This document shows, piece by piece, positions 1 to 64,000 of a DNA stretch of 64,000 bases; the first letter of the stretch is position 1; each line of letters starts with the position of its first letter. A model generated the notes under the pieces. The model searched no databases and had not been told where the DNA came from. It was given only the letters and a program-made list of their open reading frames with translations. This stretch comes from an uncultured Treponema sp. Its GTDB lineage: Bacteria > Spirochaetota > Spirochaetia > Treponematales > Treponemataceae. Both the position numbers and the translations under genes were made by a program. The stretch covers positions 1 through 64,000 of the forward strand of contig CAMCRZ010000012.1 of the NCBI GenBank assembly GCA_945877425.1, written 5' to 3'.

Positions 1-66
1 AAGGAATTACGCCTTTTTTGTAAATTTATCTAAAACTCGAAATTTGGGCTAATTATTTTCTACCTT

Positions 67-447
67 TTATTTTGCTTGATCTTCTTCAATTTTTGAAGAT
101 TCCTTTTTCTTTCCAATAAATAAAGAAAGTAAAAACAAACCAGCAAAAATAAAATTCAATGTTCCATAGATCTTCAAATCTGAAAAACTACCATACATTG
201 CACTTGCAACTAAACCTGCAACAATGTAAAAACACATTGCAGTTATTGTTGCACCTTTGCTTTTTCTTCCTGCAATACTTATAATACCTGCTACAAGCAT
301 CAGAATTGCTGTGAAAAAGCCTGCAGACCCAGAAACTTCGCCTGAATCTTCGAAGGCATTACCTATTCCTACTGCACATGACTGAAATACAATCACCATA
401 AATAAGCAGCAACAAATAATGCCGCACACCATTCTTAATGTTTTCAT
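67..447 (-). CDS. small four-helix membrane protein, unknown function
   Basis: A 126-residue, strongly hydrophobic protein with about four predicted membrane segments separated by short loops and a charged, lysine/glutamate-rich C-terminus (KKKESSKIEEDQAK), so it is probably an inner-membrane protein with a cytoplasmic tail. I do not recognise the family. The ATG at 447 is chosen because a strong ribosome site (GGAGG) lies 5-6 bases upstream; an in-frame ATG at 480 would fall inside the promoter described below. It is the last minus-strand gene before the left edge. Its distinguishing feature is a 14-base G run in the promoter, which suggests on/off or graded switching by slipped-strand mispairing. 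The function is not inferable; the coding call itself is good. Confidence 0.75.
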   Translation of the reverse strand: MKTLRMVCGIICCCLFMVIVFQSCAVGIGNAFEDSGEVSGSAGFFTAILMLVAGIISIAGRKSKGATITAMCFYIVAGLVASAMYGSFSDLKIYGTLNFIFAGLFLLSLFIGKKKESSKIEEDQAK

Positions 448-476
448 AAAAACCTCCGTATTATTTTTATGTAGAA

Positions 477-511
477 ACAATACCCCCCCCCCCCCCGCCT
501 GTTTTTGTCAA
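477..511 (-). promoter_or_regulatory. promoter with a poly-G spacer, candidate phase-variable switch
   Basis: On the minus strand a perfect -35 box TTGACA (511-506) is followed by a nine-base stretch and 14 consecutive G, then a -10-like TATTGT (482-477). The spacer is 23 bases here; a tract of 8 G would give exactly 17. The promoter feeds the gene starting at 447. The arrangement resembles poly-G controlled promoters known in Treponema pallidum (for example TP0126). That this copy varies in length is inference. Confidence 0.6.
483..496. repeat. homopolymer tract, 14 C on the plus strand (14 G on the minus strand)
   Basis: This is an uninterrupted run of 14 identical bases in an otherwise AT-rich intergenic region, between a -35 and a -10 element. 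Tracts of this length are hypermutable by slippage, and the count in an assembly may be a consensus of a mixed population. Confidence 0.95.
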
Positions 512-517
512 GTAATT

Positions 518-1054
518 TTAAAATATTTCTTTTATGTCTGTTTTTTTGAATTTTCCGGAGGCGATGGCTGTCATGACTTTTTCTTTGTCAAGTTTTGATT
601 TGTCGGGAAAATTACTGCACTCAATCATAAAGCGCTGCCAGTTAAATCTGGAAAGATAAAGCTGAACTTCTTTATAATCTTTTTCCCTTACGGCTGCTGC
701 AGTTAGCGAAAGGAGCACGTCGGCTGCGAAAAAATCTTCTGCCGTAAGATTTATTTTGTAAGGATAAATTGTTCCGTAACACTCAGCTGTACTTTCACAA
801 ATGCACGTTACGGCAAATGCCATATTTTTTGGAACTGCAAGATTTATTTTTCCGCCAAAACTTTTTAAGCTGGAAAGAGAACCGTCTTCGCTGATGTAAA
901 AAAATTCCCACTGATTTTTTTCTGTGAGAGTTTGGTTTTCGGAAGAAGCGGCTTGTAAATTAAAAGTTACATCTTCTGTTTCTTCAAAAAAGCTGCACGA
1001 ACAAACTACTGCTGTAACGGCAAAAATTAAAAGGACAAAAATATTTTTCTTCAT
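518..1054 (-). CDS. hypothetical lipoprotein
   Basis: A 178-residue protein with a lysine-initiated hydrophobic signal and a lipobox-like end (VVCSC, cysteine near residue 18-20), so it is probably lipidated and anchored to a membrane. The remainder has no motif I recognise: a beta-rich middle and a charged C-terminal part. The ATG is preceded by an AGGAT ribosome site. It lies upstream of, and in the same direction as, the small membrane protein at 67-447, but a separate promoter with a poly-G tract lies between them, so the two need not be co-expressed. Confidence 0.75.
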   Translation of the reverse strand: MKKNIFVLLIFAVTAVVCSCSFFEETEDVTFNLQAASSENQTLTEKNQWEFFYISEDGSLSSLKSFGGKINLAVPKNMAFAVTCICESTAECYGTIYPYKINLTAEDFFAADVLLSLTAAAVREKDYKEVQLYLSRFNWQRFMIECSNFPDKSKLDKEKVMTAIASGKFKKTDIKEIF

Positions 1055-1112
1055 AATATATATATTTCCATCCTTTTATCAAAAACAACAATTTCGGTGT
1101 AAAAAATCAGTT

Positions 1113-1988
1113 TTATTTTTTTAAAGTTTTTCCTGCACCAGTTTTAGTTTTTCCTGCTGATTTTTTTGCTGAAACTTTTGCATCAGATTTTTTATCATCA
1201 AGAATGCGGATATCAAAATGAGTGTACGGAATTTCAACGCCATCTTCCTGACAGACTTTTATAACGTTAATGTAAACATCATTTTTTGTCTGAATTAAAT
1301 CTGTCCTTTCCATCCAAACGGCAAGCTTTAAATTCACTGCGTCACCAAATCCGTCGTAATAAACAGTCGGCTCCGGTTCAGTTAAAACTGTAGGACAAAG
1401 CGCCGGAACTTTTTTAATTGCGTTTAATGCTTTAGTTAAATCTGTTTCGTAGCTGATTGGAATTTCAAAGACGCATCTTCGCTTTGAGTAAGAGTTGTAA
1501 TTCATCAAGTTGCTGTTTATGATTGTGCTGTTTGGAATGCGTACCATCTGATTATCAAGTGTGTGGATTTTTACGCTTAACAAACCAACGCTGTCTACAA
1601 CGCCGCTTTCTCCTGCAACACTTATGTAGTCGCCAACCTGAAGTGCTCTTTCTCCTAAAACAAAAAGTCCGCTTATTAAATTGCTTATGCTTGTCTGGGC
1701 AGCGAAACCTACTGCAACTCCGGCAATTCCTGCTGCGCCCCAAACGGCTTTTAAGCTAATTCCAAAAAGTCCAAGTATATACATCACAATGACAATGTAA
1801 AACGCATAAGTAATCACTTTGTTTACAAGCATTGCATTGTGAGGCTTAAGTTTTTCCTTTGCCTTTTTCCCGATGATTTTTTTTATGATTTTGTAGGCAA
1901 TGTAAAAAACTAAAATTGAAATAAAAGCAATCAGCACTTTTAAAAAATTTGCCCATGTTATAAAACTTTTCAATTCTTTCAAAGTCAT
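1113..1988 (-). CDS. mscS: MscS-family mechanosensitive channel
   Basis: A 291-residue small-conductance mechanosensitive channel that would open in the inner membrane under osmotic down-shock. There are two to three N-terminal membrane helices; the pore-lining helix around residues 85-110 is rich in Gly/Ala (WGAAGIAGVAVGFAAQ), followed by the beta domain segment LGERALQVGDYI typical of MscS, and then the alpha/beta C-terminal domain. The end is an unusual lysine-rich tail of about 25 residues (KSDAKVSAKKSAGKTKTGAG). The ribosome site GGAG precedes the ATG. It follows coaBC by 18 bases on the same strand and is probably co-transcribed with it; there is no obvious functional link. Confidence 0.92.
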   Translation of the reverse strand: MTLKELKSFITWANFLKVLIAFISILVFYIAYKIIKKIIGKKAKEKLKPHNAMLVNKVITYAFYIVIVMYILGLFGISLKAVWGAAGIAGVAVGFAAQTSISNLISGLFVLGERALQVGDYISVAGESGVVDSVGLLSVKIHTLDNQMVRIPNSTIINSNLMNYNSYSKRRCVFEIPISYETDLTKALNAIKKVPALCPTVLTEPEPTVYYDGFGDAVNLKLAVWMERTDLIQTKNDVYINVIKVCQEDGVEIPYTHFDIRILDDKKSDAKVSAKKSAGKTKTGAGKTLKK

Positions 1989-2006
1989 TTTTTTTCTCCA
2001 GAAATT

Positions 2007-3200
2007 TCAGTCAGATGCATTTAAAATTTCATCTAAGATTTTATCTGCAACTTCTTCTTTTGTTAATACAGGAAATTCCTTACATGATTTTTTTGTAAGA
2101 AGCGTTATGACATTTGTGTCCACGCCGAAACCTGCACCTTTAACTTTTAAATTATTGGCTGCAATCATATCAAGATTTTTCTTTTCAAGTTTAAGTTTAG
2201 CCTGTTCAATAAGATTTTCTGTTTCCATGCAAAATCCGCACAAAAACTGATTTGCTTTTTTATTTTCACCAAGCCACTTTAAAATGTCCTGAGTTCTTTC
2301 AAGATTTAAAATATTATCGCCCTGAGTTTTCTTGATTTTTTCTTCACTGAATTGTGCCGGACGATAATCTGCAACTGCTGCGGCTTTTACAATTATATCA
2401 GCCTGAGAAAAATTTTCCCTTACTGCATTAAACATTTCCTGTGCTGTAGTTACGTGGATTGTTTTTACAAAAGGCAAATCTTTCAAATGAACCGGTCCTG
2501 CTATAAGCGTAACTTCTGCGCCACGTAACGCTGATTGTTTTGCAATAGCGTATCCCATTTTTCCGCTGGAATGATTTGAAATAAAACGCACAGGGTCAAG
2601 GGCTTCTTGAGTTGGGCCTGCTGTTACAATGATTTTTTTTCCGGACAAATCTTTTTCTTTTGCAATATAAAATTCAATTTGTTCAAATAAATCTTCCGGC
2701 TCCGGCATTTTACCTTTTCCGTTTGCACCGCAAGCCAGATAACCTTCAGCAGGTTCGACTATTTTTATTCCGTAAGATGCACATTTTTTTATGTTGTCCT
2801 GCGTAACCTGATTTTCGTACATTGCCGTGTTCATTGCAGGTGAAATTATTTTAGTGCATTTTGCCGCAAGAAAAGTTGTTGTAAGCATATCATCAGCAAG
2901 TCCGTTTGCCACTTTTGCAATAACGTTTGCAGTTGCCGGTGCAATTATAAACAGTGACGCTTTTTGTGCCAGAGAAATGTGTGCTACGTTAAATTCAAAG
3001 TTTCTGTCGAATGTGTCTACAAGGCATTTATTTCCGCTTAATGTTTCGAATGTAATTGGATTTATAATGTTCACTGCATTTTTTGTCATGATAACATGAA
3101 CGTCTGCCTTTGCCTTTACAAGCATGCTTACAAGTGATGCCGCTTTATACGCCGCAATGCTTCCACTTACTCCAACAACTACTGTTTTTCCTTCTAACAT
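2007..3200 (-). CDS. coaBC: bifunctional phosphopantothenate-cysteine ligase / phosphopantothenoylcysteine decarboxylase
   Basis: A 397-residue CoaBC (Dfp) protein catalysing two consecutive steps of coenzyme A synthesis in the cytoplasm. The N-terminal flavoprotein decarboxylase shows GSIAAYKA near residue 14, the catalytic histidine in FNVAHISLAQ, the PAMNTAMY motif and the substrate-clamp cysteine in YLACGANGKGKMPEPE. The C-terminal ligase half shows SNHSSGKMGYAIAKQ and AAAVADYRP. The length is normal for the fused enzyme. The ribosome site GAGGA sits just upstream of the ATG. It is divergent from the exported-protein gene starting at 3482 and heads a two-gene unit with mscS. Confidence 0.97.
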   Translation of the reverse strand: MLEGKTVVVGVSGSIAAYKAASLVSMLVKAKADVHVIMTKNAVNIINPITFETLSGNKCLVDTFDRNFEFNVAHISLAQKASLFIIAPATANVIAKVANGLADDMLTTTFLAAKCTKIISPAMNTAMYENQVTQDNIKKCASYGIKIVEPAEGYLACGANGKGKMPEPEDLFEQIEFYIAKEKDLSGKKIIVTAGPTQEALDPVRFISNHSSGKMGYAIAKQSALRGAEVTLIAGPVHLKDLPFVKTIHVTTAQEMFNAVRENFSQADIIVKAAAVADYRPAQFSEEKIKKTQGDNILNLERTQDILKWLGENKKANQFLCGFCMETENLIEQAKLKLEKKNLDMIAANNLKVKGAGFGVDTNVITLLTKKSCKEFPVLTKEEVADKILDEILNASD

Positions 3201-3298
3201 TTTTTCCTCACAAACGCTTTTCTTTCAGCTCTGCATTATTTTATCAGATTATGATGTTAGTTTAAACATGCTTTACTTGAAGGCCGGTGCCCAGCGTA

Positions 3299-3335
3299 CT
3301 TGCCAATGCGCTGCCTCTTATGCCAACCAAGCTGC
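3299..3335. repeat. degenerate GC-richer intergenic element containing CTTGCCA
   Basis: The stretch around 3280-3440 is noticeably richer in G and C than the flanking genes, codes for nothing convincing on either strand, and contains CTTGCCA, which recurs in intergenic positions near 14169, 20472 and 34642. It may be a decayed member of a dispersed sequence family. Confidence 0.3.
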
Positions 3336-3443
3336 ACATAAGCGCACACTCTTCTTTTTTAGGGCTGGCTGTAAAAGTTAAAGCCTTCACTTATCTGCAA
3401 GCACCTCTCGCAAAGTAAACACTTCCCGCAGCACACCCGCCAC

Positions 3444-3472
3444 TTAACATTTTTGCGTTTCATGATTATAAT
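3444..3472 (+). promoter_or_regulatory. sigma70-type promoter of the exported-protein gene
   Basis: TTAACA (3444-3449), a 17-base spacer and a perfect TATAAT (3467-3472). Transcription would begin about 3479, only some three bases before the TTG start codon at 3482, which predicts a practically leaderless message. Confidence 0.75.
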
Positions 3473-3481
3473 CACTTTACT

Positions 3482-4690
3482 TTGAAAAGTATCGCTGTAT
3501 TTTTTCTAGTTTTGCTACTTCCTCTTAAAATATTTTCCCAGACAAAAATTCAAACTCAAATAGAAAACATTGAAAATTTGAAAAGAGAATATATTGAATT
3601 AAAAAACGATTCCACAACAGAAAACGCCCCGCAACGCCGTGCAATAAGAAAGCAAATCCTTAACATTTATTCTGACATGGAAAATTCAACCTTTACAGAA
3701 AACACAAACGGCAAAAACCTTACGCTAGAAATTAAAGATTACAACATAGAAAAGCAAGGCTGGAACATTTCACTAAACTGCAACATTGTAGAAGGTTACA
3801 ATCTTTTTAACAGAGAATTCGTACTGCCTTACAATTACGTTACAAAAAAACAATTTGTAGATCGCACCAAAATGAATGCCCGTCAGATAAAATCATACGA
3901 AAACTTAATTGAAACTTACGACGAACTTTTTCGTTCCAGTTCACTTTTTCTTGGCGCACAACTGACTTTTAAAATCACAAAATGGCTGGATGCATCTGAA
4001 TATATTTTTACACCGGAAAGCTGCACTATTTTTATTTTAGGCTCAACATCAAATCAAATAATATACACATTTTCGCCGGAAGAACTTGAGCCAGTTCAGT
4101 TTACAATTTTGCCGCAGATAGAAATCCGTTCAGAAGCACAAATCCGATCTGACAGAGAACAGCTTACTGGCGGCGAAAAAATTTACGAAGAGGAAGAAGA
4201 ATCTGAAAATAAAACAGAACAGAAAGGCAGGCGCACTTTTGTCATTTCAATGGAATATAAAAAAGAAGGATTCAGCCCATCAGACTTTTACTATAAAAAT
4301 CTTAAAATTGATAACGCAGGCGGAACTTTAACCTGGGGACTTAACGACTACACTTTTGCAGGGCTTCTTGTTAATTACAATATAAAATCCATAAACTCAA
4401 CTTCCATTTACGAAATTGGTGCAAAGCTTGGCGCAAATTATTCCATTACAAATTTCATGCGGCCTTATGCAGACGGAACTGTAAGCATTCAGACAGACAA
4501 TAAAATATTTTTAAAAGCAGGTGCAGGCATAGATTTTAAAATATCACACTTTATGATTAACTTTGCCTACGATTACAACTGGCGGTTTAACTTTGAGCCT
4601 ATATTCGATTCAAATCCCATTACAAACATCAGGGACGTAACTGTAACAAAGCTTCACTCTTTTTCAGTAGGAATTGGGCTTTCCTGGTAA
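3482..4690 (+). CDS. putative outer-membrane beta-barrel protein
   Basis: A 402-residue exported protein. It starts with a hydrophobic signal (KSIAVFFLVLLLPLKIFSQ) with a probable cleavage near residue 20. The middle third is charged and includes a glutamate-rich stretch around residues 235-250. From about residue 255 the chain alternates polar and aromatic/hydrophobic residues and ends in VGIGLSW, a terminal aromatic as in outer-membrane barrel proteins. The start is TTG at 3482; there is no ribosome site, and a consensus promoter places the transcript start a few bases upstream, so leaderless translation is likely. It is convergent with nth. The precise function is unknown. Confidence 0.7.
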   Translation: MKSIAVFFLVLLLPLKIFSQTKIQTQIENIENLKREYIELKNDSTTENAPQRRAIRKQILNIYSDMENSTFTENTNGKNLTLEIKDYNIEKQGWNISLNCNIVEGYNLFNREFVLPYNYVTKKQFVDRTKMNARQIKSYENLIETYDELFRSSSLFLGAQLTFKITKWLDASEYIFTPESCTIFILGSTSNQIIYTFSPEELEPVQFTILPQIEIRSEAQIRSDREQLTGGEKIYEEEEESENKTEQKGRRTFVISMEYKKEGFSPSDFYYKNLKIDNAGGTLTWGLNDYTFAGLLVNYNIKSINSTSIYEIGAKLGANYSITNFMRPYADGTVSIQTDNKIFLKAGAGIDFKISHFMINFAYDYNWRFNFEPIFDSNPITNIRDVTVTKLHSFSVGIGLSW

Positions 4691-4710
4691 ACTAAAACCA
4701 GGCGTACAAC

Positions 4711-5343
4711 TTATTCGTTATGGCAGCACAAATCATTTAAGATGCAGCTTTCGCATTTAGGTTTTCGTGCAGTACAAACGTATCTTCCGTGGAGAATGAG
4801 CCAGTGGTGAGCGTGTTCCATGTACTCAAAAGGAATTCTTTCTACAAGTGATTTTTCTACTTCAAGAAAGTTTTTACCTTCCGCAAGTCCCATTTTCGGA
4901 CATATTCTCATTAAGTGCGTGTCCACAGGCATTACAGGCTGATGAAAAACAACATTCAGCATAACGTTAGCAGTTTTTCTGCCCACTCCAGGCAAAGACA
5001 TAAGCTTTTCCCGTGAATCAGGAATTTCAGAATTAAAGTCAGAAATAAGTTTTTTACTTAAAGCAATTATGTGATCCGCTTTTGAATTGTACAGCCCGAT
5101 TGTCCTGATGTATGAAATCAGATTTTCCTTGCCAAGTTCAACCATTTGCTGCGGCGTGCGGACTTTTTTGTAAAGTTCGGCAGTTGCTTTGTTTACGCTT
5201 TTGTCAGTTGCCTGTGCACTTAAAACAACGCTTACTAAAAGACAAAAATCATTAGGCGCAAGAAGTTCTGTCTGAGGATTCTGATTTACCTTCTTAAAAC
5301 GTTCAAACACCTGAACAATTTCGCTTTCAGAAAGCAGTTTCAT
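4711..5343 (-). CDS. nth: endonuclease III, DNA glycosylase/AP lyase
   Basis: A 210-residue base-excision repair enzyme that removes oxidised pyrimidines and nicks abasic sites. It contains the helix-hairpin-helix LPGVGRKTAN with the catalytic lysine, the catalytic aspartate in PVDTHLMRI, and an intact [4Fe-4S] ligand set near the C-terminus (C-x6-C-x2-C-x5-C in CTARKPKCESCILNDLC). The length is standard. It begins four bases after the metK stop codon with no ribosome site of its own, implying translational coupling to metK, an unexpected partner. Confidence 0.96.
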   Translation of the reverse strand: MKLLSESEIVQVFERFKKVNQNPQTELLAPNDFCLLVSVVLSAQATDKSVNKATAELYKKVRTPQQMVELGKENLISYIRTIGLYNSKADHIIALSKKLISDFNSEIPDSREKLMSLPGVGRKTANVMLNVVFHQPVMPVDTHLMRICPKMGLAEGKNFLEVEKSLVERIPFEYMEHAHHWLILHGRYVCTARKPKCESCILNDLCCHNE

Positions 5344-5347
5344 TTCA

Positions 5348-6556
5348 TTATACGTTACAAAGTGATTTTAACTGATCAGCTTTGTCTGTTTTTTCCCAAG
5401 GAAAAATATCTCTTCCAAAGTGACCGTAACTTGAAGTTGGTGCATAAATCGGCTGGCATAAATCAAGAGTTTTGGAAATACCTGCCGGCGTACAGTCAAA
5501 AGTTTTTTCTACAGCAGAAAGAATTTTTTCTAAATCAACTTTTTCAGTACCGAAAGTGTCTACCATAATTGAAACAGGTTCAGGCACACCAATTGCATAA
5601 GCAAGTTCCACTTCTGCCCTGTCAGCTAAAGAAGCAGCAACAATATTTTTTGCAATATAACGGGCCATATAAGCTGCAGAACGGTCTACTTTACTTGGAT
5701 CTTTTCCAGAAAATGCACCGCCGCCATGACGACCCATTCCGCCGTAAGTATCAACTATAATTTTTCTACCGGTTAAACCAGCATCACCTTCAGGACCGCC
5801 AGTTACAAATTTCCCAGTAGGATTAATGTGATACTTTGTGTTTTCAGCAAGAAGTCCGGTTGGCTCAAGAACAGGCTTAATTATTTTTTCAATAATCGTA
5901 TTTTTAATTTCATCGTATCCCACATTTTCGTCGTGCTGATGAGAAACTACAACTGTATCAATGCGGACAGGCTTAAATCCGTCGTATTCAATAGTAATCT
6001 GACTTTTTGCATCAGGACGCAGCCATTTGATTTGACCGCTGTGGCGAAGTTCGTGGGCTTTTAAAAGAATTTTATGAGCAAACATAACAGGAGCAGGCAT
6101 AAGTTCCGGCGTTTCATTGCAGGCAAAACCAAACATCATTCCCTGATCACCGGCACCCTGCAAGCCTTTGTATTCTTCCAGACCTTTTCCCACAACACCC
6201 TGATTTATATCACTTGACTGAAAATGAAGCTTATTTACAAATTCAAAAGTTTCAGCATTAAGCCCGAAAGCATCATCAGTGTAACCTATTTTTTTGGCAA
6301 CAGAACGAGCTATTTTTTCAACATTTGCTTTAACAAGTGCAAAATTCTCTTCCTGCTTTTCAGAAAATCCAATTTCACCGCCAACAAGTACAAACTTAGT
6401 AGTAGCAAAAGTTTCGCAGGCAACGTGAGCATTCGGATCAAGGGAAAGCACGTAATCTAAAATAGAATCGCTTATCTGGTCACACAGTTTGTCCGGATGA
6501 CCTTCTCCAACAGATTCAGACGTAAATAAATAATGATTTTTGTTTAAGACAGACAC
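5348..6556 (-). CDS. metK: S-adenosylmethionine synthetase
   Basis: A 402-residue enzyme making S-adenosylmethionine from methionine and ATP. Characteristic motifs are the N-terminal [10 protein letters not shown] with the catalytic histidine, [10 protein letters not shown] in the middle, and [16 protein letters not shown] near residue 270. I choose the GTG at 6556: AGGAGA lies seven bases upstream and the conserved N-terminus begins a few residues later. The in-frame ATG at 6604 would add 16 atypical residues and overlaps a hairpin. The gene has its own promoter at 6650-6678 and a leader of roughly 90 bases with two hairpins. nth follows in the same unit. Confidence 0.96.
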
Positions 6557-6584
6557 CTTTAGGTTCTCCTTTTTAGCAAGATTT

Positions 6585-6634
6585 GTTTTCCGTACGAAAA
6601 ACATCCGCTCTGCAATTTGGATAACTCAGCGGAT
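6585..6634 (-). promoter_or_regulatory. structured 5' leader of metK, two hairpins
   Basis: Between the promoter and the GTG start of metK the transcript can form a 7-bp stem (ATCCGCT at 6634-6628 pairing with AGCGGAT at 6609-6603, 18-base loop) and, immediately after, a tight 7-bp hairpin with a GUAC loop (6602-6585). The ribosome site follows about 15 bases later. It does not match a SAM riboswitch class I can recognise by eye, and the regulatory function is inferred. Confidence 0.45.
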
Positions 6635-6649
6635 TACAGCTAGTCCAAC

Positions 6650-6678
6650 ATTATATCGAACATCATTCCAAGATTCAA
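6650..6678 (-). promoter_or_regulatory. metK promoter
   Basis: TTGAAT (6678-6673), a 17-base spacer and a perfect TATAAT (6655-6650) on the minus strand, upstream of the metK leader. Confidence 0.75.
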
Positions 6679-6730
6679 TACAGCACAAAGTCGTAAAAGT
6701 CAGCGCCATTACAAACTTCACCAAGCGTCA

Positions 6731-8068
6731 CTAAATGGAAATAACTTTCAGCACTTTTGTAAGTTCCATTTTTTCTATTAAGTCCAGCGGTCTGCCTTCA
6801 GTGTACTTATGACACTCTTCACTGAAAACACCTGCAGAAACGCAGAATCCTCTGTCAGCCTTTATGTCCTGCATATGACCGTGAAAATCCCTTATGTAAA
6901 TTTCGCCAGTTGAACCTGTAGTTCTGAAAAACCGGAATAATTCCATATCTTTCCATTTAGAAGCCGTAATTTCAGCAAGAATATCCGTAAAAACAGGACC
7001 AACGTTTATGTCTATGATTTTAGCCTGAGAGTTCTTGTACTTAGTTGCAATAAATTTGCGGCACAGCGTAACAAAGTCACTGCTTCCTGCAGAAAGATAA
7101 ATCTGAAGGTTTGAGTTCTGGCTTAATTCCTGATACCTGCTTATAAGTGCATTTACATCTTTGTAGTTTGCATTTGCACTGCGAATAAGCTTAAGGAACA
7201 TAAGTCCTTTTGAAAACTGATTTCTTGAAAAGTAGCACTGAGCAAGGTTGTACTGAATTTCAATGCGCACTTCTACAGGAGCATTTTCGTGTTTAAGTCC
7301 TATTTCAAAATCCTGAATTGCAGCTTCAAGATTGCCAGACTTGCTGTGATAAATTCCAGCCAGCAGACATGAACGCGCACCGTAAACAGGATCTGGACGC
7401 AAATGCATGAACACTTTAATAGCCTTTTCACCATGACCTTCTTCCGTCATAGCATCAGCCATATCAAAAAGTGCTTCCTTATTTGTAGGATCTTCATCAA
7501 GAGCCTTTTTAAAACAAGGAAGACTTTCTCTATATTTGTTTGTTTTGTAAAGACATTGACCTAAGAGAAGATAAACTCCTTCTGCTTCCGGTTTTGCAAC
7601 AAGTGATTTCTTAAAACAAGGGATTGCCCTGTCGTACTGCTTGTTTTTATAGCAGGCTAAACCTAAAAAGTAATTAACTTCATAACTGTGAGGATTTATT
7701 TTATAAGCCGAAGAAAGACAGACTATTGCTTCGTTAAATTTATCAAGGTAAACAGCACAAATTCCATACCGGAGATTTGCCGTAAAAGGATCAATTTCCG
7801 AAGTTTCTCCTGCCATTTTTACAAGTTTATCGTAAATAGGATAAGCTTTATCCCACAGCTGTCTGTTAAAATAAATGTTTCCCATTGGAACGAGGCCAGC
7901 CGGATCGTGAGGGTCTTTTGCAAGTCTTTTGTTTGCAGCCCTTATAATTTGAGCCTGATTTTTAGATTTTTCACCTTCGCCTTTAAAGTTTGAGGATTTT
8001 TTTCCTGTTACAACCACGAGGATTGCTATAAAAGCTATAACTATAACTGCTGCTATTGCGTAGGGCAT
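6731..8068 (-). CDS. membrane-anchored TPR protein with degenerate Mrr-like C-terminal domain
   Basis: 445 residues from the ATG at 8068, which has GGAG at the right distance; a GTG two codons upstream is less suitable. An N-terminal membrane helix (about residues 3-22, ending VVVTGKK) is followed by a basic linker and at least six tetratricopeptide repeats (about residues 45-300), suggesting a cytoplasmic protein-interaction scaffold at the inner membrane. The last 120 residues resemble the Mrr restriction-endonuclease fold, notably FCVSAGVFSEECHKYTEGRP, which corresponds to the segment Mrr domains have before their final helix. The D...QxK catalytic residues are not evident, so this part is probably a binding module. 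The TPR assignment is secure, the Mrr relation is by eye. Confidence 0.85.
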   Translation of the reverse strand: MPYAIAAVIVIAFIAILVVVTGKKSSNFKGEGEKSKNQAQIIRAANKRLAKDPHDPAGLVPMGNIYFNRQLWDKAYPIYDKLVKMAGETSEIDPFTANLRYGICAVYLDKFNEAIVCLSSAYKINPHSYEVNYFLGLACYKNKQYDRAIPCFKKSLVAKPEAEGVYLLLGQCLYKTNKYRESLPCFKKALDEDPTNKEALFDMADAMTEEGHGEKAIKVFMHLRPDPVYGARSCLLAGIYHSKSGNLEAAIQDFEIGLKHENAPVEVRIEIQYNLAQCYFSRNQFSKGLMFLKLIRSANANYKDVNALISRYQELSQNSNLQIYLSAGSSDFVTLCRKFIATKYKNSQAKIIDINVGPVFTDILAEITASKWKDMELFRFFRTTGSTGEIYIRDFHGHMQDIKADRGFCVSAGVFSEECHKYTEGRPLDLIEKMELTKVLKVISI

Positions 8069-8116
8069 GAACACTCCATTGTTTTACAACTTCTCACTAC
8101 ACTTATCGGCAAAAAT

Positions 8117-9292
8117 TTACCTGTTCTTTACCTTTTCTTTTACAAACTGTTCAATGCTGTCAAGGGCAGTTTTTATTTTGTCAATTGCAGTAGCATAACA
8201 AACACGGATATGACCTTCTCCGCCAAGACCGAATACACTTCCCGGAACAACAGCTACATTGTACTTCTGGAAAAGTTCAGTTGCAAATTCTTCGCTTGTA
8301 AGGCCAGTTGAACTTATATCAGGGAACATATAAAAAGCACCTGCCGGCTCTGGAACGTGGAGACCCATGTCGTTAAAGGCTTTTGCCATTAAATTACGCC
8401 TCTGCTGATAACTGATGCGCATTTTTTCCACATCATTCCAGCCGTTACGCAAACCTTCAACTGCAGCATACTGACTGAAAATAGGAGGACAAATTGTATT
8501 GTAGCCGTGAAGCTTTACTATTTGAGCAAGAAGTTCCTTGCAAGCAGCAATGTAGCCTATGCGCCAGCCTGTCATGGCAAAAGATTTACTGAATCCATTT
8601 AAGATAATGGCGTAATCTTTCATACCCGGAAAACTTCCGATTGAAACGTGTTCAGCTTCATCGTAAACAAGTTCGCAGTAAATTTCGTCGCTTATGCACC
8701 ATATTTGATTTTTAACAACAACCTGTGCAATTTTTTCCAGTTCTGATTTTGGAATCATTGTGCCTGTAGGATTATTCGGCGAACAAATCATTATGGCTTT
8801 AGTTTTAGGAGTAATGACTTTTTCCACCTGTTCAGCTGTAGGATAAAAACCGTTTACGCTTGTATCAAGAGGAACTATTTTAGCAGCACAAAGTTTGGCA
8901 AGAGGCGTATAGTTTACGTAACAAGGCTGACATACAATAATTTCGTCTCCAGGATTTAAAATTGCCCTTAAAACAACATCAACGCCTTCAGAAGCGCCAA
9001 CTGTAGGAAGAATTTCATTTGTAGGATTAAAATACATTCCGTACTTTTCCATATACTTTGCAATTTCTTCCCTAAGTTCAATCAATCCCCAGTTTGAAGT
9101 GTAGGAAGTGTGTCCCTGCTCAAGATGATAAAATGCTTCTTCCCTCATGCACCATGGCGTAGGAAAATCAGGCTCACCTACAGAAAGTGAAATAACATCA
9201 TCGTGACCTATAAGCATTTCAAAAAATTTACGTATACCGCTTGGTGGAGTTTCCATCATTGCAGTACTGAATTTATCTTCTCTAGTGTTCAT
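8117..9292 (-). CDS. PLP-dependent aminotransferase, class I/II
   Basis: A 391-residue fold-type I aminotransferase. It shows the substrate loop SVGEPDFPTP near residue 37, the cofactor-binding asparagine in CSPNNPTGT, the aspartate/tyrosine segment CISDEIYCELVY, and the Schiff-base lysine in GFSKSFAMTGWRIGY around residue 235. The family includes aspartate, aromatic and branched-chain transaminases (PatA/AspC-like); specificity cannot be read from sequence. GGAG precedes the ATG. It lies 34 bases after an Lrp/AsnC regulator on the same strand, so the pair probably forms an amino-acid responsive unit. Confidence 0.93.
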   Translation of the reverse strand: MNTREDKFSTAMMETPPSGIRKFFEMLIGHDDVISLSVGEPDFPTPWCMREEAFYHLEQGHTSYTSNWGLIELREEIAKYMEKYGMYFNPTNEILPTVGASEGVDVVLRAILNPGDEIIVCQPCYVNYTPLAKLCAAKIVPLDTSVNGFYPTAEQVEKVITPKTKAIMICSPNNPTGTMIPKSELEKIAQVVVKNQIWCISDEIYCELVYDEAEHVSIGSFPGMKDYAIILNGFSKSFAMTGWRIGYIAACKELLAQIVKLHGYNTICPPIFSQYAAVEGLRNGWNDVEKMRISYQQRRNLMAKAFNDMGLHVPEPAGAFYMFPDISSTGLTSEEFATELFQKYNVAVVPGSVFGLGGEGHIRVCYATAIDKIKTALDSIEQFVKEKVKNR

Positions 9293-9326
9293 TTTTTTCT
9301 CCAGTTATTTTGCATTATTCTAAATA

Positions 9327-9824
9327 CTAAGCAATTACGCCTTCTCTGCGGTCGCTGCTTTGTTCAACATAAACAATGTCATTTTCCTTATACTTTTTAA
9401 GCAGAAAATGTGTCTTAGTTGAACGAACTCCGGCAATAGTGCTTAACTTACGGGCAACAAATCCTGCAACTTCCTGCAAAGTGTCGCCTTCAATTACAAC
9501 TTTCAAATCGTAACCGCCGCTCATTAAATAAAGTGATTTTACCTGAGGAAAACGGTATATTCTGTCTGCAATTCCGTCAAAACCATGCTCACGTTCCGGC
9601 TGAACCTGTATTTCAATTTCAGCAACAACTTTTTCTTTAGAAGTTGTGTCTTTTTCCGGATTTATAATTGCAGCGTATTTCATTATGACACCGTCATTTT
9701 CCAGCTGCTGGATGGTCGCTTCTACTTCGGCTTCAGATTTTTTAGTCATCGCAGAAATATCTTTTACACTAATACGTGCATTGTCTTTCAATAAATTTAA
9801 AATTTCTTCACTCTTTGCATCCAT
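9327..9824 (-). CDS. Lrp/AsnC-family transcriptional regulator
   Basis: 165 residues starting at the ATG at 9824, directly behind a strong GGAGG site; 17 additional in-frame codons upstream lack support. The N-terminal 50 residues form a winged helix-turn-helix (KDISAMTKKSEAEVEATIQQ, then NDGVI), followed by an AsnC-type ligand-binding ferredoxin-like domain (KSLYLMSGGYDLKVVIEG, residues about 90-110) ending in a strand with a lysine/glutamate-rich tail. These proteins bind amino acids and self-assemble. It is immediately upstream of the aminotransferase gene, which is its likely target. Confidence 0.92.
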   Translation of the reverse strand: MDAKSEEILNLLKDNARISVKDISAMTKKSEAEVEATIQQLENDGVIMKYAAIINPEKDTTSKEKVVAEIEIQVQPEREHGFDGIADRIYRFPQVKSLYLMSGGYDLKVVIEGDTLQEVAGFVARKLSTIAGVRSTKTHFLLKKYKENDIVYVEQSSDRREGVIA

Positions 9825-9895
9825 AAAAAACCTCCGGATATAAACAAATCTACTGGAACTGCCTGAAAACTTCACTTAACAGCTCCGTCTCATAT

Positions 9896-9925
9896 AAAAA
9901 AAGCCTGCACTTATTAGCACAGGCT
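9896..9925 (-). terminator. intrinsic terminator of hisB
   Basis: On the minus strand AGCCTG (9925-9920) pairs with CAGGCT across a 12-base loop that can pair further, followed by a run of seven T. It lies 17 bases past the hisB stop codon and separates hisB from lrp. Confidence 0.85.
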
Positions 9926-9941
9926 CCTTTATAAATCAGTT

Positions 9942-10565
9942 TTAATTTTCACCAATTACACCTTTTGTAGAAGGAACTTCGCCATTGCGTCTTTCGTCAA
10001 TTTCAACTGCATTTCTAATAGCCCTGGCGGCCGCCTTAAACAATCCTTCCATTTTGTGATGATCACTTCTTCCGCGAATTGTATCAAGATGAAGGTTGCA
10101 CTTTGCGTTAGAAACAAATCCCTGCCAGAAATCTTCAAAACAGTCAGTCTGAAAACTTGAACTTACGCCCTGAGGACTTACTGAAACTAAAGGCACATTT
10201 GAAAGCTGGGAATTGCAAACTAAAAATCCCCTTCCACCAAAATCTACACTTGCCTGCAAAAGACTTTCGTCCATAGGGTAAATAAAAAATCCGCTGCGGA
10301 AAATCCCTGCACAATTGCCCAATGCTTTGGAAAAAAGAAGCCCTAAAACAATTCCAGTATCTTCTATTAAGTGATGCTGGTCTACGTAAAGATCGCCTTG
10401 AATTTCACCGCTAAGATCAAACATTCCGTGCTTGCAGAAAGACTGGAGCAAATGTTCAAAAAAGCCAACTGGATTTTTAACATCGTATTTGCCCGAACCG
10501 TCAATGTTAAGAGAAAGTTTTATCTGTGTTTCCTTAGTAATTCGTTCTACTGTAGCAGTGCGCAT
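9942..10565 (-). CDS. hisB: imidazoleglycerol-phosphate dehydratase
   Basis: A 207-residue monofunctional HisB (histidine biosynthesis, sixth step; manganese-dependent dehydratase, usually a 24-mer). The metal-binding histidine motifs of the family are present: FFEHLLQSFCKHG near residue 36, DQHHLIEDTG near residue 64 and SDHHKMEGLFKAAARA near residue 165. There is no phosphatase domain. AAGGAAG lies before the ATG. It stands alone, with its own promoter and terminator; no other histidine-pathway gene is in the window. Confidence 0.95.
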   Translation of the reverse strand: MRTATVERITKETQIKLSLNIDGSGKYDVKNPVGFFEHLLQSFCKHGMFDLSGEIQGDLYVDQHHLIEDTGIVLGLLFSKALGNCAGIFRSGFFIYPMDESLLQASVDFGGRGFLVCNSQLSNVPLVSVSPQGVSSSFQTDCFEDFWQGFVSNAKCNLHLDTIRGRSDHHKMEGLFKAAARAIRNAVEIDERRNGEVPSTKGVIGEN

Positions 10566-10608
10566 TTTTCTTCCTTAACTAGAATGTGCTTGTCATTCAA
10601 TTGAGCCT

Positions 10609-10637
10609 ATAATAATAGAAGATTAAGTTATTTTCAA
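10609..10637 (-). promoter_or_regulatory. hisB promoter
   Basis: TTGAAA (10637-10632), a 17-base spacer and TATTAT (10614-10609). The leader of about 40 bases contains a small inverted repeat (GAATG...CATTC) and the ribosome site. Confidence 0.65.
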
Positions 10638-10689
10638 TCACCAATCACTTTTTAGTACAGCTTTTCTTAGCAAGTACTGTCTAAACTAA

Positions 10690-10726
10690 AAATGCTGAGC
10701 CAAAGATTTACTTTAACCCAGCATTT
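10690..10726 (-). terminator. terminator of the glucanase gene
   Basis: An 8-bp stem AAATGCTG/CAGCATTT with an additional inner AAAG/CTTT pairing, followed on the minus strand by a short T run. It starts about 35 bases after the stop codon at 10762. Confidence 0.7.
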
Positions 10727-10761
10727 AATAAGTTTAAGAACAGTAATTTTTTATGTTAAGA

Positions 10762-13029
10762 TTAGAATCCAAGACGAACTACTACACCTCTAACATCACC
10801 AGTGTATGTTGTTGCACTCTGATCGTTAACGTCATCATAGCAGAAACCGTATGCAAGTCCGCCACGTTCACTGTGATCATGCCAGAACTTAGCAAAGTAG
10901 TTACAAGGACCAGCTTTATAGTAAGAAGAAGCATCATTCCAGTAAACATCTGGAGTTAAGTGTGCAACGTGTCTGTTAAGTGCTGCACAAATCCATGCTT
11001 CAAGAGCAAGTTCCATTGGGTTTCCGCTGGCAAGTACGCCGTAGCCTTCAAGAACTTCACTTGTCTTTGGTTTTCCGTAGATTGTGTAAGTTGTTCCTGC
11101 ACTGGCAATTGTTCCGTAAGCTTCAATACACTTAAAGTAAAGGTTTGTTCCGTCACCTGTAAGGATGAATTTTCCCTGTGGATGAGTTACAGTCTGTGAT
11201 TTTGAAGCAATTGTGTTCCATGTTTCTGTTACGTATGCATCAAAGTATGAACCGTAAGCGCCGCCTGTTCTTTCGTCAAATCCTGCTTTACAAGGAGCTA
11301 CAATTCTGTATTCGCCTACAAGAGTGTCAAATTCATCAGGCATTTCGTCAATGAAAGCTTTCCAGATTGATTCTCTTGTTGCTGAAATTCCTGTCTGCTG
11401 AACTGTTCCGTCATTGTTGTAAACATTCATTAAAACCGGGAAGCCAAGCTGATCTACCTGAGTTGTGTTTACCCAGAATCCGTTAGGTGCTACTGTAAAT
11501 TCAAGCCAGTCAAAGTATGTGTTGTAGTTTGGATCGCTAGGATTGCTTAAAGAAGGAAGTACAACGCCGCCGTTTAATCCTTTCATTGAAAGTGGTTTGC
11601 CGTAAGAATAGTAAATGCGTCCTGAACTTGCAAGCGGCATCTGGAAACCTTCAGCTTTTACTTGAGCAAGTGTGTACTGCCATGCTGCTGATTCAGAATC
11701 GCCGATAGGAATAAGTGTTCCGTTTGGCTGAGCATAGCACCATACGTTGCTTGTGTTCATACAGATTATGTAGATGTAGATTTCATCGTCAGTAAATGCA
11801 CCGTTTGTACAGTTCTGGAACTGATATGTAAGTTTCATTCCGTCTTTTCTTGCAACAAGAACATCGTTTGTGTCAGTTGTAATTCCAGTTACTAAAGATG
11901 AAGGTGGTGTTACAGTTGAGCCTGAGCCAGAAGAACCTGAACCTGATCCTGTTCCTGATGAACCTGATGATGTACAAGTAGTTACAGTTACGTCTACGCA
12001 GGAAATTTCTGAACGTTTTCCGTTTACAACTGCTGCAACTCCTGCTGAATATGTTCCGTTTGCCGGAGCGTCAAAACTTGTGCGGTTAAATACTGTTGTT
12101 TCAAATACTTTTTCGCCGTTAAGGTAGAAGTACCATGCTTCAGGCATTTCAGAAGGTCTTCCCCATGCAAGTCCGATCTTTCCGCTTTCTGCAGTGTCAG
12201 CTACAACTCCAAAAGGTGCTGGAATGGAAAGGTTAACTTCTGTAGTATCAACTGTTCCTGAACTTGAACCAGAAGAGCCTGAACCTGATTCTGTTCCTGA
12301 TGAACTTGAGCCTGAAGAACCGCTTACTGTTACGTAAGCAGATATTGATGAAATTTCAGAGCGGCTGTTTCCGTTTACGGCTGCAACTCCAATTTCGTGT
12401 GTTCCTGTTGATGAAACTTCAACTGCAAATCTTGTGCATACAGTTGTTGTGTCAACGTAATTTCCGTCAAGATAAATTGCCCAGCTTTCAGGACGAGACT
12501 GTGGCATTCCCCAAACTACGGCAATTGAGTTTTCTGTAGTTGTATCGCATACAAGACCGAATGGTGCTGCAATAGAGCTTGTTTCTGCATAAGGATCTGC
12601 ACTTGATGAAGCTGCTGTTCCTGTAACTGTTACGGTAATTCCTTCTGCTTCAGAGCGGTTTCCGTTTACGTATGCTGCAACGGCAACTGTGTGTTCTCCT
12701 GCTGCACATTCAACTTCAATCTGTTTAAGAATAGTTGTTTCGCTTACTTTTTTTCCGTCAACGTAAATGTACCATCCGTCAACTGGTGAAGAAGGACAAC
12801 CCCATGCAAGGCGGATAAGGTTATCTGTTGAAGTGTCTGCAACTAAACCGAAAGGCGCTGCAATTGAATTATTTATTGACACGGAGTCACTGACGCTTAC
12901 AACGTTTCTTGCAACTGCCGGTTCTGCATAATCAAAACTTTTGATTTCATTGGAACAGCCGGACAATGCAAATGCAAGACCAGCGATTACTGCACTTACT
13001 TTTGTAAATGATTTAATACTTTTTTTCAT
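10762..13029 (-). CDS. lipoprotein with three FN3-like modules and a GH64 beta-1,3-glucanase domain
   Basis: A 755-residue surface or periplasmic lipoprotein: signal with lipobox LSGC (Cys25), three related modules (about residues 55-140, 152-235 and 270-355, each starting IxAPFG and containing a W-G-x-P segment) and Ser/Gly-rich linkers. The C-terminal region from about 380 looks like glycoside hydrolase family 64 (laminaripentaose-producing beta-1,3-glucanase). Supporting segments are WLEFTVAPNGFWVNTTQVD, which places Glu510 and Asp526 16 residues apart as in the family's catalytic pair, CAALNRHV, and NYFAKFWHDHS followed by YGFCYDDV. It would cut beta-1,3-glucan such as callose, curdlan or fungal wall glucan. 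GGAG precedes the ATG. The family assignment is by memory; the linker and module layout is seen directly. Confidence 0.87.
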   Translation of the reverse strand: MKKSIKSFTKVSAVIAGLAFALSGCSNEIKSFDYAEPAVARNVVSVSDSVSINNSIAAPFGLVADTSTDNLIRLAWGCPSSPVDGWYIYVDGKKVSETTILKQIEVECAAGEHTVAVAAYVNGNRSEAEGITVTVTGTAASSSADPYAETSSIAAPFGLVCDTTTENSIAVVWGMPQSRPESWAIYLDGNYVDTTTVCTRFAVEVSSTGTHEIGVAAVNGNSRSEISSISAYVTVSGSSGSSSSGTESGSGSSGSSSGTVDTTEVNLSIPAPFGVVADTAESGKIGLAWGRPSEMPEAWYFYLNGEKVFETTVFNRTSFDAPANGTYSAGVAAVVNGKRSEISCVDVTVTTCTSSGSSGTGSGSGSSGSGSTVTPPSSLVTGITTDTNDVLVARKDGMKLTYQFQNCTNGAFTDDEIYIYIICMNTSNVWCYAQPNGTLIPIGDSESAAWQYTLAQVKAEGFQMPLASSGRIYYSYGKPLSMKGLNGGVVLPSLSNPSDPNYNTYFDWLEFTVAPNGFWVNTTQVDQLGFPVLMNVYNNDGTVQQTGISATRESIWKAFIDEMPDEFDTLVGEYRIVAPCKAGFDERTGGAYGSYFDAYVTETWNTIASKSQTVTHPQGKFILTGDGTNLYFKCIEAYGTIASAGTTYTIYGKPKTSEVLEGYGVLASGNPMELALEAWICAALNRHVAHLTPDVYWNDASSYYKAGPCNYFAKFWHDHSERGGLAYGFCYDDVNDQSATTYTGDVRGVVVRLGF

Positions 13030-13134
13030 TTTTTACTCCTGTGAAAAAATTACGGTTTGTTTTCTTGATATAATTTTCCACAGAATACTTCAGAAAAAAA
13101 GTGTCAAAATTTTCAGAATAGTTTCTATTTTTCG

Positions 13135-13170
13135 AAAACCGAAATTTTAAGACCTACTTTTTTCGGTTTT
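13135..13170 (-). terminator. inverted repeat, possible terminator
   Basis: AAAACCGAAA and TTTCGGTTTT flank a 16-base loop downstream of the kinase-like gene. The T-rich arm could support termination in either direction, but no long T run follows on the minus strand. Confidence 0.4.
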
Positions 13171-13198
13171 TTGTCAAAAAAAATTCGGTTATTGCGTT

Positions 13199-14023
13199 TT
13201 ATCTTCGGAATGGAATGGAATCCTGCACTACAGTTACGTCAGATTCAAATTTATATTCAGGAAGTTCCAATGCTGCCATTGTAAGTGCCCTGTCAACTAT
13301 AGCCGAAGAATCAGCTATTCCATGAAGAGTTATTGTTCTTCCGCCAAGTGTTGCCTTTAAATTTGTTATGTTAATGTCGTAAACTGAAAGCAAAACATTT
13401 ACAATTCTCTGGCAGATAAGGAGCTTGTCTAATTCAATGTTGCCTTCTTCTTCCTTGTCTGACGTTATTGTTTTTCCAACAAGGCTTAAAACTGCATCTG
13501 CTATAGCGTCTTTTGAAAATTTTTCTGTGCTTACTGTAAAATCGTAACATGAACTGTCACTTACTTTTGTTTTAAAATATGTTTTGTAAAAGTTGGCCTG
13601 CTTTCTGTCTTCCTTGAACACGTTTCGTTTTGCTATGATGTTTTCGCACTTTTCGTTCAGCTGAAGGCGTTCTGCCCTGTGTTCAAAAGGAGATGTAAAT
13701 CTTATGGAAACTACGTTGCTTATTTCCCTTAAAAGTGATGTTGCACCTCTTCCTACTATGATGCAGTTGTTTTCTGAAGCACATTCAAAAAGCACTAACT
13801 TAAGGTTTTCAAGGTATTCATCTTTTCCGCGTGAAAATTTCAGGAAAACGTTCAGGCTTTTGTCGTTAAACTTTGAAAAATTTTTTACAGAAAATCCGTT
13901 TTTTACAATGAGACGTTCTATATCTTTTCTTGTGTAAACTTTATATCCCGATTTTTCTGCCAGAAGTGTACAAATTTCATCACCTGAAGAATAATACTGT
14001 CTTGAAACCGCAATTACTGCCAT
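13199..14023 (-). CDS. cytidylate kinase-like protein with C-terminal BON-like domain
   Basis: A 274-residue protein. The N-terminal 190 residues resemble the cytidylate-kinase-like family (start VIAVSRQYYSSGDEI, then IIVGRGATSLLRE near residue 90, R-x-x-R segments in the lid region, and a C-terminal YDFTVSTEKFS). The P-loop position lacks the usual G-x-x-G-K-S/T, so activity is uncertain. The last 60 residues (LGGRTITLHGIADSSAIVDRA) look like a BON phospholipid/ligand-binding module. A strong GGAGG precedes the ATG and a good promoter lies at 14071-14099. The substrate is unknown. Confidence 0.75.
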   Translation of the reverse strand: MAVIAVSRQYYSSGDEICTLLAEKSGYKVYTRKDIERLIVKNGFSVKNFSKFNDKSLNVFLKFSRGKDEYLENLKLVLFECASENNCIIVGRGATSLLREISNVVSIRFTSPFEHRAERLQLNEKCENIIAKRNVFKEDRKQANFYKTYFKTKVSDSSCYDFTVSTEKFSKDAIADAVLSLVGKTITSDKEEEGNIELDKLLICQRIVNVLLSVYDINITNLKATLGGRTITLHGIADSSAIVDRALTMAALELPEYKFESDVTVVQDSIPFRR

Positions 14024-14070
14024 AGATGCACCTCCATTTTTTTACATATTAAAAATTAAACACAAATTTA

Positions 14071-14099
14071 ATGATAAAAGTTCTCCTTTCATTAGTCAA
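14071..14099 (-). promoter_or_regulatory. promoter of the kinase-like gene
   Basis: TTGACT (14099-14094), a 17-base spacer and TATCAT (14076-14071), each five of six to consensus. Confidence 0.7.
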
Positions 14100-14126
14100 A
14101 TTAAATTCTGTAATAATTTTGATGGA

Positions 14127-14175
14127 TGACGCCTGTTTGTAATGCGTGGTGGAAGAAGCATACACTTCCTGGCAA
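14127..14175. repeat. dispersed intergenic element, copy with two recognisable blocks
   Basis: On the minus strand CTTGCCA, ten bases and GCTTCTTCCAC; the same two words with the same ten-base spacing occur at 20472-20499 on the plus strand (22 of 28 bases match by eye). The adjoining block TGACGCCTGTTTGTAATG (plus strand) resembles the minus strand of 6701-6730. Non-coding, 3' of the LysR gene. Confidence 0.4.
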
Positions 14176-14199
14176 GTACAGCTGCACGAACCAACAAAT

Positions 14200-15108
14200 C
14201 TAAACAAAATCGCCCCAGTTTGTTGTATGGAGAATTTCAGTTACATACTTTCTTATTTTAACGCTGGAAGGTGAACCGCTGAAATTTACTTTCTGAATAA
14301 AACCAATATCGTAATAGCCTAAAACATTGCCTGCATTGTGGCTTACAAAACCTTCTTTGTACGGACCGTAATCAAGAACAATTTTCGGAACAAGTGCAAT
14401 TCCCAAATCCAGAGCAGCAAGAGCCATAACTGCTTCATTACCTTCAGCTTCTGCAGCAACAACAGGCTTTACATTTCTGCTTTTTACCCATGAATCAAAA
14501 CGTTCTCTGGCAAGCCCGGCTTTTGGAAGAATAAGCGGAACAGAAGAAACAATATCCTGAGGGCTTCCCGTTACTTCGGTAAACTTTCCGTTTTTTTCAG
14601 CAGCAAACACAAGAGGACTTTTTGAAACAGACACAGAATCAAAAAAATGAGCATATTCTTCAGTTATGGCAGCAACGGCAAGATGAACCCTTCCTTCTTT
14701 TACAGCAGAAATTGCCAGAGCAGGATCACCGGTTTCTATAGAAAGCTTAACTTTAGGAAGTTTTGCAGACAAAAGCTTTATAAAAGGCGGCATAATGGAA
14801 TAACAGGCAGTAACGCTTGCAAACACTTTAAGCTGCCCCGTAATTTCATCAGATTTATTTGAATAATCCTGAATAAGTTCATTCTTTTTATCAATGCAGT
14901 TTCGTGCAAATTCAAAAAATTTCCTGCCGTCATCAGTTAAAACAACTTCCCTGTTGTTGCGCTCAAAAAGCAAAGTATTGCACTCTTCTTCAAGACGGCT
15001 TATTGTCCGGCTTAAAGCACTGGCACTTAAATTTACGTCCATTGCAGCCTTGGCAAAGTGAAGCTTTTCCGCCAGATGAACAAAGGCATTCAGTTCAAAA
15101 AAATCCAT
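14200..15108 (-). CDS. LysR-family regulator, IlvY-like
   Basis: 302 residues from the ATG at 15108, which has AGGA eight bases upstream; a TTG five codons further out is less likely. The N-terminal winged helix-turn-helix spans about residues 1-60 (LHFAKAAMDVNLSASALSRT, LEEECNTLLFER). The C-terminal effector domain resembles E. coli IlvY: FASVTACYSIMPPFIKLL, ETGDPALAISAVKEGRVHLAVA and GNEAVMALAALDLGIALVPK correspond closely in order and spacing. IlvY activates acetohydroxyacid isomeroreductase, but no ilvC is present here. The divergent neighbour at 15216 is the natural candidate target. Confidence 0.88.
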   Translation of the reverse strand: MDFFELNAFVHLAEKLHFAKAAMDVNLSASALSRTISRLEEECNTLLFERNNREVVLTDDGRKFFEFARNCIDKKNELIQDYSNKSDEITGQLKVFASVTACYSIMPPFIKLLSAKLPKVKLSIETGDPALAISAVKEGRVHLAVAAITEEYAHFFDSVSVSKSPLVFAAEKNGKFTEVTGSPQDIVSSVPLILPKAGLARERFDSWVKSRNVKPVVAAEAEGNEAVMALAALDLGIALVPKIVLDYGPYKEGFVSHNAGNVLGYYDIGFIQKVNFSGSPSSVKIRKYVTEILHTTNWGDFV

Positions 15109-15168
15109 AAACAAATCCTGCAATCAATCTTATAGCAAAAAGGTCTTTTTTAATAGTTAAAACTGATA

Positions 15169-15174
15169 TATAAT
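15169..15174 (+). promoter_or_regulatory. -10 element of the YD-repeat-like gene
   Basis: A perfect TATAAT 41 bases before the ATG at 15216; the -35 region is only a T run, which suggests activator dependence, possibly by the divergent LysR protein. Confidence 0.45.
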
Positions 15175-15215
15175 ATTTAACGTAAAATGTAATTTCTGAA
15201 TTGGAGGCCTTATAA

Positions 15216-16052
15216 ATGAAAAAAATTATTTTAATAGCATCGTTATGTGCATTTGCAGCAGTTGGAATTTTTGCAAATGATTCTTTTACACCAGCAGGTT
15301 CAGTTTCGTCATATACCAAGACAACTTACAACGTAACTTCTAAATTCGGTGAATACTTTCGTTCAGTTGCAGTAAAAGACGTTCACGTTTTTAATTCCAG
15401 CGGACTTGAAACAGAAGTTGCATATTATTACGGCAAAGACGAACTTGGCGACAAAGTAACTTTTACTTATGACGTAAGCCGCAACCTTACAGGCGCAACT
15501 TATACAGACGCAGCTGGTGCAGTAGTAACAAAAGTTACTAGAGAATATCAGTCAGACGGAATGATAAAATCAGAATCTGAATTTAATGCAGCCGGAGTTT
15601 TAACAGGAAAAACCATTTACAAATACGAGCCTTCAAAATCAACAGAAAGCTACTACGACGAAAAAGGCGCGCTTCTTTCAAGAAACATTACAACTTATAC
15701 TGCAGACGGAAAAGTTTCACAAATCGATTCATACTTTGCAGACGGAACTCTTTCAAACAAAAAAACATTTACTTACGGAGAAAACGGCAAGCTTTCTCAA
15801 ATTGAAACAAGTGACGAAGCAAATAAAGTTACGGCAAAAGAAGTTTACCGCTACGACGGAAACGGCAGCATTTCAGAAGTTCAGACTTACAATTCAATAA
15901 ATGCACTTGTTCAGCGTAACATTTACAAAACTGATGCAAAAGGAAATCCTGTAAAAATCAGTGTGTATGAAGTTTCTGAAAAATTCGGTTCTACTGTAAA
16001 TGAACTTCTTTCTATAACTGAATACGTTTACAAATACGATTCTGGAAAATAA
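15216..16052 (+). CDS. exported protein with YD-repeat-like beta repeats
   Basis: A 278-residue secreted or periplasmic protein: signal peptide ending near IFAND (cleavage about residue 20), then some eight to ten repeats of roughly 20 residues with a recurring pattern of tyrosine, Asp/Asn-Gly and hydrophobic strand (for example TYTADGKVSQIDSYFADG, TYGENGKLSQIETSD). This pattern resembles RHS/YD repeats and antitoxin-like YD-repeat wedges. No enzymatic motif. GGAGG precedes the ATG. It is divergent from the LysR gene with a 107-base shared region and ends in a strong terminator, so it is transcribed alone. Its function is unknown; binding of a ligand or cell-surface partner is a guess. Confidence 0.75.
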   Translation: MKKIILIASLCAFAAVGIFANDSFTPAGSVSSYTKTTYNVTSKFGEYFRSVAVKDVHVFNSSGLETEVAYYYGKDELGDKVTFTYDVSRNLTGATYTDAAGAVVTKVTREYQSDGMIKSESEFNAAGVLTGKTIYKYEPSKSTESYYDEKGALLSRNITTYTADGKVSQIDSYFADGTLSNKKTFTYGENGKLSQIETSDEANKVTAKEVYRYDGNGSISEVQTYNSINALVQRNIYKTDAKGNPVKISVYEVSEKFGSTVNELLSITEYVYKYDSGK

Positions 16053-16062
16053 TTTTTAACTT

Positions 16063-16098
16063 AACTGCTGTAAGCTCTTGTTTGCAGCAGTTTTTTTT
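16063..16098 (+). terminator. intrinsic terminator after the YD-repeat-like gene
   Basis: Stem AACTGCTG/CAGCAGTT with a 14-base loop, running directly into eight T (16091-16098). Confidence 0.9.
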
Positions 16099-16188
16099 GC
16101 AAATACGTTACTTTTTTAATCTACTAAAGAATATCAAGAAATCCGCCGATAATAGAGAAAATGGAATTTTATTCCAGTGAGGTATTCA

Positions 16189-18354
16189 ATGAAATCAATA
16201 GGAATTAAACTGGCAGACGGAACATTTTATCCTATTCTCCAGGAAGGTTCTCCCGACTCTAAAAATATAAATCTTACTACTGTTCAAGACAATCAGACTA
16301 CAGTTCACGTTGATTTATACCGATCTGAAACTAATTCAATGGAAGATGCCCAGTACGTTGATACTCTTGAAATCAAAAATTTAAATCCTCACGAAAACGG
16401 CGAGCCTACTTTAGCCCTTGAAATAAATCTTGACGAAAACAATCAGCTTAATGCGCAGATAAAAGATCCTGAAACCGGCAAAAAAAGTGAAACTCAAATC
16501 AACCTTATTTCCCGAACTCTTGCGGACAGAAACGAGCCTGTAAATTTTAACATTGACATTGAACCGCCTGAACAGGACTTTAATAAAGAAGAAAATGCTT
16601 TTCCACAAGAGCCTGACTTTGACAATACAATTGCAAATGATTTTGTTGATGGATTCAGCAACGATGATTCAGAACCAGAAGTTAACGCTGATTCTGATTT
16701 AGATTTAAACGACACAGAGGAAAATGAAGTGATAGGACCTTCTCCAAACGATGAAGACTTTTCTTTTGATTCAGTTGATACGCCTGCTGACAAAAAGACT
16801 GAACATGAAAACGCTGATGTAAAAGCTGAAATTGAAACTCAGGAACAGGAAAATTCTTTGCCGGAAGTTTCCGTTATTGAACAGGACGAGTCTGACATTG
16901 CGTCTGCCATTTCGGAAGAAGAAGTTCAGTTCCTTCAGAAAGAAAATCTTACGCCGGAAGATTCAGAGCCAGAAGTTGCACCGGACTTTTCTCAGGAAGA
17001 TGAGTTTACACTTCCAGACTTTGACGACGAACCTAGCGCTTCAACTGATGCAGCAGACACATCTGATACAACTGAAACATCAGTGCCAGACGCTGCATCG
17101 GACTTTTCTCAGGAAGATGAGTTTACACTTCCAGACTTTAACGACGAACCTGCCGCTTCAACTGATACCGCAGACACAACTGAAACAGCAGAGCCAGACG
17201 CTGCACCAGACTTTTCTCAGGAAGATGAGTTTTCACTTCCAGACTTTGACGACGAACCTGCCGCTTCAACTGATGCAGCAGACACATCTGAAACAACTGA
17301 AACAGCAGAGCCAGACGCTGCACCGGACTTTTCTCAAGAAGATGAGTTTACACTTCCAGACTTTGACGACGAACCAAGCGCTTCAACTGATGCTACCGAC
17401 ACATCTGATACAACTGAAACATCAGAGCCAGACGCTGCACCGGACTTTTCTCAGGAAGATGAGTTTACACTTCCAGACTTTGACGACGAACCTAGTGCTT
17501 CAACTGATACAGCAGAGCCAGAAGTTGCACCGGACTTCTCTCAAGAAGATGAGTTTTCACTTCCAGACTTTGACGACGAGCCAGCCGCTTCAACTGATGC
17601 AGCAGACACATCTGACACAAATCAGCCTAGCGTAGTTGGATTAGGCGGAATTTTTGACGACAACTTTGGAGAACCAGATTTGACTAGCGATAATTCAGAC
17701 TTAACCGATGATCTTTTTGAAACTAAAGACCCAACCTTTGTACCTAAAAACGATATGTTCAACGACCTTTACGATAAAGAAACATTGGAAGGAAATTCAA
17801 CTTATACAGAAGAAAATGAAATAAAGCACAAAACAAAAGTGCCTGTCATCATCTGCATTGTATGTGCAGTTATTTGTATATTAGCCGCACTTCTTGTACT
17901 TTTCGTAATTCCTTCAAGAATCAACTTAATAAACAAAGCAAAAACTTCTGAGCCGCAAAAAGTTGAACAAAAAGCAGAACCTGAAAAAGAAAAACCGAAC
18001 ACAAAATCAGCTGAACAGGAAGAACTTAAAACCGAACAGCCGGCAGCAGAACAAAATCCGCTTCCAGAAGAAATACAGGAAGAACCAGTTGCAGAGTTAG
18101 CAGAACCAATTCCTGCAGAAGAAGATAAAATTGTTGTTGCAGAAATTCCTGAAGCCGTAGTTCCAGAACAGCCCGTTGTAGTAGAAAAACTTCCTGACAT
18201 AATTTACAAAATTAAATGGGGCGACACACTTTGGGACATTTCAAACGCTTACTACAAAAATCCATGGCGCTATAAACCTCTGGCAAAATACAACAACATC
18301 AAAAATCCTGATCATATTATTTCGGGACACACAATTAAAATTCCTCAGGAATAA
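16189..18354 (+). CDS. membrane LysM protein with N-terminal Hsp70 substrate-binding-like domain and tandem acidic repeats
   Basis: 721 residues from the ATG at 16189 (GAGGT five bases upstream; an in-frame GTG at 16177 is rejected). There is no signal peptide. Residues 1-110 match the order of motifs in the beta part of the Hsp70 substrate-binding domain: SIGI...G near the start, TTVQDNQTTVHV, LNPHENGEP, and D-x-x-TGK towards the end. An acidic region with six tandem repeats (about 262-478) follows, then a single membrane helix near 551-576 (PVIICIVCAVICILAALLVL), a Glu/Pro-rich periplasmic spacer, and a C-terminal LysM module (YKIKWGDTLWDISNAYY, about 672-721) that should bind peptidoglycan. 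It is followed at 64 bases by a lytic transglycosylase, suggesting a joint role in wall remodelling. The Hsp70 resemblance is my reading; LysM and the helix are clear. Confidence 0.85.
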   Translation: MKSIGIKLADGTFYPILQEGSPDSKNINLTTVQDNQTTVHVDLYRSETNSMEDAQYVDTLEIKNLNPHENGEPTLALEINLDENNQLNAQIKDPETGKKSETQINLISRTLADRNEPVNFNIDIEPPEQDFNKEENAFPQEPDFDNTIANDFVDGFSNDDSEPEVNADSDLDLNDTEENEVIGPSPNDEDFSFDSVDTPADKKTEHENADVKAEIETQEQENSLPEVSVIEQDESDIASAISEEEVQFLQKENLTPEDSEPEVAPDFSQEDEFTLPDFDDEPSASTDAADTSDTTETSVPDAASDFSQEDEFTLPDFNDEPAASTDTADTTETAEPDAAPDFSQEDEFSLPDFDDEPAASTDAADTSETTETAEPDAAPDFSQEDEFTLPDFDDEPSASTDATDTSDTTETSEPDAAPDFSQEDEFTLPDFDDEPSASTDTAEPEVAPDFSQEDEFSLPDFDDEPAASTDAADTSDTNQPSVVGLGGIFDDNFGEPDLTSDNSDLTDDLFETKDPTFVPKNDMFNDLYDKETLEGNSTYTEENEIKHKTKVPVIICIVCAVICILAALLVLFVIPSRINLINKAKTSEPQKVEQKAEPEKEKPNTKSAEQEELKTEQPAAEQNPLPEEIQEEPVAELAEPIPAEEDKIVVAEIPEAVVPEQPVVVEKLPDIIYKIKWGDTLWDISNAYYKNPWRYKPLAKYNNIKNPDHIISGHTIKIPQE
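16966..17622 (+). repeat. six in-frame tandem repeats, periods 117/108/117/117/90 bases
   Basis: The word GACTTTTCTCA(G/A)GAAGATGAG (one copy with TTC) recurs at 16984, 17101, 17209, 17326, 17443 and 17533. Units encode PDFSQEDEF(T/S)LPDF(D/N)DEP followed by a Thr/Asp/Ala-rich tail of variable length. All periods are multiples of nine bases, so copy-number changes keep the frame. Confidence 0.95.
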
Positions 18355-18418
18355 CTTTAAATTCAGCATGGCATCTGTTTTTGCAGAACCATGTTGAAAA
18401 GCTTTTTCATAACAGAGA

Positions 18419-20458
18419 ATGATTGCAAAATTTTTACTACTGATTTTAATTTCACTTTTTTCCATTTCATGCACAAAGGGAAACTCTTTGCAAAAAGAAT
18501 ACGGCGAAAACGACTCTTACTTCAGGGCGCTTTTGCTTTTAAAAGACGACACTCAATCAGAAAAGGCAATTCCCTTACTTAAAGCTTCAGCAAAAAAAGG
18601 CAGCCCTTTAATAGCAAGACGTTCACTTGAACAGCTGGCACTTCTTAGCCCGCAGAAAAAACAGCTTAAGTATTACAAGAAAATTTTTACTGATTACAAC
18701 GACAGCAGCGCTTTACTTAATTACATCTGCGAACTTGAAGCTCAGCAGGACTACGGAAAAATCATTTCCTTAACAGACAATCTTTCCCCGGAACTTGCAA
18801 CTGATAAAATTACGGCAGTCAGAATAAATGCACTGCTTTACAAAAAAGATTTACGTTGCGGAAAAGAATTTTTAGAATGGTGCTTTACAAAACCATACAC
18901 CGCTGAACATGAAAAAGTTTACAGACAGCTTTCTGCAGAAATTCCTGGAGTAGAATTCCGGTCTTTAGTTTTTAACAGGAAATATTCTGAAGCTTACAAG
19001 AATTTAAAAATCATCCTTGGAAATAAAGAATTACAGAAGCCACAACTTTTTTCTGATGCAGGAAAAGCAGCACTTTACGGTTCAAAAAGTTTTCTGGAAA
19101 ACGCTTACTATTTCAGTTCACTTGCAGAAAATGCTCCTTTGGACTGTAAGTTTTATTCTTACTTTTACAGCGGAAGACTTTTCGAAAAAGCATCAGATTA
19201 TAATTCCCAGGCTTTGCTTAATTTCCAGAATGCAATGAACTTTGCAGAAACACCGCTTATGTACGACAACGCCCTCTGGTATTATCTGGAAACTTCCTTG
19301 AAAAAATCAATTCCTTCAGCTTTAGACGCACTTAAAACTTACGGTCACAAATGGAACGATCCTTTTTACTTTGATGATTTTTTAAGCACACTTTCTTTAA
19401 GGCTTATTTCACAACATATGTGGAAAGAGTACATTGAAACTGCCGGACTTATAAGCACATTTGCATCTAAAGAGTCAAAGGCAAAATTCGCTTACGTTTC
19501 AGCACGACTTTTACAGTTGAACTATCTGCCTGTTCCTGAAAACATTGCATCAGAACAAGCCCGGTCTTTTTTCACAATGGCACTGGACAGCGGCAATGAA
19601 TTTTACTACAAACTTCTTGCGGCCAGCCAGCTTGGTTTTTCCAAAGAGCAGTACGAAAATCTCATTCTTTCTTACGGCACTGAATGCACAGAGCCTGTAA
19701 ATTATGATGCTTCCGTCTTGCTTAAAGGTTACGCCGACTACGGACTTCCTGAACTTATTTACGATGAATGGAAGAATTTTCCTTTAGAAATAACAATGGA
19801 CTGTTCCCTGAAAATTTCACAGTTTCTGTTTGAATGTGGAAAAGAAAATGAAATTTATTATCCGCAAAGTTTGAGAATTTCTTCAAGAAAAGTCAACTAT
19901 CCTGAAACTAAAATAAACAGAGAAATGCTTTGCCTTTCTTTCCCAAAATGCTTTGAAAAAACTGTAGAAAAATATTCTGAAGAATACAACATAGAGTCTT
20001 ACCTGCTGTTTGCCCTTTTACGAAGCGAAAGTTTTTTTGATGCAAAAATTTCAAGTTCAGCGGGAGCGGTAGGTCTTGCACAGTTAATGCCTCTTACAGC
20101 TTCTGATGTTGCACGAAAACTAAAGATAGAAGACTATTCTTTAACAGATGCACAGACAAGCATTCAGTTCGGAACTTTTTATCTTGAAGAAATGATTCGC
20201 CGCCTTGACGGACAAAAACTTCTTGCAGCATTTTCTTACAACGCAGGAATTTCAAAAGTAAGGAATTTATATTCTTCAGCAAAAATTGAAATGCAGACAG
20301 ACAACATTCCCATGGACATTTTTCTTGAAGCCCTTCCAATTGAAGAAACAAAAGAATACGGCAGAAAAATAGTTTCCGCTTCATGCCTTTACGCATATCT
20401 TTACAACAGCAAGCTTCCTTCCCAAGTCATAGCAGAAATATTTACCGCAACACCTTAA
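18419..20458 (+). CDS. soluble lytic transglycosylase-like lipoprotein
   Basis: A 679-residue protein with a signal and lipobox-like SISC (cysteine about residue 19), a long helical solenoid region (about 60-510) like the Slt70 superhelix, and a C-terminal SLT catalytic domain from about 520. The catalytic glutamate is Glu537 in LRSESFFDA, followed by GAVGLAQLMPLTA and FSYNAGISKVRNLY. It cleaves the glycan backbone of peptidoglycan with anhydro-muramyl formation. It lies behind the LysM membrane protein; the 64-base gap can form a stem-loop (CAGCATGG/CCATGTTG) without a T run directly after it. The stop at 20458 is followed by a short intergenic element. Confidence 0.92.
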   Translation: MIAKFLLLILISLFSISCTKGNSLQKEYGENDSYFRALLLLKDDTQSEKAIPLLKASAKKGSPLIARRSLEQLALLSPQKKQLKYYKKIFTDYNDSSALLNYICELEAQQDYGKIISLTDNLSPELATDKITAVRINALLYKKDLRCGKEFLEWCFTKPYTAEHEKVYRQLSAEIPGVEFRSLVFNRKYSEAYKNLKIILGNKELQKPQLFSDAGKAALYGSKSFLENAYYFSSLAENAPLDCKFYSYFYSGRLFEKASDYNSQALLNFQNAMNFAETPLMYDNALWYYLETSLKKSIPSALDALKTYGHKWNDPFYFDDFLSTLSLRLISQHMWKEYIETAGLISTFASKESKAKFAYVSARLLQLNYLPVPENIASEQARSFFTMALDSGNEFYYKLLAASQLGFSKEQYENLILSYGTECTEPVNYDASVLLKGYADYGLPELIYDEWKNFPLEITMDCSLKISQFLFECGKENEIYYPQSLRISSRKVNYPETKINREMLCLSFPKCFEKTVEKYSEEYNIESYLLFALLRSESFFDAKISSSAGAVGLAQLMPLTASDVARKLKIEDYSLTDAQTSIQFGTFYLEEMIRRLDGQKLLAAFSYNAGISKVRNLYSSAKIEMQTDNIPMDIFLEALPIEETKEYGRKIVSASCLYAYLYNSKLPSQVIAEIFTATP

Positions 20459-20471
20459 CCGCCGCCCTGTT

Positions 20472-20499
20472 CTTGCCAAAGATTGCACGCTTCTTCCAC
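20472..20499. repeat. dispersed intergenic element, second copy
   Basis: CTTGCCA, ten bases, GCTTCTTCCAC on the plus strand, matching the copy on the minus strand at 14149-14175 in both words and spacing. Confidence 0.4.
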
Positions 20500-20575
20500 A
20501 AAGCTTTGTGAAAAACTCCATTGTTCTCTAAACTAAAAAAATAAGATATAATGCCTTACTTAACTAGGGGTTTAT

Positions 20576-22336
20576 ATGCACGATATTTTATCTAACTCAT
20601 TGCCAAATTTTATGCACTTTGAAAATCTTGGCTCTTACGGTTCACAGCTGGCAATAGTTTTAGGAATTGCTTTATTTTTCGGAACATTAGGCGGACACTT
20701 CTTTCAAAAGCTGCACGTTCCGCAAGTTGTAGGTTATTTCATCATAGGAATCATAATCGGAAATTCCGGACTTCAACTAGTTCAGCCTGAAGTAATAAAA
20801 ACTTTAAATCCTATAAGCGTAATTGCACTTGCTTTCATTGGATTTTTAGTTGGAGGCGAACTTAAAACAGACGTAATTAAAAAAATGGGCGCTCAATTTG
20901 TAAGCACTTTACTTTTTGAAGCAATAGTTCCTGCAATAATCGTTTCTGTTTTAGTAGGAATTGCAACTTACATTTTTACAGGCAACATCATACTTTCATT
21001 CTGCTTTGGAATAATACTTGGTGCAATCTGTTCTTCCACAGCACCGGAAGCAACAACAAACGTTTTGCAGGAATATCGTTCCAGAGGCCCAATGACTTCC
21101 ATAATTTACGGACTTGTAGCAATGGACGATGCAGTAGCACTTATTCTCTTTGCAATTGCATCAACTGTAGCAGCTCCACTTCTTGGCGGTCATGCAACGT
21201 CTTTTGGAATGCAGATGCTTGCCATAGCAAAAACAGTTTTCGGCTCAATCGGAATAGGACTTTTATGCGGAGTAATACTGGTTTTTATCATCAGAAAAAA
21301 TATGAACAGCGAAGGACTTGTACTTTCTTTTACTCTGGGAATTCTTCTGCTGTGCACCGGATTCTGCAACATCTTTGGCTTAAACAATATTCTTGCAACA
21401 ATGGCAACTGGATTTTTCGTTACAAACTTCAGCCCGAAAAGCGTAAAGACAATCTTCCCCATTACAAATAAATTTACGCCGCCAGTTTACGTTTTGTTTT
21501 TTGTAGTTGTAGGTGCAAAAATTGACATTTGGGGAATGAAGCCTTTTATGCTGATTCTTGCAGCACTTTACATTATTGGACGTACAACAGGAAAAGCAAT
21601 AGGTTCATGGTTTGGAGCATTCATTACAAAAGCACCAGTTACAGTTCAGAAATATTTAAAGTACTGCCTTTTAAGTCAGGCTGGAGTTGCCATAGGACTT
21701 TCCATAACATCAGCATCAGTTTTCGGCGACATAAAAATCAACCCTGAAGACACAAACACTATAGGCGACTACATTGTTCTTATTGTTACGTTTACAACTT
21801 TCTTTGCTGAACTTATAGGACCTGTTTTCGTTAAAATGGGAATTACAAAAGCCGGTGAAGCAGGAATGAATGTAAGCGAAGAAGATATTAAGAAAAATTC
21901 AAAAGTAAAAGATGTAACTTGGGGAACTGAACTTATCTGCAGCGAAAAAAGCAATTCAATTGTAAAAGAAAACGACAAAATTGCCCACATTCTGAACAGT
22001 TTCGAAAGCCACCATAATCAATCTTTTGCAGTAATAGATTTGCAGGGAAACTTAATTGGAACAATTTCACTTGAACACTTAAAGGAAACGCTTTTAATAG
22101 GAGAGTTTGCTGATTCACTTCTGGCAATCGATATTATGGAAAAACCAGTCTGCACTTGTCCGCCGGAACTTATGCTTCCCGACGCTTACGAAAGATTTGA
22201 TGAAATGAATGTAGACGAAATGCCCATTGTTGACAAAGACGGAAAAGTTTTAGGTATGCTTGAAAAATTTGCTGTTGATCATTATATTCATTCACGAATT
22301 ATTGAACTTCACAGACAGCTTGAAAAGTTAGGTTAA
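20576..22336 (+). CDS. CPA2-type Na+/H+ or K+/H+ antiporter with C-terminal CBS pair
   Basis: A 586-residue membrane protein with about 12-13 transmembrane helices (residues 20-420) of the monovalent cation:proton antiporter-2 family: the early GTLGGHFFQKLHVPQVVGYF segment and the ion-binding region ATEAPEA-like SSTAPEATTNVL with MDDAVALILF. The cytoplasmic C-terminus has two CBS motifs (about 465-520 and 525-575), which usually bind adenine nucleotides and gate transport. AGGGG precedes the ATG and a TATAAT lies at 20547-20552. Substrate ion cannot be told from sequence. It appears to be monocistronic. Confidence 0.9.
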   Translation: MHDILSNSLPNFMHFENLGSYGSQLAIVLGIALFFGTLGGHFFQKLHVPQVVGYFIIGIIIGNSGLQLVQPEVIKTLNPISVIALAFIGFLVGGELKTDVIKKMGAQFVSTLLFEAIVPAIIVSVLVGIATYIFTGNIILSFCFGIILGAICSSTAPEATTNVLQEYRSRGPMTSIIYGLVAMDDAVALILFAIASTVAAPLLGGHATSFGMQMLAIAKTVFGSIGIGLLCGVILVFIIRKNMNSEGLVLSFTLGILLLCTGFCNIFGLNNILATMATGFFVTNFSPKSVKTIFPITNKFTPPVYVLFFVVVGAKIDIWGMKPFMLILAALYIIGRTTGKAIGSWFGAFITKAPVTVQKYLKYCLLSQAGVAIGLSITSASVFGDIKINPEDTNTIGDYIVLIVTFTTFFAELIGPVFVKMGITKAGEAGMNVSEEDIKKNSKVKDVTWGTELICSEKSNSIVKENDKIAHILNSFESHHNQSFAVIDLQGNLIGTISLEHLKETLLIGEFADSLLAIDIMEKPVCTCPPELMLPDAYERFDEMNVDEMPIVDKDGKVLGMLEKFAVDHYIHSRIIELHRQLEKLG

Positions 22337-22341
22337 AAAGT

Positions 22342-22369
22342 TTGCGTTGCAGACATTTCTTATTATATT
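22342..22369 (+). promoter_or_regulatory. promoter of the nfu-slyD unit
   Basis: TTGCGT (22342-22347), a 16-base spacer and TATATT (22364-22369), 28 bases before the ATG at 22397. Confidence 0.5.
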
Positions 22370-22396
22370 TTAAGTATTAAATTTTCTGGAGAAAAT

Positions 22397-22636
22397 ATGG
22401 CAGATGCAGTTTTAATTGAAAAAGTTAAGGAAACACTTGATGCTTTTCGTCCTCAGTTGCAGGCAGATGGCGGCGATATGGAATTCATCAGTATTGATGA
22501 TGAAAATAAAGTTCACTTGCGTTTAACCGGCGCTTGCGGTTCTTGTCCAATGGCAGTTATGACTTTGAAAATGGGCGTTGAACAGTATTTAAAAGAAACT
22601 TGTCCTGAAATCACAGAAGTTGTGCAGGAAGAATAG
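22397..22636 (+). CDS. NifU C-terminal-type iron-sulfur scaffold
   Basis: A 79-residue single-domain Nfu protein. It has the family's LRPQLQADGGDMEFI-like start (FRPQLQADGGDMEFISID) and the cluster-binding C-x-x-C in GACGSCPMAVMTLK around residue 48. It would carry a [4Fe-4S] cluster between subunits and deliver it to apoproteins. GGAG precedes the ATG. It is followed 20 bases later by slyD, a metallochaperone-like isomerase, giving a small metal-handling pair. Confidence 0.95.
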   Translation: MADAVLIEKVKETLDAFRPQLQADGGDMEFISIDDENKVHLRLTGACGSCPMAVMTLKMGVEQYLKETCPEITEVVQEE

Positions 22637-22656
22637 CTTAAACTTAGAGGAAAAAA

Positions 22657-23193
22657 ATGACAGTAGAAAAAAATAAATTTGTTGAAATTCACTACACTTT
22701 AAAAGATGATGCAGGCGAATTGATTGATTCTTCAACTTCAGGAGAACCACTTGGTTATGTTCACGGGAAAAATTATCTTCTTCCAAAATTAGAAGAACTT
22801 ATTGAAGGAAAAAATCCCGGCGATAAATTTTCTGTTGTACTTGAACCTGCTGACGGTTACGGCGAAAGAAATGAAAAACTTGTTGCAAAAGTTCCAAGAG
22901 AAAATTTTGACTCTTCAGTTGAAATTGAAGTAGGAATGGCATTTCAGGCTGACACACCAATGGGTCCGCAAATTGTAAAAGTAATAGAAGTTTCGGATTC
23001 AGAAATTACAGTTGACGGTAACCATGACCTTGCAGGCGTTCGTCTCCACTTTGATGTAGAAGTTGTAAGCGTAAGAGATGCTACGGAAGATGAATTAAAC
23101 GGAGGCTGCGGTGGTTGCAACGGTTGTAACGGCGGAAGCTGCAATTGCGAAGGGGACTGTGGAAGTGGCGGTTGCGGTGGCTGCGGCAATTAA
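22657..23193 (+). CDS. slyD: SlyD-like FKBP peptidyl-prolyl isomerase with Cys/Gly metal-binding tail
   Basis: A 178-residue protein: FKBP core (VEIHYTLKDDAGELIDSS at the start, GYGERNE about residue 70), an insert-in-flap domain typical of SlyD (residues about 75-120), and a distinctive C-terminus with about 11 cysteines spaced by glycine and asparagine (CGGCNGCNGG, CGSGGCGGCGN). Such proteins assist prolyl isomerisation and bind nickel or other soft metals, in E. coli through His/Cys tails; here the tail is entirely cysteine-based. It is in one unit with the Nfu scaffold and convergent with aroK with a single base between stops. Confidence 0.93.
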   Translation: MTVEKNKFVEIHYTLKDDAGELIDSSTSGEPLGYVHGKNYLLPKLEELIEGKNPGDKFSVVLEPADGYGERNEKLVAKVPRENFDSSVEIEVGMAFQADTPMGPQIVKVIEVSDSEITVDGNHDLAGVRLHFDVEVVSVRDATEDELNGGCGGCNGCNGGSCNCEGDCGSGGCGGCGN

Positions 23194-23194
23194 G

Positions 23195-23776
23195 TTAAGC
23201 TTTTGCCTTTAAATTCAGTGCATCAAGAATTTGCTTAGTGTTTACATTTTTTGGTGCATTGCTCATTTCTACAGTAACATCAGAAAGCTGAGTGTAGATT
23301 TTTACACGCTGAACAAAAAATTCGTGGAAGCAAGTCCTTACTTCATTTATGGAGTGAGGATTTTTTTTTGCAATGTAGGCAGGCATATTTGTTAAAGAAC
23401 CGTCCTGTAAAGTTACAACTTCCCTTACAATTCTGTCGGCAGCAGTTTTTTCCGGAGTTTTTAAAAACACAAACTTTCCCAGAGAATGTAAAATATCAAG
23501 TGCATTTTTATTGTTGCAAATTCCGCCGCCTGTAGCAATTACGGCATTACGTTTTTCCCTGGTTAACTTTTCACTTAAAGTTCTGCACGCTGCTTCTTCT
23601 GCTGACATAAAAGCTTCTTCGCCTTTTTCAGTAAAAATTTCACGGGGAGTTTTTCCGTTTAACTCTGTAATTAAATCATCAATGTCAAAAAAATCAAAGT
23701 TAAGGGCAGCACTTAAAAGTTTTCCCTGAGTTGATTTTCCGCAATGCTTTATTCCCATTAAAATTATTGAATTCAT
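23195..23776 (-). CDS. aroK: shikimate kinase
   Basis: A 193-residue P-loop kinase phosphorylating shikimate in the aromatic pathway. Walker A is GIKHCGKST at residues 8-16, followed by the DIDD shikimate-binding aspartates near residue 33, and ATGGGI in the Walker-B/substrate position near residue 80. The lid lies around residues 110-140. Length is close to the usual 170-190. The ATG is preceded by GAGGA. It is convergent with slyD and upstream of no partner of the pathway. Confidence 0.92.
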   Translation of the reverse strand: MNSIILMGIKHCGKSTQGKLLSAALNFDFFDIDDLITELNGKTPREIFTEKGEEAFMSAEEAACRTLSEKLTREKRNAVIATGGGICNNKNALDILHSLGKFVFLKTPEKTAADRIVREVVTLQDGSLTNMPAYIAKKNPHSINEVRTCFHEFFVQRVKIYTQLSDVTVEMSNAPKNVNTKQILDALNLKAKA

Positions 23777-23827
23777 TTTTTCCTCATTCTGATGTCAGAT
23801 TTAAAATCTGAAATTTAAAAGTAAAAA

Positions 23828-24598
23828 TCAGTTTTTGTAAATTAAAAATATTGCAGGAATTTTATTTATCTCAGGAACAGGAAGTTTTTTCCATTCAGCA
23901 ATTGTGTGAGTGCGAATGTATTCCTTGTCTGTTGTAATTCCGCAGGCAATGCAAAGTTTAGTTTCTCCGCTGCAGGTTTGCAAAATAGTTTCAAACATTT
24001 TTGCGTTTCTGTAAGGCGCTTCAATAAAAAGCTGTGTCTGGTTTTCCTTGTAAGAACGATTTTCCAGCTGACGGATTTTTGCCGCACGCTCATTTTGCTT
24101 GACAGGAAGATATCCGTTAAAAGCGAAACTCTGTCCGTTAAATCCGCTTGCCATAACAGCCATAATCATTGAACTTGGTCCCACTAAAGGTATGACAGGA
24201 ATTGATTTTCTCTGAGCCATTTCTACAACAGCAGCTCCTGGATCGGCAACTGCAGGACAACCGGCTTCTGAAATAACGCCAACTGGTCTTTTAAACTTTT
24301 CAATGGGCTGTAAATAATTACCTATAGTCTTTAAATCAGTATGTTCATTTAATTCAACAAAATTAAACGTTTCGATTGGGAGAGAAGAATCAACCTGCGC
24401 CAGAAAACGTCGTGCTGACTTTGTATTTTCTACAATAAAATCCTTTATGTTTTTAATCACTTCTAAATTGTAAGAAGGCAGAACTTTACTTAAAGGCGTT
24501 TCTCCCAAAGTTACCGGAATAAGATAAAGTGCAGCCTTTAACGTTTTGCGCTCTGAATTAACGCTTTTACTTTTTTGATTTAAACTTTCCTGAGCCAT
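23828..24598 (-). CDS. RsmI-like tetrapyrrole-methylase-fold methyltransferase
   Basis: About 256 residues from the ATG at 24598. It resembles RsmI (2'-O-methylation of 16S rRNA C1402): LYLIPVTLGE at the start, ISEAGCPAVADPGAAVVEMA in place of the usual SDAGTPLISDPG, PLVGPSSMIMAVMASGF near the middle, and FIEAPYRN. The altered loop and shorter N-terminus put it in the RsmI-related group rather than canonical RsmI, so the substrate is uncertain. An in-frame GTG at 24616 lies inside the -10 box, so the ATG is preferred; the message would then be almost leaderless. Its upstream neighbour is the antitoxin-like gene. Confidence 0.82.
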   Translation of the reverse strand: MAQESLNQKSKSVNSERKTLKAALYLIPVTLGETPLSKVLPSYNLEVIKNIKDFIVENTKSARRFLAQVDSSLPIETFNFVELNEHTDLKTIGNYLQPIEKFKRPVGVISEAGCPAVADPGAAVVEMAQRKSIPVIPLVGPSSMIMAVMASGFNGQSFAFNGYLPVKQNERAAKIRQLENRSYKENQTQLFIEAPYRNAKMFETILQTCSGETKLCIACGITTDKEYIRTHTIAEWKKLPVPEINKIPAIFLIYKN

Positions 24599-24606
24599 TT
24601 GAAAGG

Positions 24607-24634
24607 AGTATAGCACAATTCATCTTTAAGTGAA
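24607..24634 (-). promoter_or_regulatory. promoter of the RsmI-like gene, leaderless transcript predicted
   Basis: TTCACT (24634-24629), a 16-base spacer and TATACT (24612-24607); the ATG begins nine bases after the -10 box. Confidence 0.5.
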
Positions 24635-24678
24635 ATCATAGATAATGCTTAAATTTTCTGCTAAAAGTGATGTATTAG

Positions 24679-24912
24679 TCATGAGTTCAAATCCTTGAAT
24701 AACTCTGCCGTTTCAGTAAAACCTTTTACGTTTGGGTCGCCGCTTATCTGCAAAGCTTCAAGCATTGCATCTGCAAGACGAGGACTTGGCTTCTGCTCTT
24801 CCGCTGTCTTCTGCTCGTAGCGATGTACAACATAGCCGATTATCTGCGAGATTTCCTCAAGGCATTCTTCAGGAGCATCTTTTATTTGTTCTAAGACAGA
24901 TTCATAAGACAT
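24679..24912 (-). CDS. small acidic protein, antitoxin-like, no toxin partner
   Basis: A 77-residue, mostly helical acidic protein. The ATG at 24912 is supported by GGAGG seven bases upstream; earlier in-frame starts are unsupported. The N-terminal SYESVLEQIKDAPEECLEEI, followed by a short hydrophobic stretch and HRYEQK, resembles the amino-terminal half of small type II antitoxins of the DUF2281 kind that are common in Treponema. The usual downstream toxin (PIN or RelE type) is absent: only 80 bases separate it from the RsmI-like gene. It could be an orphan or remnant, or a small regulator. A TATACT element lies just upstream. Confidence 0.6.
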   Translation of the reverse strand: MSYESVLEQIKDAPEECLEEISQIIGYVVHRYEQKTAEEQKPSPRLADAMLEALQISGDPNVKGFTETAELFKDLNS

Positions 24913-24974
24913 GGCACATCCTCCTTTTTCCAAAGTATAGCACGTTTCCCTTGATTTTACCATTGCAAACATAA

Positions 24975-25004
24975 TTGACATAATGCTGTAATTCTATTTA
25001 AAAT
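24975..25004 (+). promoter_or_regulatory. promoter of the acyltransferase gene
   Basis: Perfect TTGACA (24975-24980), an 18-base spacer and TAAAAT (24999-25004), about 28 bases before the ATG. Confidence 0.65.
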
Positions 25005-25032
25005 AAAAAACCATTCTATTTTTGAGGAATCT

Positions 25033-25923
25033 ATGAATAAAATACCTTTGTGTGAAAAATACGCTGAATTTTTTAAGAAATTATCTGTTCTTTCAACTGC
25101 TGCAGCTAAGATTGACGAAACAAACGTTTATCAGCCGGCAAATATGAACACCAGAAAAATAATGGACGCACTTGTTGAAGAAAACACTCTTCCAGAAAGT
25201 CACCTTGAAGGAAAAGAAAATTTCATTGATTTTTACGAGCAGGTAAAAGCAGGAAAAAGCGGACTTATTTTAATGGAGCATTATTCAAACACAGACTTGC
25301 CTTCTTTCTGCTACCTTCTGGAACATTCAGGAGACGAACGCCTTGCTGATCTTTCAAAACGCATAGTTGCAATTGCAGGAATGAAGCTTAACGAAGACAG
25401 CCCTGTTGTACGCTCTTTTGCCGAAAGTTTTTCACGTGTTGTAATTTACCCTACACGCTCTCTTGATAAAGCAGAAGCAACTGCCCAAAACGAAGAAGAA
25501 GCTAAAGCCGAAGAACAAAAAGCCAGAAAAATAAATATGGCTGCAATGCACGCAATGAGTGACTGCAAGAAACGTGGTGAAGTTATACTTGTTTTCCCAA
25601 GCGGCACACGTTATCGCCCAGGTCACCCTGAAACAAAAAAAGGTCTCCGTGAAATAGACAGTTACCTTCGTCTCTTTGACATTGTACTTCTCGTTTCAAT
25701 TAACGGAAGCATTCTTGATATTCAGGATGAAAATATGCTTCATGATCTTGTTGGCCCTGAAGTTACAATTTTTGGCGCACACAAAGTAATTGAATGTAAG
25801 TCATTTAGAAACGAATACCTTGCTTCACTTCCTGCAGATGAACCTGATCCAAAACAAAAGATGATAGATCACGTTATGGATTTACTTGACAAACAGCACG
25901 CAGAAATAGAAGCAAAAAAGTAA
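25033..25923 (+). CDS. 1-acylglycerol/glycerol-3-phosphate acyltransferase-like protein
   Basis: A 296-residue PlsC/PlsB-type acyltransferase for phospholipid synthesis. The catalytic H-x4-D is HYSNTD near residue 84, block III is FPSGTRYRPG near residue 193 (usual FPEGTRS), and SINGSILD follows as a later block. There is no membrane helix, so it probably works peripherally on the cytoplasmic side. A Glu/Lys-rich insert near residues 155-172 is unusual. GAGGA precedes the ATG. The DNA methyltransferase gene follows by 30 bases and may be co-transcribed. Soluble plant-chloroplast-type GPAT is another possible description. Confidence 0.85.
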   Translation: MNKIPLCEKYAEFFKKLSVLSTAAAKIDETNVYQPANMNTRKIMDALVEENTLPESHLEGKENFIDFYEQVKAGKSGLILMEHYSNTDLPSFCYLLEHSGDERLADLSKRIVAIAGMKLNEDSPVVRSFAESFSRVVIYPTRSLDKAEATAQNEEEAKAEEQKARKINMAAMHAMSDCKKRGEVILVFPSGTRYRPGHPETKKGLREIDSYLRLFDIVLLVSINGSILDIQDENMLHDLVGPEVTIFGAHKVIECKSFRNEYLASLPADEPDPKQKMIDHVMDLLDKQHAEIEAKK

Positions 25924-25953
25924 TTACTGCCAGCCGCCTGGTTTTACAGAAAA

Positions 25954-26913
25954 ATGAAATCTTCAAGAAACAAAACTCTGGACATTACAGTTGAAGAAGG
26001 CAGAATTTTTTTTGAAAAGTGCCTTAACTTAAAAAGCAAGGATTTAAATCAGGAAGGGAATTTTTCCACAGAGCAGATTTTGAACAAGACAATTTGCGGC
26101 GATACTTTTGCTGTAATGGAAAAACTTCCCCGCAGTTTTGTGGACTTAGCCGTAATTGATCCGCCTTACAACTTAACGAAAACTTACGCTGAAAAAAAAA
26201 TAGCCGAAACTTCCAGAGAAAAATATTTTGAATACACTCAAACATGGCTTGAAAAACTTTTGCCTTTACTAAAAAACAACAGCTCTCTTTACATTTGCTG
26301 TGACTGGAAAAGTTCCATTGTAATTGCAGACGTTCTTGTAAAATTTGAAGAAGAAAAAAAGCTGATTATTCAAAACAGAATTACATGGCAGCGTGAAAAA
26401 GGAAGAGGCGCAAAAGAAAACTGGAAAAATTCAATGGAAGACATTTGGTTCTGCACAATAAGCAGCAACTTTACGTTTAACCTTGATGATGTAAAAATCC
26501 GGCGGAAAGTAATTGCACCTTACAAAGAAAACGGCAAGCCAAAAGACTGGACTGAAAATGAAAAAGGCAACTACAGAGACACTTGCCCCGGAAATTTCTG
26601 GGACGACATTTCAATTCCATTCTGGAGCATGGCTGAAAATACGGCACATCCAACTCAAAAACCTGAAAAACTTATTGCCAAACTTATTCTTGCTTCAAGT
26701 AAAAAAGGTGATGTTGTTTTTGACCCTTTTTGCGGAAGCGGAACAACAAGCGTAACTGCTAAAAAACTGGAACGTAATTATTGCGGCATAGAATTAAGCG
26801 AACAGTTCTGTACGTGGTGCGAAAAGCGCCTTTGTGATGCTGAAAAAGACAAATCAATTCAAGGTTACAGCAACGGCATTTTCTGGGAAAGAAATTCAAA
26901 ACCGGAAGTCTAG
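25954..26913 (+). CDS. site-specific DNA methyltransferase (beta class, DPPY), apparently solitary
   Basis: A 319-residue amino-methyltransferase. The catalytic motif IV VIDPPYNL is near residue 69, and the AdoMet-binding motif I FDPFCGSGTT is near residue 252, preceded by HPTQKPEKLI: the order DPPY before FxGxG defines the beta class. The residues between form the target-recognition segment (for example TWQREKGRGAKENWKNSMED). It would methylate adenine-N6 or cytosine-N4 within a short DNA site that cannot be predicted by eye. No restriction endonuclease is adjacent, so it may act in epigenetic regulation or replication timing. There is no clear ribosome site; it follows the acyltransferase gene closely. 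Confidence 0.92.
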   Translation: MKSSRNKTLDITVEEGRIFFEKCLNLKSKDLNQEGNFSTEQILNKTICGDTFAVMEKLPRSFVDLAVIDPPYNLTKTYAEKKIAETSREKYFEYTQTWLEKLLPLLKNNSSLYICCDWKSSIVIADVLVKFEEEKKLIIQNRITWQREKGRGAKENWKNSMEDIWFCTISSNFTFNLDDVKIRRKVIAPYKENGKPKDWTENEKGNYRDTCPGNFWDDISIPFWSMAENTAHPTQKPEKLIAKLILASSKKGDVVFDPFCGSGTTSVTAKKLERNYCGIELSEQFCTWCEKRLCDAEKDKSIQGYSNGIFWERNSKPEV

Positions 26914-26961
26914 CCCTACGTTTTCCATAAGCGTAAACAAATCTGAATTCACATTTTAAAG

Positions 26962-26990
26962 TTGATATCAATCAATTTAGGGATTATAAT
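26962..26990 (+). promoter_or_regulatory. eda promoter
   Basis: TTGATA (26962-26967), a 17-base spacer and a perfect TATAAT (26985-26990). GGAG lies just before the ATG at 27009, giving a short leader. Confidence 0.75.
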
Positions 26991-27008
26991 TTACTAGCAA
27001 AAATTTTT

Positions 27009-27671
27009 ATGGAGAACACAATGTTTGACGAATTATCAGAAAAAATCAAAAATGCAAGAATTATTCCTGTTGTAAAAATGGACGATACTGAAAAAGCAGT
27101 TCCTCTGGCAAAAGCTCTTCTTGAAGGAGGAATTTCGGCAATAGAAATAACTTTCCGCACTACAGAAGGTGAAGCAGGCTATAAAAAAATTGCTGAATGT
27201 ATAAAAAAAGTCAGCACCGAAGTTCCGCAAATGCTTGTTGGAGCAGGAACAGTCATAAATCCGTCTTTGGCAGAAAAAGCAGTTGAAGCAGGAGCTCAGT
27301 TTATAGTTTCTCCCGGATTTAATCCTTCTACAGTTGACTGGTGCATAGCAAAAAATGTTCCTGTTTATCCTGGAGTAAACAACCCAAGTTTAGTTGAAGT
27401 TGCACTGGAAAAAGGCTTAAGCGTTCTCAAATTTTTTCCTGCAGAAGTCAGCGGCGGCACTAAAATGCTAAAGGCTCTGGCAGGACCGTTTCCTACAGTA
27501 AAGTTTATGGCAACCGGCGGAATAAGCGAAAAAAACGTAAAGGAATACTTCGGATGCAAAAATCTTGTTGCAGTTGGCGGCAGCTGGATGGTAAGCGAAA
27601 CTCTTATTAACGAAAAAAACTGGCAGGAAATTACACGCCTTTCAAAAGAAGCTCTGGCTGCATTAGACTAA
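27009..27671 (+). CDS. eda: 2-dehydro-3-deoxy-phosphogluconate (KDPG/KHG) aldolase
   Basis: A 220-residue class I aldolase cleaving KDPG to pyruvate and glyceraldehyde-3-phosphate. Features: RIIPVVKMDD at the N-terminus, the catalytic glutamate in AIEITFRT near residue 45, GAGTVINPS, FIVSPGFNP, and the Schiff-base lysine in LKFFPAE near residue 140; the phosphate loop ATGGIS follows. It stands alone with its own promoter; neither edd nor uronate genes are nearby. It is convergent with the ModF-like gene with five bases between. Confidence 0.95.
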   Translation: MENTMFDELSEKIKNARIIPVVKMDDTEKAVPLAKALLEGGISAIEITFRTTEGEAGYKKIAECIKKVSTEVPQMLVGAGTVINPSLAEKAVEAGAQFIVSPGFNPSTVDWCIAKNVPVYPGVNNPSLVEVALEKGLSVLKFFPAEVSGGTKMLKALAGPFPTVKFMATGGISEKNVKEYFGCKNLVAVGGSWMVSETLINEKNWQEITRLSKEALAALD

Positions 27672-27676
27672 TTTTT

Positions 27677-29281
27677 TTACTCATCAACTTCAGCAGAAAT
27701 GATTTTATACATGGGACTTTCACCTGGATGAAGTTCAAGTATATGCTTTTCGCAGGGACGGACTTCACTTGCATCATGAGTTACATGAAGTAAAGTTGTA
27801 GTTCCCGTTTCTGCAACAGTTTCTATTAAATCAAGAAGCTTTTCCCTGTAATCTTCATCAAGACCATGGCAAGGTTCATCTAAAATAAGCACTTCAGGAG
27901 ACTTTACTGCTGCCCTTAAAATTAAAATTGCACGCTGTTCTCCGTAACTTAATTCAGAAAACATTTCATTTTCCCTGCCTTCAAATCCGCCTAATTTAAG
28001 CCAAGCCTTTGCAGTTGCAGTTTCTACATCAGTTGGAAATTCGTAAAGCCCTATGCTGTCGTGAAAACCGCTGATTATTACGTTTGCAAGAGTTGTACCG
28101 CCAACCATTCTGTATTCAACGTGAAGCCTGTAACTTACAATTCCAAGTTTTTTCTTAATGTCCCAGATTGATTCTCCTGAGCCGCGCCTGTTTCCAAAAA
28201 GCCTTATGTTTTCCCTGAATACCTGATTGTTGTCTCCAGTTATAAGTTCCAGAATCGTAGTTTTTCCTGAACCGTTTGGTCCACGGATAAGCCAGTGAAC
28301 GCCTCTTTTTACTTCCCAGTTGAAATTTACAAGAACTTTATTTTCGCCCCAGCCCACATTTACGTTTTCAAAACTGATTAAGTTTTTGTCTTTTTCGCTT
28401 TCAGGAACAATTTCCCGTTCAGAAAGAATGTCGCTTTCCCTGCGGATTTTTTCAAGTTCAGCAAGGAATTGTTTTTTCTGTTCATACTTTACTTTTTCTT
28501 TTTCAGCATTTCTTACGGCAAGAAGATTTTCATAAGACTCTTTACTTCCGCAAAACGAAACTTTTTTGTTACTGAATTCAATTACTTTGTTAATGCTTGA
28601 AGGTATTTCCTGATATCGCTCCATGCACAAAATAACGTGAGGATAAGGAGAATCTTCACTTCCGGAAAGCTGTTTTCCTGCAATGGTATCAAAAAACTCA
28701 AGAAGAATTTTCCTGCTTTCTACATCAAGTCCTGCAAATGGATCGCTTAAAATAAGAAGCTGACTGCCGCTTAACAACGCCCTGCATAACAATGTGCGCC
28801 TTATTTCTCCTGTAGACATATAGCGCAGTCCTCTGTCCAGAATTTTTTCCACACCGCACAATTTTACTTGAGGCAAAGTTTCCAGTCTTGCAGCTATTGG
28901 AGGAAGAGGTGCATTTTTTTTGGAAGAACCGCCTAAAACTTCGCAGATATATTGCCTTCCTGTCCGCCCGATATCTTCTTTGTCCATATATTCACTTTCA
29001 TCTCTTTCACGCTCTTCTTCAATAAGGGCAGCCGCTTTTTCCAAAGAAACAAGTGCAACGTTGTTTTTAAAAACTGATGAACAAAATGAATCCGGACTGT
29101 TATCAGGAATGAATTCATACTTTCCGGCAAGTGCTTCTACGAAAGATGATTTTCCTCCGCCATTCGGTCCAATAACAAGCCATGCTTCCTGAGAATTAAG
29201 CTGAAAACTTACATTTTCCAGAATTTTAGAACCGTTTTTTTCAATAGAGCAATTTTTTATTGAAATGAGATTTCTTTCCAT
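27677..29281 (-). CDS. modF: ModF-like protein with two ABC ATPase domains
   Basis: A 534-residue soluble protein with two ABC nucleotide-binding domains in one chain and no membrane part. Domain 1 has GPNGGGKSS near residue 37 and the signature MSTGEIRR; domain 2 has GPNGSGKTT near residue 342 and the signature LSYGEQRA, with LDEPCHGLDEDY as Walker B and D-loop. A charged helical linker (about 260-300) separates them. It resembles E. coli ModF/PhrA, whose role is obscure (linked to molybdate gene clusters and, historically, photorepair). No molybdate transporter is near. It is monocistronic. Confidence 0.88.
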   Translation of the reverse strand: MERNLISIKNCSIEKNGSKILENVSFQLNSQEAWLVIGPNGGGKSSFVEALAGKYEFIPDNSPDSFCSSVFKNNVALVSLEKAAALIEEERERDESEYMDKEDIGRTGRQYICEVLGGSSKKNAPLPPIAARLETLPQVKLCGVEKILDRGLRYMSTGEIRRTLLCRALLSGSQLLILSDPFAGLDVESRKILLEFFDTIAGKQLSGSEDSPYPHVILCMERYQEIPSSINKVIEFSNKKVSFCGSKESYENLLAVRNAEKEKVKYEQKKQFLAELEKIRRESDILSEREIVPESEKDKNLISFENVNVGWGENKVLVNFNWEVKRGVHWLIRGPNGSGKTTILELITGDNNQVFRENIRLFGNRRGSGESIWDIKKKLGIVSYRLHVEYRMVGGTTLANVIISGFHDSIGLYEFPTDVETATAKAWLKLGGFEGRENEMFSELSYGEQRAILILRAAVKSPEVLILDEPCHGLDEDYREKLLDLIETVAETGTTTLLHVTHDASEVRPCEKHILELHPGESPMYKIISAEVDE

Positions 29282-29346
29282 AAGTAAGTTATACCATTTT
29301 AAGATTAGAATTTAAATGAAATACTGAAATAAATCAGCATATAAAC

Positions 29347-29380
29347 AAAAAAAGCACAGCTTTATAAAAAACCGTGCTTT
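29347..29380 (-). terminator. terminator of the CBM48 gene
   Basis: AAAGCAC/GTGCTTT stem with a 16-base loop and seven T on the minus strand; about 75 bases past the stop. Confidence 0.85.
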
Positions 29381-29454
29381 GTAAATGCCAAAAATTTTTT
29401 TAGGAAAATCTTACGGCACTTTAGATAAATAAAGTTCAGAAAGCAAACTAAAAA

Positions 29455-29775
29455 TTACTTTTTAATTGTGCTTACAACAGAATTGTCTGTGTGTGAAAAA
29501 GGTGCTGGAATATATTTATCAGCTTCCCAGTCATTTTCCCAATGCTTTCCATCGAGAAGATATCTAAACTGATATTCCTTTCCTACTTCTAATGTGAGAG
29601 AAACAGAAAAAGATCCGTCCTTATTCTTCTTAAGTGGAGTATCAGTGCTGCTCCAGCTGTTGAAATCACCTGCAATAGTTACGGACTCTGCGCCATGTGC
29701 TGCTTCTTCCGACACTGAGAAAGTTACCTTACACTTTCCAGGACAGTTTTTTGGAAAAGTCTTTTTTAAAGCCAT
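29455..29775 (-). CDS. standalone CBM48 (glycogen-binding/isoamylase N-terminal) protein
   Basis: A 106-residue protein consisting almost solely of a CBM48-type beta sandwich: VTFSVSEEAAHGAESVTIAGD, then FNSWSSTDTPLKKNKDGSF, LEVGKEYQFRYLLDG and WENDWEADKYIPAP. In branching enzymes and isoamylases this module precedes the catalytic domain; AMPK-beta-like single modules bind glycogen. There is no signal peptide, so it would act in the cytoplasm, perhaps as a glycogen-associated regulator. GGAG precedes the ATG. It has its own terminator. No glycogen gene is adjacent. Confidence 0.88.
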   Translation of the reverse strand: MALKKTFPKNCPGKCKVTFSVSEEAAHGAESVTIAGDFNSWSSTDTPLKKNKDGSFSVSLTLEVGKEYQFRYLLDGKHWENDWEADKYIPAPFSHTDNSVVSTIKK

Positions 29776-29958
29776 TGTTTAACTCCATTTTCTTTAGATA
29801 TATACTTTTGCAAGTAGTACCTAATTATACGTTATTAAATAAAAACCCACAACTAGATTAACGTTGTATAACTAACTTTTATAGTAAAAACTGATTTTAT
29901 TCAATACTTTTTTCTTATTTAAATTGAATTTCGTGTAAAATTAAAGCCCCTGCTTAAA

Positions 29959-29974
29959 GTGAAAACCTTTTCAC
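29959..29974 (-). terminator. compact inverted repeat after the hydrolase gene
   Basis: GTGAAAA and TTTTCAC around two bases, six bases after the stop at 29981. It could end the riboflavin operon transcript, though a T run is lacking. Confidence 0.35.
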
Positions 29975-29980
29975 CTTGAT

Positions 29981-30952
29981 TTATTTGCTACTTTCCTGTT
30001 CATTAAAAAAACTATCTGTAAAAGAGTTTATTGTTTTCATATAAGTTTTAAAACTTTCGCCGGAAATTTTTTCGCCAGGTTCATCTTCAAGTTCCAGTTT
30101 TTTCTTTTTACATTTAGTGGCAAAATATAATTCATCCAGCATTTCAAAGGGAACCCTACTGTTATTTTTGCTGTGAATAAAAAGAACTGGCACTTTTAAA
30201 AATGCAATGTCTGTAAGCGGAGATGCTTCACTAAACTCAAAACCAAATTTATTTTTTGAAAACTTAGAGGCAACTGTTAAAACAGGAAACGGCCCAAGAT
30301 TGTATTCACTTTTCATTTTAAATACAAACTGATTCCATGCACTTGTGTAACAGCTGTCAGCTATAACGCAGACAACATTTTCCGGAAGTTCTGAACCTGC
30401 ACATATAATGCCTGCCGCACCCATTGAAACGCCGAAGAGAAAAATCTTTGCATTACTGTCACGCTCCGTTAAAAAACTACACCAGGACAAAACATCATTT
30501 TTGGAATAAAAGCCCATATCCATGCACTTTCCGTCGCTCCAGCCGTGTCCCCGCAAACCTGGAACAAGTACATTAAAATTTTTTTCGTGAAAATTTTTTG
30601 CAAGAAAAGACATTTCCCTTGGTTCTGATTTATATCCGTGGAAAAAAATTCCGTAGTTGTGACTTTCATTTTCAGCTGCTGCAAAATATCCGTTTAAATA
30701 AATATTGTCAAAACTAAGAATGGAAAAGACTTTTGAATTTTCTTTAAGCCAGCTGTAACATTGCGACAGTTCATCTGCCGGAGCTTCGCTTTGAGTCTGC
30801 TGAAAAATGTAATACTGGGAATCTCTGGAATATTCAGGAACAACTGGTGATGTAAATTCTGCCAGAATATAATTTGCGCCAAGAAGAAGTGAAACTGTAA
30901 CCACTGCAATCAGCACAAAAACCGGTATAAAAATTTTTGTTCTTAACTTCAT
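29981..30952 (-). CDS. alpha/beta hydrolase, membrane-anchored
   Basis: A 323-residue protein with an N-terminal hydrophobic anchor (residues about 7-30, IFIPVFVLIAVVTVSLLLGA) and an alpha/beta-hydrolase domain facing the periplasm: the oxyanion region FFHGYKSEP near residue 126, the nucleophile elbow GVSMGAAG near residue 190 (Ser), an acidic residue near HSKNNSRVP and a late histidine not certain. It belongs to the BAAT/thioesterase-like or Bem46 hydrolases. It lies 21 bases downstream of ribH with no ribosome site and may be the last gene of the riboflavin operon, although no functional link is apparent. Confidence 0.82.
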   Translation of the reverse strand: MKLRTKIFIPVFVLIAVVTVSLLLGANYILAEFTSPVVPEYSRDSQYYIFQQTQSEAPADELSQCYSWLKENSKVFSILSFDNIYLNGYFAAAENESHNYGIFFHGYKSEPREMSFLAKNFHEKNFNVLVPGLRGHGWSDGKCMDMGFYSKNDVLSWCSFLTERDSNAKIFLFGVSMGAAGIICAGSELPENVVCVIADSCYTSAWNQFVFKMKSEYNLGPFPVLTVASKFSKNKFGFEFSEASPLTDIAFLKVPVLFIHSKNNSRVPFEMLDELYFATKCKKKKLELEDEPGEKISGESFKTYMKTINSFTDSFFNEQESSK

Positions 30953-30973
30953 GGCTACAGTCTATCATAAATT

Positions 30974-31438
30974 TTAAATTTGTTTGAGCATATTTACCAT
31001 TTCAATTGCACCAAGAGCACAATCGTAGCCTTTGTTTCCCGCTTTTGTTCCTGCACGTTCAATTGCCTGCTGAATTGTATCAGTTGTAAGGATACCGAAC
31101 ATTACAGGAATTTCTGAGTTAAGGCTTACCTGGGCAACTCCTTTTGAAACTTCGGCACAAACGTAATCGTAGTGACTTGTTGCTCCACGAATAACTGCAC
31201 CTAAACAAATAAGTGCATCGTACTTTTTGCTTTCTGCCATTTTTTTTGCTGCTACAGGAATTTCAAATGAGCCTGGAACCCAGCACAAATCAATGTTTTC
31301 TTCTGCAACATCGTGACGCAAAAGTGCATCTCTTGCTCCTTCAATAAGTTTTGAAACAATGAATTCGTTAAATCTTGCTGCTACAATTCCAACTTTCATT
31401 GATGAAGCGTTTACTAATTTTCCTTCGATAATGTTCAT
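30974..31438 (-). CDS. ribH: 6,7-dimethyl-8-ribityllumazine synthase
   Basis: A 154-residue lumazine synthase combining 5-amino-6-ribitylaminouracil with 3,4-dihydroxy-2-butanone-4-phosphate. Diagnostic segments are [15 protein letters not shown] near residue 21, [13 protein letters not shown] near residue 53, [15 protein letters not shown] near residue 80 (with the catalytic histidine) and [16 protein letters not shown]. Family members usually form a 60-mer or pentamer. It has a GGAG ribosome site and lies 81 bases after ribBA in the same direction, the fourth riboflavin gene of the cluster. Confidence 0.97.
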
Positions 31439-31519
31439 ATTTTCTCCTCGTACTTTTATGATTCGGGTTGTTCAGCAGTTCGGATTTACAGCAGAACTTT
31501 TAAACGTCACCCGTTGATT

Positions 31520-32737
31520 TTATTTTGTGTAATTTAAAATGTGTCCCATTCTGACTGCTTTTGTTTTAAGGTAAAATTCATCTTGCTTGCGGACAGGCAT
31601 TTCTATAGGAATACGTTCTGTAATTTCAAGACCGCACTCTTCTTTGTTAAGGCCGTACACTTTCTGCGGATTGTTTGTCATAAGCTTAAGTTTTGAAATT
31701 CCCAGATCACGCAAAATCTGAACACCGCAATTGTAATCTCTGGCATCTTCAGGCAAACCAAGGGCAAGGTTAGCGTCAACTGTATCAAGACCTTCGTCCT
31801 GCAAAGCATAAGCACGTATTTTATTCAGCAAGCCAATTCCACGACCTTCCTGCCTTAGGTAAACAAGAACGCCTCTACCTTCTTTTTCAATTTGAGACAT
31901 TGCTGCTGCAAACTGATCACCGCAATCACACTTAAGGGAACCAAAAGCATCTCCTGTCAGACATTCGCTGTGAACTCTTCCAAGAACTGGCTCACCGTTG
32001 CTTACATCGCCTAAAACTAAAGCTGCATGTTCTACACCTGTAACTAAATCCTTGTAGCCGTAAATTTTAAACTGACCGTATTTTGTAGGAAGATTTGCAC
32101 AGGCTATCCGCTCAACAATTTTTTCGTGACTTTTTCTGTAAGTAATTAAATCTGCAATGCTTACAAGTTTCATATTCCATTTTTCTGCAAGCTGAACTAA
32201 TTCCGGCAAACGTGCCATGTGTCCGTCATCACTCATAATTTCACAGCAAAGTCCTGCTTCTTCAAGACCAGCTAAACGGCACAAGTCAACTGTTGCTTCT
32301 GTGTGACCATTGCGCTCAAACACGCCGTTTCTTTTTGCAATAAGCGGAAACATATGACCTGGACGTCTGAAACTTTCGGCTGTAGTTGAATCATCTGTAA
32401 GGGCTATTGCTGTTGCACTTCTGTCGTAAGCACTTATTCCTGTTGATGTAGAAATATGGTCAACTGAAACTGTAAAAGCCGTTTCGTGATTGTCAGTGTT
32501 TGTGGCTGTCATTGGAGCAAAATTAAACTTAGCTGCAATTTCTTCGCTTACCGGCATGCATATTAAGCCACGTGCGTACTTAGCAATGAAATTTACGTTT
32601 TCAGGAGTTGCGTATTTTGCTGCAACAATTAAGTCGCCTTCGTTTTCCCTGTCTTCATCATCAACAACCATGATGATTTTTCCCTGCCTTAAATCTTCAA
32701 GGGCTTCACTTATCGGACTGAATTTTATTTCTTCCAC
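31520..32737 (-). CDS. ribBA: bifunctional 3,4-dihydroxy-2-butanone-4-phosphate synthase / GTP cyclohydrolase II
   Basis: A 405-residue fusion supplying both precursors of lumazine. The N-terminal RibB part shows [12 protein letters not shown] near residue 21 and RPGHMFPL near residue 121; the C-terminal RibA part has the zinc site C-x10-C-x-C ([18 protein letters not shown]) and the RQEGRGIGL loop. The start is GTG at 32737, five bases after GGAGG; an ATG one base upstream is out of frame. It lies between ribE and ribH. Confidence 0.96.
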
Positions 32738-32758
32738 ATTTGCCTCCGCTTTTTTCGT

Positions 32759-33427
32759 TTAATGGAAACTTGGAAAATCTGCCATAAAATTTTCCAGATT
32801 ATTTTTATCATCTTCAAAAGACTTTTCACTTTGGAGTTTTACGAAACGCTCAACGTACTTGCCCACAACATCGCACTCAATGTTTACAACTGAACCGTTT
32901 TCTTTTCTGCACAAAGTTGTATTTGCCCAAGTGTGAGGAATTACGGCAACTGTAAAAACGCAATCACTTCCGCTTTTTTCCACAGACGCAACCGTTAAGC
33001 TTATTCCGTCAACTGTAACTGAACCTTTTTCGATTATGTATCTGCCTGTATTTTCTGAAACGCAAACTGAAACGTTTACAGCATTGTCTTCTTTAGTCCA
33101 CCCGGCAATTTTTCCTGTACCGTCAATGTGACCGCTTACAATATGTCCGCCAAATCTTCCGTCTGCTTTCATTGCACGCTCAAGATTTACGAAGCTTCCG
33201 TTTATAAGGCTGCCAAGAGAAGTTCTGCGAAAAGTTTCAGGCGTAACATCGGCACTGAAAGAAGAAGAAGATTTTTCTGTTACGGTAAGGCACACACCGT
33301 TTACGGCAACGCTTTCTCCAAGTGCAAACTCTTTTGCAAAACTGCACTCAACGTCAAGCACAAGGGAACTGCCGCTTTGAGAAATTGATTTTACTTTACC
33401 GCACTCTTCAACTAATCCTGTAAACAT
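32759..33427 (-). CDS. ribE: riboflavin synthase alpha chain
   Basis: A 222-residue enzyme dismutating two lumazines into riboflavin and a pyrimidine. The start MFTGLVEECG is the family signature. Two homologous lumazine-binding halves follow (about 1-97 and 98-200): GESVAVNGVCLTV in the first and GSVTVDGISLTV in the second, with GGHIVSGHIDGTG between. The C-terminal 20 residues extend beyond the usual end. AGGGA precedes the ATG; ribBA starts 21 bases on. Confidence 0.96.
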   Translation of the reverse strand: MFTGLVEECGKVKSISQSGSSLVLDVECSFAKEFALGESVAVNGVCLTVTEKSSSSFSADVTPETFRRTSLGSLINGSFVNLERAMKADGRFGGHIVSGHIDGTGKIAGWTKEDNAVNVSVCVSENTGRYIIEKGSVTVDGISLTVASVEKSGSDCVFTVAVIPHTWANTTLCRKENGSVVNIECDVVGKYVERFVKLQSEKSFEDDKNNLENFMADFPSFH

Positions 33428-33453
33428 TTTATCTTTCCCTGATGATTTTGAAT

Positions 33454-34593
33454 TTATAATTCAGATTTAACTTTATAAATAAGTTCAACGTCGCTGTCAA
33501 AAGTATTTATTTTTTTCAATTCAAGACTGATTGCCTGAGATACAAGCGGAACACCTTTTCCCCTGACTGGAGAAAAAATGCTGCTGCCATAACTTCCGAA
33601 AATTTTATTTCCTACATAAAGCTGAAGTTCGTTTACAAGGCACTTTTCGTTTTCAAAAAACAATGAACTGTTTAACGCACCTCCGCTTTCAACTAAAATG
33701 CTGTCAATATTTTTTTCACCGCAGATTTTTAAAACGTAAGCAAGGGAAATTTTTCCTTCATCGTTTAATGGTGATTCCAGAACTTCTACAGATAATTTTT
33801 CCAGCTGTTCTTTTTTAGATTTATCGGCAAAAGGTGAACAGAAAACCATTACAGGAATTTCTGATGCACTTTCTGCTAACTTTGAATTTACCGGCAACGA
33901 AAGATTTGTGTCTAAAACAATCCGCACAGGCTGATGATGATTTCCTTCCAGCCGGCAGTTCAGCATAGGATCATCTTTTAAGACAGTTCCAATTCCAGAA
34001 GCAACAGCCATAACGTTTGACCTTGTCTTGTGAACATTCAGTCTTGCTTTTTCGTTAGTTATCCACTTGCTTTCTCCAGCTGATGTTGCTGTAAGTCCGT
34101 CTGCTGTAACGGCGTATTTTACAATAACGTACGGTGTTTTATTCTGAACGTAATGAAAGAAGATTTCGTTTAATTCATCACATTCTTTTTTCATAAAATC
34201 CTGAACTACTTCAATTCCATTTTCCCGCAAAAAAGAAACGCCTTTTCCGTTTACAAGAGGATTTGGATCACGGCTTCCGATTATTACTCTGCTGAATTTT
34301 TCTTCTGTAATTGCATGAGTACAGGGCGGCTGTTTTCCAAAGTGGCAGCATGGTTCAAGCGTTACGTAAAGTTCTGCGCCTTTTAGATCTATATTTTTTT
34401 CCTTAGCATTTTTTATTGCATCACGTTCTGCATGGAGATTTCCGTAATTATGATGATAACCTTCAGCAATTATTTTTCCGTCTTTTACAATTACGGCTCC
34501 AACTAAAGGATTTGGATGTACAAAGCCTTCGCCTTTTTTTGCTGCTTCTATTGCACGTTCCATAAAAATTTTCTGCGCTGACTGTTCGTTCAT
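33454..34593 (-). CDS. ribD: bifunctional diaminohydroxyphosphoribosylaminopyrimidine deaminase / uracil reductase
   Basis: A 379-residue enzyme for the second and third steps of riboflavin synthesis. The N-terminal deaminase has zinc ligands in HAERDAI near residue 53 and EPCCHFGKQPPCTHAI near residue 80; HPNPLVGAVIV precedes. The C-terminal reductase half contains AVTADGLTA and SKWITN. First gene of the operon ribD-ribE-ribBA-ribH. There is no ribosome site, and the ATG lies eight bases after the likely -10 box, so a leaderless message is probable. No FMN riboswitch is present upstream; a 9-bp palindrome overlaps the promoter instead. Confidence 0.96.
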   Translation of the reverse strand: MNEQSAQKIFMERAIEAAKKGEGFVHPNPLVGAVIVKDGKIIAEGYHHNYGNLHAERDAIKNAKEKNIDLKGAELYVTLEPCCHFGKQPPCTHAITEEKFSRVIIGSRDPNPLVNGKGVSFLRENGIEVVQDFMKKECDELNEIFFHYVQNKTPYVIVKYAVTADGLTATSAGESKWITNEKARLNVHKTRSNVMAVASGIGTVLKDDPMLNCRLEGNHHQPVRIVLDTNLSLPVNSKLAESASEIPVMVFCSPFADKSKKEQLEKLSVEVLESPLNDEGKISLAYVLKICGEKNIDSILVESGGALNSSLFFENEKCLVNELQLYVGNKIFGSYGSSIFSPVRGKGVPLVSQAISLELKKINTFDSDVELIYKVKSEL

Positions 34594-34596
34594 ATA

Positions 34597-34630
34597 AATT
34601 AGTTTTATATCAAACTAATTATTTGGTCAA
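34597..34630 (-). promoter_or_regulatory. riboflavin operon promoter with overlapping palindromic operator
   Basis: -35 TTGACC (34630-34625), a 17-base spacer and TAAAAC (34607-34602), or TATAAA with a 15-base spacer. A perfect 9-bp inverted repeat AATTAGTTT/AAACTAATT (34597-34620, six-base centre) covers the -10 region, an ideal place for a repressor. The repressor is not identified. Confidence 0.55.
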
Positions 34631-34637
34631 TACGCCT

Positions 34638-34648
34638 TTCCTGGCAAG
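34638..34648. repeat. short match to the dispersed intergenic element
   Basis: Minus-strand CTTGCCAGGAA is identical to the core of the copy at 14165-14175; it lies in the divergent region between ribD and the GGDEF-EAL gene. Confidence 0.3.
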
Positions 34649-34700
34649 CCGCTGTAACATAGATTTTTCATCAGTAAAGTGGTATAAAGTGAAATAAAAT

Positions 34701-34729
34701 TAGACAAATCGGAGAAACAATCGTATAAT
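34701..34729 (+). promoter_or_regulatory. promoter of the GGDEF-EAL gene
   Basis: TAGACA (34701-34706), a 17-base spacer and TATAAT (34724-34729); a second TATAAT follows at 34736-34741. The leader is about 24 bases without a clear ribosome site. Confidence 0.7.
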
Positions 34730-34759
34730 GGTGAGTATAATTTGTAATCTGGCGCTGAC

Positions 34760-37225
34760 ATGAAAAAAAGAGATTATTTTGCTTACATAATTGCATCGAT
34801 TTCTGCAATAGTAGTTGTGCTCAGTCTTATTTTACTGTGGACCTGCTACTATGGAATAATCAAAACTCAAACACGACCAAACAATTTTGAAATTCCATCT
34901 AATCAGCGCGTACTTTTTATCTCTTCACACAATTATTCTTACGAAAATGTAGATTTGCAAATCAAAGGTTTAGGGCTCATTTTCAACAAGAAAAAAATAA
35001 ACTATGACGTAGAATTTATGGACGCAAAAAACTTCCCTGATAAAGTGCATCTTGAAAATTTCTACGTAAGCCTTAAGCAGAAACTTTTCAAGTCAAATCC
35101 TTACAACGGCGTTATTTTATCAGGAGATGAAGCCCTTTCTTTCGGCTTGAAATATCACGAAAAGCTTTTCCCCGACATTCCTATTATTTACATTGATGTA
35201 ACTGACCGTTCCTTAATGAACATTGCAGAACACATAAAAAAATTTGCCGGCGTAAAAAATCCTGTTTATTTAAAAGACACAATCGACTTTGCCATAAAGT
35301 TAAACCCAAAAGCCACTTCCATTACAGTAATTTCTGACAACACAATAACAGGTCTTGCCTTAGGAAAAGAATTCAACAAAATCAAAAGCTTTTACAATAA
35401 ATTTTCAATTAACGAAATCAACACTTCAAAAATTACGCAGAAAGAGTTTGAAGATAAAATAAAAACTTTGCCTTTAGACACAATTGCGCTTTATTTAAGC
35501 TGTGAAAATTTCAGTGACACGGCAATTTTTTCTAGTGCAAATCAGGCTGACTTTATAAGAATGAATTGTCCAGTTCCGGTTTATAAAGTTACTTACGGTG
35601 AATTCATCAACGGATTTTTTGGCGGAAAAGTTATTGATAACGAAAAGATTGCCAGTGACGCAGCCCAGATGCTTGTTGAAGTTTTTGCCGGAAAGAACAT
35701 TGCAACTGTTCAGGATATTTACGAAGAAAAGTATTTCTGGATTTTCAACAACGAGCTTCTCAATAAGTTTAAAATAAACAAGGCAAAGCTTCCGGGAAAC
35801 AAAATCATTGCAAGCGAAAACAGTTCAGTGTTTTTTATAATTCCTACAGTTTTTCTTCTGCTGGGACTTCTTGTTTTAATTGGAGTTTGCTTTTACGAAT
35901 TTAAGAATGCACAGATACGAGGCAACAACCTTGAAGAAATTCAGCGTGAATTTATTTTCCGTTCTGAACACGATACGCTTACTCATCTTCCAAACAGACA
36001 TTCTGCACGTCAGATTCTGGAAACACTTTTAAACTCCAAGAACAAACTTTCTGTTTTGCTCATTGATCTTGATAACTTTAAAAATTTCAATGATTTTTAC
36101 ACACACTCTTGCGGCGATACAATTTTAAAAACAATTTCCCAGAGATTTTTCAACTTAATGCACGACCCTGTTTATTACGTAAGCCGTTTTGGCGGAGACG
36201 AATTTTTAATTATTTATAAAGGCGGAATTTTAACTCCGGAAAGCAAAGACTTTAAAAAAGTCCGTGATATTTTTGAAGAGCCTGTTGTTTTCGAAAATAA
36301 AAAGCTTCAGGTTCACTGCTCAATTGGAATTGCAAATGTAGAAGATTCAATTTATTCCGGCGACGAACTTATTGCAAACGCTGACATTGCCATGTCTTAC
36401 TCTAAAAAAGACGGAAGAAATCAGTTTACATTCTTTGACCATACAATGAAAAATGAATTCCAGCGCAACAATGAAATTTCTAAAATCCTTGATGCAGCCG
36501 GTGAAGATGATTTTGAAGTAGTTTACCAACCTCAGATAAATGTTGAAACTAATGAAGTCTACGACTACGAAGCACTTGTCCGATTTAAAGACAAAACTTT
36601 TCCGCCATCAATGTTTATTCCTATTGCTGAAGAAAACGGTGCAATTATAAAGATAGACAGAATTGTTACGGAAAAAGTCATACATCAGATGGCTGAATGG
36701 AAACGCAAAGGTCTGCCTCTGAAAAAAGTGTCAATCAACTATTCTTACAAACAGATTAACGATAAAGATTACGTAGGCTGGCTTGAAGAATTGATGAAAA
36801 CTAACGGAATTGATTCCCAGTACATTGGAATTGAAATTACGGAAAGTCTCTTTATAGAAAATCAAAGGCAAGCAAAAAAAATCTTCGACTCATTCAGAGA
36901 TATTGGAATTAATCTTGCTCTTGATGATTTTGGAACAGGCTATTCTTCTTTAAGCTATCTTACTTATCTGCCTATTGAAACTGTTAAAATCGACAAGTCA
37001 CTTATTGACAACTACCTTGACAGCGACAACTCCAGCTTTATTGAAAACATTGTTCTTCTTGTTCACTCGCTGAATATGAAGCTTGTAATTGAAGGCGTTG
37101 AATACGAAAGTCAGTACAAAAAGCTGAAAAAATACGGCTGCGATTACGTTCAGGGTCACCTTTTCAGCAAACCTATTTCCGCATCAGAAGTTGAAAACTG
37201 GACAGTTCCAAAAATCAGCATCTAG
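34760..37225 (+). CDS. membrane GGDEF-EAL protein with periplasmic ABC-substrate-binding-like sensor
   Basis: An 821-residue c-di-GMP enzyme. Membrane helix near residues 8-32; periplasmic region (about 45-350) resembling the ABC_sub_bind type of ligand-binding fold (VLFISSHNYSYENVDLQ, NGVILSGDEALSFGL, IPIIYIDVTD); second helix near 352-378; GGDEF domain with intact RFGGDEF near 480; EAL domain with YEALVRF near 600, EITES, DDFGTGYSS and KIDKSL. All catalytic motifs for synthesis and hydrolysis look intact. No RxxD inhibitory site is seen five residues before GGDEF. It probably couples an extracytoplasmic ligand to c-di-GMP level. Convergent with rsmG. Confidence 0.93.
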   Translation: MKKRDYFAYIIASISAIVVVLSLILLWTCYYGIIKTQTRPNNFEIPSNQRVLFISSHNYSYENVDLQIKGLGLIFNKKKINYDVEFMDAKNFPDKVHLENFYVSLKQKLFKSNPYNGVILSGDEALSFGLKYHEKLFPDIPIIYIDVTDRSLMNIAEHIKKFAGVKNPVYLKDTIDFAIKLNPKATSITVISDNTITGLALGKEFNKIKSFYNKFSINEINTSKITQKEFEDKIKTLPLDTIALYLSCENFSDTAIFSSANQADFIRMNCPVPVYKVTYGEFINGFFGGKVIDNEKIASDAAQMLVEVFAGKNIATVQDIYEEKYFWIFNNELLNKFKINKAKLPGNKIIASENSSVFFIIPTVFLLLGLLVLIGVCFYEFKNAQIRGNNLEEIQREFIFRSEHDTLTHLPNRHSARQILETLLNSKNKLSVLLIDLDNFKNFNDFYTHSCGDTILKTISQRFFNLMHDPVYYVSRFGGDEFLIIYKGGILTPESKDFKKVRDIFEEPVVFENKKLQVHCSIGIANVEDSIYSGDELIANADIAMSYSKKDGRNQFTFFDHTMKNEFQRNNEISKILDAAGEDDFEVVYQPQINVETNEVYDYEALVRFKDKTFPPSMFIPIAEENGAIIKIDRIVTEKVIHQMAEWKRKGLPLKKVSINYSYKQINDKDYVGWLEELMKTNGIDSQYIGIEITESLFIENQRQAKKIFDSFRDIGINLALDDFGTGYSSLSYLTYLPIETVKIDKSLIDNYLDSDNSSFIENIVLLVHSLNMKLVIEGVEYESQYKKLKKYGCDYVQGHLFSKPISASEVENWTVPKISI

Positions 37226-37227
37226 CT

Positions 37228-37905
37228 TTACTTTGCAGCTTCTTTCCTGAACACAACAAGATTTCTTTCATGATCTTCTAAAAAAGGAACAGTCAGCTGA
37301 ATTTTACTGTAAGCCGGCACCATTACTTTTACTTCTTCCATTTCAGCGGCAATTTTTTCAGAGCGTGCTTTATAGGCTGCAACAATTCCGTCTTTTTTAA
37401 GCATATTAAACAGAAGCTTTACGATTTTCTTTTCAAACGGATGGAAAGCCCTGAACACTTCAAGATGAAAACTTTCCTTTGGAACTAAATCCGCCTGAGT
37501 GCACAAAACCTTTACATTTGAAATATTAAGCTTACGAATTGTATTGCTAAGAAAGACGCATCTTTTTTCCATTCTTTCTACAAAAGTAAAATGCATCTTA
37601 GGAAATGCAATTGCCAGAGGAATTCCAGGACAACCGCCGCCGCTGCCGATATCACCAATCTGAATGTCTTCCTGTTTAACTCCTGAAGTTTCAATTTCCT
37701 TAACAAGCTTTTCTAAATAACTTACAGCAGCAAGAGAATCAAGAATGTGATTTACAGCCAGTTCTTCTTCACTTGACGCTTTCATAATGTTGTAGGTTTT
37801 ATTAAATTCCATAACGCAAGAAATATACTGTTCAAGTCTGGAAATTTGTTCCGGAGAAAAATTCAAATTTAATTTTTCAAGTCCTGCATTTAATTTTTCA
37901 ATCAT
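37228..37905 (-). CDS. rsmG: 16S rRNA (guanine-527-N7)-methyltransferase
   Basis: A 225-residue GidB/RsmG methyltransferase; loss in other bacteria gives low-level streptomycin resistance. Features: YNIMKASSEEELAVNHILDSL near residue 38, the AdoMet loop IGDIGSGGGCPGIPLAIAFP near residue 82, and ERMEKRCVFLSN following. The length is normal. AAAGGA precedes the ATG. It is separated by 51 bases from the downstream-strand neighbour and has no gidA partner here. Confidence 0.95.
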   Translation of the reverse strand: MIEKLNAGLEKLNLNFSPEQISRLEQYISCVMEFNKTYNIMKASSEEELAVNHILDSLAAVSYLEKLVKEIETSGVKQEDIQIGDIGSGGGCPGIPLAIAFPKMHFTFVERMEKRCVFLSNTIRKLNISNVKVLCTQADLVPKESFHLEVFRAFHPFEKKIVKLLFNMLKKDGIVAAYKARSEKIAAEMEEVKVMVPAYSKIQLTVPFLEDHERNLVVFRKEAAK

Positions 37906-37956
37906 AATATCCTTTGCAATTCAGTCTGCAAAAACAGACAAATCAATAAGTTAAAA

Positions 37957-38847
37957 TCAGTTTGTTCCTATGTCAATTAAAAAATCAAGCTGCCAGTTTA
38001 AATCGCTGGAACTTACAGCAAGAAGATTGCCCGTTCTTGAAACAGTAAGATTTTCTTTTTTGCTCATCTGATACAAAAACGAATACTCATTCAAATAATC
38101 CTGATTTACTTTTACAGCGTATGAATAATTTGAAAGTGAACTTGAATAAGACTGCGGCTTAAAGTAAATGTAAAAAGTTTCGCTTCTGATTTTTCCGTCG
38201 CTTAAATAACGTCTGTCACCTGTAATCAGCATTGAGTTGTTTTCGTCTTCAGTTGAAATATAAATTTTCCTGCACGTATTTAAAATATTGTAACCGTTTA
38301 CAGAAAACCTTAAAATTTTAGGCTGATTTTTCTTAGCTTCAATTGTAGAAGAAGCTGAAGTCCGCTGAACAATTTCTTCTGCCGGCGTATTCGATTTACT
38401 GGAATTTTTAACTTCTTCAGCAAGAGCAGCATTTTGTTTTTTTACCTCTTCAATTTTATAAAGAAGCATTTCCAAAGTTTCCGTTGTGGAATTTTCAGAA
38501 TTTTCCAAAGAGGAATTTAAATTTATGAAATCCAGAAGCCCAAGACTGTTCAAAGCAGAAATATCCTGAGAAGTAATGTAAGGCAATTTTGCAGCATCAG
38601 AAGAAGCTTTTATTTCAGTTTCAATTTTTGGAGAAACAGTTTTTTCCCCAGAGCTTGCAGAAACAGACGGCACTTGAAACAGAGAATTTGTATTTGTTCC
38701 GGGAACGTAAAATCCTTTGCTAATTGAAGGCGCAGAAACAGATGGCATACTTGGCGAAGTAATGTCAAGGCTTTGTGCAAGAACATTTCCAATCAGCAGA
38801 AAAGATGCAATTATTATGCAAGAATTTTTTTTCTTAAAGATTTGCAA
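37957..38847 (-). CDS. exported protein of unknown function, coupled to the HEXXH gene
   Basis: 296 residues from a TTG at 38847, which follows GGAGG by six bases and overlaps the stop codon region of the upstream gene by 14 bases; the earlier ATG at 38886 would add an atypical start. Signal peptide with a hydrophobic core SCIIIASFLLIGNVLAQ and probable cleavage after AQ. A Ser/Pro-rich region and a short helical segment (ENSTTETLEMLLYKIEE) follow; from about residue 185 a beta-rich domain with many tyrosines (for example SETFYIYFKPQSYSSSL). I do not recognise the family. The overlap indicates translational coupling with the zinc-protease-like gene. Confidence 0.65.
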   Translation of the reverse strand: MQIFKKKNSCIIIASFLLIGNVLAQSLDITSPSMPSVSAPSISKGFYVPGTNTNSLFQVPSVSASSGEKTVSPKIETEIKASSDAAKLPYITSQDISALNSLGLLDFINLNSSLENSENSTTETLEMLLYKIEEVKKQNAALAEEVKNSSKSNTPAEEIVQRTSASSTIEAKKNQPKILRFSVNGYNILNTCRKIYISTEDENNSMLITGDRRYLSDGKIRSETFYIYFKPQSYSSSLSNYSYAVKVNQDYLNEYSFLYQMSKKENLTVSRTGNLLAVSSSDLNWQLDFLIDIGTN

Positions 38848-39643
38848 GGCTTTCCTCCACAAACTCAAGTCTGTGAGTAAGTTCATTTATTGTTTTTGTA
38901 AGGCGTTCTCTTTCTTTTTCAAGCTTTTCTTTTGGATCTACAGCCTTAGCTTTTTTCTTCATCATTGCAATTACAGAGTCAGGGCTTTTTCCGTTTTTAA
39001 TTGCATCCTGTGCTTTAGCTCTGTCTGAAACTTTACGCTGAGAAGCAATGATTTTCATATTGTCAAAACCAAGTTCAGCATCTTCTTCCGGCAGCATTCC
39101 GACTTTTGTTACAGACTTTGCCGTATTTCGCGGAAGCTGGAGCACTCTGTCAACATAATCTTCATAACGGATATTTGCCGCTTCACAAAGAGAATGAGCC
39201 TTTATAAGACACTTTCCCAGTTCAATCATAATTTTTCCGTTTGGCGTAATGTATTTTTCACGGATTTCTTTTGTTAAAGCTTCAAGTTCAGGAGAACCGG
39301 AAATATCAATTTTGTAGTAGCCTTTTTCTTCGGCAGCATCAAGTAAAGAATGAAACTTTGCCCAGAAATAATTAGTGTGGCTTCTTGCACAATGAGGTGG
39401 ATTTTTTCCGCCGTTAGCTTTAATTTCTTCTTCGTTAATAAGATGATGCGTATACTCGTGAATTGAAGTATAAATAAGCTGAGTGTCAGTTTTAAAATTT
39501 TTATTATGCAGAAGGATTTCTCTTGTATCAGGTTTATACAATCCGTTAACTCTTTTGCTTTCCTTGCCTGTCATTGTAACTGTAAACTCAAGTTCGCTTT
39601 CCTGAATATCTAAAAGCATCTGCTTAATTGATTCGTTGTCCAT
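38834..39643 (-). CDS. HEXXH zinc-metalloprotease-like protein with C-terminal coiled coil
   Basis: A 269-residue cytoplasmic protein (no signal). Around residue 60 it has SIHEYTHHLI, a canonical HEXXH zinc-binding motif; the third ligand may be a glutamate or histidine in the following helix (HCARSHTNYFWAKFHSLLD). The middle part is helical and basic, and the last 40 residues are a strong coiled coil (KEKLEKERERLTKTINELTH). I do not recognise a named family; similar proteins appear restricted to treponemes as far as I recall. It is followed, with overlapping frames, by an exported protein gene, so the two are likely co-made. Confidence 0.75.
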   Translation of the reverse strand: MDNESIKQMLLDIQESELEFTVTMTGKESKRVNGLYKPDTREILLHNKNFKTDTQLIYTSIHEYTHHLINEEEIKANGGKNPPHCARSHTNYFWAKFHSLLDAAEEKGYYKIDISGSPELEALTKEIREKYITPNGKIMIELGKCLIKAHSLCEAANIRYEDYVDRVLQLPRNTAKSVTKVGMLPEEDAELGFDNMKIIASQRKVSDRAKAQDAIKNGKSPDSVIAMMKKKAKAVDPKEKLEKERERLTKTINELTHRLEFVEESLANL

Positions 39644-39676
39644 AACTCTACCATTCTATCACAAAGTTAAAAAAAA

Positions 39677-40456
39677 TTACATAAGGAAACCCATGCTTCC
39701 TAAAATAAGACTTGCCGCAACAGTTGCCGCTGATTCAGTACGCAAAACTCTTTTTCCAAGACTGAATCTTTTGTAGCCTGAATTTTCCAGTAAACGCCTT
39801 TCGTTTTCAGACCAGCCACGTTCGCTTCCAACTGCTGCAACTGCACTAGAAAATTTATTTGCTGAAGAAAATGCATACAGACTTTCTTGCGGACAAACGT
39901 TATCAAGAGCAATTTTTTCGTACTTGCAGGAATTGTTTTTTTCAAGAAAGTCCAGACATTCTTTTAAAGAATTGTGGATAAAAACTTCCGGCACATGAGT
40001 GGAGCAAGCCTGAACTGTTCCTTCAAGAAGAAGTTGCCTGCAATTTTCCACAGTTGACATTTCGCTTTTTAAGTATGATTTTTCTACAAGCTCTGTTCCG
40101 CAAAGATGCACTGCCTGCACGCCAAGTCCTGCCATATCACGAAGAAGTCGCTTAAGTTGAATTGGTCGTGGAAATCCAATAATCATTGTTAAAGGGTAAA
40201 GTGTTTTTCCGTCGCTTTCACTTTTAAAATCAAAAAAAATATTTCCTGCTAAAAAAGTTTTTCTTCCGTCTGCTGATTTTTCTTCTTTCAAATCGATTTT
40301 CGTAATTACAGCTTTTCCAGCCATTCCGTTGATTATTCCTGCAGAAAAAGTATCGCCTTCTTTTTTATGAAGGATTTTTACAATATGTTCACCACGCTTA
40401 TCTTTAACACTAAGAGGTTTGGAAATTTCATCACTTTCAAAAAGACAAATGTTCAT
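39677..40456 (-). CDS. rsmE: 16S rRNA (uracil-1498-N3)-methyltransferase
   Basis: About 259 residues from the ATG at 40456; three codons further upstream an ATG lies inside the TATAAT box. An RsmE SPOUT methyltransferase with N-terminal PUA-like domain (LSVKDKRGEHIVKILHKKEGDTF) and a C-terminal knot domain: TMIIGFPRPIQLKRLLRDM, VGSERGWSENERRLLE and KRVLRTESAATVAASLILG. The position of the ATG directly after the -10 box predicts an almost leaderless message. The HEXXH gene follows 33 bases on. Confidence 0.93.
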   Translation of the reverse strand: MNICLFESDEISKPLSVKDKRGEHIVKILHKKEGDTFSAGIINGMAGKAVITKIDLKEEKSADGRKTFLAGNIFFDFKSESDGKTLYPLTMIIGFPRPIQLKRLLRDMAGLGVQAVHLCGTELVEKSYLKSEMSTVENCRQLLLEGTVQACSTHVPEVFIHNSLKECLDFLEKNNSCKYEKIALDNVCPQESLYAFSSANKFSSAVAAVGSERGWSENERRLLENSGYKRFSLGKRVLRTESAATVAASLILGSMGFLM

Positions 40457-40463
40457 AAAAAAC

Positions 40464-40492
40464 ATTATATCTTAAAACTTAAAATGTGTGTT
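40464..40492 (-). promoter_or_regulatory. rsmE promoter
   Basis: Perfect TATAAT (40469-40464) with only a weak -35 (AACACA, 17-base spacer). The ATG at 40456 begins eight bases after the -10 box. Confidence 0.45.
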
Positions 40493-40493
40493 T

Positions 40494-40525
40494 AAAAAAA
40501 TAAGGCCGCCCAAACGGACAGCCTT
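40494..40525 (-). terminator. metQ terminator
   Basis: A ten-pair stem AAGGCTGTCC/GGGCGGCCTT (with wobble pairs) and a four-base loop, then A and seven T on the minus strand, 24 bases after the metQ stop. Confidence 0.93.
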
Positions 40526-40548
40526 TGTTAGCGAAACTAAATTCTAAC

Positions 40549-41337
40549 TTAGAAAGCTGCTACGACTTCACCGTTAGGATATTTTTCGTTAATGTAATTC
40601 TTAACTTTTTCAGACTGAAGAGCCTTTACCAAAGCCTTAACTCTAGGATCGTTTTCGTTTCCAGATTTTACTGCAATAATGTTTACGTAAGGAGAATCTG
40701 CACCTTCAACAAAAAGTCCGTCTTTCTTTGCAGACAGTCCTGCGTCAAGTGCATAATTTCCGTTAATTGTTGCAGCGTCAACGTCTTCAAGTGTTTTTGG
40801 AAGAGTTGCAGCATCAATTGCGCTAAACTTAAAGTTCTTTGGGTTAGAAGCAATGTCTTCTGGAACAGCTGTAAGACCAACTCCGTCTTTTAAAGTAATA
40901 AGACCTGCTGACTGAAGAAGAAGAAGTGAACGTCCTTCGTTTGTTGGATCGTTTGGAATTGCAATAGTTGCTCCGTCTGGAATGTCTTCAATTTTTGAAA
41001 ACTTCTTTGAATAAACCGCAAAAGGTTCAATGTGAATTCCGCCGGCATTTACAAGATGAAATCCTTTTTCTTCGTTTGTTGATTCCATGTATGGAATGTG
41101 CTGGTCAAAGTTTGCATCAAGATCGCCACTTTCAAGAGCTTCGTTTAAAACAGCGTAGTCTGTCATTTCCTTGATTTCAATATCTACGCCTTCTGCTGCA
41201 AGATCATCTTTTACAAGATTTAAAAGTTCAACATGTGGAACTGGTGTTGCACCGATTACAAGTTTGTTGCTTTTTTTGCAAGAAATAAGACCTGTAAGTA
41301 AAAGTGCTGCTGTTGCTAATGTTACTACTTTTTTCAT
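40549..41337 (-). CDS. metQ: methionine-binding lipoprotein of an ABC transporter
   Basis: A 262-residue NlpA/MetQ lipoprotein: signal with lipobox LISC (Cys20), then LVIGATPVPHVELLN, the FDQHIPYMES segment near residue 82, AIPNDPTNEGRSLLLLQSAGLI near residue 127, and NGNYALDAG late in the chain. These are characteristic of methionine (D/L) solute-binding proteins. The ATPase metN and permease metI are not adjacent. GGAG precedes the ATG. It is monocistronic with a strong promoter, a palindrome at the transcription start and a strong terminator. Confidence 0.95.
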   Translation of the reverse strand: MKKVVTLATAALLLTGLISCKKSNKLVIGATPVPHVELLNLVKDDLAAEGVDIEIKEMTDYAVLNEALESGDLDANFDQHIPYMESTNEEKGFHLVNAGGIHIEPFAVYSKKFSKIEDIPDGATIAIPNDPTNEGRSLLLLQSAGLITLKDGVGLTAVPEDIASNPKNFKFSAIDAATLPKTLEDVDAATINGNYALDAGLSAKKDGLFVEGADSPYVNIIAVKSGNENDPRVKALVKALQSEKVKNYINEKYPNGEVVAAF

Positions 41338-41356
41338 TCTGATTTTCTCCTATTCC

Positions 41357-41369
41357 TAGTAATTTACTA
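41357..41369 (-). promoter_or_regulatory. palindromic operator candidate of metQ
   Basis: TAGTAA-T-TTACTA, a perfect 6-bp inverted repeat around one base, located at the predicted transcription start of metQ, where a repressor would block initiation. Confidence 0.4.
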
Positions 41370-41374
41370 TGATA

Positions 41375-41403
41375 TTTATACTACTTTATATTTTTCATGT
41401 CAA
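41375..41403 (-). promoter_or_regulatory. metQ promoter
   Basis: Perfect TTGACA (41403-41398), a 17-base spacer and TATAAA (41380-41375). Confidence 0.78.
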
Positions 41404-41420
41404 TAATTTTGAAATTAAAG

Positions 41421-42776
41421 TCATAAGTTATTTGAAAAACCAAAATCAGAAAAAACAAGTTTGCCGTTAAAAAAAGAAGCCTTTACTTTTCCCGTAAGTT
41501 TTTTTCCTTCAAGAGGCGTAAACTTTCCTTTACTTGCAAACTTTTCTCCTTTTACAGTCCACACTTCATTTAAATCAACTATGGCAAAATCAGCCTTAAA
41601 GCCTTCTTTAAGAAAGCCTTTGTCTTTTAAGCCTAAAATTAAAGCAGCATTACCGCTCATAAGTGCAGAAAGTTTTTTTAGAGAAAATTTGTTTTCCTTT
41701 ACAAGAACCGTGTTGCATAAAGCAAAAGCTGTTTCCAATCCGCTGAAACCTGGACTTCCTGCAAGTTTATCTTCTTTAGTGTGAGGTGCATGGTCAGTTG
41801 CAATTACGTCAGCAGTGCCGTCTTTTAAAGCCTTTATGCATTCAAGCCTTGACTTTTCTTCCCTTAACGGCGGATTTACTATGTTAAATATTTCAGGTAA
41901 TTTTTCTCCGCTCAGCCCAAGATGATGAGGCGTTATTTCGCAAGTTACATTTACACCGCGCTTTTTTGCTTCCCTTACAGCTGATATGGAATTTTCAGTA
42001 CTTACGTGACAAAGGTGAATGTGGCACTTTGCTTCCCTGGCAAGAGAAATATTTCTGTAAGTTGCAGTGTCTTCTGCCAGAGCTAACAGAGCATTTGCCT
42101 GCTTTAAATTCTCTACAGCCGCTTTTTTTTCTGCAGCTGAAACTTTTTCTTTATTTAGCAAAGACAATGCATTTTGCCTGAACGGTCTGGCTGCATCAGC
42201 AAGAAACGGATCTTCACAATGGCAGCTTACAATGATTTTTTTCCCGGCAGCAATTTTCATAGCTTCCAGCATTACGGCAGAGTTGCAGACTTCTTTTCCG
42301 TCTTCAGTAATGACAGGCACAGTTTTTGCATCAAGTTCGTTAAGATGAGAAATTGTTTTACCGTCAAAATTTTCCGTTATGCTTACAGACTGAATTACAT
42401 CGGCAAATCCAAAAGCTTTAGCCCGATTGTTATTTATTACAGCCATTTCTTTTGAACTTACGACAGGCTTTGTATTAGGCATTAAAACTAAAGTTCCAAA
42501 CCCGCCGGCTGCAGCACTTCTGCTTCCTGATTCAATGTCTTCTTTTGCAGTTAAACCTGGATCCCTGAAATGAGCGTGCATATCAATAAAGCCGGGCATA
42601 ACAGTGCAGCCTTTTGCATCGTACTTTAAAACCGAATTGTCGGAAAGCATTTTCTTTACAGCATCTTTTCCAGGAAACCCTTCGATTTTATCATTGCAAA
42701 TTAAAACTGCACCATTTTTAATGTCTACGTCTGAATCAACAAGACGGGCATTATAAATCAATGTGTATTTTTTCAT
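41421..42776 (-). CDS. pyrC: dihydroorotase
   Basis: A 451-residue class I dihydroorotase (long, PyrC/AllB-like) of pyrimidine synthesis. Metal ligands are visible in FIDMHAHFRDPG near residue 63, SCHCED near residue 190, LCHVST near residue 245 and TDHAPHT near residue 317; the bridging lysine position before these is occupied by IAAGKK or similar. The family also contains allantoinase and hydantoinase; the overall match is best for dihydroorotase. GGAG precedes the ATG. No other pyr gene is in the window. Confidence 0.93.
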   Translation of the reverse strand: MKKYTLIYNARLVDSDVDIKNGAVLICNDKIEGFPGKDAVKKMLSDNSVLKYDAKGCTVMPGFIDMHAHFRDPGLTAKEDIESGSRSAAAGGFGTLVLMPNTKPVVSSKEMAVINNNRAKAFGFADVIQSVSITENFDGKTISHLNELDAKTVPVITEDGKEVCNSAVMLEAMKIAAGKKIIVSCHCEDPFLADAARPFRQNALSLLNKEKVSAAEKKAAVENLKQANALLALAEDTATYRNISLAREAKCHIHLCHVSTENSISAVREAKKRGVNVTCEITPHHLGLSGEKLPEIFNIVNPPLREEKSRLECIKALKDGTADVIATDHAPHTKEDKLAGSPGFSGLETAFALCNTVLVKENKFSLKKLSALMSGNAALILGLKDKGFLKEGFKADFAIVDLNEVWTVKGEKFASKGKFTPLEGKKLTGKVKASFFNGKLVFSDFGFSNNL

Positions 42777-42806
42777 TTTATTTTCTCCTAAAACAGTCCT
42801 GAAATT

Positions 42807-44855
42807 TTAGAAGCAGCAGTTATTTTTTCCTCTGTTTTTGCCTTCGTACATCATTTTGTCAGCACGCTTAAAGAGTTCCCTGCTTGTATCGCCTTTTTCA
42901 TAAGAAACAATTCCTGCTGTAGCCGTAACCTGCACGTTATGTTCATTGCACTTAATGACTTTCTTTTCAATTTTCTGCCTTAAAGTTTCGGCAAAAGAAA
43001 CAGCTTCGTCTTTATCAGTTTTAAGGGTTATCAGAATTTCTTCGCCGCCCCAACGGAATGCAAAATCACCATGCTTAAGTTCACGGGAAATAGTTTTCGT
43101 TACAGCTTTTAAAACTTCATCGCCAAAGTCGTGGCCGTAAGTGTCGTTTATGATTTTAAAATTATCAAGGTCAAAAAGAATAATGCTCAGCTTTTCTTTT
43201 TTATGCGAACACAACCGGATTGCCTTTTTCAAATAAGAGTTAAGGTAACGTCTGTTGTAAAGCCCTGTAAGTGTATCAAAGTAAATCAAAACCTTAAGCT
43301 TTTTTATTCCAAAAGTAAGAAGCAGCACTATAACGACAATGCTTAAAATAGTAAAACCAATGAACTTTAAGTTTGCCTTAATAAAGCCCGCAAAAGTATG
43401 TTCATAATTTTTAAGCGAATACTTTGTAATAAGTGAACTTATTTCCTGCCGTGAAATAGTTTCCATAAGTTTATTTATCATGCTGGCAAAAGGAGCATTT
43501 TCCTGTTTAACGGCAAAGCACAGGGACATTTCATCTGTAAGTGCAAGAGTTTTAAGCTTTTCGTATTCCACGTTATTGTGAAGCATTGACTGTGCAGCGT
43601 AAACGTTTATTACAACGCCTGAAACTTCATTATTTAAAACTGCATCGAAACACTCTTTAAGTGTAGAAAATATTTTTTGCCTTGCATAAGGATATTCTTT
43701 CTTTACGAATTTACGTGCCCGTCTGTCTTCACGAACTGCTACACTTTCCATAAATTCAGACCGTGTGTTTGGATTAAAAACGTACGCCAGATTGTAATTT
43801 AAAATCGAACTTGTAAGCAGATTATTTTCTTTGTCGCTTGTTATGTTTTGTGAAAAAGGAAAAGCTGCAGTAATTTCGCCCTTATCAAGAGCCTGCTGCA
43901 TTTCGCTGTAAGTGTCAAATTCTCTGTAAGAAACGTTTAAATCACTAAAATCAAAGTAAAAAAGAAGATAATCTAAAATATAAGTAACAATACCTTCTTC
44001 CTGCTTTTCTTCTTCATTGTAGGCGCAAAAAGGCAAATCTTCTGAAGTAATGCCTATTACAATTTCCTTGTGATTTTCAACCCACTTTTTTTCCCTTTCA
44101 GAAAGGCATTTTGTTGTAGTTGAATAAGTAAAATATTTTGCCCAAAGATTGCTTACATAATACGGATAAGTAAAATTGATTTCGTCTAATGCTTCGTTCA
44201 GCTCTTCCAGAATTTCAGGGCTCTTTTTCGACACAGCAAGGTAAATGTCCGAAGAACCCACTTTTACAACAGGTTCCCAAGTTTCTTCTGCAACAGTATC
44301 AATTCCAAGAAAAAGCTCAAAAAGATTTTCGTTAAATTCAGTTTCTAAATCTTCACTGTAAGGACGTTCCGTAACAACAAGGTTAACGTTATTTTTTTTC
44401 ATCCACTCTTTTAATAGCAGACTCTGATAAGAATCTTTTCCAACGTAAATTGTCTTGCCGTCAAACACATCATAGTTACTGCCTATAAAGTTTAAATCTA
44501 TCTTGCTGTAAAGGTAATAACTTTCTGCGCCCATTGAATGTTTTGGATAAAAAAGTTCTCTTTCTCTTTCTTTAGAGTAAGAAATATCAGGCAGCAAATC
44601 AATTTCGCCCTTTAATAATTTTTCGTAAAGCGTATCCCAATAACCGTAGACGTATTCATACTGCCAGTCGTCTGTGTAAAGAAGAAGGTTCTGGACATAT
44701 TCGTAAGCATAGCCGCTTTTTTCATCTTCATCAGAAAAACCTGACATAAAATTACCGGCATCAATGTAATATCCAACCCTTACTGTTTTTGAAAATACCC
44801 AATTAACAGATATAACTGCCAGAATCAGGTAAAAAAGTTTTCTTTTCATAACCAT
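42807..44855 (-). CDS. diguanylate cyclase with two periplasmic substrate-binding (SBP3-like) domains
   Basis: A 682-residue sensor: signal sequence (about residues 3-22), two tandem amino-acid-binding-like domains (about 25-235 and 260-480; VRVGYYIDAGNFMSGFSDED and IVIGITSEDLPFCAYNEEEK mark their starts), a membrane helix near 492-515 (FIGFTILSIVVIVLLLTFGI) and a GGDEF domain. The active-site loop is RWGGEEI, with Ile instead of Phe at the last position; the inhibitory site position reads KHGD rather than RxxD, so product inhibition may be weak. It would link periplasmic small-molecule binding to c-di-GMP synthesis. It follows pheS on the same strand. Confidence 0.9.
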   Translation of the reverse strand: MVMKRKLFYLILAVISVNWVFSKTVRVGYYIDAGNFMSGFSDEDEKSGYAYEYVQNLLLYTDDWQYEYVYGYWDTLYEKLLKGEIDLLPDISYSKERERELFYPKHSMGAESYYLYSKIDLNFIGSNYDVFDGKTIYVGKDSYQSLLLKEWMKKNNVNLVVTERPYSEDLETEFNENLFELFLGIDTVAEETWEPVVKVGSSDIYLAVSKKSPEILEELNEALDEINFTYPYYVSNLWAKYFTYSTTTKCLSEREKKWVENHKEIVIGITSEDLPFCAYNEEEKQEEGIVTYILDYLLFYFDFSDLNVSYREFDTYSEMQQALDKGEITAAFPFSQNITSDKENNLLTSSILNYNLAYVFNPNTRSEFMESVAVREDRRARKFVKKEYPYARQKIFSTLKECFDAVLNNEVSGVVINVYAAQSMLHNNVEYEKLKTLALTDEMSLCFAVKQENAPFASMINKLMETISRQEISSLITKYSLKNYEHTFAGFIKANLKFIGFTILSIVVIVLLLTFGIKKLKVLIYFDTLTGLYNRRYLNSYLKKAIRLCSHKKEKLSIILFDLDNFKIINDTYGHDFGDEVLKAVTKTISRELKHGDFAFRWGGEEILITLKTDKDEAVSFAETLRQKIEKKVIKCNEHNVQVTATAGIVSYEKGDTSRELFKRADKMMYEGKNRGKNNCCF

Positions 44856-44928
44856 ACTCTTAAAATAAGGTTTTAAGAAAGTGTTTTTCTATACGCAGCA
44901 ACTTTAACTTGTAAAATAGAGCAGTAAG

Positions 44929-46488
44929 TTAGAATTTTGCTTTACGAAGTCTCACTCTTTCTATATCTTCGCAGAACAATTCACGTAAATCGTTCAAGCC
45001 TAAAGCCATTAAAGCCATGCGGTCAATTCCAATTCCCCAAGCAAGAACAGGCACATCTATGCCCATTGCTTTTGTAACTTCAGGACGGAAAATACCTGAA
45101 CCGCCAAGCTCAAACCAGCCAAGTTTAGGATGCTTAATATGAACTTCAATAGAAGGCTCTGTAAACGGAAAGTATCCAGGAACGTATTTAACTTCTTCAG
45201 CACCGGCAATTTCTGTAGCAAACATTTTAAGTATTCCTAAAAGATTGCACAGGTTTGCATCTTCGCCAAGAATAATTCCTTCTGTCTGATAAAAATCGCT
45301 TAAGTGTGTAGCATCTACTTTGTCGTAGCGGAAACAGCGTGCAATACCAAAATACTTGCCTGGAATTTCTGCCTTTGCCAGTTGATGTGCTGACAAAACT
45401 GTTCCTTGAGAACGCATAATAAGACGGCGTGTAAATTCATGATCAAATTCATAATTCCAGCCACGGCTTCCTGTATTTCCACCGTTTTTGTGAACAGCAG
45501 CAACATTGCTTAAAAATGGTTCTTCAATTTCTTTAGCGTGAGTTGGATTTTTTAACCTGTAAACATCGTGAATGTCACGGGCTGCATGAAATTGAGGCAT
45601 AAAAAGTGCATCACCGTTCCAGAATTCAGTTTCAACAAGAGGTCCGTCAAACTCCTGGAAGCCGAGAGAACAAAGCTTGTCCTTTACAGATTCAAGGAAC
45701 TGCACATAAGGATTAGTTCTTCCCGGAATAATGCGTGCCGGCGGAATAGAAATATTGTAACCACGGAAAGTTCCCTTTTTCCATTCACCGCTGGAAAGCA
45801 TGGAAGGCGTAATTTCACCAATTTCGTTGCCTGTAATTCCTGCTGATTTAAGTGCTTCTGCAACTTTTTCAAATGCCTGTGTAAGTTTATATGCTACAGT
45901 TTCACGTTCAATTGTTTTAAAAGGAGTGTCGCTTATGCCGCGTTTTTTTGTAAGGCCAGCCATTATTTCAATTTCAGCCTTAGTTAAATCTGCAGCATCA
46001 AGCTGGGAATTTTCTGCTTTAGAAGCTCTTTCTATTAAAGATTTTGAAACAGCAAAACGCTCTGGAAGTGGATTTCCTTTATATTCAGCCTTTTTTTCAC
46101 TATTCATTCCAAGAACATTGTCCTTGCTTAATGAACCGAAAGCCGAACCAACATCTTTGTTTTCAATACCAAGTGCCTGAGCAATTTCAGGAAGATGTTT
46201 AGGACCGTTATTTTTTAAGAATTCAACAATTCTTTCTTCGGCAAAACCGTCTTTTAAAACTTTACGTCCAAAATCAGTAAGTTCAAAATATGTGTGAGGA
46301 GTACGGCTTACTTCTGCAAGAAGCTTTTTTCCTGCAAGCCAGCTGAATGCCTGATTTGCATGACCTTCTTTATAGCCAAGTTCCACCTGCAGACGTGTAG
46401 ATGTTAATTCATCTTTCAAGCCATAATGAAGAAGAACTTTTGTTTCAAGAGGATGTAAATTTTTAATAAGAGTTTTTAGATCTGCCAT
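44929..46488 (-). CDS. pheS: phenylalanyl-tRNA synthetase alpha subunit, archaeal type
   Basis: A 519-residue class II synthetase subunit, far longer than the usual bacterial PheS (about 330-350). The N-terminal 200 residues form winged-helix modules (LEVGYKEGHA-like VELGYKEGHANQAFSWL, then EIAQALGIENKD) as in archaeal and eukaryotic PheRS. Class II motifs: FDGPLVETEFWNGDALFMPQ near 290, RSQGTVLSAHQLA near 370, GWFELGGSGIFRPEV near 465 and GIGIDRMALMALG near 500. Spirochaetes are known to carry the archaeal form. pheT is not adjacent. The ribosome site is weak (TGGAAA). Confidence 0.95.
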   Translation of the reverse strand: MADLKTLIKNLHPLETKVLLHYGLKDELTSTRLQVELGYKEGHANQAFSWLAGKKLLAEVSRTPHTYFELTDFGRKVLKDGFAEERIVEFLKNNGPKHLPEIAQALGIENKDVGSAFGSLSKDNVLGMNSEKKAEYKGNPLPERFAVSKSLIERASKAENSQLDAADLTKAEIEIMAGLTKKRGISDTPFKTIERETVAYKLTQAFEKVAEALKSAGITGNEIGEITPSMLSSGEWKKGTFRGYNISIPPARIIPGRTNPYVQFLESVKDKLCSLGFQEFDGPLVETEFWNGDALFMPQFHAARDIHDVYRLKNPTHAKEIEEPFLSNVAAVHKNGGNTGSRGWNYEFDHEFTRRLIMRSQGTVLSAHQLAKAEIPGKYFGIARCFRYDKVDATHLSDFYQTEGIILGEDANLCNLLGILKMFATEIAGAEEVKYVPGYFPFTEPSIEVHIKHPKLGWFELGGSGIFRPEVTKAMGIDVPVLAWGIGIDRMALMALGLNDLRELFCEDIERVRLRKAKF

Positions 46489-46541
46489 TTTTTTTCCAAT
46501 TAGTAAAGTGTTTGTTGTTTCAGTTGAGAATGTTGTTATGC

Positions 46542-46952
46542 TTATCTTGTAAATATTACCTGAGAAACATAAGTTGCCATTCTCATTCCACGATCATCTT
46601 TAAAGTACTTTACTTTATCTTTTGCTTTATAAGTATAGTGTTTGTATTTATTTTCAAGAGCGAAATCTTCGTATACAGCAATTGAAGTGTTCATAGCTTC
46701 ACCCTGATCAAAACTTGCTGCCATACAAGTGTAGTAAAGGCGAACTTCACCAGTAAGCGGTGTGTATTCAAGTTCAATATTTACAGACTTTGCTTTTTCG
46801 TGAAGGTAAGCATATTTATCTTCAATCTTGATGATTTGTGTTGCAGTATCCTGATAGCTGTCTAAAGCTTCCACTGTTGCATCTGATGCAGTTTGTGCAA
46901 AAACTGTTCCAAAAATAAATAATGCAGCTGCTAAAACTAAAATTTTCTTCAT
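46542..46952 (-). CDS. small exported protein, unknown function
   Basis: 136 residues from the ATG at 46952, behind a strong GGAGG. Signal peptide KKILVLAAALFIFGTVFAQ with cleavage after AQ; the mature part of about 115 residues is mixed and charged, with a pattern YLHEKAKSVNIELEYTPLTG and YKHYTYKAKDKVKYFKDD. I do not recognise it. It lies 14 bases after the neighbouring exported-protein gene on the same strand, and the two probably function in the same process at the envelope. Confidence 0.7.
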   Translation of the reverse strand: MKKILVLAAALFIFGTVFAQTASDATVEALDSYQDTATQIIKIEDKYAYLHEKAKSVNIELEYTPLTGEVRLYYTCMAASFDQGEAMNTSIAVYEDFALENKYKHYTYKAKDKVKYFKDDRGMRMATYVSQVIFTR

Positions 46953-46966
46953 GATTACCTCCAAAG

Positions 46967-47755
46967 TTAGTAATATCGATATGGAACTATTCTATCAGTT
47001 TCAAGAAAAAAATCAAGGTCAACTATATACTTGCCTTCCTTTATATAAATTCTCGGATTTCCAGTAAGTAACACTTTTCCTGAAATTTCTTTAGGTTTGT
47101 TTTTTATCATTGTGCGCCAGTATTCCCTTACAGCGTTTTTAACGGCATTACTGCAGGCTTCCTTTATGCCTTCAAATCCATCTTCCACAGAACCGCTGCC
47201 ATTTCCGTGTATTTTAGAATGAACTATGGAATTCCACATATCATAACTGCGGATCTGCTCTTTTGTCCTGTCACAGTAAACCCAGCTTATAAGTTTGTTT
47301 CCAGACACTTCAGGATAATGGAACGTCAGGTGATTTATGTCAGGGTTAAAAGGCTCAACTTCCTTAAAGCTCCAGAATTCTTCCACATTTCTGCTTTTAT
47401 CCAAAGGCGTATACTCAAACTCCCAGCCGCTTAACATTCCTGATATTAAAAAAGGCGCTGTTTCCTTAGTTCTGTCAATTGCAAAATCAAACAGAAGGTG
47501 AAACATTTTTTCTTTTTCCGTGTAATTTCCTGCTTTTTCACTTTCAGTCTTATCTGCTGATTTATTTTCAGGAAGCTCTTCTTTTTGAGAAAAATCTTCT
47601 TCGTTAACAGAAAACTGCCCCGGAAACGGATCTAAATCTGCCCAGACGCAAATACGCAACTGTTCTCTTTCAGAAGGTGCCTGTGAGTAAGCAAAAACTG
47701 TCTTTAGCGAAAAAATTAAGGCGAAAAGTGCTAGTTTGAAAATGTGTCTTTCCAT
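46967..47755 (-). CDS. exported protein, unknown function
   Basis: 262 residues from the ATG at 47755, which sits within the last codons of the rhomboid gene (out of frame), implying translational coupling; an upstream in-frame start at 47800 would lie deeper in that gene. Signal peptide LALFALIFSLKTVFAYSQ. The mature protein has an acidic spacer (EEDFSQKEELPENKSADK) and a domain with many aromatic residues, ending in DLDFFLETDRIVPYRYY. I do not recognise the family. It belongs to a minus-strand group with the rhomboid protease and the exported 46542-46952 protein. Confidence 0.68.
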   Translation of the reverse strand: MERHIFKLALFALIFSLKTVFAYSQAPSEREQLRICVWADLDPFPGQFSVNEEDFSQKEELPENKSADKTESEKAGNYTEKEKMFHLLFDFAIDRTKETAPFLISGMLSGWEFEYTPLDKSRNVEEFWSFKEVEPFNPDINHLTFHYPEVSGNKLISWVYCDRTKEQIRSYDMWNSIVHSKIHGNGSGSVEDGFEGIKEACSNAVKNAVREYWRTMIKNKPKEISGKVLLTGNPRIYIKEGKYIVDLDFFLETDRIVPYRYY

Positions 47756-48360
47756 ATTTTCATTGGATGGACGCCCATTCTTACGACAAAGTAAATCCAT
47801 GCCACAACAAATCCGGTTAAATGAGTTAAGTGTGCAGTTGAATCCATAGAAAACTGACTTACAAATTCAATTACTGCATAAAGTAAAACAAGAACCGGCG
47901 CTTGAATAGGAAGAATTCCCCAGATAAATACTCTGTTCCTTGGAAAAATAACAGCGTATGCAAAAAGAAGTGCGTAAATTGCTCCGCTTGCACCCATTAA
48001 AAATACAGGCATATGAAATTTGCTGTAAACTATGATGGAAATAATGCCGTCTAAAAAACCCGTTAATAAATAGAAAAGCACAAATTCTTTACTGCCGATT
48101 GCCCGTTCAATGCTGTAACCGAAACAAATCAAAGCAATCATATTGAACAGAATGTGGCTCCAGTTTGAATGTACGAACATATAAGTTAAAGGCTGCCAGA
48201 AACAGTGAAAAGGTCCGTCTCTCATAAACACATAATTTGCACTAAGCCATACTTTTACATTTGGACTTACCATGGAAACGAAAAATACAGCTAAATTGAT
48301 TAAGACAATTGTAAGAGTTGCATTTACGAACGTATATCTAAAAGGTTTTCTTAAAAACAT
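47731..48360 (-). CDS. rhomboid-family intramembrane serine protease
   Basis: A 209-residue protein with about six membrane helices. The catalytic serine is in MGASGAIYALL near residue 125, the catalytic histidine in HLTHLTGFVVAW near residue 178, and the helix-2 HSNWSHILFNM provides the conserved histidine/asparagine pair. Such proteases cleave helices within the membrane. The active site looks intact. It starts 18 bases after the GAF-GGDEF gene; the exported-protein gene behind it overlaps its end, and one of those exported proteins might be a substrate, although no evidence exists. Confidence 0.9.
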   Translation of the reverse strand: MFLRKPFRYTFVNATLTIVLINLAVFFVSMVSPNVKVWLSANYVFMRDGPFHCFWQPLTYMFVHSNWSHILFNMIALICFGYSIERAIGSKEFVLFYLLTGFLDGIISIIVYSKFHMPVFLMGASGAIYALLFAYAVIFPRNRVFIWGILPIQAPVLVLLYAVIEFVSQFSMDSTAHLTHLTGFVVAWIYFVVRMGVHPMKIWKDTFSN

Positions 48361-48378
48361 CGGCTTTACGGCTTTAAA

Positions 48379-49518
48379 TTACTGCTGATTTTCCCTGTCA
48401 ATTTCTGCAATAACCTGTTCATCAGCAAAAGAAACTTTATTTCTTCCAGTACGCTTTGAATAGTAAAGTGCTTTATCTGCCTGATCTACAAGTTCCTTTG
48501 CATTAGTAACAGGATTTTCGTCTACAGAAAATTCAGAAACTCCTACAGAAAGAGTAACCTTCATATGTTCATTCTGATAGAAAAAGTCAAAGTCTTCTAC
48601 TGATTTCCTGATTCTTTCTGCTACAAGCATTGCTTCTTCTCTGGCAGTTACAGGAAGCATAACCGTAAACTCTTCTCCACCATAACGGCTGGCCATATCA
48701 TCATTACGGATATTACTTTTAATAATACGGGCAACTGTCTGCAAAACGTAATCACCGCAAGCATGGCCGTAAGTGTCGTTAAACTTTTTAAAGAAGTCAA
48801 TATCAAGCATTAAAACACAAAGCTTTTCTTTTTGAGAAAAACAGGCGTCAATTTTATCTGTCAGAATATTGAAGAAGTAATACCTTAACTTCAGATGAGT
48901 CATCATGTCTGTGGAAGACTGTTCTACAAGAGAAGCATTGTTTACGGCAATAGAAGCTAAAGAAGCAATAGTTCCTATTTCGTTGCGTTCATAATCAGTA
49001 TAAGTTGCGCCGTCTACATCAATGGCAATGCGTTCTCCAAGAATTAAAAATCCGTTTATATGATTTTTTACACTGAGAATGACAATAAGCGAAGGATTTA
49101 TTTCCTTAAGCATTTTGAATTCTTCTGTATCAGAAAGTGCAGGCTCTAAGTCGTCGAGGGTAAAAACTGAACCGAATTCAGCTATCTTTTCACAAAATAC
49201 TGAATGTGAAGAAATTTTATAGTCACGGCTAGGATCAATTTCCAGACCGCTGTAATTTCTCTTAAGGTAAAAATCGGAATTTTCAATTGATTCTTTTATA
49301 AAAATTCCAGCACCCATAACACGCATTTGTGCCATAACAATATAAAGCACTGATTCAATCAAATTTGGAAGTTCAAGAGTTGTACACAAAGAGCGGGAAA
49401 TTTCCAGCATCTGCTGCAAGTCGTAAATTTGCTTTTCGTAATGAGAAAGGGCTTCTTTGTCAGATTGAATTGTGGCGTGAATAATGCCTTCCTGAATTGC
49501 TTTAGTTTCTTTATCCAT
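48379..49518 (-). CDS. cytoplasmic GAF-GGDEF diguanylate cyclase
   Basis: A 379-residue c-di-GMP synthase without membrane segments. An N-terminal helix (residues about 15-45) leads into a GAF-like sensory domain (about 50-200), followed by the GGDEF domain with SRYGGEEF near residue 300. The RxxD inhibitory site is intact exactly five residues upstream (RNDD-x5-GGEEF), so feedback inhibition is expected. The start codon overlaps the stop of the upstream gene (shared base), indicating coupling to the unknown spirochaete protein at 49518-51092. Confidence 0.93.
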   Translation of the reverse strand: MDKETKAIQEGIIHATIQSDKEALSHYEKQIYDLQQMLEISRSLCTTLELPNLIESVLYIVMAQMRVMGAGIFIKESIENSDFYLKRNYSGLEIDPSRDYKISSHSVFCEKIAEFGSVFTLDDLEPALSDTEEFKMLKEINPSLIVILSVKNHINGFLILGERIAIDVDGATYTDYERNEIGTIASLASIAVNNASLVEQSSTDMMTHLKLRYYFFNILTDKIDACFSQKEKLCVLMLDIDFFKKFNDTYGHACGDYVLQTVARIIKSNIRNDDMASRYGGEEFTVMLPVTAREEAMLVAERIRKSVEDFDFFYQNEHMKVTLSVGVSEFSVDENPVTNAKELVDQADKALYYSKRTGRNKVSFADEQVIAEIDRENQQ

Positions 49519-51092
49519 TATTTTTTCTCTGCTCCAATTATAACATAATTCTTCATTATTTCAAGGAATACCTTCCACAGCGGAAACTGTAACTCGAAAA
49601 GTCCTGTTTTATCCCTGTTTCTAGAAGAATTCATAAGCGTTTTTAAATTCGTAATAAGTTCTGAACTTGGTTTTTTAGCTTCAATTACAATATCTGCAAG
49701 CCGTTTGTGAAGCTGATTTATATTATTTGTTTCTTCCTGAATAATTGATTTTGCTTCCTTGTTGATTTTGTCAATCATTTCCCTAAGCTTTACGCCAAAA
49801 GTTGCATCTCTGTGGCTGTCGTGAATAAGACCTGTAATAAGGGCTTCGTCAAATTTGCTACCTCTGGAAAAATTCTTTTCAAATTCACTTATTCTTTCCA
49901 TTGCCTCGTTTAAAGTAAAAACTATTGCAGAAAAATCACTTTTGTAAGCCGGATTATTAAAAAAGCCTTCTATTACAATGTCATTTACAACAGCTTTTAC
50001 GCTTTCTTCGTAAAAGAAAAAAATAAACGTCTTTAAAACCTGCATTGGAAGTATAAACGAAAAAGACTGAGGCGTACTTTGCTTAAGCTGATTGTTTACG
50101 TCAGCATTGTATCCTGCAAGAGGGAGAAGCTGCTTATCGCCAAAAAGGTCGTGAACTTTGGAACTGATAGTTTCGTCCTGGATTTCATTTTTAAGGCGCT
50201 TTTCATCAACAACAAAACGCTGTTCAAGGAATTCAGCATATTTTTTTCTAGCATTTCCGTGGTAAACAGCTTTCTGGGGAACATATTCAGAATCTTTTTT
50301 TGAAAGCCTTATAAAAGCAAGCAAAACTTCCTTATTGAACACGTGTTTTACAATACTCTGAATTTTCCTCAAATTTCCAATAAGAGAGTTTACTTTTTCA
50401 TCATCAAACTGATTTCTATTGTAAAGTTTATAAAGTGCCAGAATTGCATTGCTTAAAGAACTTGTAACGTCCATATCTGCAATAACGTAATACAAATCGC
50501 AAAGTGCCGTTTCCAGCAAATCAATCGGAATAGCCTGAAAAGACGGTGCTGTATTTTCCAAGCCACGGAAATTTTCGTCAAACAGCCTGATGACAGAAAC
50601 GTAATTAAAGTGACATATATCATTTAACTGCTTGATTTTATCTAAAACAGAATCAATTTTCATAAAAACAGGATTGTTCATCTGGCGCACAACTTTTTCC
50701 AGCTCGTGATGCTCATTTTCAAAATAACGCAAAAGAGAAGTTGCCTGTAACGCTCCGTCTTTACGCTGCTCATAATCCATTCTCTGAATTATTTCCTGAG
50801 CTTCATCATCAAAGCCTGTAAGAAGAAGCTGCTCTTCAAAACGATGGTTACGCTCTAAGTTGTCAGAACAAATTGTTTCACCTAAAAGATCACCGATTTT
50901 TTTTGTATTTGAATAAAGAATACGCAGGCCTTCTGCAAAGTTTGGCTGAACAAGGCTGTTTTTGTAAAGATTTGGTGCAAGAAGTTTCAATTCATTTTCA
51001 AGCTTACGAACAGTCTGACGCTGTTTAACTTCAGGTGATGAGGATTGAAATAAAGACTGGAAAAATTCCGCAAGACTTTTGAAAATTGACAT
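49518..51092 (-). CDS. large helical spirochaete-conserved hypothetical protein
   Basis: A 524-residue, predominantly helical cytoplasmic protein with no signal, no membrane helix and no catalytic motif I can find. Features: N-terminal FKSLAEFFQSLFQSS, a repeated pattern of charged helices through the middle, and a Q/E-rich segment EAKSIIQEETNNINQLHKRL in the last quarter. I recall a spirochaete family of this size (possibly Pfam DUF5312), but this is from memory. It is translationally coupled to the downstream GAF-GGDEF gene and could be involved in c-di-GMP-related control; that is inference. Confidence 0.72.
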   Translation of the reverse strand: MSIFKSLAEFFQSLFQSSSPEVKQRQTVRKLENELKLLAPNLYKNSLVQPNFAEGLRILYSNTKKIGDLLGETICSDNLERNHRFEEQLLLTGFDDEAQEIIQRMDYEQRKDGALQATSLLRYFENEHHELEKVVRQMNNPVFMKIDSVLDKIKQLNDICHFNYVSVIRLFDENFRGLENTAPSFQAIPIDLLETALCDLYYVIADMDVTSSLSNAILALYKLYNRNQFDDEKVNSLIGNLRKIQSIVKHVFNKEVLLAFIRLSKKDSEYVPQKAVYHGNARKKYAEFLEQRFVVDEKRLKNEIQDETISSKVHDLFGDKQLLPLAGYNADVNNQLKQSTPQSFSFILPMQVLKTFIFFFYEESVKAVVNDIVIEGFFNNPAYKSDFSAIVFTLNEAMERISEFEKNFSRGSKFDEALITGLIHDSHRDATFGVKLREMIDKINKEAKSIIQEETNNINQLHKRLADIVIEAKKPSSELITNLKTLMNSSRNRDKTGLFELQFPLWKVFLEIMKNYVIIGAEKK

Positions 51093-51104
51093 TGTACTAT
51101 TTTA

Positions 51105-52133
51105 TTAGTTTACAGTGTTTTGCTCAAGGTAAGAACTAAATATCCGTTTATATTCAGCACAACTTTCCGCCTGAACAATCTGTTTCCTTAAAGAAGCGCC
51201 TCCTTTTATTCCGGAACTGTACGCACAGAACTTTTTGCGCATCTGCAGACAGGCTGCCCTTTCGCCCTGAACTTCTACATTCAGATACAATTCCCTAAAA
51301 CCGGCAGCAAGCCTTTCCTGCAAAGTTTCCATACTGTAACTTCCTGTAAGAAGATATTCTTTTGTCCGCTTAAACAAAAAAGGATCGCCCATTGCACCTC
51401 TTGCAAACATAACGGCATCAACACCAGTTTCTTCAAGCATTTGCCTTGCAGTTTCAGGAGTAGATGCATCACCGCTTCCGAAAACAGGAATTTTTCCGTT
51501 AACGAATTCAACAAGCTGCCTTACAATGTTCCAGTCAGAATGTCCGGCATAACCTTGAGCTTTTGTTCTTGCGTGAATTGTAATTCCATCAGCGCCGGCT
51601 TTTAATGCAGCTTCAGCACATTCTTTCCACGTTATGGAAGAAGAATCCCAGCCGCTTCTAATTTTTACAGTTACAGGAACATTTCCCCTTTCCTGATGTT
51701 CAGAAGCGTATTTAATGGAAGCATCTTTTACAGCCTTTACTATTGAATACAAACGCTCCGGCTCTTTAGTAAGCATACTTCCTGCACCGCTTTTAGTTAT
51801 TTTAGGAACAGGACAGCCGCCGTTTATATCAATTACGTCACAGTCAGTTCTTTCCAGAACAAGAGGAACAGCCCTTGCCATAACATCACCGTTTCCGCCA
51901 AAAATCTGGACAGCATAATGCTTTTCTGCAGGCGACTTAAGCATAAGTTCTTCTGTTTTTCCAGAACCACGTGTCAAGGCTTCAGCACTGACCATTTCCG
52001 TTGTACAAAATGATGCACCGCACTCAACGCATAAAGTTCTAAAAGCACGATCGCTGTATCCGGCAATAGGAGCAAGAAAGAGGTTTCCTTCTAATTCAAC
52101 GTTTCCGATTTTTACAGGGTGATATAAATCCAT
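51105..52133 (-). CDS. dusB: tRNA-dihydrouridine synthase
   Basis: A 342-residue FMN-dependent reductase that makes dihydrouridine in tRNA. N-terminal FLAPIAGYSDRAFRTLCVE (residues about 18-37), INGGCPVPKITKSGAGS near residue 97 with the catalytic cysteine, VTVKIRSGWD near residue 145 and GITIHARTKAQGYAGHSDW near residue 180. The spacing fits DusB. It starts three bases after the tatD stop, so the two are coupled. Confidence 0.95.
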   Translation of the reverse strand: MDLYHPVKIGNVELEGNLFLAPIAGYSDRAFRTLCVECGASFCTTEMVSAEALTRGSGKTEELMLKSPAEKHYAVQIFGGNGDVMARAVPLVLERTDCDVIDINGGCPVPKITKSGAGSMLTKEPERLYSIVKAVKDASIKYASEHQERGNVPVTVKIRSGWDSSSITWKECAEAALKAGADGITIHARTKAQGYAGHSDWNIVRQLVEFVNGKIPVFGSGDASTPETARQMLEETGVDAVMFARGAMGDPFLFKRTKEYLLTGSYSMETLQERLAAGFRELYLNVEVQGERAACLQMRKKFCAYSSGIKGGASLRKQIVQAESCAEYKRIFSSYLEQNTVN

Positions 52134-52136
52134 AAA

Positions 52137-52919
52137 CTACTCTGGCAAGCCAAAGATTTTGCAGCTGTTTTTCCAAAGCTGATCTGCCAAAGGTTCAAGT
52201 TCCATTTCAAGCATTTCGGCAAGGAATTTTGCAGTTGAAGGAAGCATTGCAGGCATAGTGCGCTTTTTTTCACGGAATTCAGTTGGAATCATAAACGGAC
52301 TTTCTGTTTCTATTAACATTCTGTCCAGAGGAACTTTAAATACAGTTTCGTGAAGGTTCCGTGCATTCTTGTAAGTAAGATTTCCTGCAAAAGAAAAGTA
52401 AACGTTAAGTCCTGCATCAAGACACATCTGTGCATAAGCTGCATCTTCGCTGTAACAGTGAAAAATTGCACCTTTTGAAGGAATTCTGTCTTTAAGGATA
52501 TCAAAAATATCTTTGCCTGCTTCACGATTGTGAATTATTACAGGAAGATTATGACTTTGGGCAAGTTCAAGCTGTGTAATGAAAAGTTCAATCTGACGAC
52601 GCTTGTCTCCGTACTGCTTGTAGTAGTCAAGACCAGTTTCTCCTATTGCTACAACGTTTGGAAGAGAAACGCTTTCTTCTATAGTTTTAATCCAGTCGCT
52701 TCCAGGAGTATTTACTTCAGAAGGACCTACACCTACAGCATGATAAACACCCTTTTTTGACTTTAAAATGTTGTATTCCTTTTTAAATTCGTGAAGGGAA
52801 TTATTAATGCTTATGATTCTTGAAACACCGGCACTTTTTGCCTGTAAAAGAACGCGTAATTGTTCAACGGGATCATCGTAAATCAACCCGATGTGGGCAT
52901 GAGTATCAAAAAATTGCAT
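52137..52919 (-). CDS. tatD: TatD-family hydrolase
   Basis: 260 residues from the ATG at 52919, preceded by AGGA seven bases upstream; an earlier in-frame start at 52976 would add 19 unlikely residues and precede the promoter. A TIM-barrel metal-dependent DNase: FFDTHAHIGL at the N-terminus, AIGETGLDYYKQYG near residue 95 (metal ligands), IIHNREAG near residue 136, IFHCYSED near residue 158 and LIETESPFM near residue 205. It is first in a two-gene unit with dusB. Confidence 0.94.
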   Translation of the reverse strand: MQFFDTHAHIGLIYDDPVEQLRVLLQAKSAGVSRIISINNSLHEFKKEYNILKSKKGVYHAVGVGPSEVNTPGSDWIKTIEESVSLPNVVAIGETGLDYYKQYGDKRRQIELFITQLELAQSHNLPVIIHNREAGKDIFDILKDRIPSKGAIFHCYSEDAAYAQMCLDAGLNVYFSFAGNLTYKNARNLHETVFKVPLDRMLIETESPFMIPTEFREKKRTMPAMLPSTAKFLAEMLEMELEPLADQLWKNSCKIFGLPE

Positions 52920-52935
52920 GGCTTTATCCTTAAGA

Positions 52936-52964
52936 ATTATATTGTTCAGGAAAAGAGGTTTTAA
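52936..52964 (-). promoter_or_regulatory. tatD-dusB promoter
   Basis: TTAAAA (52964-52959), a 17-base spacer and TATAAT (52941-52936); it lies after the alternative start at 52976, which supports the ATG at 52919. Confidence 0.65.
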
Positions 52965-53161
52965 TATGGTACACAATTATTTACGTGTGGAACTGATAAT
53001 CCAACTGATTTGTTTACTTACTGAACTTGTACCGATTTTAAATAGACTTTTCCAGATAAACTTCAAGTTTTCTACTTTCTATACCGATAAAATAACATAG
53101 TAATGTTCTCAAGTCAATAAAAAATTGTAACATAATGGCATTTTGGACACCTTCAACTTGT

Positions 53162-53190
53162 TTGACCAAAACACAACCTTATGCTATAAT
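53162..53190 (+). promoter_or_regulatory. promoter of the M23-bactofilin-YaaR-PSP1 operon
   Basis: TTGACC (53162-53167), a 17-base spacer and TATAAT (53185-53190). It lies between two possible starts of the first gene and so decides for the TTG at 53215. Confidence 0.78.
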
Positions 53191-53214
53191 TGCGTGATAT
53201 TTTGGAGATTTATT

Positions 53215-54228
53215 TTGGCACGTACCAGAAGATATAAAAAACTAGAAAAGAGCTTAGTTTCCCGCATAATGCATGGTATTGGACTGTTCTTTACAAAAAT
53301 AGGACACGGATTTGCCAGCATCTTTAAAATCTTTGACGAAAAACTCACTATAATGATTGTTCCTCATGCACAGGGACGTGTTTTAAATTTTCAGACTAAC
53401 GTTTTTGCCTTAATACTCGGCATTCTTGTAATATGCGGAATTTTAGGTTCGTTTGTTTACTTCAACAAGCAGAACGCTGCCACAATAGTTGAAATCAGCA
53501 GATTAAGGGAAGAAAATAAAGAAAATCTTGCCAGTTTTGATGAACTTAGAGACGGAACGCACAATCTTCTTCCTGCAGTTAAAAAATTCCAGACAGCTTT
53601 ATCACAGACACTTTCAAAACTCGGTTTAAATCAAAGTTCCAGCGTTTCAAATGCTTCCGGCAGAAACAGCGACCTTGCTTCTTTATTCGACACTCAGGAC
53701 ATTACAACAGGAACTTTAAAAGAAACTTCTGACATAAGGCAGCTTACATCTTATCTGGAAAGTACAGTTCAGCCTATTGAGCAGATAGGTAAGATGCTTG
53801 AAAATCAGTCTTCACTTTTTACAGATATTCCTAACATCTGGCCGCTTAAAAACGGAATAGGTCATATTTCAATGGAATTTGGTCAGACAATTCACCCTAT
53901 TACACAGCAATGGTACATTCACAAAGGGCTGGACTTCAGTACATGGCGTTCCGGCGATCCAATCGTTGCTACGGCTAACGGTCAGGTTGTTACAGTTGGA
54001 TATGACGACAGTTTCGGCAACAATATAATCATCAAGCACAAATACGGAATTTATACACGTTACGCTCATCTTTCTACAACAAGAGTCCGCAAAGGTGACA
54101 CTGTAACTCAAGGTCAAGTTATAGGCAATATAGGCAGCACAGGAATTGTAACAGGTCCTCATCTTCATTACGAAGTTCACATTGGCTCTGATGTTGTTGA
54201 TCCTGCTAAATACATTAACGTTAAGTAA
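53215..54228 (+). CDS. M23-family metallopeptidase, membrane-anchored
   Basis: 337 residues from the TTG at 53215, behind GGAGA and downstream of the promoter. The N-terminus is basic (ARTRRYKKLEK), followed by a cytoplasmic stretch, a membrane helix near residues 66-85 (FALILGILVICGILGSFVYF), a coiled-coil region (about 95-200) and a C-terminal LytM/M23 domain. Zinc ligands are complete: H-x3-D in HKGLDFS, plus HLHYEV near the end. It should cut peptide cross-links in peptidoglycan. It is the first gene of a unit with bactofilin, YaaR and PSP1 genes, resembling the treponemal gene order I recall. Confidence 0.92.
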   Translation: MARTRRYKKLEKSLVSRIMHGIGLFFTKIGHGFASIFKIFDEKLTIMIVPHAQGRVLNFQTNVFALILGILVICGILGSFVYFNKQNAATIVEISRLREENKENLASFDELRDGTHNLLPAVKKFQTALSQTLSKLGLNQSSSVSNASGRNSDLASLFDTQDITTGTLKETSDIRQLTSYLESTVQPIEQIGKMLENQSSLFTDIPNIWPLKNGIGHISMEFGQTIHPITQQWYIHKGLDFSTWRSGDPIVATANGQVVTVGYDDSFGNNIIIKHKYGIYTRYAHLSTTRVRKGDTVTQGQVIGNIGSTGIVTGPHLHYEVHIGSDVVDPAKYINVK

Positions 54229-54235
54229 TCAGTTT

Positions 54236-54649
54236 ATGGCTATTTTTAATGATGATATTTCTATTAACAGTTTAATCGGACATGGGTCTTTTATAAAAGG
54301 TGATATTAAGATTAACGGCTTTACAAGAATAGACGGCGATCTTGACGGAAACCTTGAAACTCACGGCAATGTGATTATAGGAGAAAAAGCCCGCATTAAC
54401 GGAAACATTACGGCCCGTTCAATTACAGTTGGCGGTGTTGTAAAGGGAAATATTATTGCGCCAGAATCCGTTCATCTTCTTTCAACAAGTACAGTAATTG
54501 GTGATATTCAGACTCACAGGCTTCGTGCTGAAGAAGACGTTGTCATTAACGGTCACTGCATTTCACTTTCTGATGAAACTGCGTATTCCAATTCAGTTTC
54601 CGAGTGGCAGAACCAGCAGGCTATTACTTCTAAATCTTTAAAATTTTAG
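54236..54649 (+). CDS. bactofilin
   Basis: 137 residues from the ATG at 54236, eight bases after the peptidase stop; no ribosome site, so it is probably coupled. A right-handed beta-helix polymer protein: SINSLIGHGSFIKGDIKING, FTRIDGDLDGNLET, NVIIGEKARINGNITARS and VGGVVKGNIIAPE show the regular six-residue turns of bactofilins. In other bacteria bactofilins position wall enzymes and shape the cell; pairing with an M23 peptidase is the common arrangement (as in Helicobacter CcmA/Csd). It may guide spirochaete cell shape or flagellar-bundle related wall growth. Confidence 0.94.
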   Translation: MAIFNDDISINSLIGHGSFIKGDIKINGFTRIDGDLDGNLETHGNVIIGEKARINGNITARSITVGGVVKGNIIAPESVHLLSTSTVIGDIQTHRLRAEEDVVINGHCISLSDETAYSNSVSEWQNQQAITSKSLKF

Positions 54650-54665
54650 TGTAAACGAGTGTTCT

Positions 54666-55217
54666 ATGGAAGTTACGCCTTTAAATGTCTTTAATTACGC
54701 CGCACAATTTGCTTCCACATCTCAAAAAACTGAAACTAAAAAAACAGACAAAACTAAACGAAAAGCATTTGAATCTGCCATTGAACAAAGCAAAGCAGAA
54801 CTGAAACTTAAAGAAGAAGGTTTTCCGCCGGAAATTGCCGGTCTTGAAGTAGAAGAAGCAGCCGTTTATTTACGTGATCAGGCGGAAATTGCAGCTGACA
54901 CTTTACGGGAAAATATGCTTCCGGAAAATTTTTCTGAGTTTAAGAAAAAAGTTTCTGTTTTTATAAAATACGTTGAAAAGAATAATTTTAAAGTTACTTC
55001 GGAAAAACGTTTTGTAAGAGATCCAAACACTCGCTTAAAAGTTCCAATGCGTGACAGAAAAGGCAGGGAAGTTCCTCCTCGTGTTCAGATTCAGATTATA
55101 AATCAGTCTTTAGACGAGCTTACAAAATATTTTCTTTACGAACAGAAAGACACTTTTAAAATGCTTTCTAAAATTAAAGAAATAAGCGGTATGCTTGTAG
55201 ACTTGATGGCGTCTTAA
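54666..55217 (+). CDS. YaaR-family (DUF327) protein
   Basis: A 183-residue helical, highly charged protein without membrane segments. The order of features fits YaaR: KRKAFESAIEQSKAEL near residue 31, a central helix VEEAAVYLRDQAEIAADTL, and KYVEKNNFKVTSEKRF followed by NQSLDELTKYFL. The function of YaaR is not settled. In Bacillus subtilis yaaR neighbours yaaT (PSP1/RicT) and here the PSP1 gene follows directly, so the neighbourhood is conserved across phyla. Confidence 0.85.
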   Translation: MEVTPLNVFNYAAQFASTSQKTETKKTDKTKRKAFESAIEQSKAELKLKEEGFPPEIAGLEVEEAAVYLRDQAEIAADTLRENMLPENFSEFKKKVSVFIKYVEKNNFKVTSEKRFVRDPNTRLKVPMRDRKGREVPPRVQIQIINQSLDELTKYFLYEQKDTFKMLSKIKEISGMLVDLMAS

Positions 55218-55243
55218 AAGTTATTATTTTATCAGGAGTTTTT

Positions 55244-56164
55244 ATGTCAGATATTTTTGAGCAAGACATAGACAAAGAAAATGAAGATCTTTCTTCTTTA
55301 GAGGATGACAATATCACTGTTGAAAGTGACGGGCATTTTATTTTTCCGGATGAACTTTATAAACTTAAGCTGGAATATTCAAACGAAGGCATTTACGCAA
55401 CTATTCCTGAAGGAATGGAACTTAAAGATAATGATTTTGTAATTATTCCTACACGATACGGAAACGACCTTGCCAGAAATCTTGGACGAGCCGTTACACC
55501 TGTTGGAATTAAGCCGGCAGATGTTGTGGAAGTTTCACGAATTGCTTCTGCTGATGATTTAAACCACGCTAAAACTTTGCTTGAAAAGGAAAAAGAAGCA
55601 TTTTCTATTTTCAGGGAAAAAGTTGAACAGCACAAACTTGACATGAAGCTTATTTCAGTGCACTTTCTTGTTGGTGAGCAGAAAGCATTGTTTTTCTTTA
55701 GCAGCGAAAACCGTGTAGATTTCCGTGAACTTGTAAAGGATTTAGTTTCTGTTTTTAAGATGCGCATTGAATTACGTCAGATAGGCGTAAGAGATGAAAG
55801 CCGAATTACAGGCGGACTTGGTGTTTGCGGAAGACCTTACTGCTGCAATTCCGTAAGTGACAGACTTCGTCCTGTAAGCATCAGAATGGCAAAAGAACAA
55901 AACTTAAGCTTGAATTCCATGAAGATAAGCGGACAGTGCGGCAGACTTTTGTGCTGCTTAAGTTACGAATACGACTGGTACGCTCAGGCAAGAAAGAATT
56001 TACCTTCTGAAGGAATACGCCTTTACTACGACGGAACGAATTTCCGTGTTATAGAAGTTAACCCTATTACTTCAATGGTAAAAATGGCTGGCGAAGACGG
56101 AAGGCTTCTGGAAGTAAACGCAAAACGTTTTGTAAAAGACGGCAACCGCTGGAAGATAAACTAA
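55244..56164 (+). CDS. PSP1-domain protein (RicT/YaaT-like)
   Basis: A 306-residue cytoplasmic protein. The PSP1 domain shows cysteine clusters GVCGRPYCCN and GQCGRLLCCLSYE (around residues 196-240), the same cysteine-rich signature as Bacillus RicT, which in a three-protein complex carries iron-sulfur clusters and controls RNase Y maturation of mRNA. An N-terminal extension of about 30 acidic residues precedes it. GGAG precedes the ATG. Last gene of the M23-bactofilin-YaaR-PSP1 unit; convergent with a methyltransferase gene. Confidence 0.92.
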   Translation: MSDIFEQDIDKENEDLSSLEDDNITVESDGHFIFPDELYKLKLEYSNEGIYATIPEGMELKDNDFVIIPTRYGNDLARNLGRAVTPVGIKPADVVEVSRIASADDLNHAKTLLEKEKEAFSIFREKVEQHKLDMKLISVHFLVGEQKALFFFSSENRVDFRELVKDLVSVFKMRIELRQIGVRDESRITGGLGVCGRPYCCNSVSDRLRPVSIRMAKEQNLSLNSMKISGQCGRLLCCLSYEYDWYAQARKNLPSEGIRLYYDGTNFRVIEVNPITSMVKMAGEDGRLLEVNAKRFVKDGNRWKIN

Positions 56165-56168
56165 AGCT

Positions 56169-56909
56169 TTACAAACTCAAAACTGCAACAAGTTTCTGAC
56201 TGTCACTGCTGAAAGGTGATTTTTTGTAATCAGCGTAGAACTCTGTGTTTTTAAAACCGGCTTTTTTTGCAAGCTCTTTTATTTCATCAGGGAAAATAAG
56301 GCAGACAGGCACATTGTTCATTATCTGCAGAAGGCGTCCATTTCCTGTTTCCAGATTTTGCGCAAGAACAAATTCATTTTCTCTTTTTCCAGTGGCGCTT
56401 ATTTCCGAAAAAAGCTTTACCCTAAGGCTTTCTCTTACAGGAAGCTGAATCATGGATTTGCCCTTGTAGTTGGAAAAATTATAAAGTTCCAGAACAAGTT
56501 TGCCTTTTTCTGTCAAAAGTTTTTTTGCATCAGTGAAGAATTTTTCAATAAGATTTAAATCTTTAAAAAATACAATGCTGCTGTTAAGGCAGGCTATTAC
56601 GTTGTAAAATCCTTTTCCTAAATAGCGGGCAATGTCTTCGTATTTCATCTGGAAAAATCTGATGGATTCAAACTGACTGTGCTTTTTTAAATTTGCTGAA
56701 TGAAGAATTTCAGCACATGAGTCCACACCAGTTACATCAATTCCTTCTTTTGCAAGATAATTTTCAAAAACTCCCGTTCTGCAATTTATGCGCAGGTACT
56801 TTAAAGGCTGTAAAAAATCAGTTGTAAAGTTTTTAAAAAAATCTTTCTGACTCTCCGAAACTGGAAAAAGTTCATCATAGTATTCAATAATATTTTGGAT
56901 GTTTTCCAT
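56169..56909 (-). CDS. class I SAM-dependent methyltransferase, unknown substrate
   Basis: A 246-residue protein with a methyltransferase-like N-terminal half: LKYLRINCRTGVFENYLAKE in place of the usual G-x-G-x-G loop near residue 37 (the loop reads INCRTGVFE), DVTGVDSCAEIL near residue 58 and the motif VIACLNSSIVFF near residue 104. The degenerate motif I makes the AdoMet assignment tentative, but the fold pattern (D at the end of strand 2, hydrophobic strand 4) is right. No ribosome site is distinct. The substrate cannot be inferred. Confidence 0.72.
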   Translation of the reverse strand: MENIQNIIEYYDELFPVSESQKDFFKNFTTDFLQPLKYLRINCRTGVFENYLAKEGIDVTGVDSCAEILHSANLKKHSQFESIRFFQMKYEDIARYLGKGFYNVIACLNSSIVFFKDLNLIEKFFTDAKKLLTEKGKLVLELYNFSNYKGKSMIQLPVRESLRVKLFSEISATGKRENEFVLAQNLETGNGRLLQIMNNVPVCLIFPDEIKELAKKAGFKNTEFYADYKKSPFSSDSQKLVAVLSL

Positions 56910-56948
56910 AAAAATATTATATGTTCACAAATTAATTTTTGCAAATTT

Positions 56949-59132
56949 TTATTTTACCGTGTAAGAAACAGTTTTTGCTTCTCCGTTACATTCAACTGTA
57001 ACAAAATGATTTCCTTTTTCAAGCGGAATGTTCCAGTAAAAAGGTTGGCTCTTTTCACAGACAAACTTTCCGTCAGCGTAAAGTGATGCAGTCGGGCTGC
57101 TTCCTCCAACAGCTTCTATTCTTAAAAACTGCACTGAAGGCGGAAGACTTAGGTCGTAGAAGAAAAGTGAATTGTTCCTTGGATACGTTATTTCCAAAGG
57201 TCCTGCTTCCTGAGAAATTTCTCCTGCATTATTTTTGCCGTTTAACCAGTGCTGATATTCTGTAGGATAATAAACTTTAACTGTTCCCTTTTCCATTCTG
57301 TGCCAAGAACATTCCTGAAAACGCTTATCACTTAGCTTTGAATAAAATTCTTTTGTAACAGAAGGACAGTTTTTGCCGGCTTTCATTCCCGAAAGAACGC
57401 ACACGTCAATTTTTTCATAACTTTCAGGGCTTTTGAATTTTTGAGCGCCATATTCTGCCGTTAAGTAATCAAGGGTTTTTCTTACAATAAGTGCCGGAAT
57501 GCTGCTGCCTGTTTTTCCCACAACTGTCTGACCTTCGAAATTTCCCATCCAGACTCCTGCGGTAAAATTTGAAGTTGAACCTAATGCAATAATATTTTGA
57601 AATTGATTTGACGTTCCTGTTTTAAACATACAAGGATAATCAGTCTGGAAAACTTTTGCGAAACCAAACCCAAGCTTTCTTGAAGCATCATCACTTAAAA
57701 TGTCGCACATAATTCTTGCTGTATCTTTAGAAATTACTTTTTGCATTGAAGGCTTGAAAGAAGAACTGCAGCTTAAAAACTGTGTATTTTCCAGAATATT
57801 TCCGTCGTTTGCAAAAATGCTGAATGCCTTGACCATTTCGTAAAGCGTAACTTCGCTGGAACCAAGTGCAAGAGAAAGTCCTGTAGACTGGCGTGTTCCT
57901 TCAAGAGATGTGTAGCCTGCTTTCTGGAGAAAATCCATATAATTAGTTACGCCAAGCCTGTTTAAAAGATAAACTGCAGGAACATTTAAACTTGAACCTA
58001 ATGCAACTCTAAAGCGCACAGGCCCGTTGTAACCGTTGTTGAAATTAAGGGGAATATAAACTCCTTCTCCACCGTAACTTTGTGGAATGTCCGGTAAAAT
58101 GCTGGAAGGAGGAAATCCGTTTTCTAAAGCAAATGCATAAAGTAAAGGTTTCATGGAGCTTCCCGGTTGATTTTTTACAAGAACGCCGTCAATTTGTCCT
58201 GAGTTGTCATCATCAAAAAAATCAGCATTGCCAAGCCAGGCTATAATTTCTCCAGTCTGATTGTTTATTACAAAAGCTGCACCGTTATGAATTCGTGAGC
58301 TGGAATTTTTTTCTATTTCACAGAGCAGTTCATTCTGGATAAGCTTTATGAGATTTAAATCTACGGAAAGTGTAAGCTGCGGCGGAATTACCTGATTTTT
58401 AAGCTTGTATTCTTTTATGACGTAATTTATAAAATGAGGCGCTTCAAAAGGATAAGTGAAAGTTTTTTCCGGTGCATAATCTTTTGGGCGTCGTGGAATA
58501 AGTGCCAACGTTTTAATCTGCTCTTCCGTAAGCTGCGATGGTTCTGCTGAATAAAATGTTCTGGCAGCACTTGCAGCTCCTTCAATCTGGTTTCCGAAAG
58601 GCAGATTGTTTATGTAAAGTTCAAGTATTTCTTTTTTAGAAAGTTTTGCTTCAAGGTGACAGGCTTTTATTGCTTCGGAAATTTTTAATTTTAAACTTAC
58701 GCTTTCTTTTCTTGGAGAAATAATTCTTACAAGCTGCATTGTAATAGTTGAAGCACCGCTTACAATTTTTTTAGATTTTCTGTTCTGAAAAAAAGCTCTT
58801 GCTATGGAAAAAAAATCAACTCCATTATGAGAATAAAAATTTTTATCTTCCTGATTTATAAATTCCTGAATTAAAGAAGGCGGAAACTTTTCAAGTGGCA
58901 GATATTCTCTGTAAAGACCTTCTTCCAGCGGCATTATCTGAAGGAGCGTTCCGTTTTTGTCGTAAAACCTTGTGCTGTACTGATGATTTTTAAATTCTTC
59001 AAGTCCGCTGTAAGGAACAATTTTCAAAACTATTCTGAAAACAGTTACGGCTGAAAAATACAGCACCACTGCAATCAGAATAATTTTAAGAGGCAACGGA
59101 ATTTTTTTTATAAAATTCTTTACCTTTGTCAT
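56949..59132 (-). CDS. pbpC: penicillin-binding protein 1C
   Basis: A 727-residue bifunctional glycosyltransferase/transpeptidase. N-terminal membrane helix near residues 12-33; glycosyltransferase domain with QEDKNFYSHNGVDFFS near residue 91 and GASTITMQLVRII near 128; transpeptidase with the active serine in PGSSMKPLLYA near 325, S-x-N position SSLNVPAVY, and KTGTSNQFQN near 525; a C-terminal BiPBP_C-like beta domain of about 90 residues ends the chain. Its ATG overlaps the macroglobulin stop (ATGA at 59129-59132), so they are translationally coupled, the common bacterial pairing. Confidence 0.95.
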   Translation of the reverse strand: MTKVKNFIKKIPLPLKIILIAVVLYFSAVTVFRIVLKIVPYSGLEEFKNHQYSTRFYDKNGTLLQIMPLEEGLYREYLPLEKFPPSLIQEFINQEDKNFYSHNGVDFFSIARAFFQNRKSKKIVSGASTITMQLVRIISPRKESVSLKLKISEAIKACHLEAKLSKKEILELYINNLPFGNQIEGAASAARTFYSAEPSQLTEEQIKTLALIPRRPKDYAPEKTFTYPFEAPHFINYVIKEYKLKNQVIPPQLTLSVDLNLIKLIQNELLCEIEKNSSSRIHNGAAFVINNQTGEIIAWLGNADFFDDDNSGQIDGVLVKNQPGSSMKPLLYAFALENGFPPSSILPDIPQSYGGEGVYIPLNFNNGYNGPVRFRVALGSSLNVPAVYLLNRLGVTNYMDFLQKAGYTSLEGTRQSTGLSLALGSSEVTLYEMVKAFSIFANDGNILENTQFLSCSSSFKPSMQKVISKDTARIMCDILSDDASRKLGFGFAKVFQTDYPCMFKTGTSNQFQNIIALGSTSNFTAGVWMGNFEGQTVVGKTGSSIPALIVRKTLDYLTAEYGAQKFKSPESYEKIDVCVLSGMKAGKNCPSVTKEFYSKLSDKRFQECSWHRMEKGTVKVYYPTEYQHWLNGKNNAGEISQEAGPLEITYPRNNSLFFYDLSLPPSVQFLRIEAVGGSSPTASLYADGKFVCEKSQPFYWNIPLEKGNHFVTVECNGEAKTVSYTVK

Positions 59133-62100
59133 TTTATTATCCAGAGTTTTCCGGCTGTTCTTCCAAAAATTTCATCTTCATACATACATTCTGCTGTTGC
59201 GCATGGAGTATGATAAGTTCCTTTTCTGGCTGCTCTGAACAAGAATGATGATGTAGTTGTTACTGTAGACAATCTGTCCCAGAAGTATTGAACTTCGCTA
59301 TCATAAAAATCAATGTTGCTTGCACTGCTGTAAATTTTGTTGCTGTACTTGCTTGATGTAGTTTCAAATGATGAATTTATGATTTCACATCCGGCTGGAA
59401 CCGGCACACGAACTGCAACGTATTCCAGAGACTTTGTAGAAGAAACGTAAACTCTTTCACGATAAACTTTTCCCTGAACAAGTTCATTTGAATCTACAAC
59501 CCTGCCTGTTTCAATATCGTAAATTTCTGTGTAGATGCAAATACCTTCATCTCTAGGAATCTGCTTGCCAACTGGAATTTCATACTTCATTGAAACGGTA
59601 TAATACAAATCACCTGTCCCGTCTTTTCTAATTACAAGAGGAACTTTCTGACCTTTAAACTCTTTCAAATCAGAAATAGGAATTTCCTTTTCTACAGGTT
59701 TTGCGCCAACACCTTTAAAGCTTCCTTTTACAAATTCTTCGTTGTTAAAATCAACTTGTGCCGTAAAATCTAAACTTTTAAGATTGCGGCCTGTTATGTA
59801 AGAGTTAACTGCAACCATTACTCTTGATGTAGTATCTGTGCTTTCCCAGTAACCTTTAATGCTTTGAAGTTTAAGAAGCTCGTAAATCAGGTGAGTATTT
59901 ACATCGTCTTTCGGATTGAACTTTGAATAGAACATTAACATTGCAGCTAATGTATAAGATTCATCGTCCATCCAGTAGTAATCGTCTGTCTTAATCTGAA
60001 CGTCTACTCCTCTTGTTGTAAAGGAAATCTGCTTTCTAAGGAGTTTTTCTATTCTTTCAGCGTCTTCCCTTCTGTTGTTGTTCAAATAAATAAGTCCTAC
60101 GTAAGAAAGTGTAATTGGATTAGCGAAAGAACGCTTTTCCATCAGCTTTATTCTTTCTTCTGGAATTTTTGCGCCTAAAAGACTTGCTGCATAATAAGCA
60201 TAAGCGTAAGACTGCATATATTGTGTTTTTTCTATGCCCACATTTGATTCGTCAACAAGATATCTGGCAAGACCGTCAACATCTATTTCAGTGCTGATTT
60301 CCAGATTTTTAGAACGCATGATTCCAAAAATTTCTGCAATACGTGAACTTACATAAAGATTATCATCTTTTCCGCCCGGCCAGTAAGGGAATCCTCCGTT
60401 GTCACATTGACTTTTTGCCCATGAAGCAATTTCGTATTCTGCAACTTCCAGAGGATCTTTGACTTCAGAGTTTAAACCGAACACGTCAATATATTCACCG
60501 AATGCAACTAACGGCAAAACTTTACTTGAACGCTGCTCCATACAGCCATAAGGATAGTTGAACACGTAATCTACAGCTTCACGTAAATTTCCTAATCGAG
60601 TTGCATCCAGCTGAATGTAGAATTTTCCAAATGACTGCAATGTATGCGGAACTGAAATCATTTCACGTTTAAATTTATTTTCAATCGTTCCGAATGTTGT
60701 AACTGTTTCAAAAACAAACGGTCTTTCTATTTTCAGCGGCAAACGGATTATTTCATTTACAAGTTCGCTTTTTACTGTAAACTCAACTGTAACCCATCCG
60801 TCTTTTGTTCCGCTGATAGTAAACATAACAGGCACAGTTGTTTCAGACTTTACTTTTACCTTTTGCTCTGATATTCCTGAAACGGAAGCGTTGCCTGGTA
60901 AACGTAAAGTTTTGTTTTCATTTTCAACAAGACCGGTTTTTTCTACGCCTGAATAAACTGAAAGTGAAATGTTTACCGTACTGTCTTTTTCAGAAAGATT
61001 TGAAATTACAACTCCAACTTCTCCTTTATCATTTATGCGAAGCTGACGTGGAAGAACATGCCTTACAGAAACTGGATTTGAAACGCTCATTTCATCTTCT
61101 GCAATAGTAAAGCTGTTTTCTTTTACGCCCACTGCTGTAATTCTGTATGATGTAAGTGAGTCCGGAAGTACAAACGAACAGAATGCTTCTCCTTTTTTGT
61201 CTGTAACAAGATTTGGCTCAAACTTTGCTGTAGGGTCAAAATTCTTGCGCACGTTAAGTTTAACGTCATTGCTTTCTGAGTCACCGCCAACTAAATTTTT
61301 TATTTCATAAGTTACAGGATCAATGAGGTAATATCGGGAGTCGCCGCCTGCAACTGCACAAGGAAACCGCTCTGCACTATAGAAAAATTTCACTGGGTTT
61401 GGAACGTGATAGCCGATTAAATCAATAACGCCACGATCAACTGCCATAAGTGTAATGCTTGCGTTTGGAACTGCATTTCCGTTTTTTGAAGCCTTGATTT
61501 TTACCGTTGCTTTTTCTCCAGGTTTATACGAAGGCTTGTCTGTAGAAATTTCTATGTCGAAGGAACGGGACTTTGTGCTTACGAAAATCGGAGTAATTCC
61601 AAAATAACCTTTCGGCTTGTCTAAATCAGGAGTATCAAAATCATTTTGCGGAGGACCATTTCTTACTGAATAAGATGAAATTCCTATGTAAACAACCGGC
61701 AGATACTTTTCTGTAACAGGCACTTCAATTACTGTAGCAGGCTCTGTTAAAGTAAGGATTTTTTCGCTGAGAATTCCTTCACGTTCAACTGTAATCATAT
61801 AAGTGCCTTTTTCTAAAGGACTTTGAACAAGAAGTTTTGCCACTTCGCCGGGATTGTATTCGCTTTTATCAGGTGTAATGGTTATTTCCTGACTGTTGTT
61901 TCCACTGTGCCAGTACCATTCGCCGCCTGTAACGTAAAAACTGACTTCTGTAACTACTTTTCTTCCCAACGAATCTTCTGAAGAAAGTCTTAAAACATAG
62001 TCGCCGCCTTTTTCCGGAACAACTGAAATTTCTGCAGGAGTTTCTAATGCTGAAATACTGCACATCCAGTCTGCTTCCACTTCGTCAACTTTTTGCCAGC

Positions 62101-64000
62101 TTGTATTTATTTGTCCGTTCCATGAGCGCTGCTGAACTTCTTTCCAGTCTTTTCTGATAAGTTCAACTTTCATTTGTCTGTCTGAAGAAAAATCTGACAG
62201 TGCAGGAGTTTTTCCGTCTGGTTTTACGCACACATAATTGAATTTAACAACCGTTCCTTTTTCAGGATAAGATGTGCCTTTGCGGTTAACTCCAATGTAA
62301 TATTTTGCCGGATGAACAGTCATGGATTTTGAAGAAGAAATGTATTGTCCGCCGGCATCGCTTACTTCAACTTCACAGCGGTAAGTGTAAGGTGCGCCTA
62401 TTATTCTTTCATCGCCTGTTTTTTGAGAAATTGTTGTTCTTCCGTTTGTATCAAGTGAGCCTGACTTTTCGGATAAAGATGTTGTGCCTTCATAATAAAA
62501 TTTAGGCCCGAAGCTGAATTTTTCCAGATTTTTGTTTTCCGAAGCAAAGTAAGAAGGCTGGCAAGTCCAGCTTGATGTAAAATTTTCGCCGCCTAAACTT
62601 CCGCCGCCAAGATACTGTGCAAAAACTTCTGCAGAAACATTATCGCCTTTGTAGAATGTTATGTCAGGAACAGTTGTCTTTACTTCAAAACGCAGCCTGT
62701 CGAAAAACTGAATTTCTATACTTTCTGTTGAAAGGTAACCGTCCATTTCGAAATACAAAAAGTAAGTTCCAGGAGAAATATTTTCCGGAATAACAAATTG
62801 TCCGCTTGCACATCCATTTTCATCAAGAACACCTTCAACTTCGCCGTAAACCGGACCGTTGTAATATCCTTTTAACTGCATTAAAAATTTATAGTTTGCC
62901 GGAATCACATATTCGCCATCTATAAGTTTACGGTCTATTACTTTAAAAGTTACAGTTTCACCAGGTTTGTACAATCCTCTGTCTGTAAAAATAAACGGAA
63001 CATTTCTTTCTTTACGTGCATATCTTGGCTGAACATAGTTTATTCCGTAATTCCATATATTTGTTGTTGAAGCATTAAAGATAATTCTGTCTGTATCAGT
63101 TTTTACTTCAATAAGGAACAGTTCATCACTTGTGTCAAGTCTGTTATAATTTAAAATAGCAAGTCCGTTTTTATCTGTTACTGCTGAAGCTTGCGGCATT
63201 CCACCTTCATATAAGCACATATTTACTTTTGCATTTGGAACAGGCTTACCTGTGCGCAAACTTGTAACAAGAACGGCTGCTTTTTTATTTCCGAAACGTA
63301 CAGTTGCACCAAGATCAGTTACCTGCACAACCTGATTATTTCTAATAGTATAAGAGTCTTTGACATATTTTTTTTCTGACCAGTCCCAGTATTTGCTTTC
63401 ATATTTCATTGATGCGTTGAATTCAACTTCACCATGATATTCGTCTCCTACTTTTTGGAGATAAGGTGCAAGATCAACTGCCTGTGTTATCAAAGTGTTT
63501 TTCGGAACTTCTTTAGGATCAATATAGAAAACGTCAGGCTCGCTGTTTATTTTCTGTCCTGTTGCAGAAGCTGTACTTTTTAATGAATAACGTGAGCCTT
63601 CCAATACGTTCTGGTGCTGAAAAACAAGTTTAGGATAGAACTGTGCTTCCAGCATTTGTTTTCCGTAGTTTTTAAATGAAGCAAAACTTTTTGCAGCAGG
63701 AATTTCTATTTCTTCTACATAATTTTCAGAAAGTCTGCGGCCGTAAGAGTCTGTTAAGCTGCTGTTTATAAAAATCTTAAATTTTGATTCGTAAACAACC
63801 GGCAAATTTGAAAGCGTTACAAATCTTCCTGCAACTGAAATATTTTCTTCTGTAAGTTTAAAGCCCGGAAGTGTTGTAGAAATGCATTTTGCAATTTCAC
63901 TTTCGCTGTTTTCTTTTAAGTAAGAGTTAAAAACTAATTTTATAGGATTTGAACCTGCATCGTACAAAGAAAGATATGCCTGCTCTAACTTAAATGGCTT
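59129..64000 (-). CDS. bacterial alpha-2-macroglobulin, incomplete at the right edge
   Basis: At least 1,620 residues; the frame stays open to 64000, so the start lies beyond the window (a TTG at 63967 is not a convincing start). It contains successive MG beta-sandwich modules (for example FIFTDRGLYKPGETVTFKVI and IEISTDKPSYKPGEKATVKI), the thioester motif GCMEQ (60533-60547) in a helical toroid domain, and a C-terminal receptor-like beta domain. Such proteins trap proteases covalently in the periplasm. The thioester Cys and Gln are present, so chemistry should be intact. The operon partner is pbpC, suggesting it protects or cooperates with wall repair after attack. Confidence 0.95.
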   Translation of the reverse strand, partial: KPFKLEQAYLSLYDAGSNPIKLVFNSYLKENSESEIAKCISTTLPGFKLTEENISVAGRFVTLSNLPVVYESKFKIFINSSLTDSYGRRLSENYVEEIEIPAAKSFASFKNYGKQMLEAQFYPKLVFQHQNVLEGSRYSLKSTASATGQKINSEPDVFYIDPKEVPKNTLITQAVDLAPYLQKVGDEYHGEVEFNASMKYESKYWDWSEKKYVKDSYTIRNNQVVQVTDLGATVRFGNKKAAVLVTSLRTGKPVPNAKVNMCLYEGGMPQASAVTDKNGLAILNYNRLDTSDELFLIEVKTDTDRIIFNASTTNIWNYGINYVQPRYARKERNVPFIFTDRGLYKPGETVTFKVIDRKLIDGEYVIPANYKFLMQLKGYYNGPVYGEVEGVLDENGCASGQFVIPENISPGTYFLYFEMDGYLSTESIEIQFFDRLRFEVKTTVPDITFYKGDNVSAEVFAQYLGGGSLGGENFTSSWTCQPSYFASENKNLEKFSFGPKFYYEGTTSLSEKSGSLDTNGRTTISQKTGDERIIGAPYTYRCEVEVSDAGGQYISSSKSMTVHPAKYYIGVNRKGTSYPEKGTVVKFNYVCVKPDGKTPALSDFSSDRQMKVELIRKDWKEVQQRSWNGQINTSWQKVDEVEADWMCSISALETPAEISVVPEKGGDYVLRLSSEDSLGRKVVTEVSFYVTGGEWYWHSGNNSQEITITPDKSEYNPGEVAKLLVQSPLEKGTYMITVEREGILSEKILTLTEPATVIEVPVTEKYLPVVYIGISSYSVRNGPPQNDFDTPDLDKPKGYFGITPIFVSTKSRSFDIEISTDKPSYKPGEKATVKIKASKNGNAVPNASITLMAVDRGVIDLIGYHVPNPVKFFYSAERFPCAVAGGDSRYYLIDPVTYEIKNLVGGDSESNDVKLNVRKNFDPTAKFEPNLVTDKKGEAFCSFVLPDSLTSYRITAVGVKENSFTIAEDEMSVSNPVSVRHVLPRQLRINDKGEVGVVISNLSEKDSTVNISLSVYSGVEKTGLVENENKTLRLPGNASVSGISEQKVKVKSETTVPVMFTISGTKDGWVTVEFTVKSELVNEIIRLPLKIERPFVFETVTTFGTIENKFKREMISVPHTLQSFGKFYIQLDATRLGNLREAVDYVFNYPYGCMEQRSSKVLPLVAFGEYIDVFGLNSEVKDPLEVAEYEIASWAKSQCDNGGFPYWPGGKDDNLYVSSRIAEIFGIMRSKNLEISTEIDVDGLARYLVDESNVGIEKTQYMQSYAYAYYAASLLGAKIPEERIKLMEKRSFANPITLSYVGLIYLNNNRREDAERIEKLLRKQISFTTRGVDVQIKTDDYYWMDDESYTLAAMLMFYSKFNPKDDVNTHLIYELLKLQSIKGYWESTDTTSRVMVAVNSYITGRNLKSLDFTAQVDFNNEEFVKGSFKGVGAKPVEKEIPISDLKEFKGQKVPLVIRKDGTGDLYYTVSMKYEIPVGKQIPRDEGICIYTEIYDIETGRVVDSNELVQGKVYRERVYVSSTKSLEYVAVRVPVPAGCEIINSSFETTSSKYSNKIYSSASNIDFYDSEVQYFWDRLSTVTTTSSFLFRAARKGTYHTPCATAECMYEDEIFGRTAGKLWIIK

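What the first reader, a model, noticed from the sequence alone, without database searches (positions are those of the whole stretch)
477..511. Poly-G tract between -35 and -10 of a membrane-protein gene: likely phase-variable promoter
Seen: perfect TTGACA, nine bases, 14 G, TATTGT on the minus strand, upstream of a gene with a strong ribosome site. The spacer is 23 bases; eight G would give the optimal 17, so slippage should tune or switch expression. Known: T. pallidum uses G tracts in promoter regions of tpr genes and TP0126. The controlled protein here is a small four-helix membrane protein with no recognised family.
Basis: partly seen in the sequence, partly recalled or inferred. Interest (0 to 1): 0.75.

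Follow-up and report, generated by a model that had tools for sequence, protein, structure and literature searches.

The report
Slippery poly-G promoter in a treponeme
A run of 14 Gs sits between the two RNA-polymerase contact boxes of a bacterial promoter, so copying slips should change the box spacing and tune a small membrane protein up or down, as already reported for one gene of the syphilis spirochete; related bacteria carry hundreds of promoters of this layout, mostly in front of secreted or surface proteins.

Summary
It is far beyond chance. The same genome has a second promoter of this layout (TTGACA-N8-G11-TACAAT) before an exported, barrel-like protein. In 274 genomes of the family, TTGACA-N-G7+-TANNNT occurs 311 times in 116 genomes, against one hit for the reversed control. 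Spacers cluster at 15-20 nt, tract length and the rest of the spacer compensate each other, and about 90% of well-placed downstream genes encode exported proteins, mostly lipoproteins (24% in flanking genes). Orthologous promoters keep both boxes while the tract changes (G9/G13/G15; G9/G12). The T. pallidum TP0126 promoter, reported to be optimal at 17 nt, has the same layout. Best reading: a TP0126/porA-type phase-variable promoter, caught at a 23-nt spacing that predicts weak or no activity. Tract variation and expression at this locus could not be tested. It is a new member of a known kind; the breadth of the class across treponemes is the more interesting part.

The parts
506..511 (-). -35 box TTGACA (perfect consensus)
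497..505 (-). non-repeat part of the spacer, AAAACAGGC (9 nt)
   Evidence: same length as in the TP0126 promoter, TCGACA-AACAGCCGT-G9-TAGAAT
483..496 (-). poly-G tract, 14 G, abutting the -10 box
   Evidence: longest of six G tracts of 8 or more in the genome
477..482 (-). -10 box TATTGT
453..458 (-). ribosome binding site CGGAGG
67..447 (-). gene P0001: 126-aa protein with four hydrophobic helices, no recognised family, nearly restricted to this species
518..1054 (-). upstream co-directional gene, 178-aa putative lipoprotein, ending 6 nt before the -35 box with no terminator found between; read-through could bypass the switch

Best explanation
It is a sigma-70-type promoter whose spacer is a slippable G tract next to the -10 box. 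Replication slippage adds or removes G, changing the -35/-10 distance by 1 bp a step and so the fit of RNA polymerase: strongest near 17-18 nt (8-9 G here), weaker on either side. The assembled state (14 G, 23 nt) should be weak or OFF; losing about 4-6 G should switch it ON. The output is a small four-helix membrane protein. Shown: boxes, tract, ribosome site, gene, the family-wide class with constrained spacing, and tract differences between orthologous promoters in related species. Inferred: slippage in this species, promoter activity and its dependence on length.
For: Second promoter of the same layout in this genome. 311 sites in 116 of 274 family genomes, 12 of 20 genera, against 1 for the reversed pattern (sum). 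In 151 sites, 131 spacers are 15-20 nt although 10-29 were allowed; tract and non-G part are anticorrelated (rho -0.22, p 0.008) and spacer variance is 4.6 against 8.0 for the summed parts. Orthologous promoters with both boxes conserved and different tracts: L039 G13 / L041 G9 (93% DNA identity), L034 G15, L060 G12 / L032 G9 (91%). Downstream genes with a well-placed start: 88 of 97 exported, 62 with a lipobox, against 27 of 111 flanking genes, p about 1e-23. TP0126, reported optimum 17 nt (PMC7864442), has TCGACA-N9-G9-TAGAAT. T. pallidum clones vary at 24 of 46 poly-G/C tracts of 8 or more (PMC10013896).
Against: No reads, isolates or RNA of this species were available. The 23-nt spacer lies in the tail (2 of 151 at 23 or more). 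P0001 is an inner-membrane-like four-helix protein, unlike the lipoproteins and outer-membrane proteins typical of the class. P0001 has no intact relative in 274 genomes, and 29 homologues of the second poly-G gene lack a tract, so conservation at orthologous sites cannot be shown for this genome. Read-through from the upstream gene may mask the switch.
Confidence: 0.8

Rival explanations
1. A live promoter, but the tract only fine-tunes or is drifting; P0001 is mainly transcribed by read-through from the upstream lipoprotein gene, so tract length has little phenotypic effect.
For: Upstream gene is co-directional and ends 6 nt before the -35 box; no terminator found between. The 23-nt spacing is far from optimal.
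Against: Perfect TTGACA, the -10 and ribosome site at standard distances, and the recurrence of the same layout before exported genes family-wide.
Confidence: 0.12
2. A relic: a former switch stuck OFF by over-expansion of the tract, before a species-specific, possibly dispensable gene.
For: Spacer of 23 nt is in the extreme tail; P0001 is nearly an orphan, and the only relative found is a 5'-truncated remnant.
Against: Open frame intact with an excellent ribosome site; boxes undamaged; tracts of 13-17 G with normal spacing exist elsewhere in the family.
Confidence: 0.06
3. Tract length is an assembly artefact, or the boxes are a chance match around a G tract.
For: The window's genome is a 42-contig assembly and homopolymers are error-prone; the tract lies about 0.5 kb from a contig end.
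Against: Chance of such flanks is about 7e-5 per tract and two of six tracts have them; 311 against 1 family-wide. An error of a few G would not remove the feature.
Confidence: 0.02

Closest known systems
Treponema pallidum TP0126 (OmpW homologue) promoter; Giacani et al. 2015, as described in PMC7864442
   Same: G tract between -35 and -10, abutting the -10, preceded by a 9-nt non-repeat stretch; start codon soon after; same bacterial family
   Different: TP0126 has TCGACA and 9 G (18-nt spacer) in the genome read here; it encodes an outer-membrane barrel. Here TTGACA, 14 G (23 nt), and a four-helix membrane protein. Length dependence is reported for TP0126, untested here.
Neisseria meningitidis porA promoter (poly-G between -35 and -10; described in PMC7864442)
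   Same: spacer-length mechanism
   Different: unrelated organism and gene
T. pallidum tprE/G/J and tprL poly-G promoters
   Same: G tract of varying length upstream of a membrane-protein gene

Membership tests
TP0126/porA-type spacer poly-G promoter | G tract lies wholly between recognisable -35 and -10 boxes | tested here: met
   chance about 7e-5 per tract
TP0126/porA-type spacer poly-G promoter | spacing can pass through the 16-18 nt optimum by change in G number alone | tested here: met
   9 + 8 = 17 nt; family spacers centre on 15-20
TP0126/porA-type spacer poly-G promoter | tract length varies between cells or isolates of the species | not testable with these tools
   one genome per species; other orthologous promoters in the family differ in tract length
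TP0126/porA-type spacer poly-G promoter | promoter output depends on tract length | not testable with these tools
   needs reporters or RNA
TP0126/porA-type spacer poly-G promoter | controls an envelope protein | tested here: met
   four hydrophobic helices, so a membrane protein, though not shown to be surface-exposed
tprL-type poly-G promoter | tract overlaps the -10 region, so -35/-10 spacing is unchanged by slippage | tested here: not met
   tract lies inside the spacer; definition from PMC7864442

The most novel reading that the evidence does not exclude
Spacer poly-G promoters are a family-wide contingency system of the treponemes, most of them not T. pallidum: up to about 20 independently slipping promoters per genome, mainly driving secreted lipoproteins and outer-membrane proteins, with tracts gained and lost gene by gene, so that a clonal population displays many surface combinations.
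Probability: 0.6. Interest if true: 0.6.

Novelty: new member of a known kind. Interest (0 to 1): 0.45.

Why it matters
In T. pallidum this switch has been worked out for one gene of an organism that is hard to grow. If the class works the same way across its relatives, surface phase variation by promoter-spacer slippage becomes testable in easier treponemes, and is not tied to a pathogenic life style. It also gives a sequence rule (TTGACA-N-Gn-TANNNT) for finding candidate phase-variable surface genes in metagenomes.

Tried and rejected
Orthologues of P0001 to test tract conservation: only a 5'-truncated remnant in one genome. Homologues of the second poly-G gene: 29 of 29 without a tract in 150 nt upstream (one search was a first attempt with wrong strand handling, disregarded). 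Homologues of the upstream gene: no G/C tract of 7 or more in those loci. Another copy of this locus in viral contigs: none. Hairpin at the promoter: not significant, z -1.3. Standard 16-18 nt promoter for P0001: none found on the minus strand in the gap. Original TP0126 and tpr papers are not held, so their results are cited through PMC7864442 and PMC3373638.

Full report
Observation. On the minus strand: TTGACA (511-506), AAAACAGGC, G14 (496-483), TATTGT (482-477), CGGAGG, ATG at 447. The spacer is 23 nt; eight G would give 17. It is the only G or C run of 7 or more in the window, the longest of six G tracts of 8 or more in the genome, and G8 runs are expected 0.11 times in shuffled windows. 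The rate of perfect TTGACA and of TANNNT in the window gives about 7e-5 for such flanks around a given tract.

The same genome. Of the other five tracts, one (contig C26, G11) is in the same layout: TTGACA-GGATACGC-G11-TACAAT, then AGGAGG and the start of a 164-aa exported, barrel-like protein with no Pfam family. The remaining four, of 8-9 G, are in or near coding sequence. So the two longest tracts of the genome both sit in promoter spacers.

The family. TTGACAN{3,22}G7TANNNT was searched in 274 genomes of the family: 116 genomes have it, in 12 of 20 genera, with 311 sites in all (summed), up to 20 in one genome; the pattern read backwards gives one. Tract length and the non-G part are anticorrelated and the spacer varies less than its parts would. 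The -10 hexamers are ordinary (TATAAT, TAATAT, TAAAAT lead). This is what selection on spacing of real promoters would leave; it was not shown by transcripts.

What they drive. For 123 fetched loci plus this genome's two, the first well-placed gene (start within 110 nt, ribosome site) is exported in 88 of 97 cases, 62 with a lipobox; flanking genes: 27 of 111. The classifier is a simple hydropathy and lipobox rule of mine, and related genes within a genome are not independent, so the p-value (about 1e-23) overstates the certainty; the effect size is large. P0001 itself is one of the few exceptions: four hydrophobic helices. A cysteine after its first helix (FQSC) might be a lipobox, which I did not test.

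Tract change between species. Three orthologous promoters of one secreted protein keep CTTGACAAAAT and TAATATA while the tract has 13, 9 and 15 G; two of these loci are 93% identical in DNA over 529 bp. A second pair (91% over 527 bp) has 12 and 9 G; a third (93%) has 9 and 9. This shows change over species time, not switching within a population, and assembly error in homopolymers cannot be excluded.

T. pallidum. In a 1.1-Mb genome of the family (G032) the promoter of the gene that I take for TP0126, by its position and its exported protein of about 223 aa, reads TCGACA-AACAGCCGT-G9-TAGAAT, 18-nt spacer; a second gene with a similar protein start 8 kb away has TCGACA-N10-G9-TAGAAT. Published work reports optimal TP0126 transcription at 17 nt (PMC7864442) and length variation at 24 of 46 poly-G/C tracts among Nichols clones (PMC10013896). 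The tprL tract overlaps the -10 and is a different layout.

Wider distribution. A scan of genome contigs with tracts of 11 or more stopped at its limit with 115 stretches: Clostridia, Bacilli, Saccharibacteria, Planctomycetes, Helicobacter, gut Alphaproteobacteria and others. The layout is thus probably a recurring device of bacteria. No reversed control was run there.

Turnover. P0001 is almost confined to this species. Of 29 homologues of the second poly-G gene none has a tract. Tracts seem to be gained and lost gene by gene.

Mechanism. Slippage changes spacing, spacing changes polymerase binding and so output. At 14 G the promoter should be weak or OFF; it needs to lose about 4-6 G. The upstream gene ends 6 nt before the -35 box without a detected terminator, so read-through is an open rival.

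Prior work. Homopolymeric tracts as regulators (PMC2831843) and their counts in treponeme genomes (PMC8049484) are published. In the open-access library I found no survey of spacer poly-G promoters across treponemes; most subscription papers are not held.

Noticed in passing
L006:1501-1509 and 1718-1726 (G000 contig C10:2370-2378 and 2587-2595): Two G9 tracts inside what looks like a split cytosine-DNA-methyltransferase gene, with an in-frame TEQNR-type tandem repeat nearby: a possible coding phase-variable methyltransferase.
   Followed up: no
L019:1501-1508: G8 tract just after the lipobox cysteine of a large lipoprotein (CSDGGGSDD): a possible frameshift switch.
   Followed up: no
L261 (G032:C1:156835-156847): A gene with a TP0126-like start and a second TCGACA-N10-G9-TAGAAT promoter.
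   Followed up: partly
L148, L155, L217, L219: Gut Alphaproteobacteria and a Butyrivibrio bin share TTGACAGT/A-G11-13-TANNNT with the chosen start codon 34-38 nt downstream: perhaps one repeated promoter cassette, or bin contamination.
   Followed up: no
L092 and L093 (G097): An identical poly-G promoter and 237-aa exported protein occur on two contigs of one genome.
   Followed up: no

Follow-up and report, generated by a model that had tools for sequence, protein, structure and literature searches.

How spirochaetes choose the sites at which the cell wall is opened for their periplasmic flagella is, to our knowledge, not settled, and motility is important for the spirochaetes that cause syphilis and Lyme disease. 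The locus described here may bear on this question. It lies in a 64,000 nt stretch of contig CAMCRZ010000012.1 (assembly GCA_945877425.1) from an uncultured Treponema sp., referred to below as the window, and encodes a protein in which an earlier note, made from the sequence alone, had recognized a domain like the substrate-binding domain (SBD) of an Hsp70 chaperone, deprived of its ATPase half and fixed to the wall in an unfamiliar architecture. We ask whether this domain is what it appears to be, and what it might do in a membrane protein encoded beside a lytic transglycosylase.

Organization of the SBD gene and its product

The SBD gene (positions 16189–18354 of the forward strand, on which all features of the window given here lie) encodes 721 residues followed by a stop codon, and its ORF and domain matches give the order SBD, acidic repeat linker, membrane helix, periplasmic spacer and LysM domain. 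The start was assigned by reading of the sequence to the ATG at 16189, 6 nt downstream of a Shine–Dalgarno sequence GAGG (16179–16182), with an in-frame GTG at 16177 as the alternative. The SBD itself is an Hsp70/DnaK-type β-subdomain of eight predicted strands (residues 3–109; 16195–16515), assigned from Pfam and PDB matches and from an AlphaFold2 model. It is followed by an acidic low-complexity linker of about 440 residues (16516–17838), delimited by composition, with a net charge of −0.30 per residue and six LPDF-type motifs. Within the linker are tandem repeats of 117 bp and 90 bp units (16963–17606) coding for DFSQEDEFxLPDFxDEPxAST; the 117 bp unit is present in 4.8 copies (16963–17516), and the overlapping 90 bp array ends at 17606. 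A single membrane helix (VPVIICIVCAVICILAALLVLFVIP; residues 551–575; 17839–17913) is predicted from a peak mean hydropathy of 3.55, and is followed by a spacer rich in Pro, Glu and Lys (17914–18204), whose periplasmic location is inferred, and by a LysM domain (residues 673–719; 18205–18345) that matches PF01476 with an E value of 1.1e-8 and a score of 35.3 bits, above the curated cut-off of 20.9. The succession of acidic repeats, membrane helix and LysM set out in the earlier note is thus present in full, and the complete SBD–linker–helix–LysM architecture recurs in relatives.

The N-terminal domain is an Hsp70 substrate-binding subdomain

Residues 3–109 align with positions 393–501 of the Pfam HSP70 profile (E 5.9e-9, exceeding the curated cut-off), the protein matches the NCBIfam DnaK profile (E 1e-9), and the best match of its N-terminal domain among Hsp70 SBD sequences in the PDB has an E value of 3e-8. 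The motifs that had first suggested this assignment, SIGI (residues 3–6), DNQ (34–36), NP..NGEP and D..TGK (93–98), are all present in the order found in the DnaK β-subdomain. A predicted structure with a different fold for residues 1–110 had been named beforehand as the result that would refute it. Using an alignment of 30 orthologous N-terminal domains, AlphaFold2 returned a model with eight strands (mean pLDDT 81, pTM 0.67), for which every top Foldseek match in the PDB was an Hsp70 SBD (probability 1.00, E 7e-8), and which VIA-align placed on the DnaK SBD with a Z score of 16.2 and an rmsd of 2.1 over 111 residues. Only Hsp70 SBDs head the Foldseek and VIA lists, and a different fold was not found. 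We regard residues 3–109 as confirmed to be a real Hsp70 substrate-binding β-subdomain, on the strength of the predicted fold and of a sequence match that is independent of it. With the SBDs of Hsp70, DnaK and HscA (the C-terminal part of PF00012) it has in common the fold, the order of motifs and detectable sequence homology, as well as the equivalents of pocket residues I401, V436, I438 and I472, of Q433, of G468-x-P470 and of G494 of DnaK.

The remainder of an Hsp70 is missing, as had been proposed for the ATPase half. The Treponema protein begins at the SBD, with no actin-like ATPase domain before it and a Pfam match that starts only at HSP70 position 393; the interdomain linker VLLLDVTP is also absent, the alignment to E. 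coli DnaK and to the organism's own DnaK beginning at DnaK residue 396; and in place of an α-helical lid the region past residue 109 is occupied by the acidic low-complexity repeat. Without ATPase domain, linker and lid the normal Hsp70 cycle is impossible. The protein differs from Hsp70 further in being membrane-bound. A full DnaK is encoded on a different contig of the same genome.

Conservation of the peptide cleft

To examine the cleft we aligned 58 relatives to E. coli DnaK and to the DnaK of the organism itself. Conservation in the relatives is among the highest in two loop regions, IGIKLADGxFYP and LTTVxDNQTxV, which build the arch over the bound peptide. In the window they correspond, by alignment, to the first strand, loop L1,2 and second strand (IGIKLADGTFYP; 16198–16233), which is the most conserved stretch of the domain and the counterpart of the I401/M404 side of the DnaK cleft, and to the third strand, loop L3,4 and fourth strand (LTTVQDNQTTV; 16273–16305), the counterpart of the F426–V436 side. 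The equivalent of Q433 (Q36) is present in 56 of the 58 relatives and that of V436 is V or I in 50, and the positions of I401, V436, I438 and I472 are hydrophobic or identical throughout. F426 is replaced by L and, at the arch, M404 by A and A429 by V or A; K414 is E.

Twelve positions, chosen after the DnaK–peptide structure, were taken as the cleft. Their conservation averages 2.87 bits, compared with 1.96 for the rest of the domain (permutation p 0.002), although the margin is small when only hydrophobic positions are compared (2.92 versus 2.64 bits), and the conservation may thus largely reflect the fold. A working peptide pocket is plausible but not shown, and peptide binding is inferred.

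DnaK prefers peptides with basic flanks, whereas the domain and linker of the SBD protein are acidic, a point against the reading proposed below. An Hsp70 pocket dedicated to one client has a precedent in HscA, which recognizes one LPPVK motif in IscU, and an HscA–IscU peptide complex was among the structure matches of the Borrelia SBD model described below. As a separate observation, the motif [LIM]PDF occurs 66 times in the acidic linkers of 64 proteins, compared with 0.7 occurrences expected from shuffled sequences. The 29 proteins that carry it include some from distant families; the count is inflated by repeats and by kinship, and the motif is a possible ligand.

Linkage to a flagellar lytic transglycosylase

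The earlier note placed the gene just before a lytic transglycosylase, and this is borne out: 64 nt downstream is a gene (18419–20458) for a lytic transglycosylase of the BB0259 flagellar type (NF047373, E 3e-168; 561.8 bits against a curated cut-off of 234), with a lipobox-like LFSISC and an SLT domain near its C-terminus (PF01464, E 3e-25). This neighbour is the strongest functional clue to the SBD protein. Passage of the flagellar hook through the peptidoglycan of Borrelia depends on BB0259, which also interacts with FlgJ (PMC8517470); bb0260 is not mentioned in that paper. The enzyme is the partner of the SBD gene, which is an additional gene and does not itself encode the transglycosylase.

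The recommended inspection of other treponemes gave the same picture. In 73 of 80 Treponema loci the next gene downstream is that of the transglycosylase, four loci being cut by contig ends and three having a different arrangement, and the same gene order is found in Borrelia and in most other families of the class, while in several genomes the LysM form is located away from the transglycosylase. The two genes probably form one transcription unit, an inference that we draw because a terminator-like hairpin of 13 pairs with a T tract (16063–16092) cuts the SBD gene off from its upstream neighbour. A scan for sigma-70 promoters was uninformative, with 9 found and 8.7 expected. The upstream gene (15216–16052), which precedes the hairpin, encodes an exported protein with YD/MORN-like repeats, to judge from weak Pfam matches.

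Distribution of the family and variation in LysM

Matches are found in 143 of 145 genomes of the Treponemataceae; those near 1e-7 are DnaK itself, and almost all others are orphan SBDs. By our reading of the search listing, about 135 of 392 genomes sampled across the phylum carry the orphan SBD gene. It is present in nearly all Treponemataceae tested, in most other families of the order, in many other families of the class and in a few deeper families of the phylum (for example G145, G159, G188 and G195), the nearest named relatives of the window's protein being from gut and rumen Treponema. Outside the phylum the search was confined to one scan of genome contigs with a single motif, in which the best 80 loci were all from Treponema or other spirochaetes. 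A mobile origin was considered and rejected: plasmids gave only DnaK-level matches (three records), and the sole PHROG match (E 1e-6) covers just the SBD portion of a profile of 634 positions.

The proteins vary in length between about 200 and over 1000 residues, almost wholly on account of the acidic linker. Of 76 complete Treponema proteins 75 have LysM, which is absent from Borrelia and from several other lineages (L114, L115, L119, L126, L127, L130 and L140–L143). Sequence comparison thus points to an invariant core made up of SBD, linker and membrane helix, with LysM optional, and wall tethering is not an invariant feature of the family. The unfamiliar wall-fixed architecture that drew attention to this gene is therefore real, but it belongs to a conserved family and is not isolated, and its attachment to the wall is variable.

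Many LysM-less forms have a short tail after the helix with a recurring PPL-type motif; just past the helix we find EPVPPL, DPVPPL, TPPL, EYPPL and EPAPPI among L114, L119, L126, L130 and L140, and this PPL/PPI motif is a candidate contact for the transglycosylase. In three genomes of one family (f5) a 200-residue SBD–helix copy lies beside the transglycosylase gene and the LysM form elsewhere; genomes of this family have two SBD paralogues, the 200-residue form adjacent to the transglycosylase gene and a second of 327–340 residues at another place (L140:4257-4853, L141:3308-3916, L146:5137-6159 and L150:4830-5813). In two genomes, G191 and G275 (L113 and L146), this second form adjoins a gene for an exported protein of about 1600 residues.

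The T. pallidum-like orthologue sits between an MCP gene and gidA, in what we take to be the TP0041–TP0043 region. TP0048 was rejected as this orthologue, being annotated as CcmA, and a T. pallidum interactome passage concerns TP0046–TP0048 and not the SBD gene.

The Borrelia homologue

The Borrelia homologue, a protein of 379 residues, gives a weak match (E 1.4e-6). Its gene has a 4 nt overlap with that of the transglycosylase (L111), and from gene order we infer that it should be BB0260. It was found in 27 of 27 genomes of the family (f6) that we infer to be Borrelia. In a Pfam search both the Borrelia and the T. pallidum-like domains were below detection. The predicted Borrelia structure (pLDDT 90, pTM 0.81) matches Hsp70 SBDs with a Foldseek probability of 1.00 and a VIA Z score of 13, so that the predicted fold of the product is confidently that of an Hsp70 SBD, with the reservation that its alignment included Treponema-type rows and the two fold predictions are therefore partly dependent on each other. 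An acidic linker and a single membrane helix are present in the Borrelia protein, but no LysM. The equivalent of Q433 is lost and loop L3,4 carries a one-residue deletion, so that the pocket may not work in Borrelia. At a distance of 3.4 kb from the Borrelia SBD gene is a gene for a 485-residue DnaK-like protein (L111:10382-11839, minus strand), shorter than DnaK, possibly a lidless second DnaK and conceivably an ATPase partner.

Co-occurrence with flagellar genes

FliG and the transglycosylase were surveyed in 80 genomes, 56 of them within the class and below. FliG is absent from 11 of the 56, namely nine genera of one family (f12), which by inference is probably the non-motile Sphaerochaeta group, and the two genomes G439 and G443; FlhA is likewise absent from all seven FliG-less genomes tested. 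The SBD gene is present in none of the 11 genomes without FliG and in 37 of the 45 that have it (Fisher p 5e-7), a tally that includes divergent or contig-edge forms recognized by gene order. Given the relatedness of the genomes, those without FliG represent two or three loss events and not eleven. In G439 and G443 (L137 and L138) the transglycosylase is kept and a methyltransferase-like gene occupies the upstream slot of the SBD gene; lacking FliG and FlhA as these genomes do, the enzyme may have a second, non-flagellar role in them. Conversely, the SBD gene was not detected in eight FliG-bearing genomes of the class, and Leptospira-like and other deep families of the phylum have FliG without it. 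It is thus not essential for periplasmic flagella as such.

Discussion

The SBD protein probably assists in flagellar assembly, in a role that has not been described. Our preferred reading, which we hold only tentatively and at somewhat less than even confidence, is that it is a bitopic inner-membrane hub at the site where the periplasmic flagellum is assembled; its client, peptide binding, topology and location are all inferred. The SBD at the N-terminus would lie in the cytoplasm, where its cleft would grip a resident flagellar client by an extended segment, without ATP cycling, much in the way that HscA recognizes one dedicated motif; candidates for the client are an early basal-body protein, an export protein or a placement protein of the FlhF/FlhG type. 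The membrane helix and LysM would anchor the client complex to the wall, and the lipoprotein transglycosylase from the next gene would thereby be recruited to open the peptidoglycan where the rod and hook will pass. The N-in, LysM-out orientation is adopted because LysM would be useful only outside. No N-terminal signal sequence is evident by eye, and Lys and Arg residues average 3.5 in the 15-residue stretch that precedes the helix as against 2.5 beyond it, a difference weakly consistent with this topology. A more specific version, in which the Hsp70 pocket is an ATP-independent, sequence-specific receptor on the cytoplasmic end of a hub that marks and licenses the sites of wall opening for periplasmic flagella, and in which the pocket may bind the [LIM]PDF motifs of the protein's own linker to give a self-assembling hub, is speculative and on present evidence unlikely.

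A known system with similar parts is HubP/FimV, in which a periplasmic LysM binds peptidoglycan and the acidic region shows little conservation and is often repetitive (PMC12918733), and in which the cytoplasmic part recruits FlhF and, through FlhF, FliG (PMC11236974). Common to both are a periplasmic LysM, one membrane helix, a long and variable acidic stretch, a cytoplasmic client-binding domain and a flagellar context. The parts of the SBD protein are, however, in reverse order: its LysM is C-terminal, whereas that of HubP/FimV is N-terminal with a signal peptide, which the SBD protein lacks, and an SBD replaces the FimV TPR domain. The likeness is one of convergent composition, and the proposed hub would act as a mirror image of HubP/FimV. 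Membership of the FimV/HubP family was rejected: no FimV_Cterm match above the cut-off was found in 17 spirochaete genomes, the weak ones in some of them (1e-2 to 1e-5) resembling chance TPR matches; TIGR03504 (FimV TPR) finds nothing in the window's genome at a threshold as lax as E 0.01; and an NCBIfam search of the SBD protein gave no FimV match.

Three other explanations have to be weighed. The protein could be a general envelope tether that joins a cytoplasmic structure, such as a cell-body filament or a shape complex, to the peptidoglycan and helps in wall remodelling, its pairing with the transglycosylase being a matter of general wall work and not of flagella. The near-universal LysM of the complete Treponema proteins, UppP-like genes in the neighbourhood in some genomes (L123 and L143) and the retention of the transglycosylase without FliG in G439 and G443, which suggests that the enzyme can have other roles, are all in keeping with this. 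The SBD gene, unlike that of the enzyme, is nevertheless missing from all 11 genomes without FliG, many lineages drop LysM while SBD and helix persist, and the flagellar role of BB0259 is proven (PMC8517470); we consider a tether of this kind unlikely, albeit not to be dismissed. That the SBD fold is a mere protein–protein scaffold, with the cleft out of use and contacts made by another face, seems to us improbable. It would accommodate the Borrelia form, without the glutamine and one residue of loop L3,4, the failure of Pfam to detect the Borrelia and T. pallidum-like domains and the slight excess of cleft conservation over other hydrophobic positions, but not readily the standing of the arch loops as the most conserved stretches of the domain in Treponema and related forms, nor the persistence there of the Q433 and V436 equivalents. 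An ATP-free holdase at the flagellar export gate, which would hold rod, hook or FlgJ-like export subunits in an unfolded state or pass them to DnaK/DnaJ, would suit the Hsp70-type pocket with its conserved cleft residues and the linkage to a flagellar gene, but is quite unlikely in a protein with no ATPase, linker or lid and thus no release cycle, with no J-domain or GrpE linkage seen, and with a LysM and a repeated acidic linker that it leaves unexplained.

A search of the open-access literature, outside whose scope lie subscription journals and most preprints, found no paper on the SBD protein and nothing relevant on BB0260 or TP0041–TP0043. The SBD fold and LysM are both known; open-access papers yielded no instance of their combination, nor of a trans-envelope flagellar partner that makes use of an Hsp70 pocket on its own.

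In summary, the SBD gene is a conserved and apparently unstudied partner of a known wall-cutting enzyme, and offers a direct test of how the site of wall opening is chosen. The proposed flagellar hub would, in addition, clearly exemplify an Hsp70 peptide pocket that works without ATPase, linker or lid.
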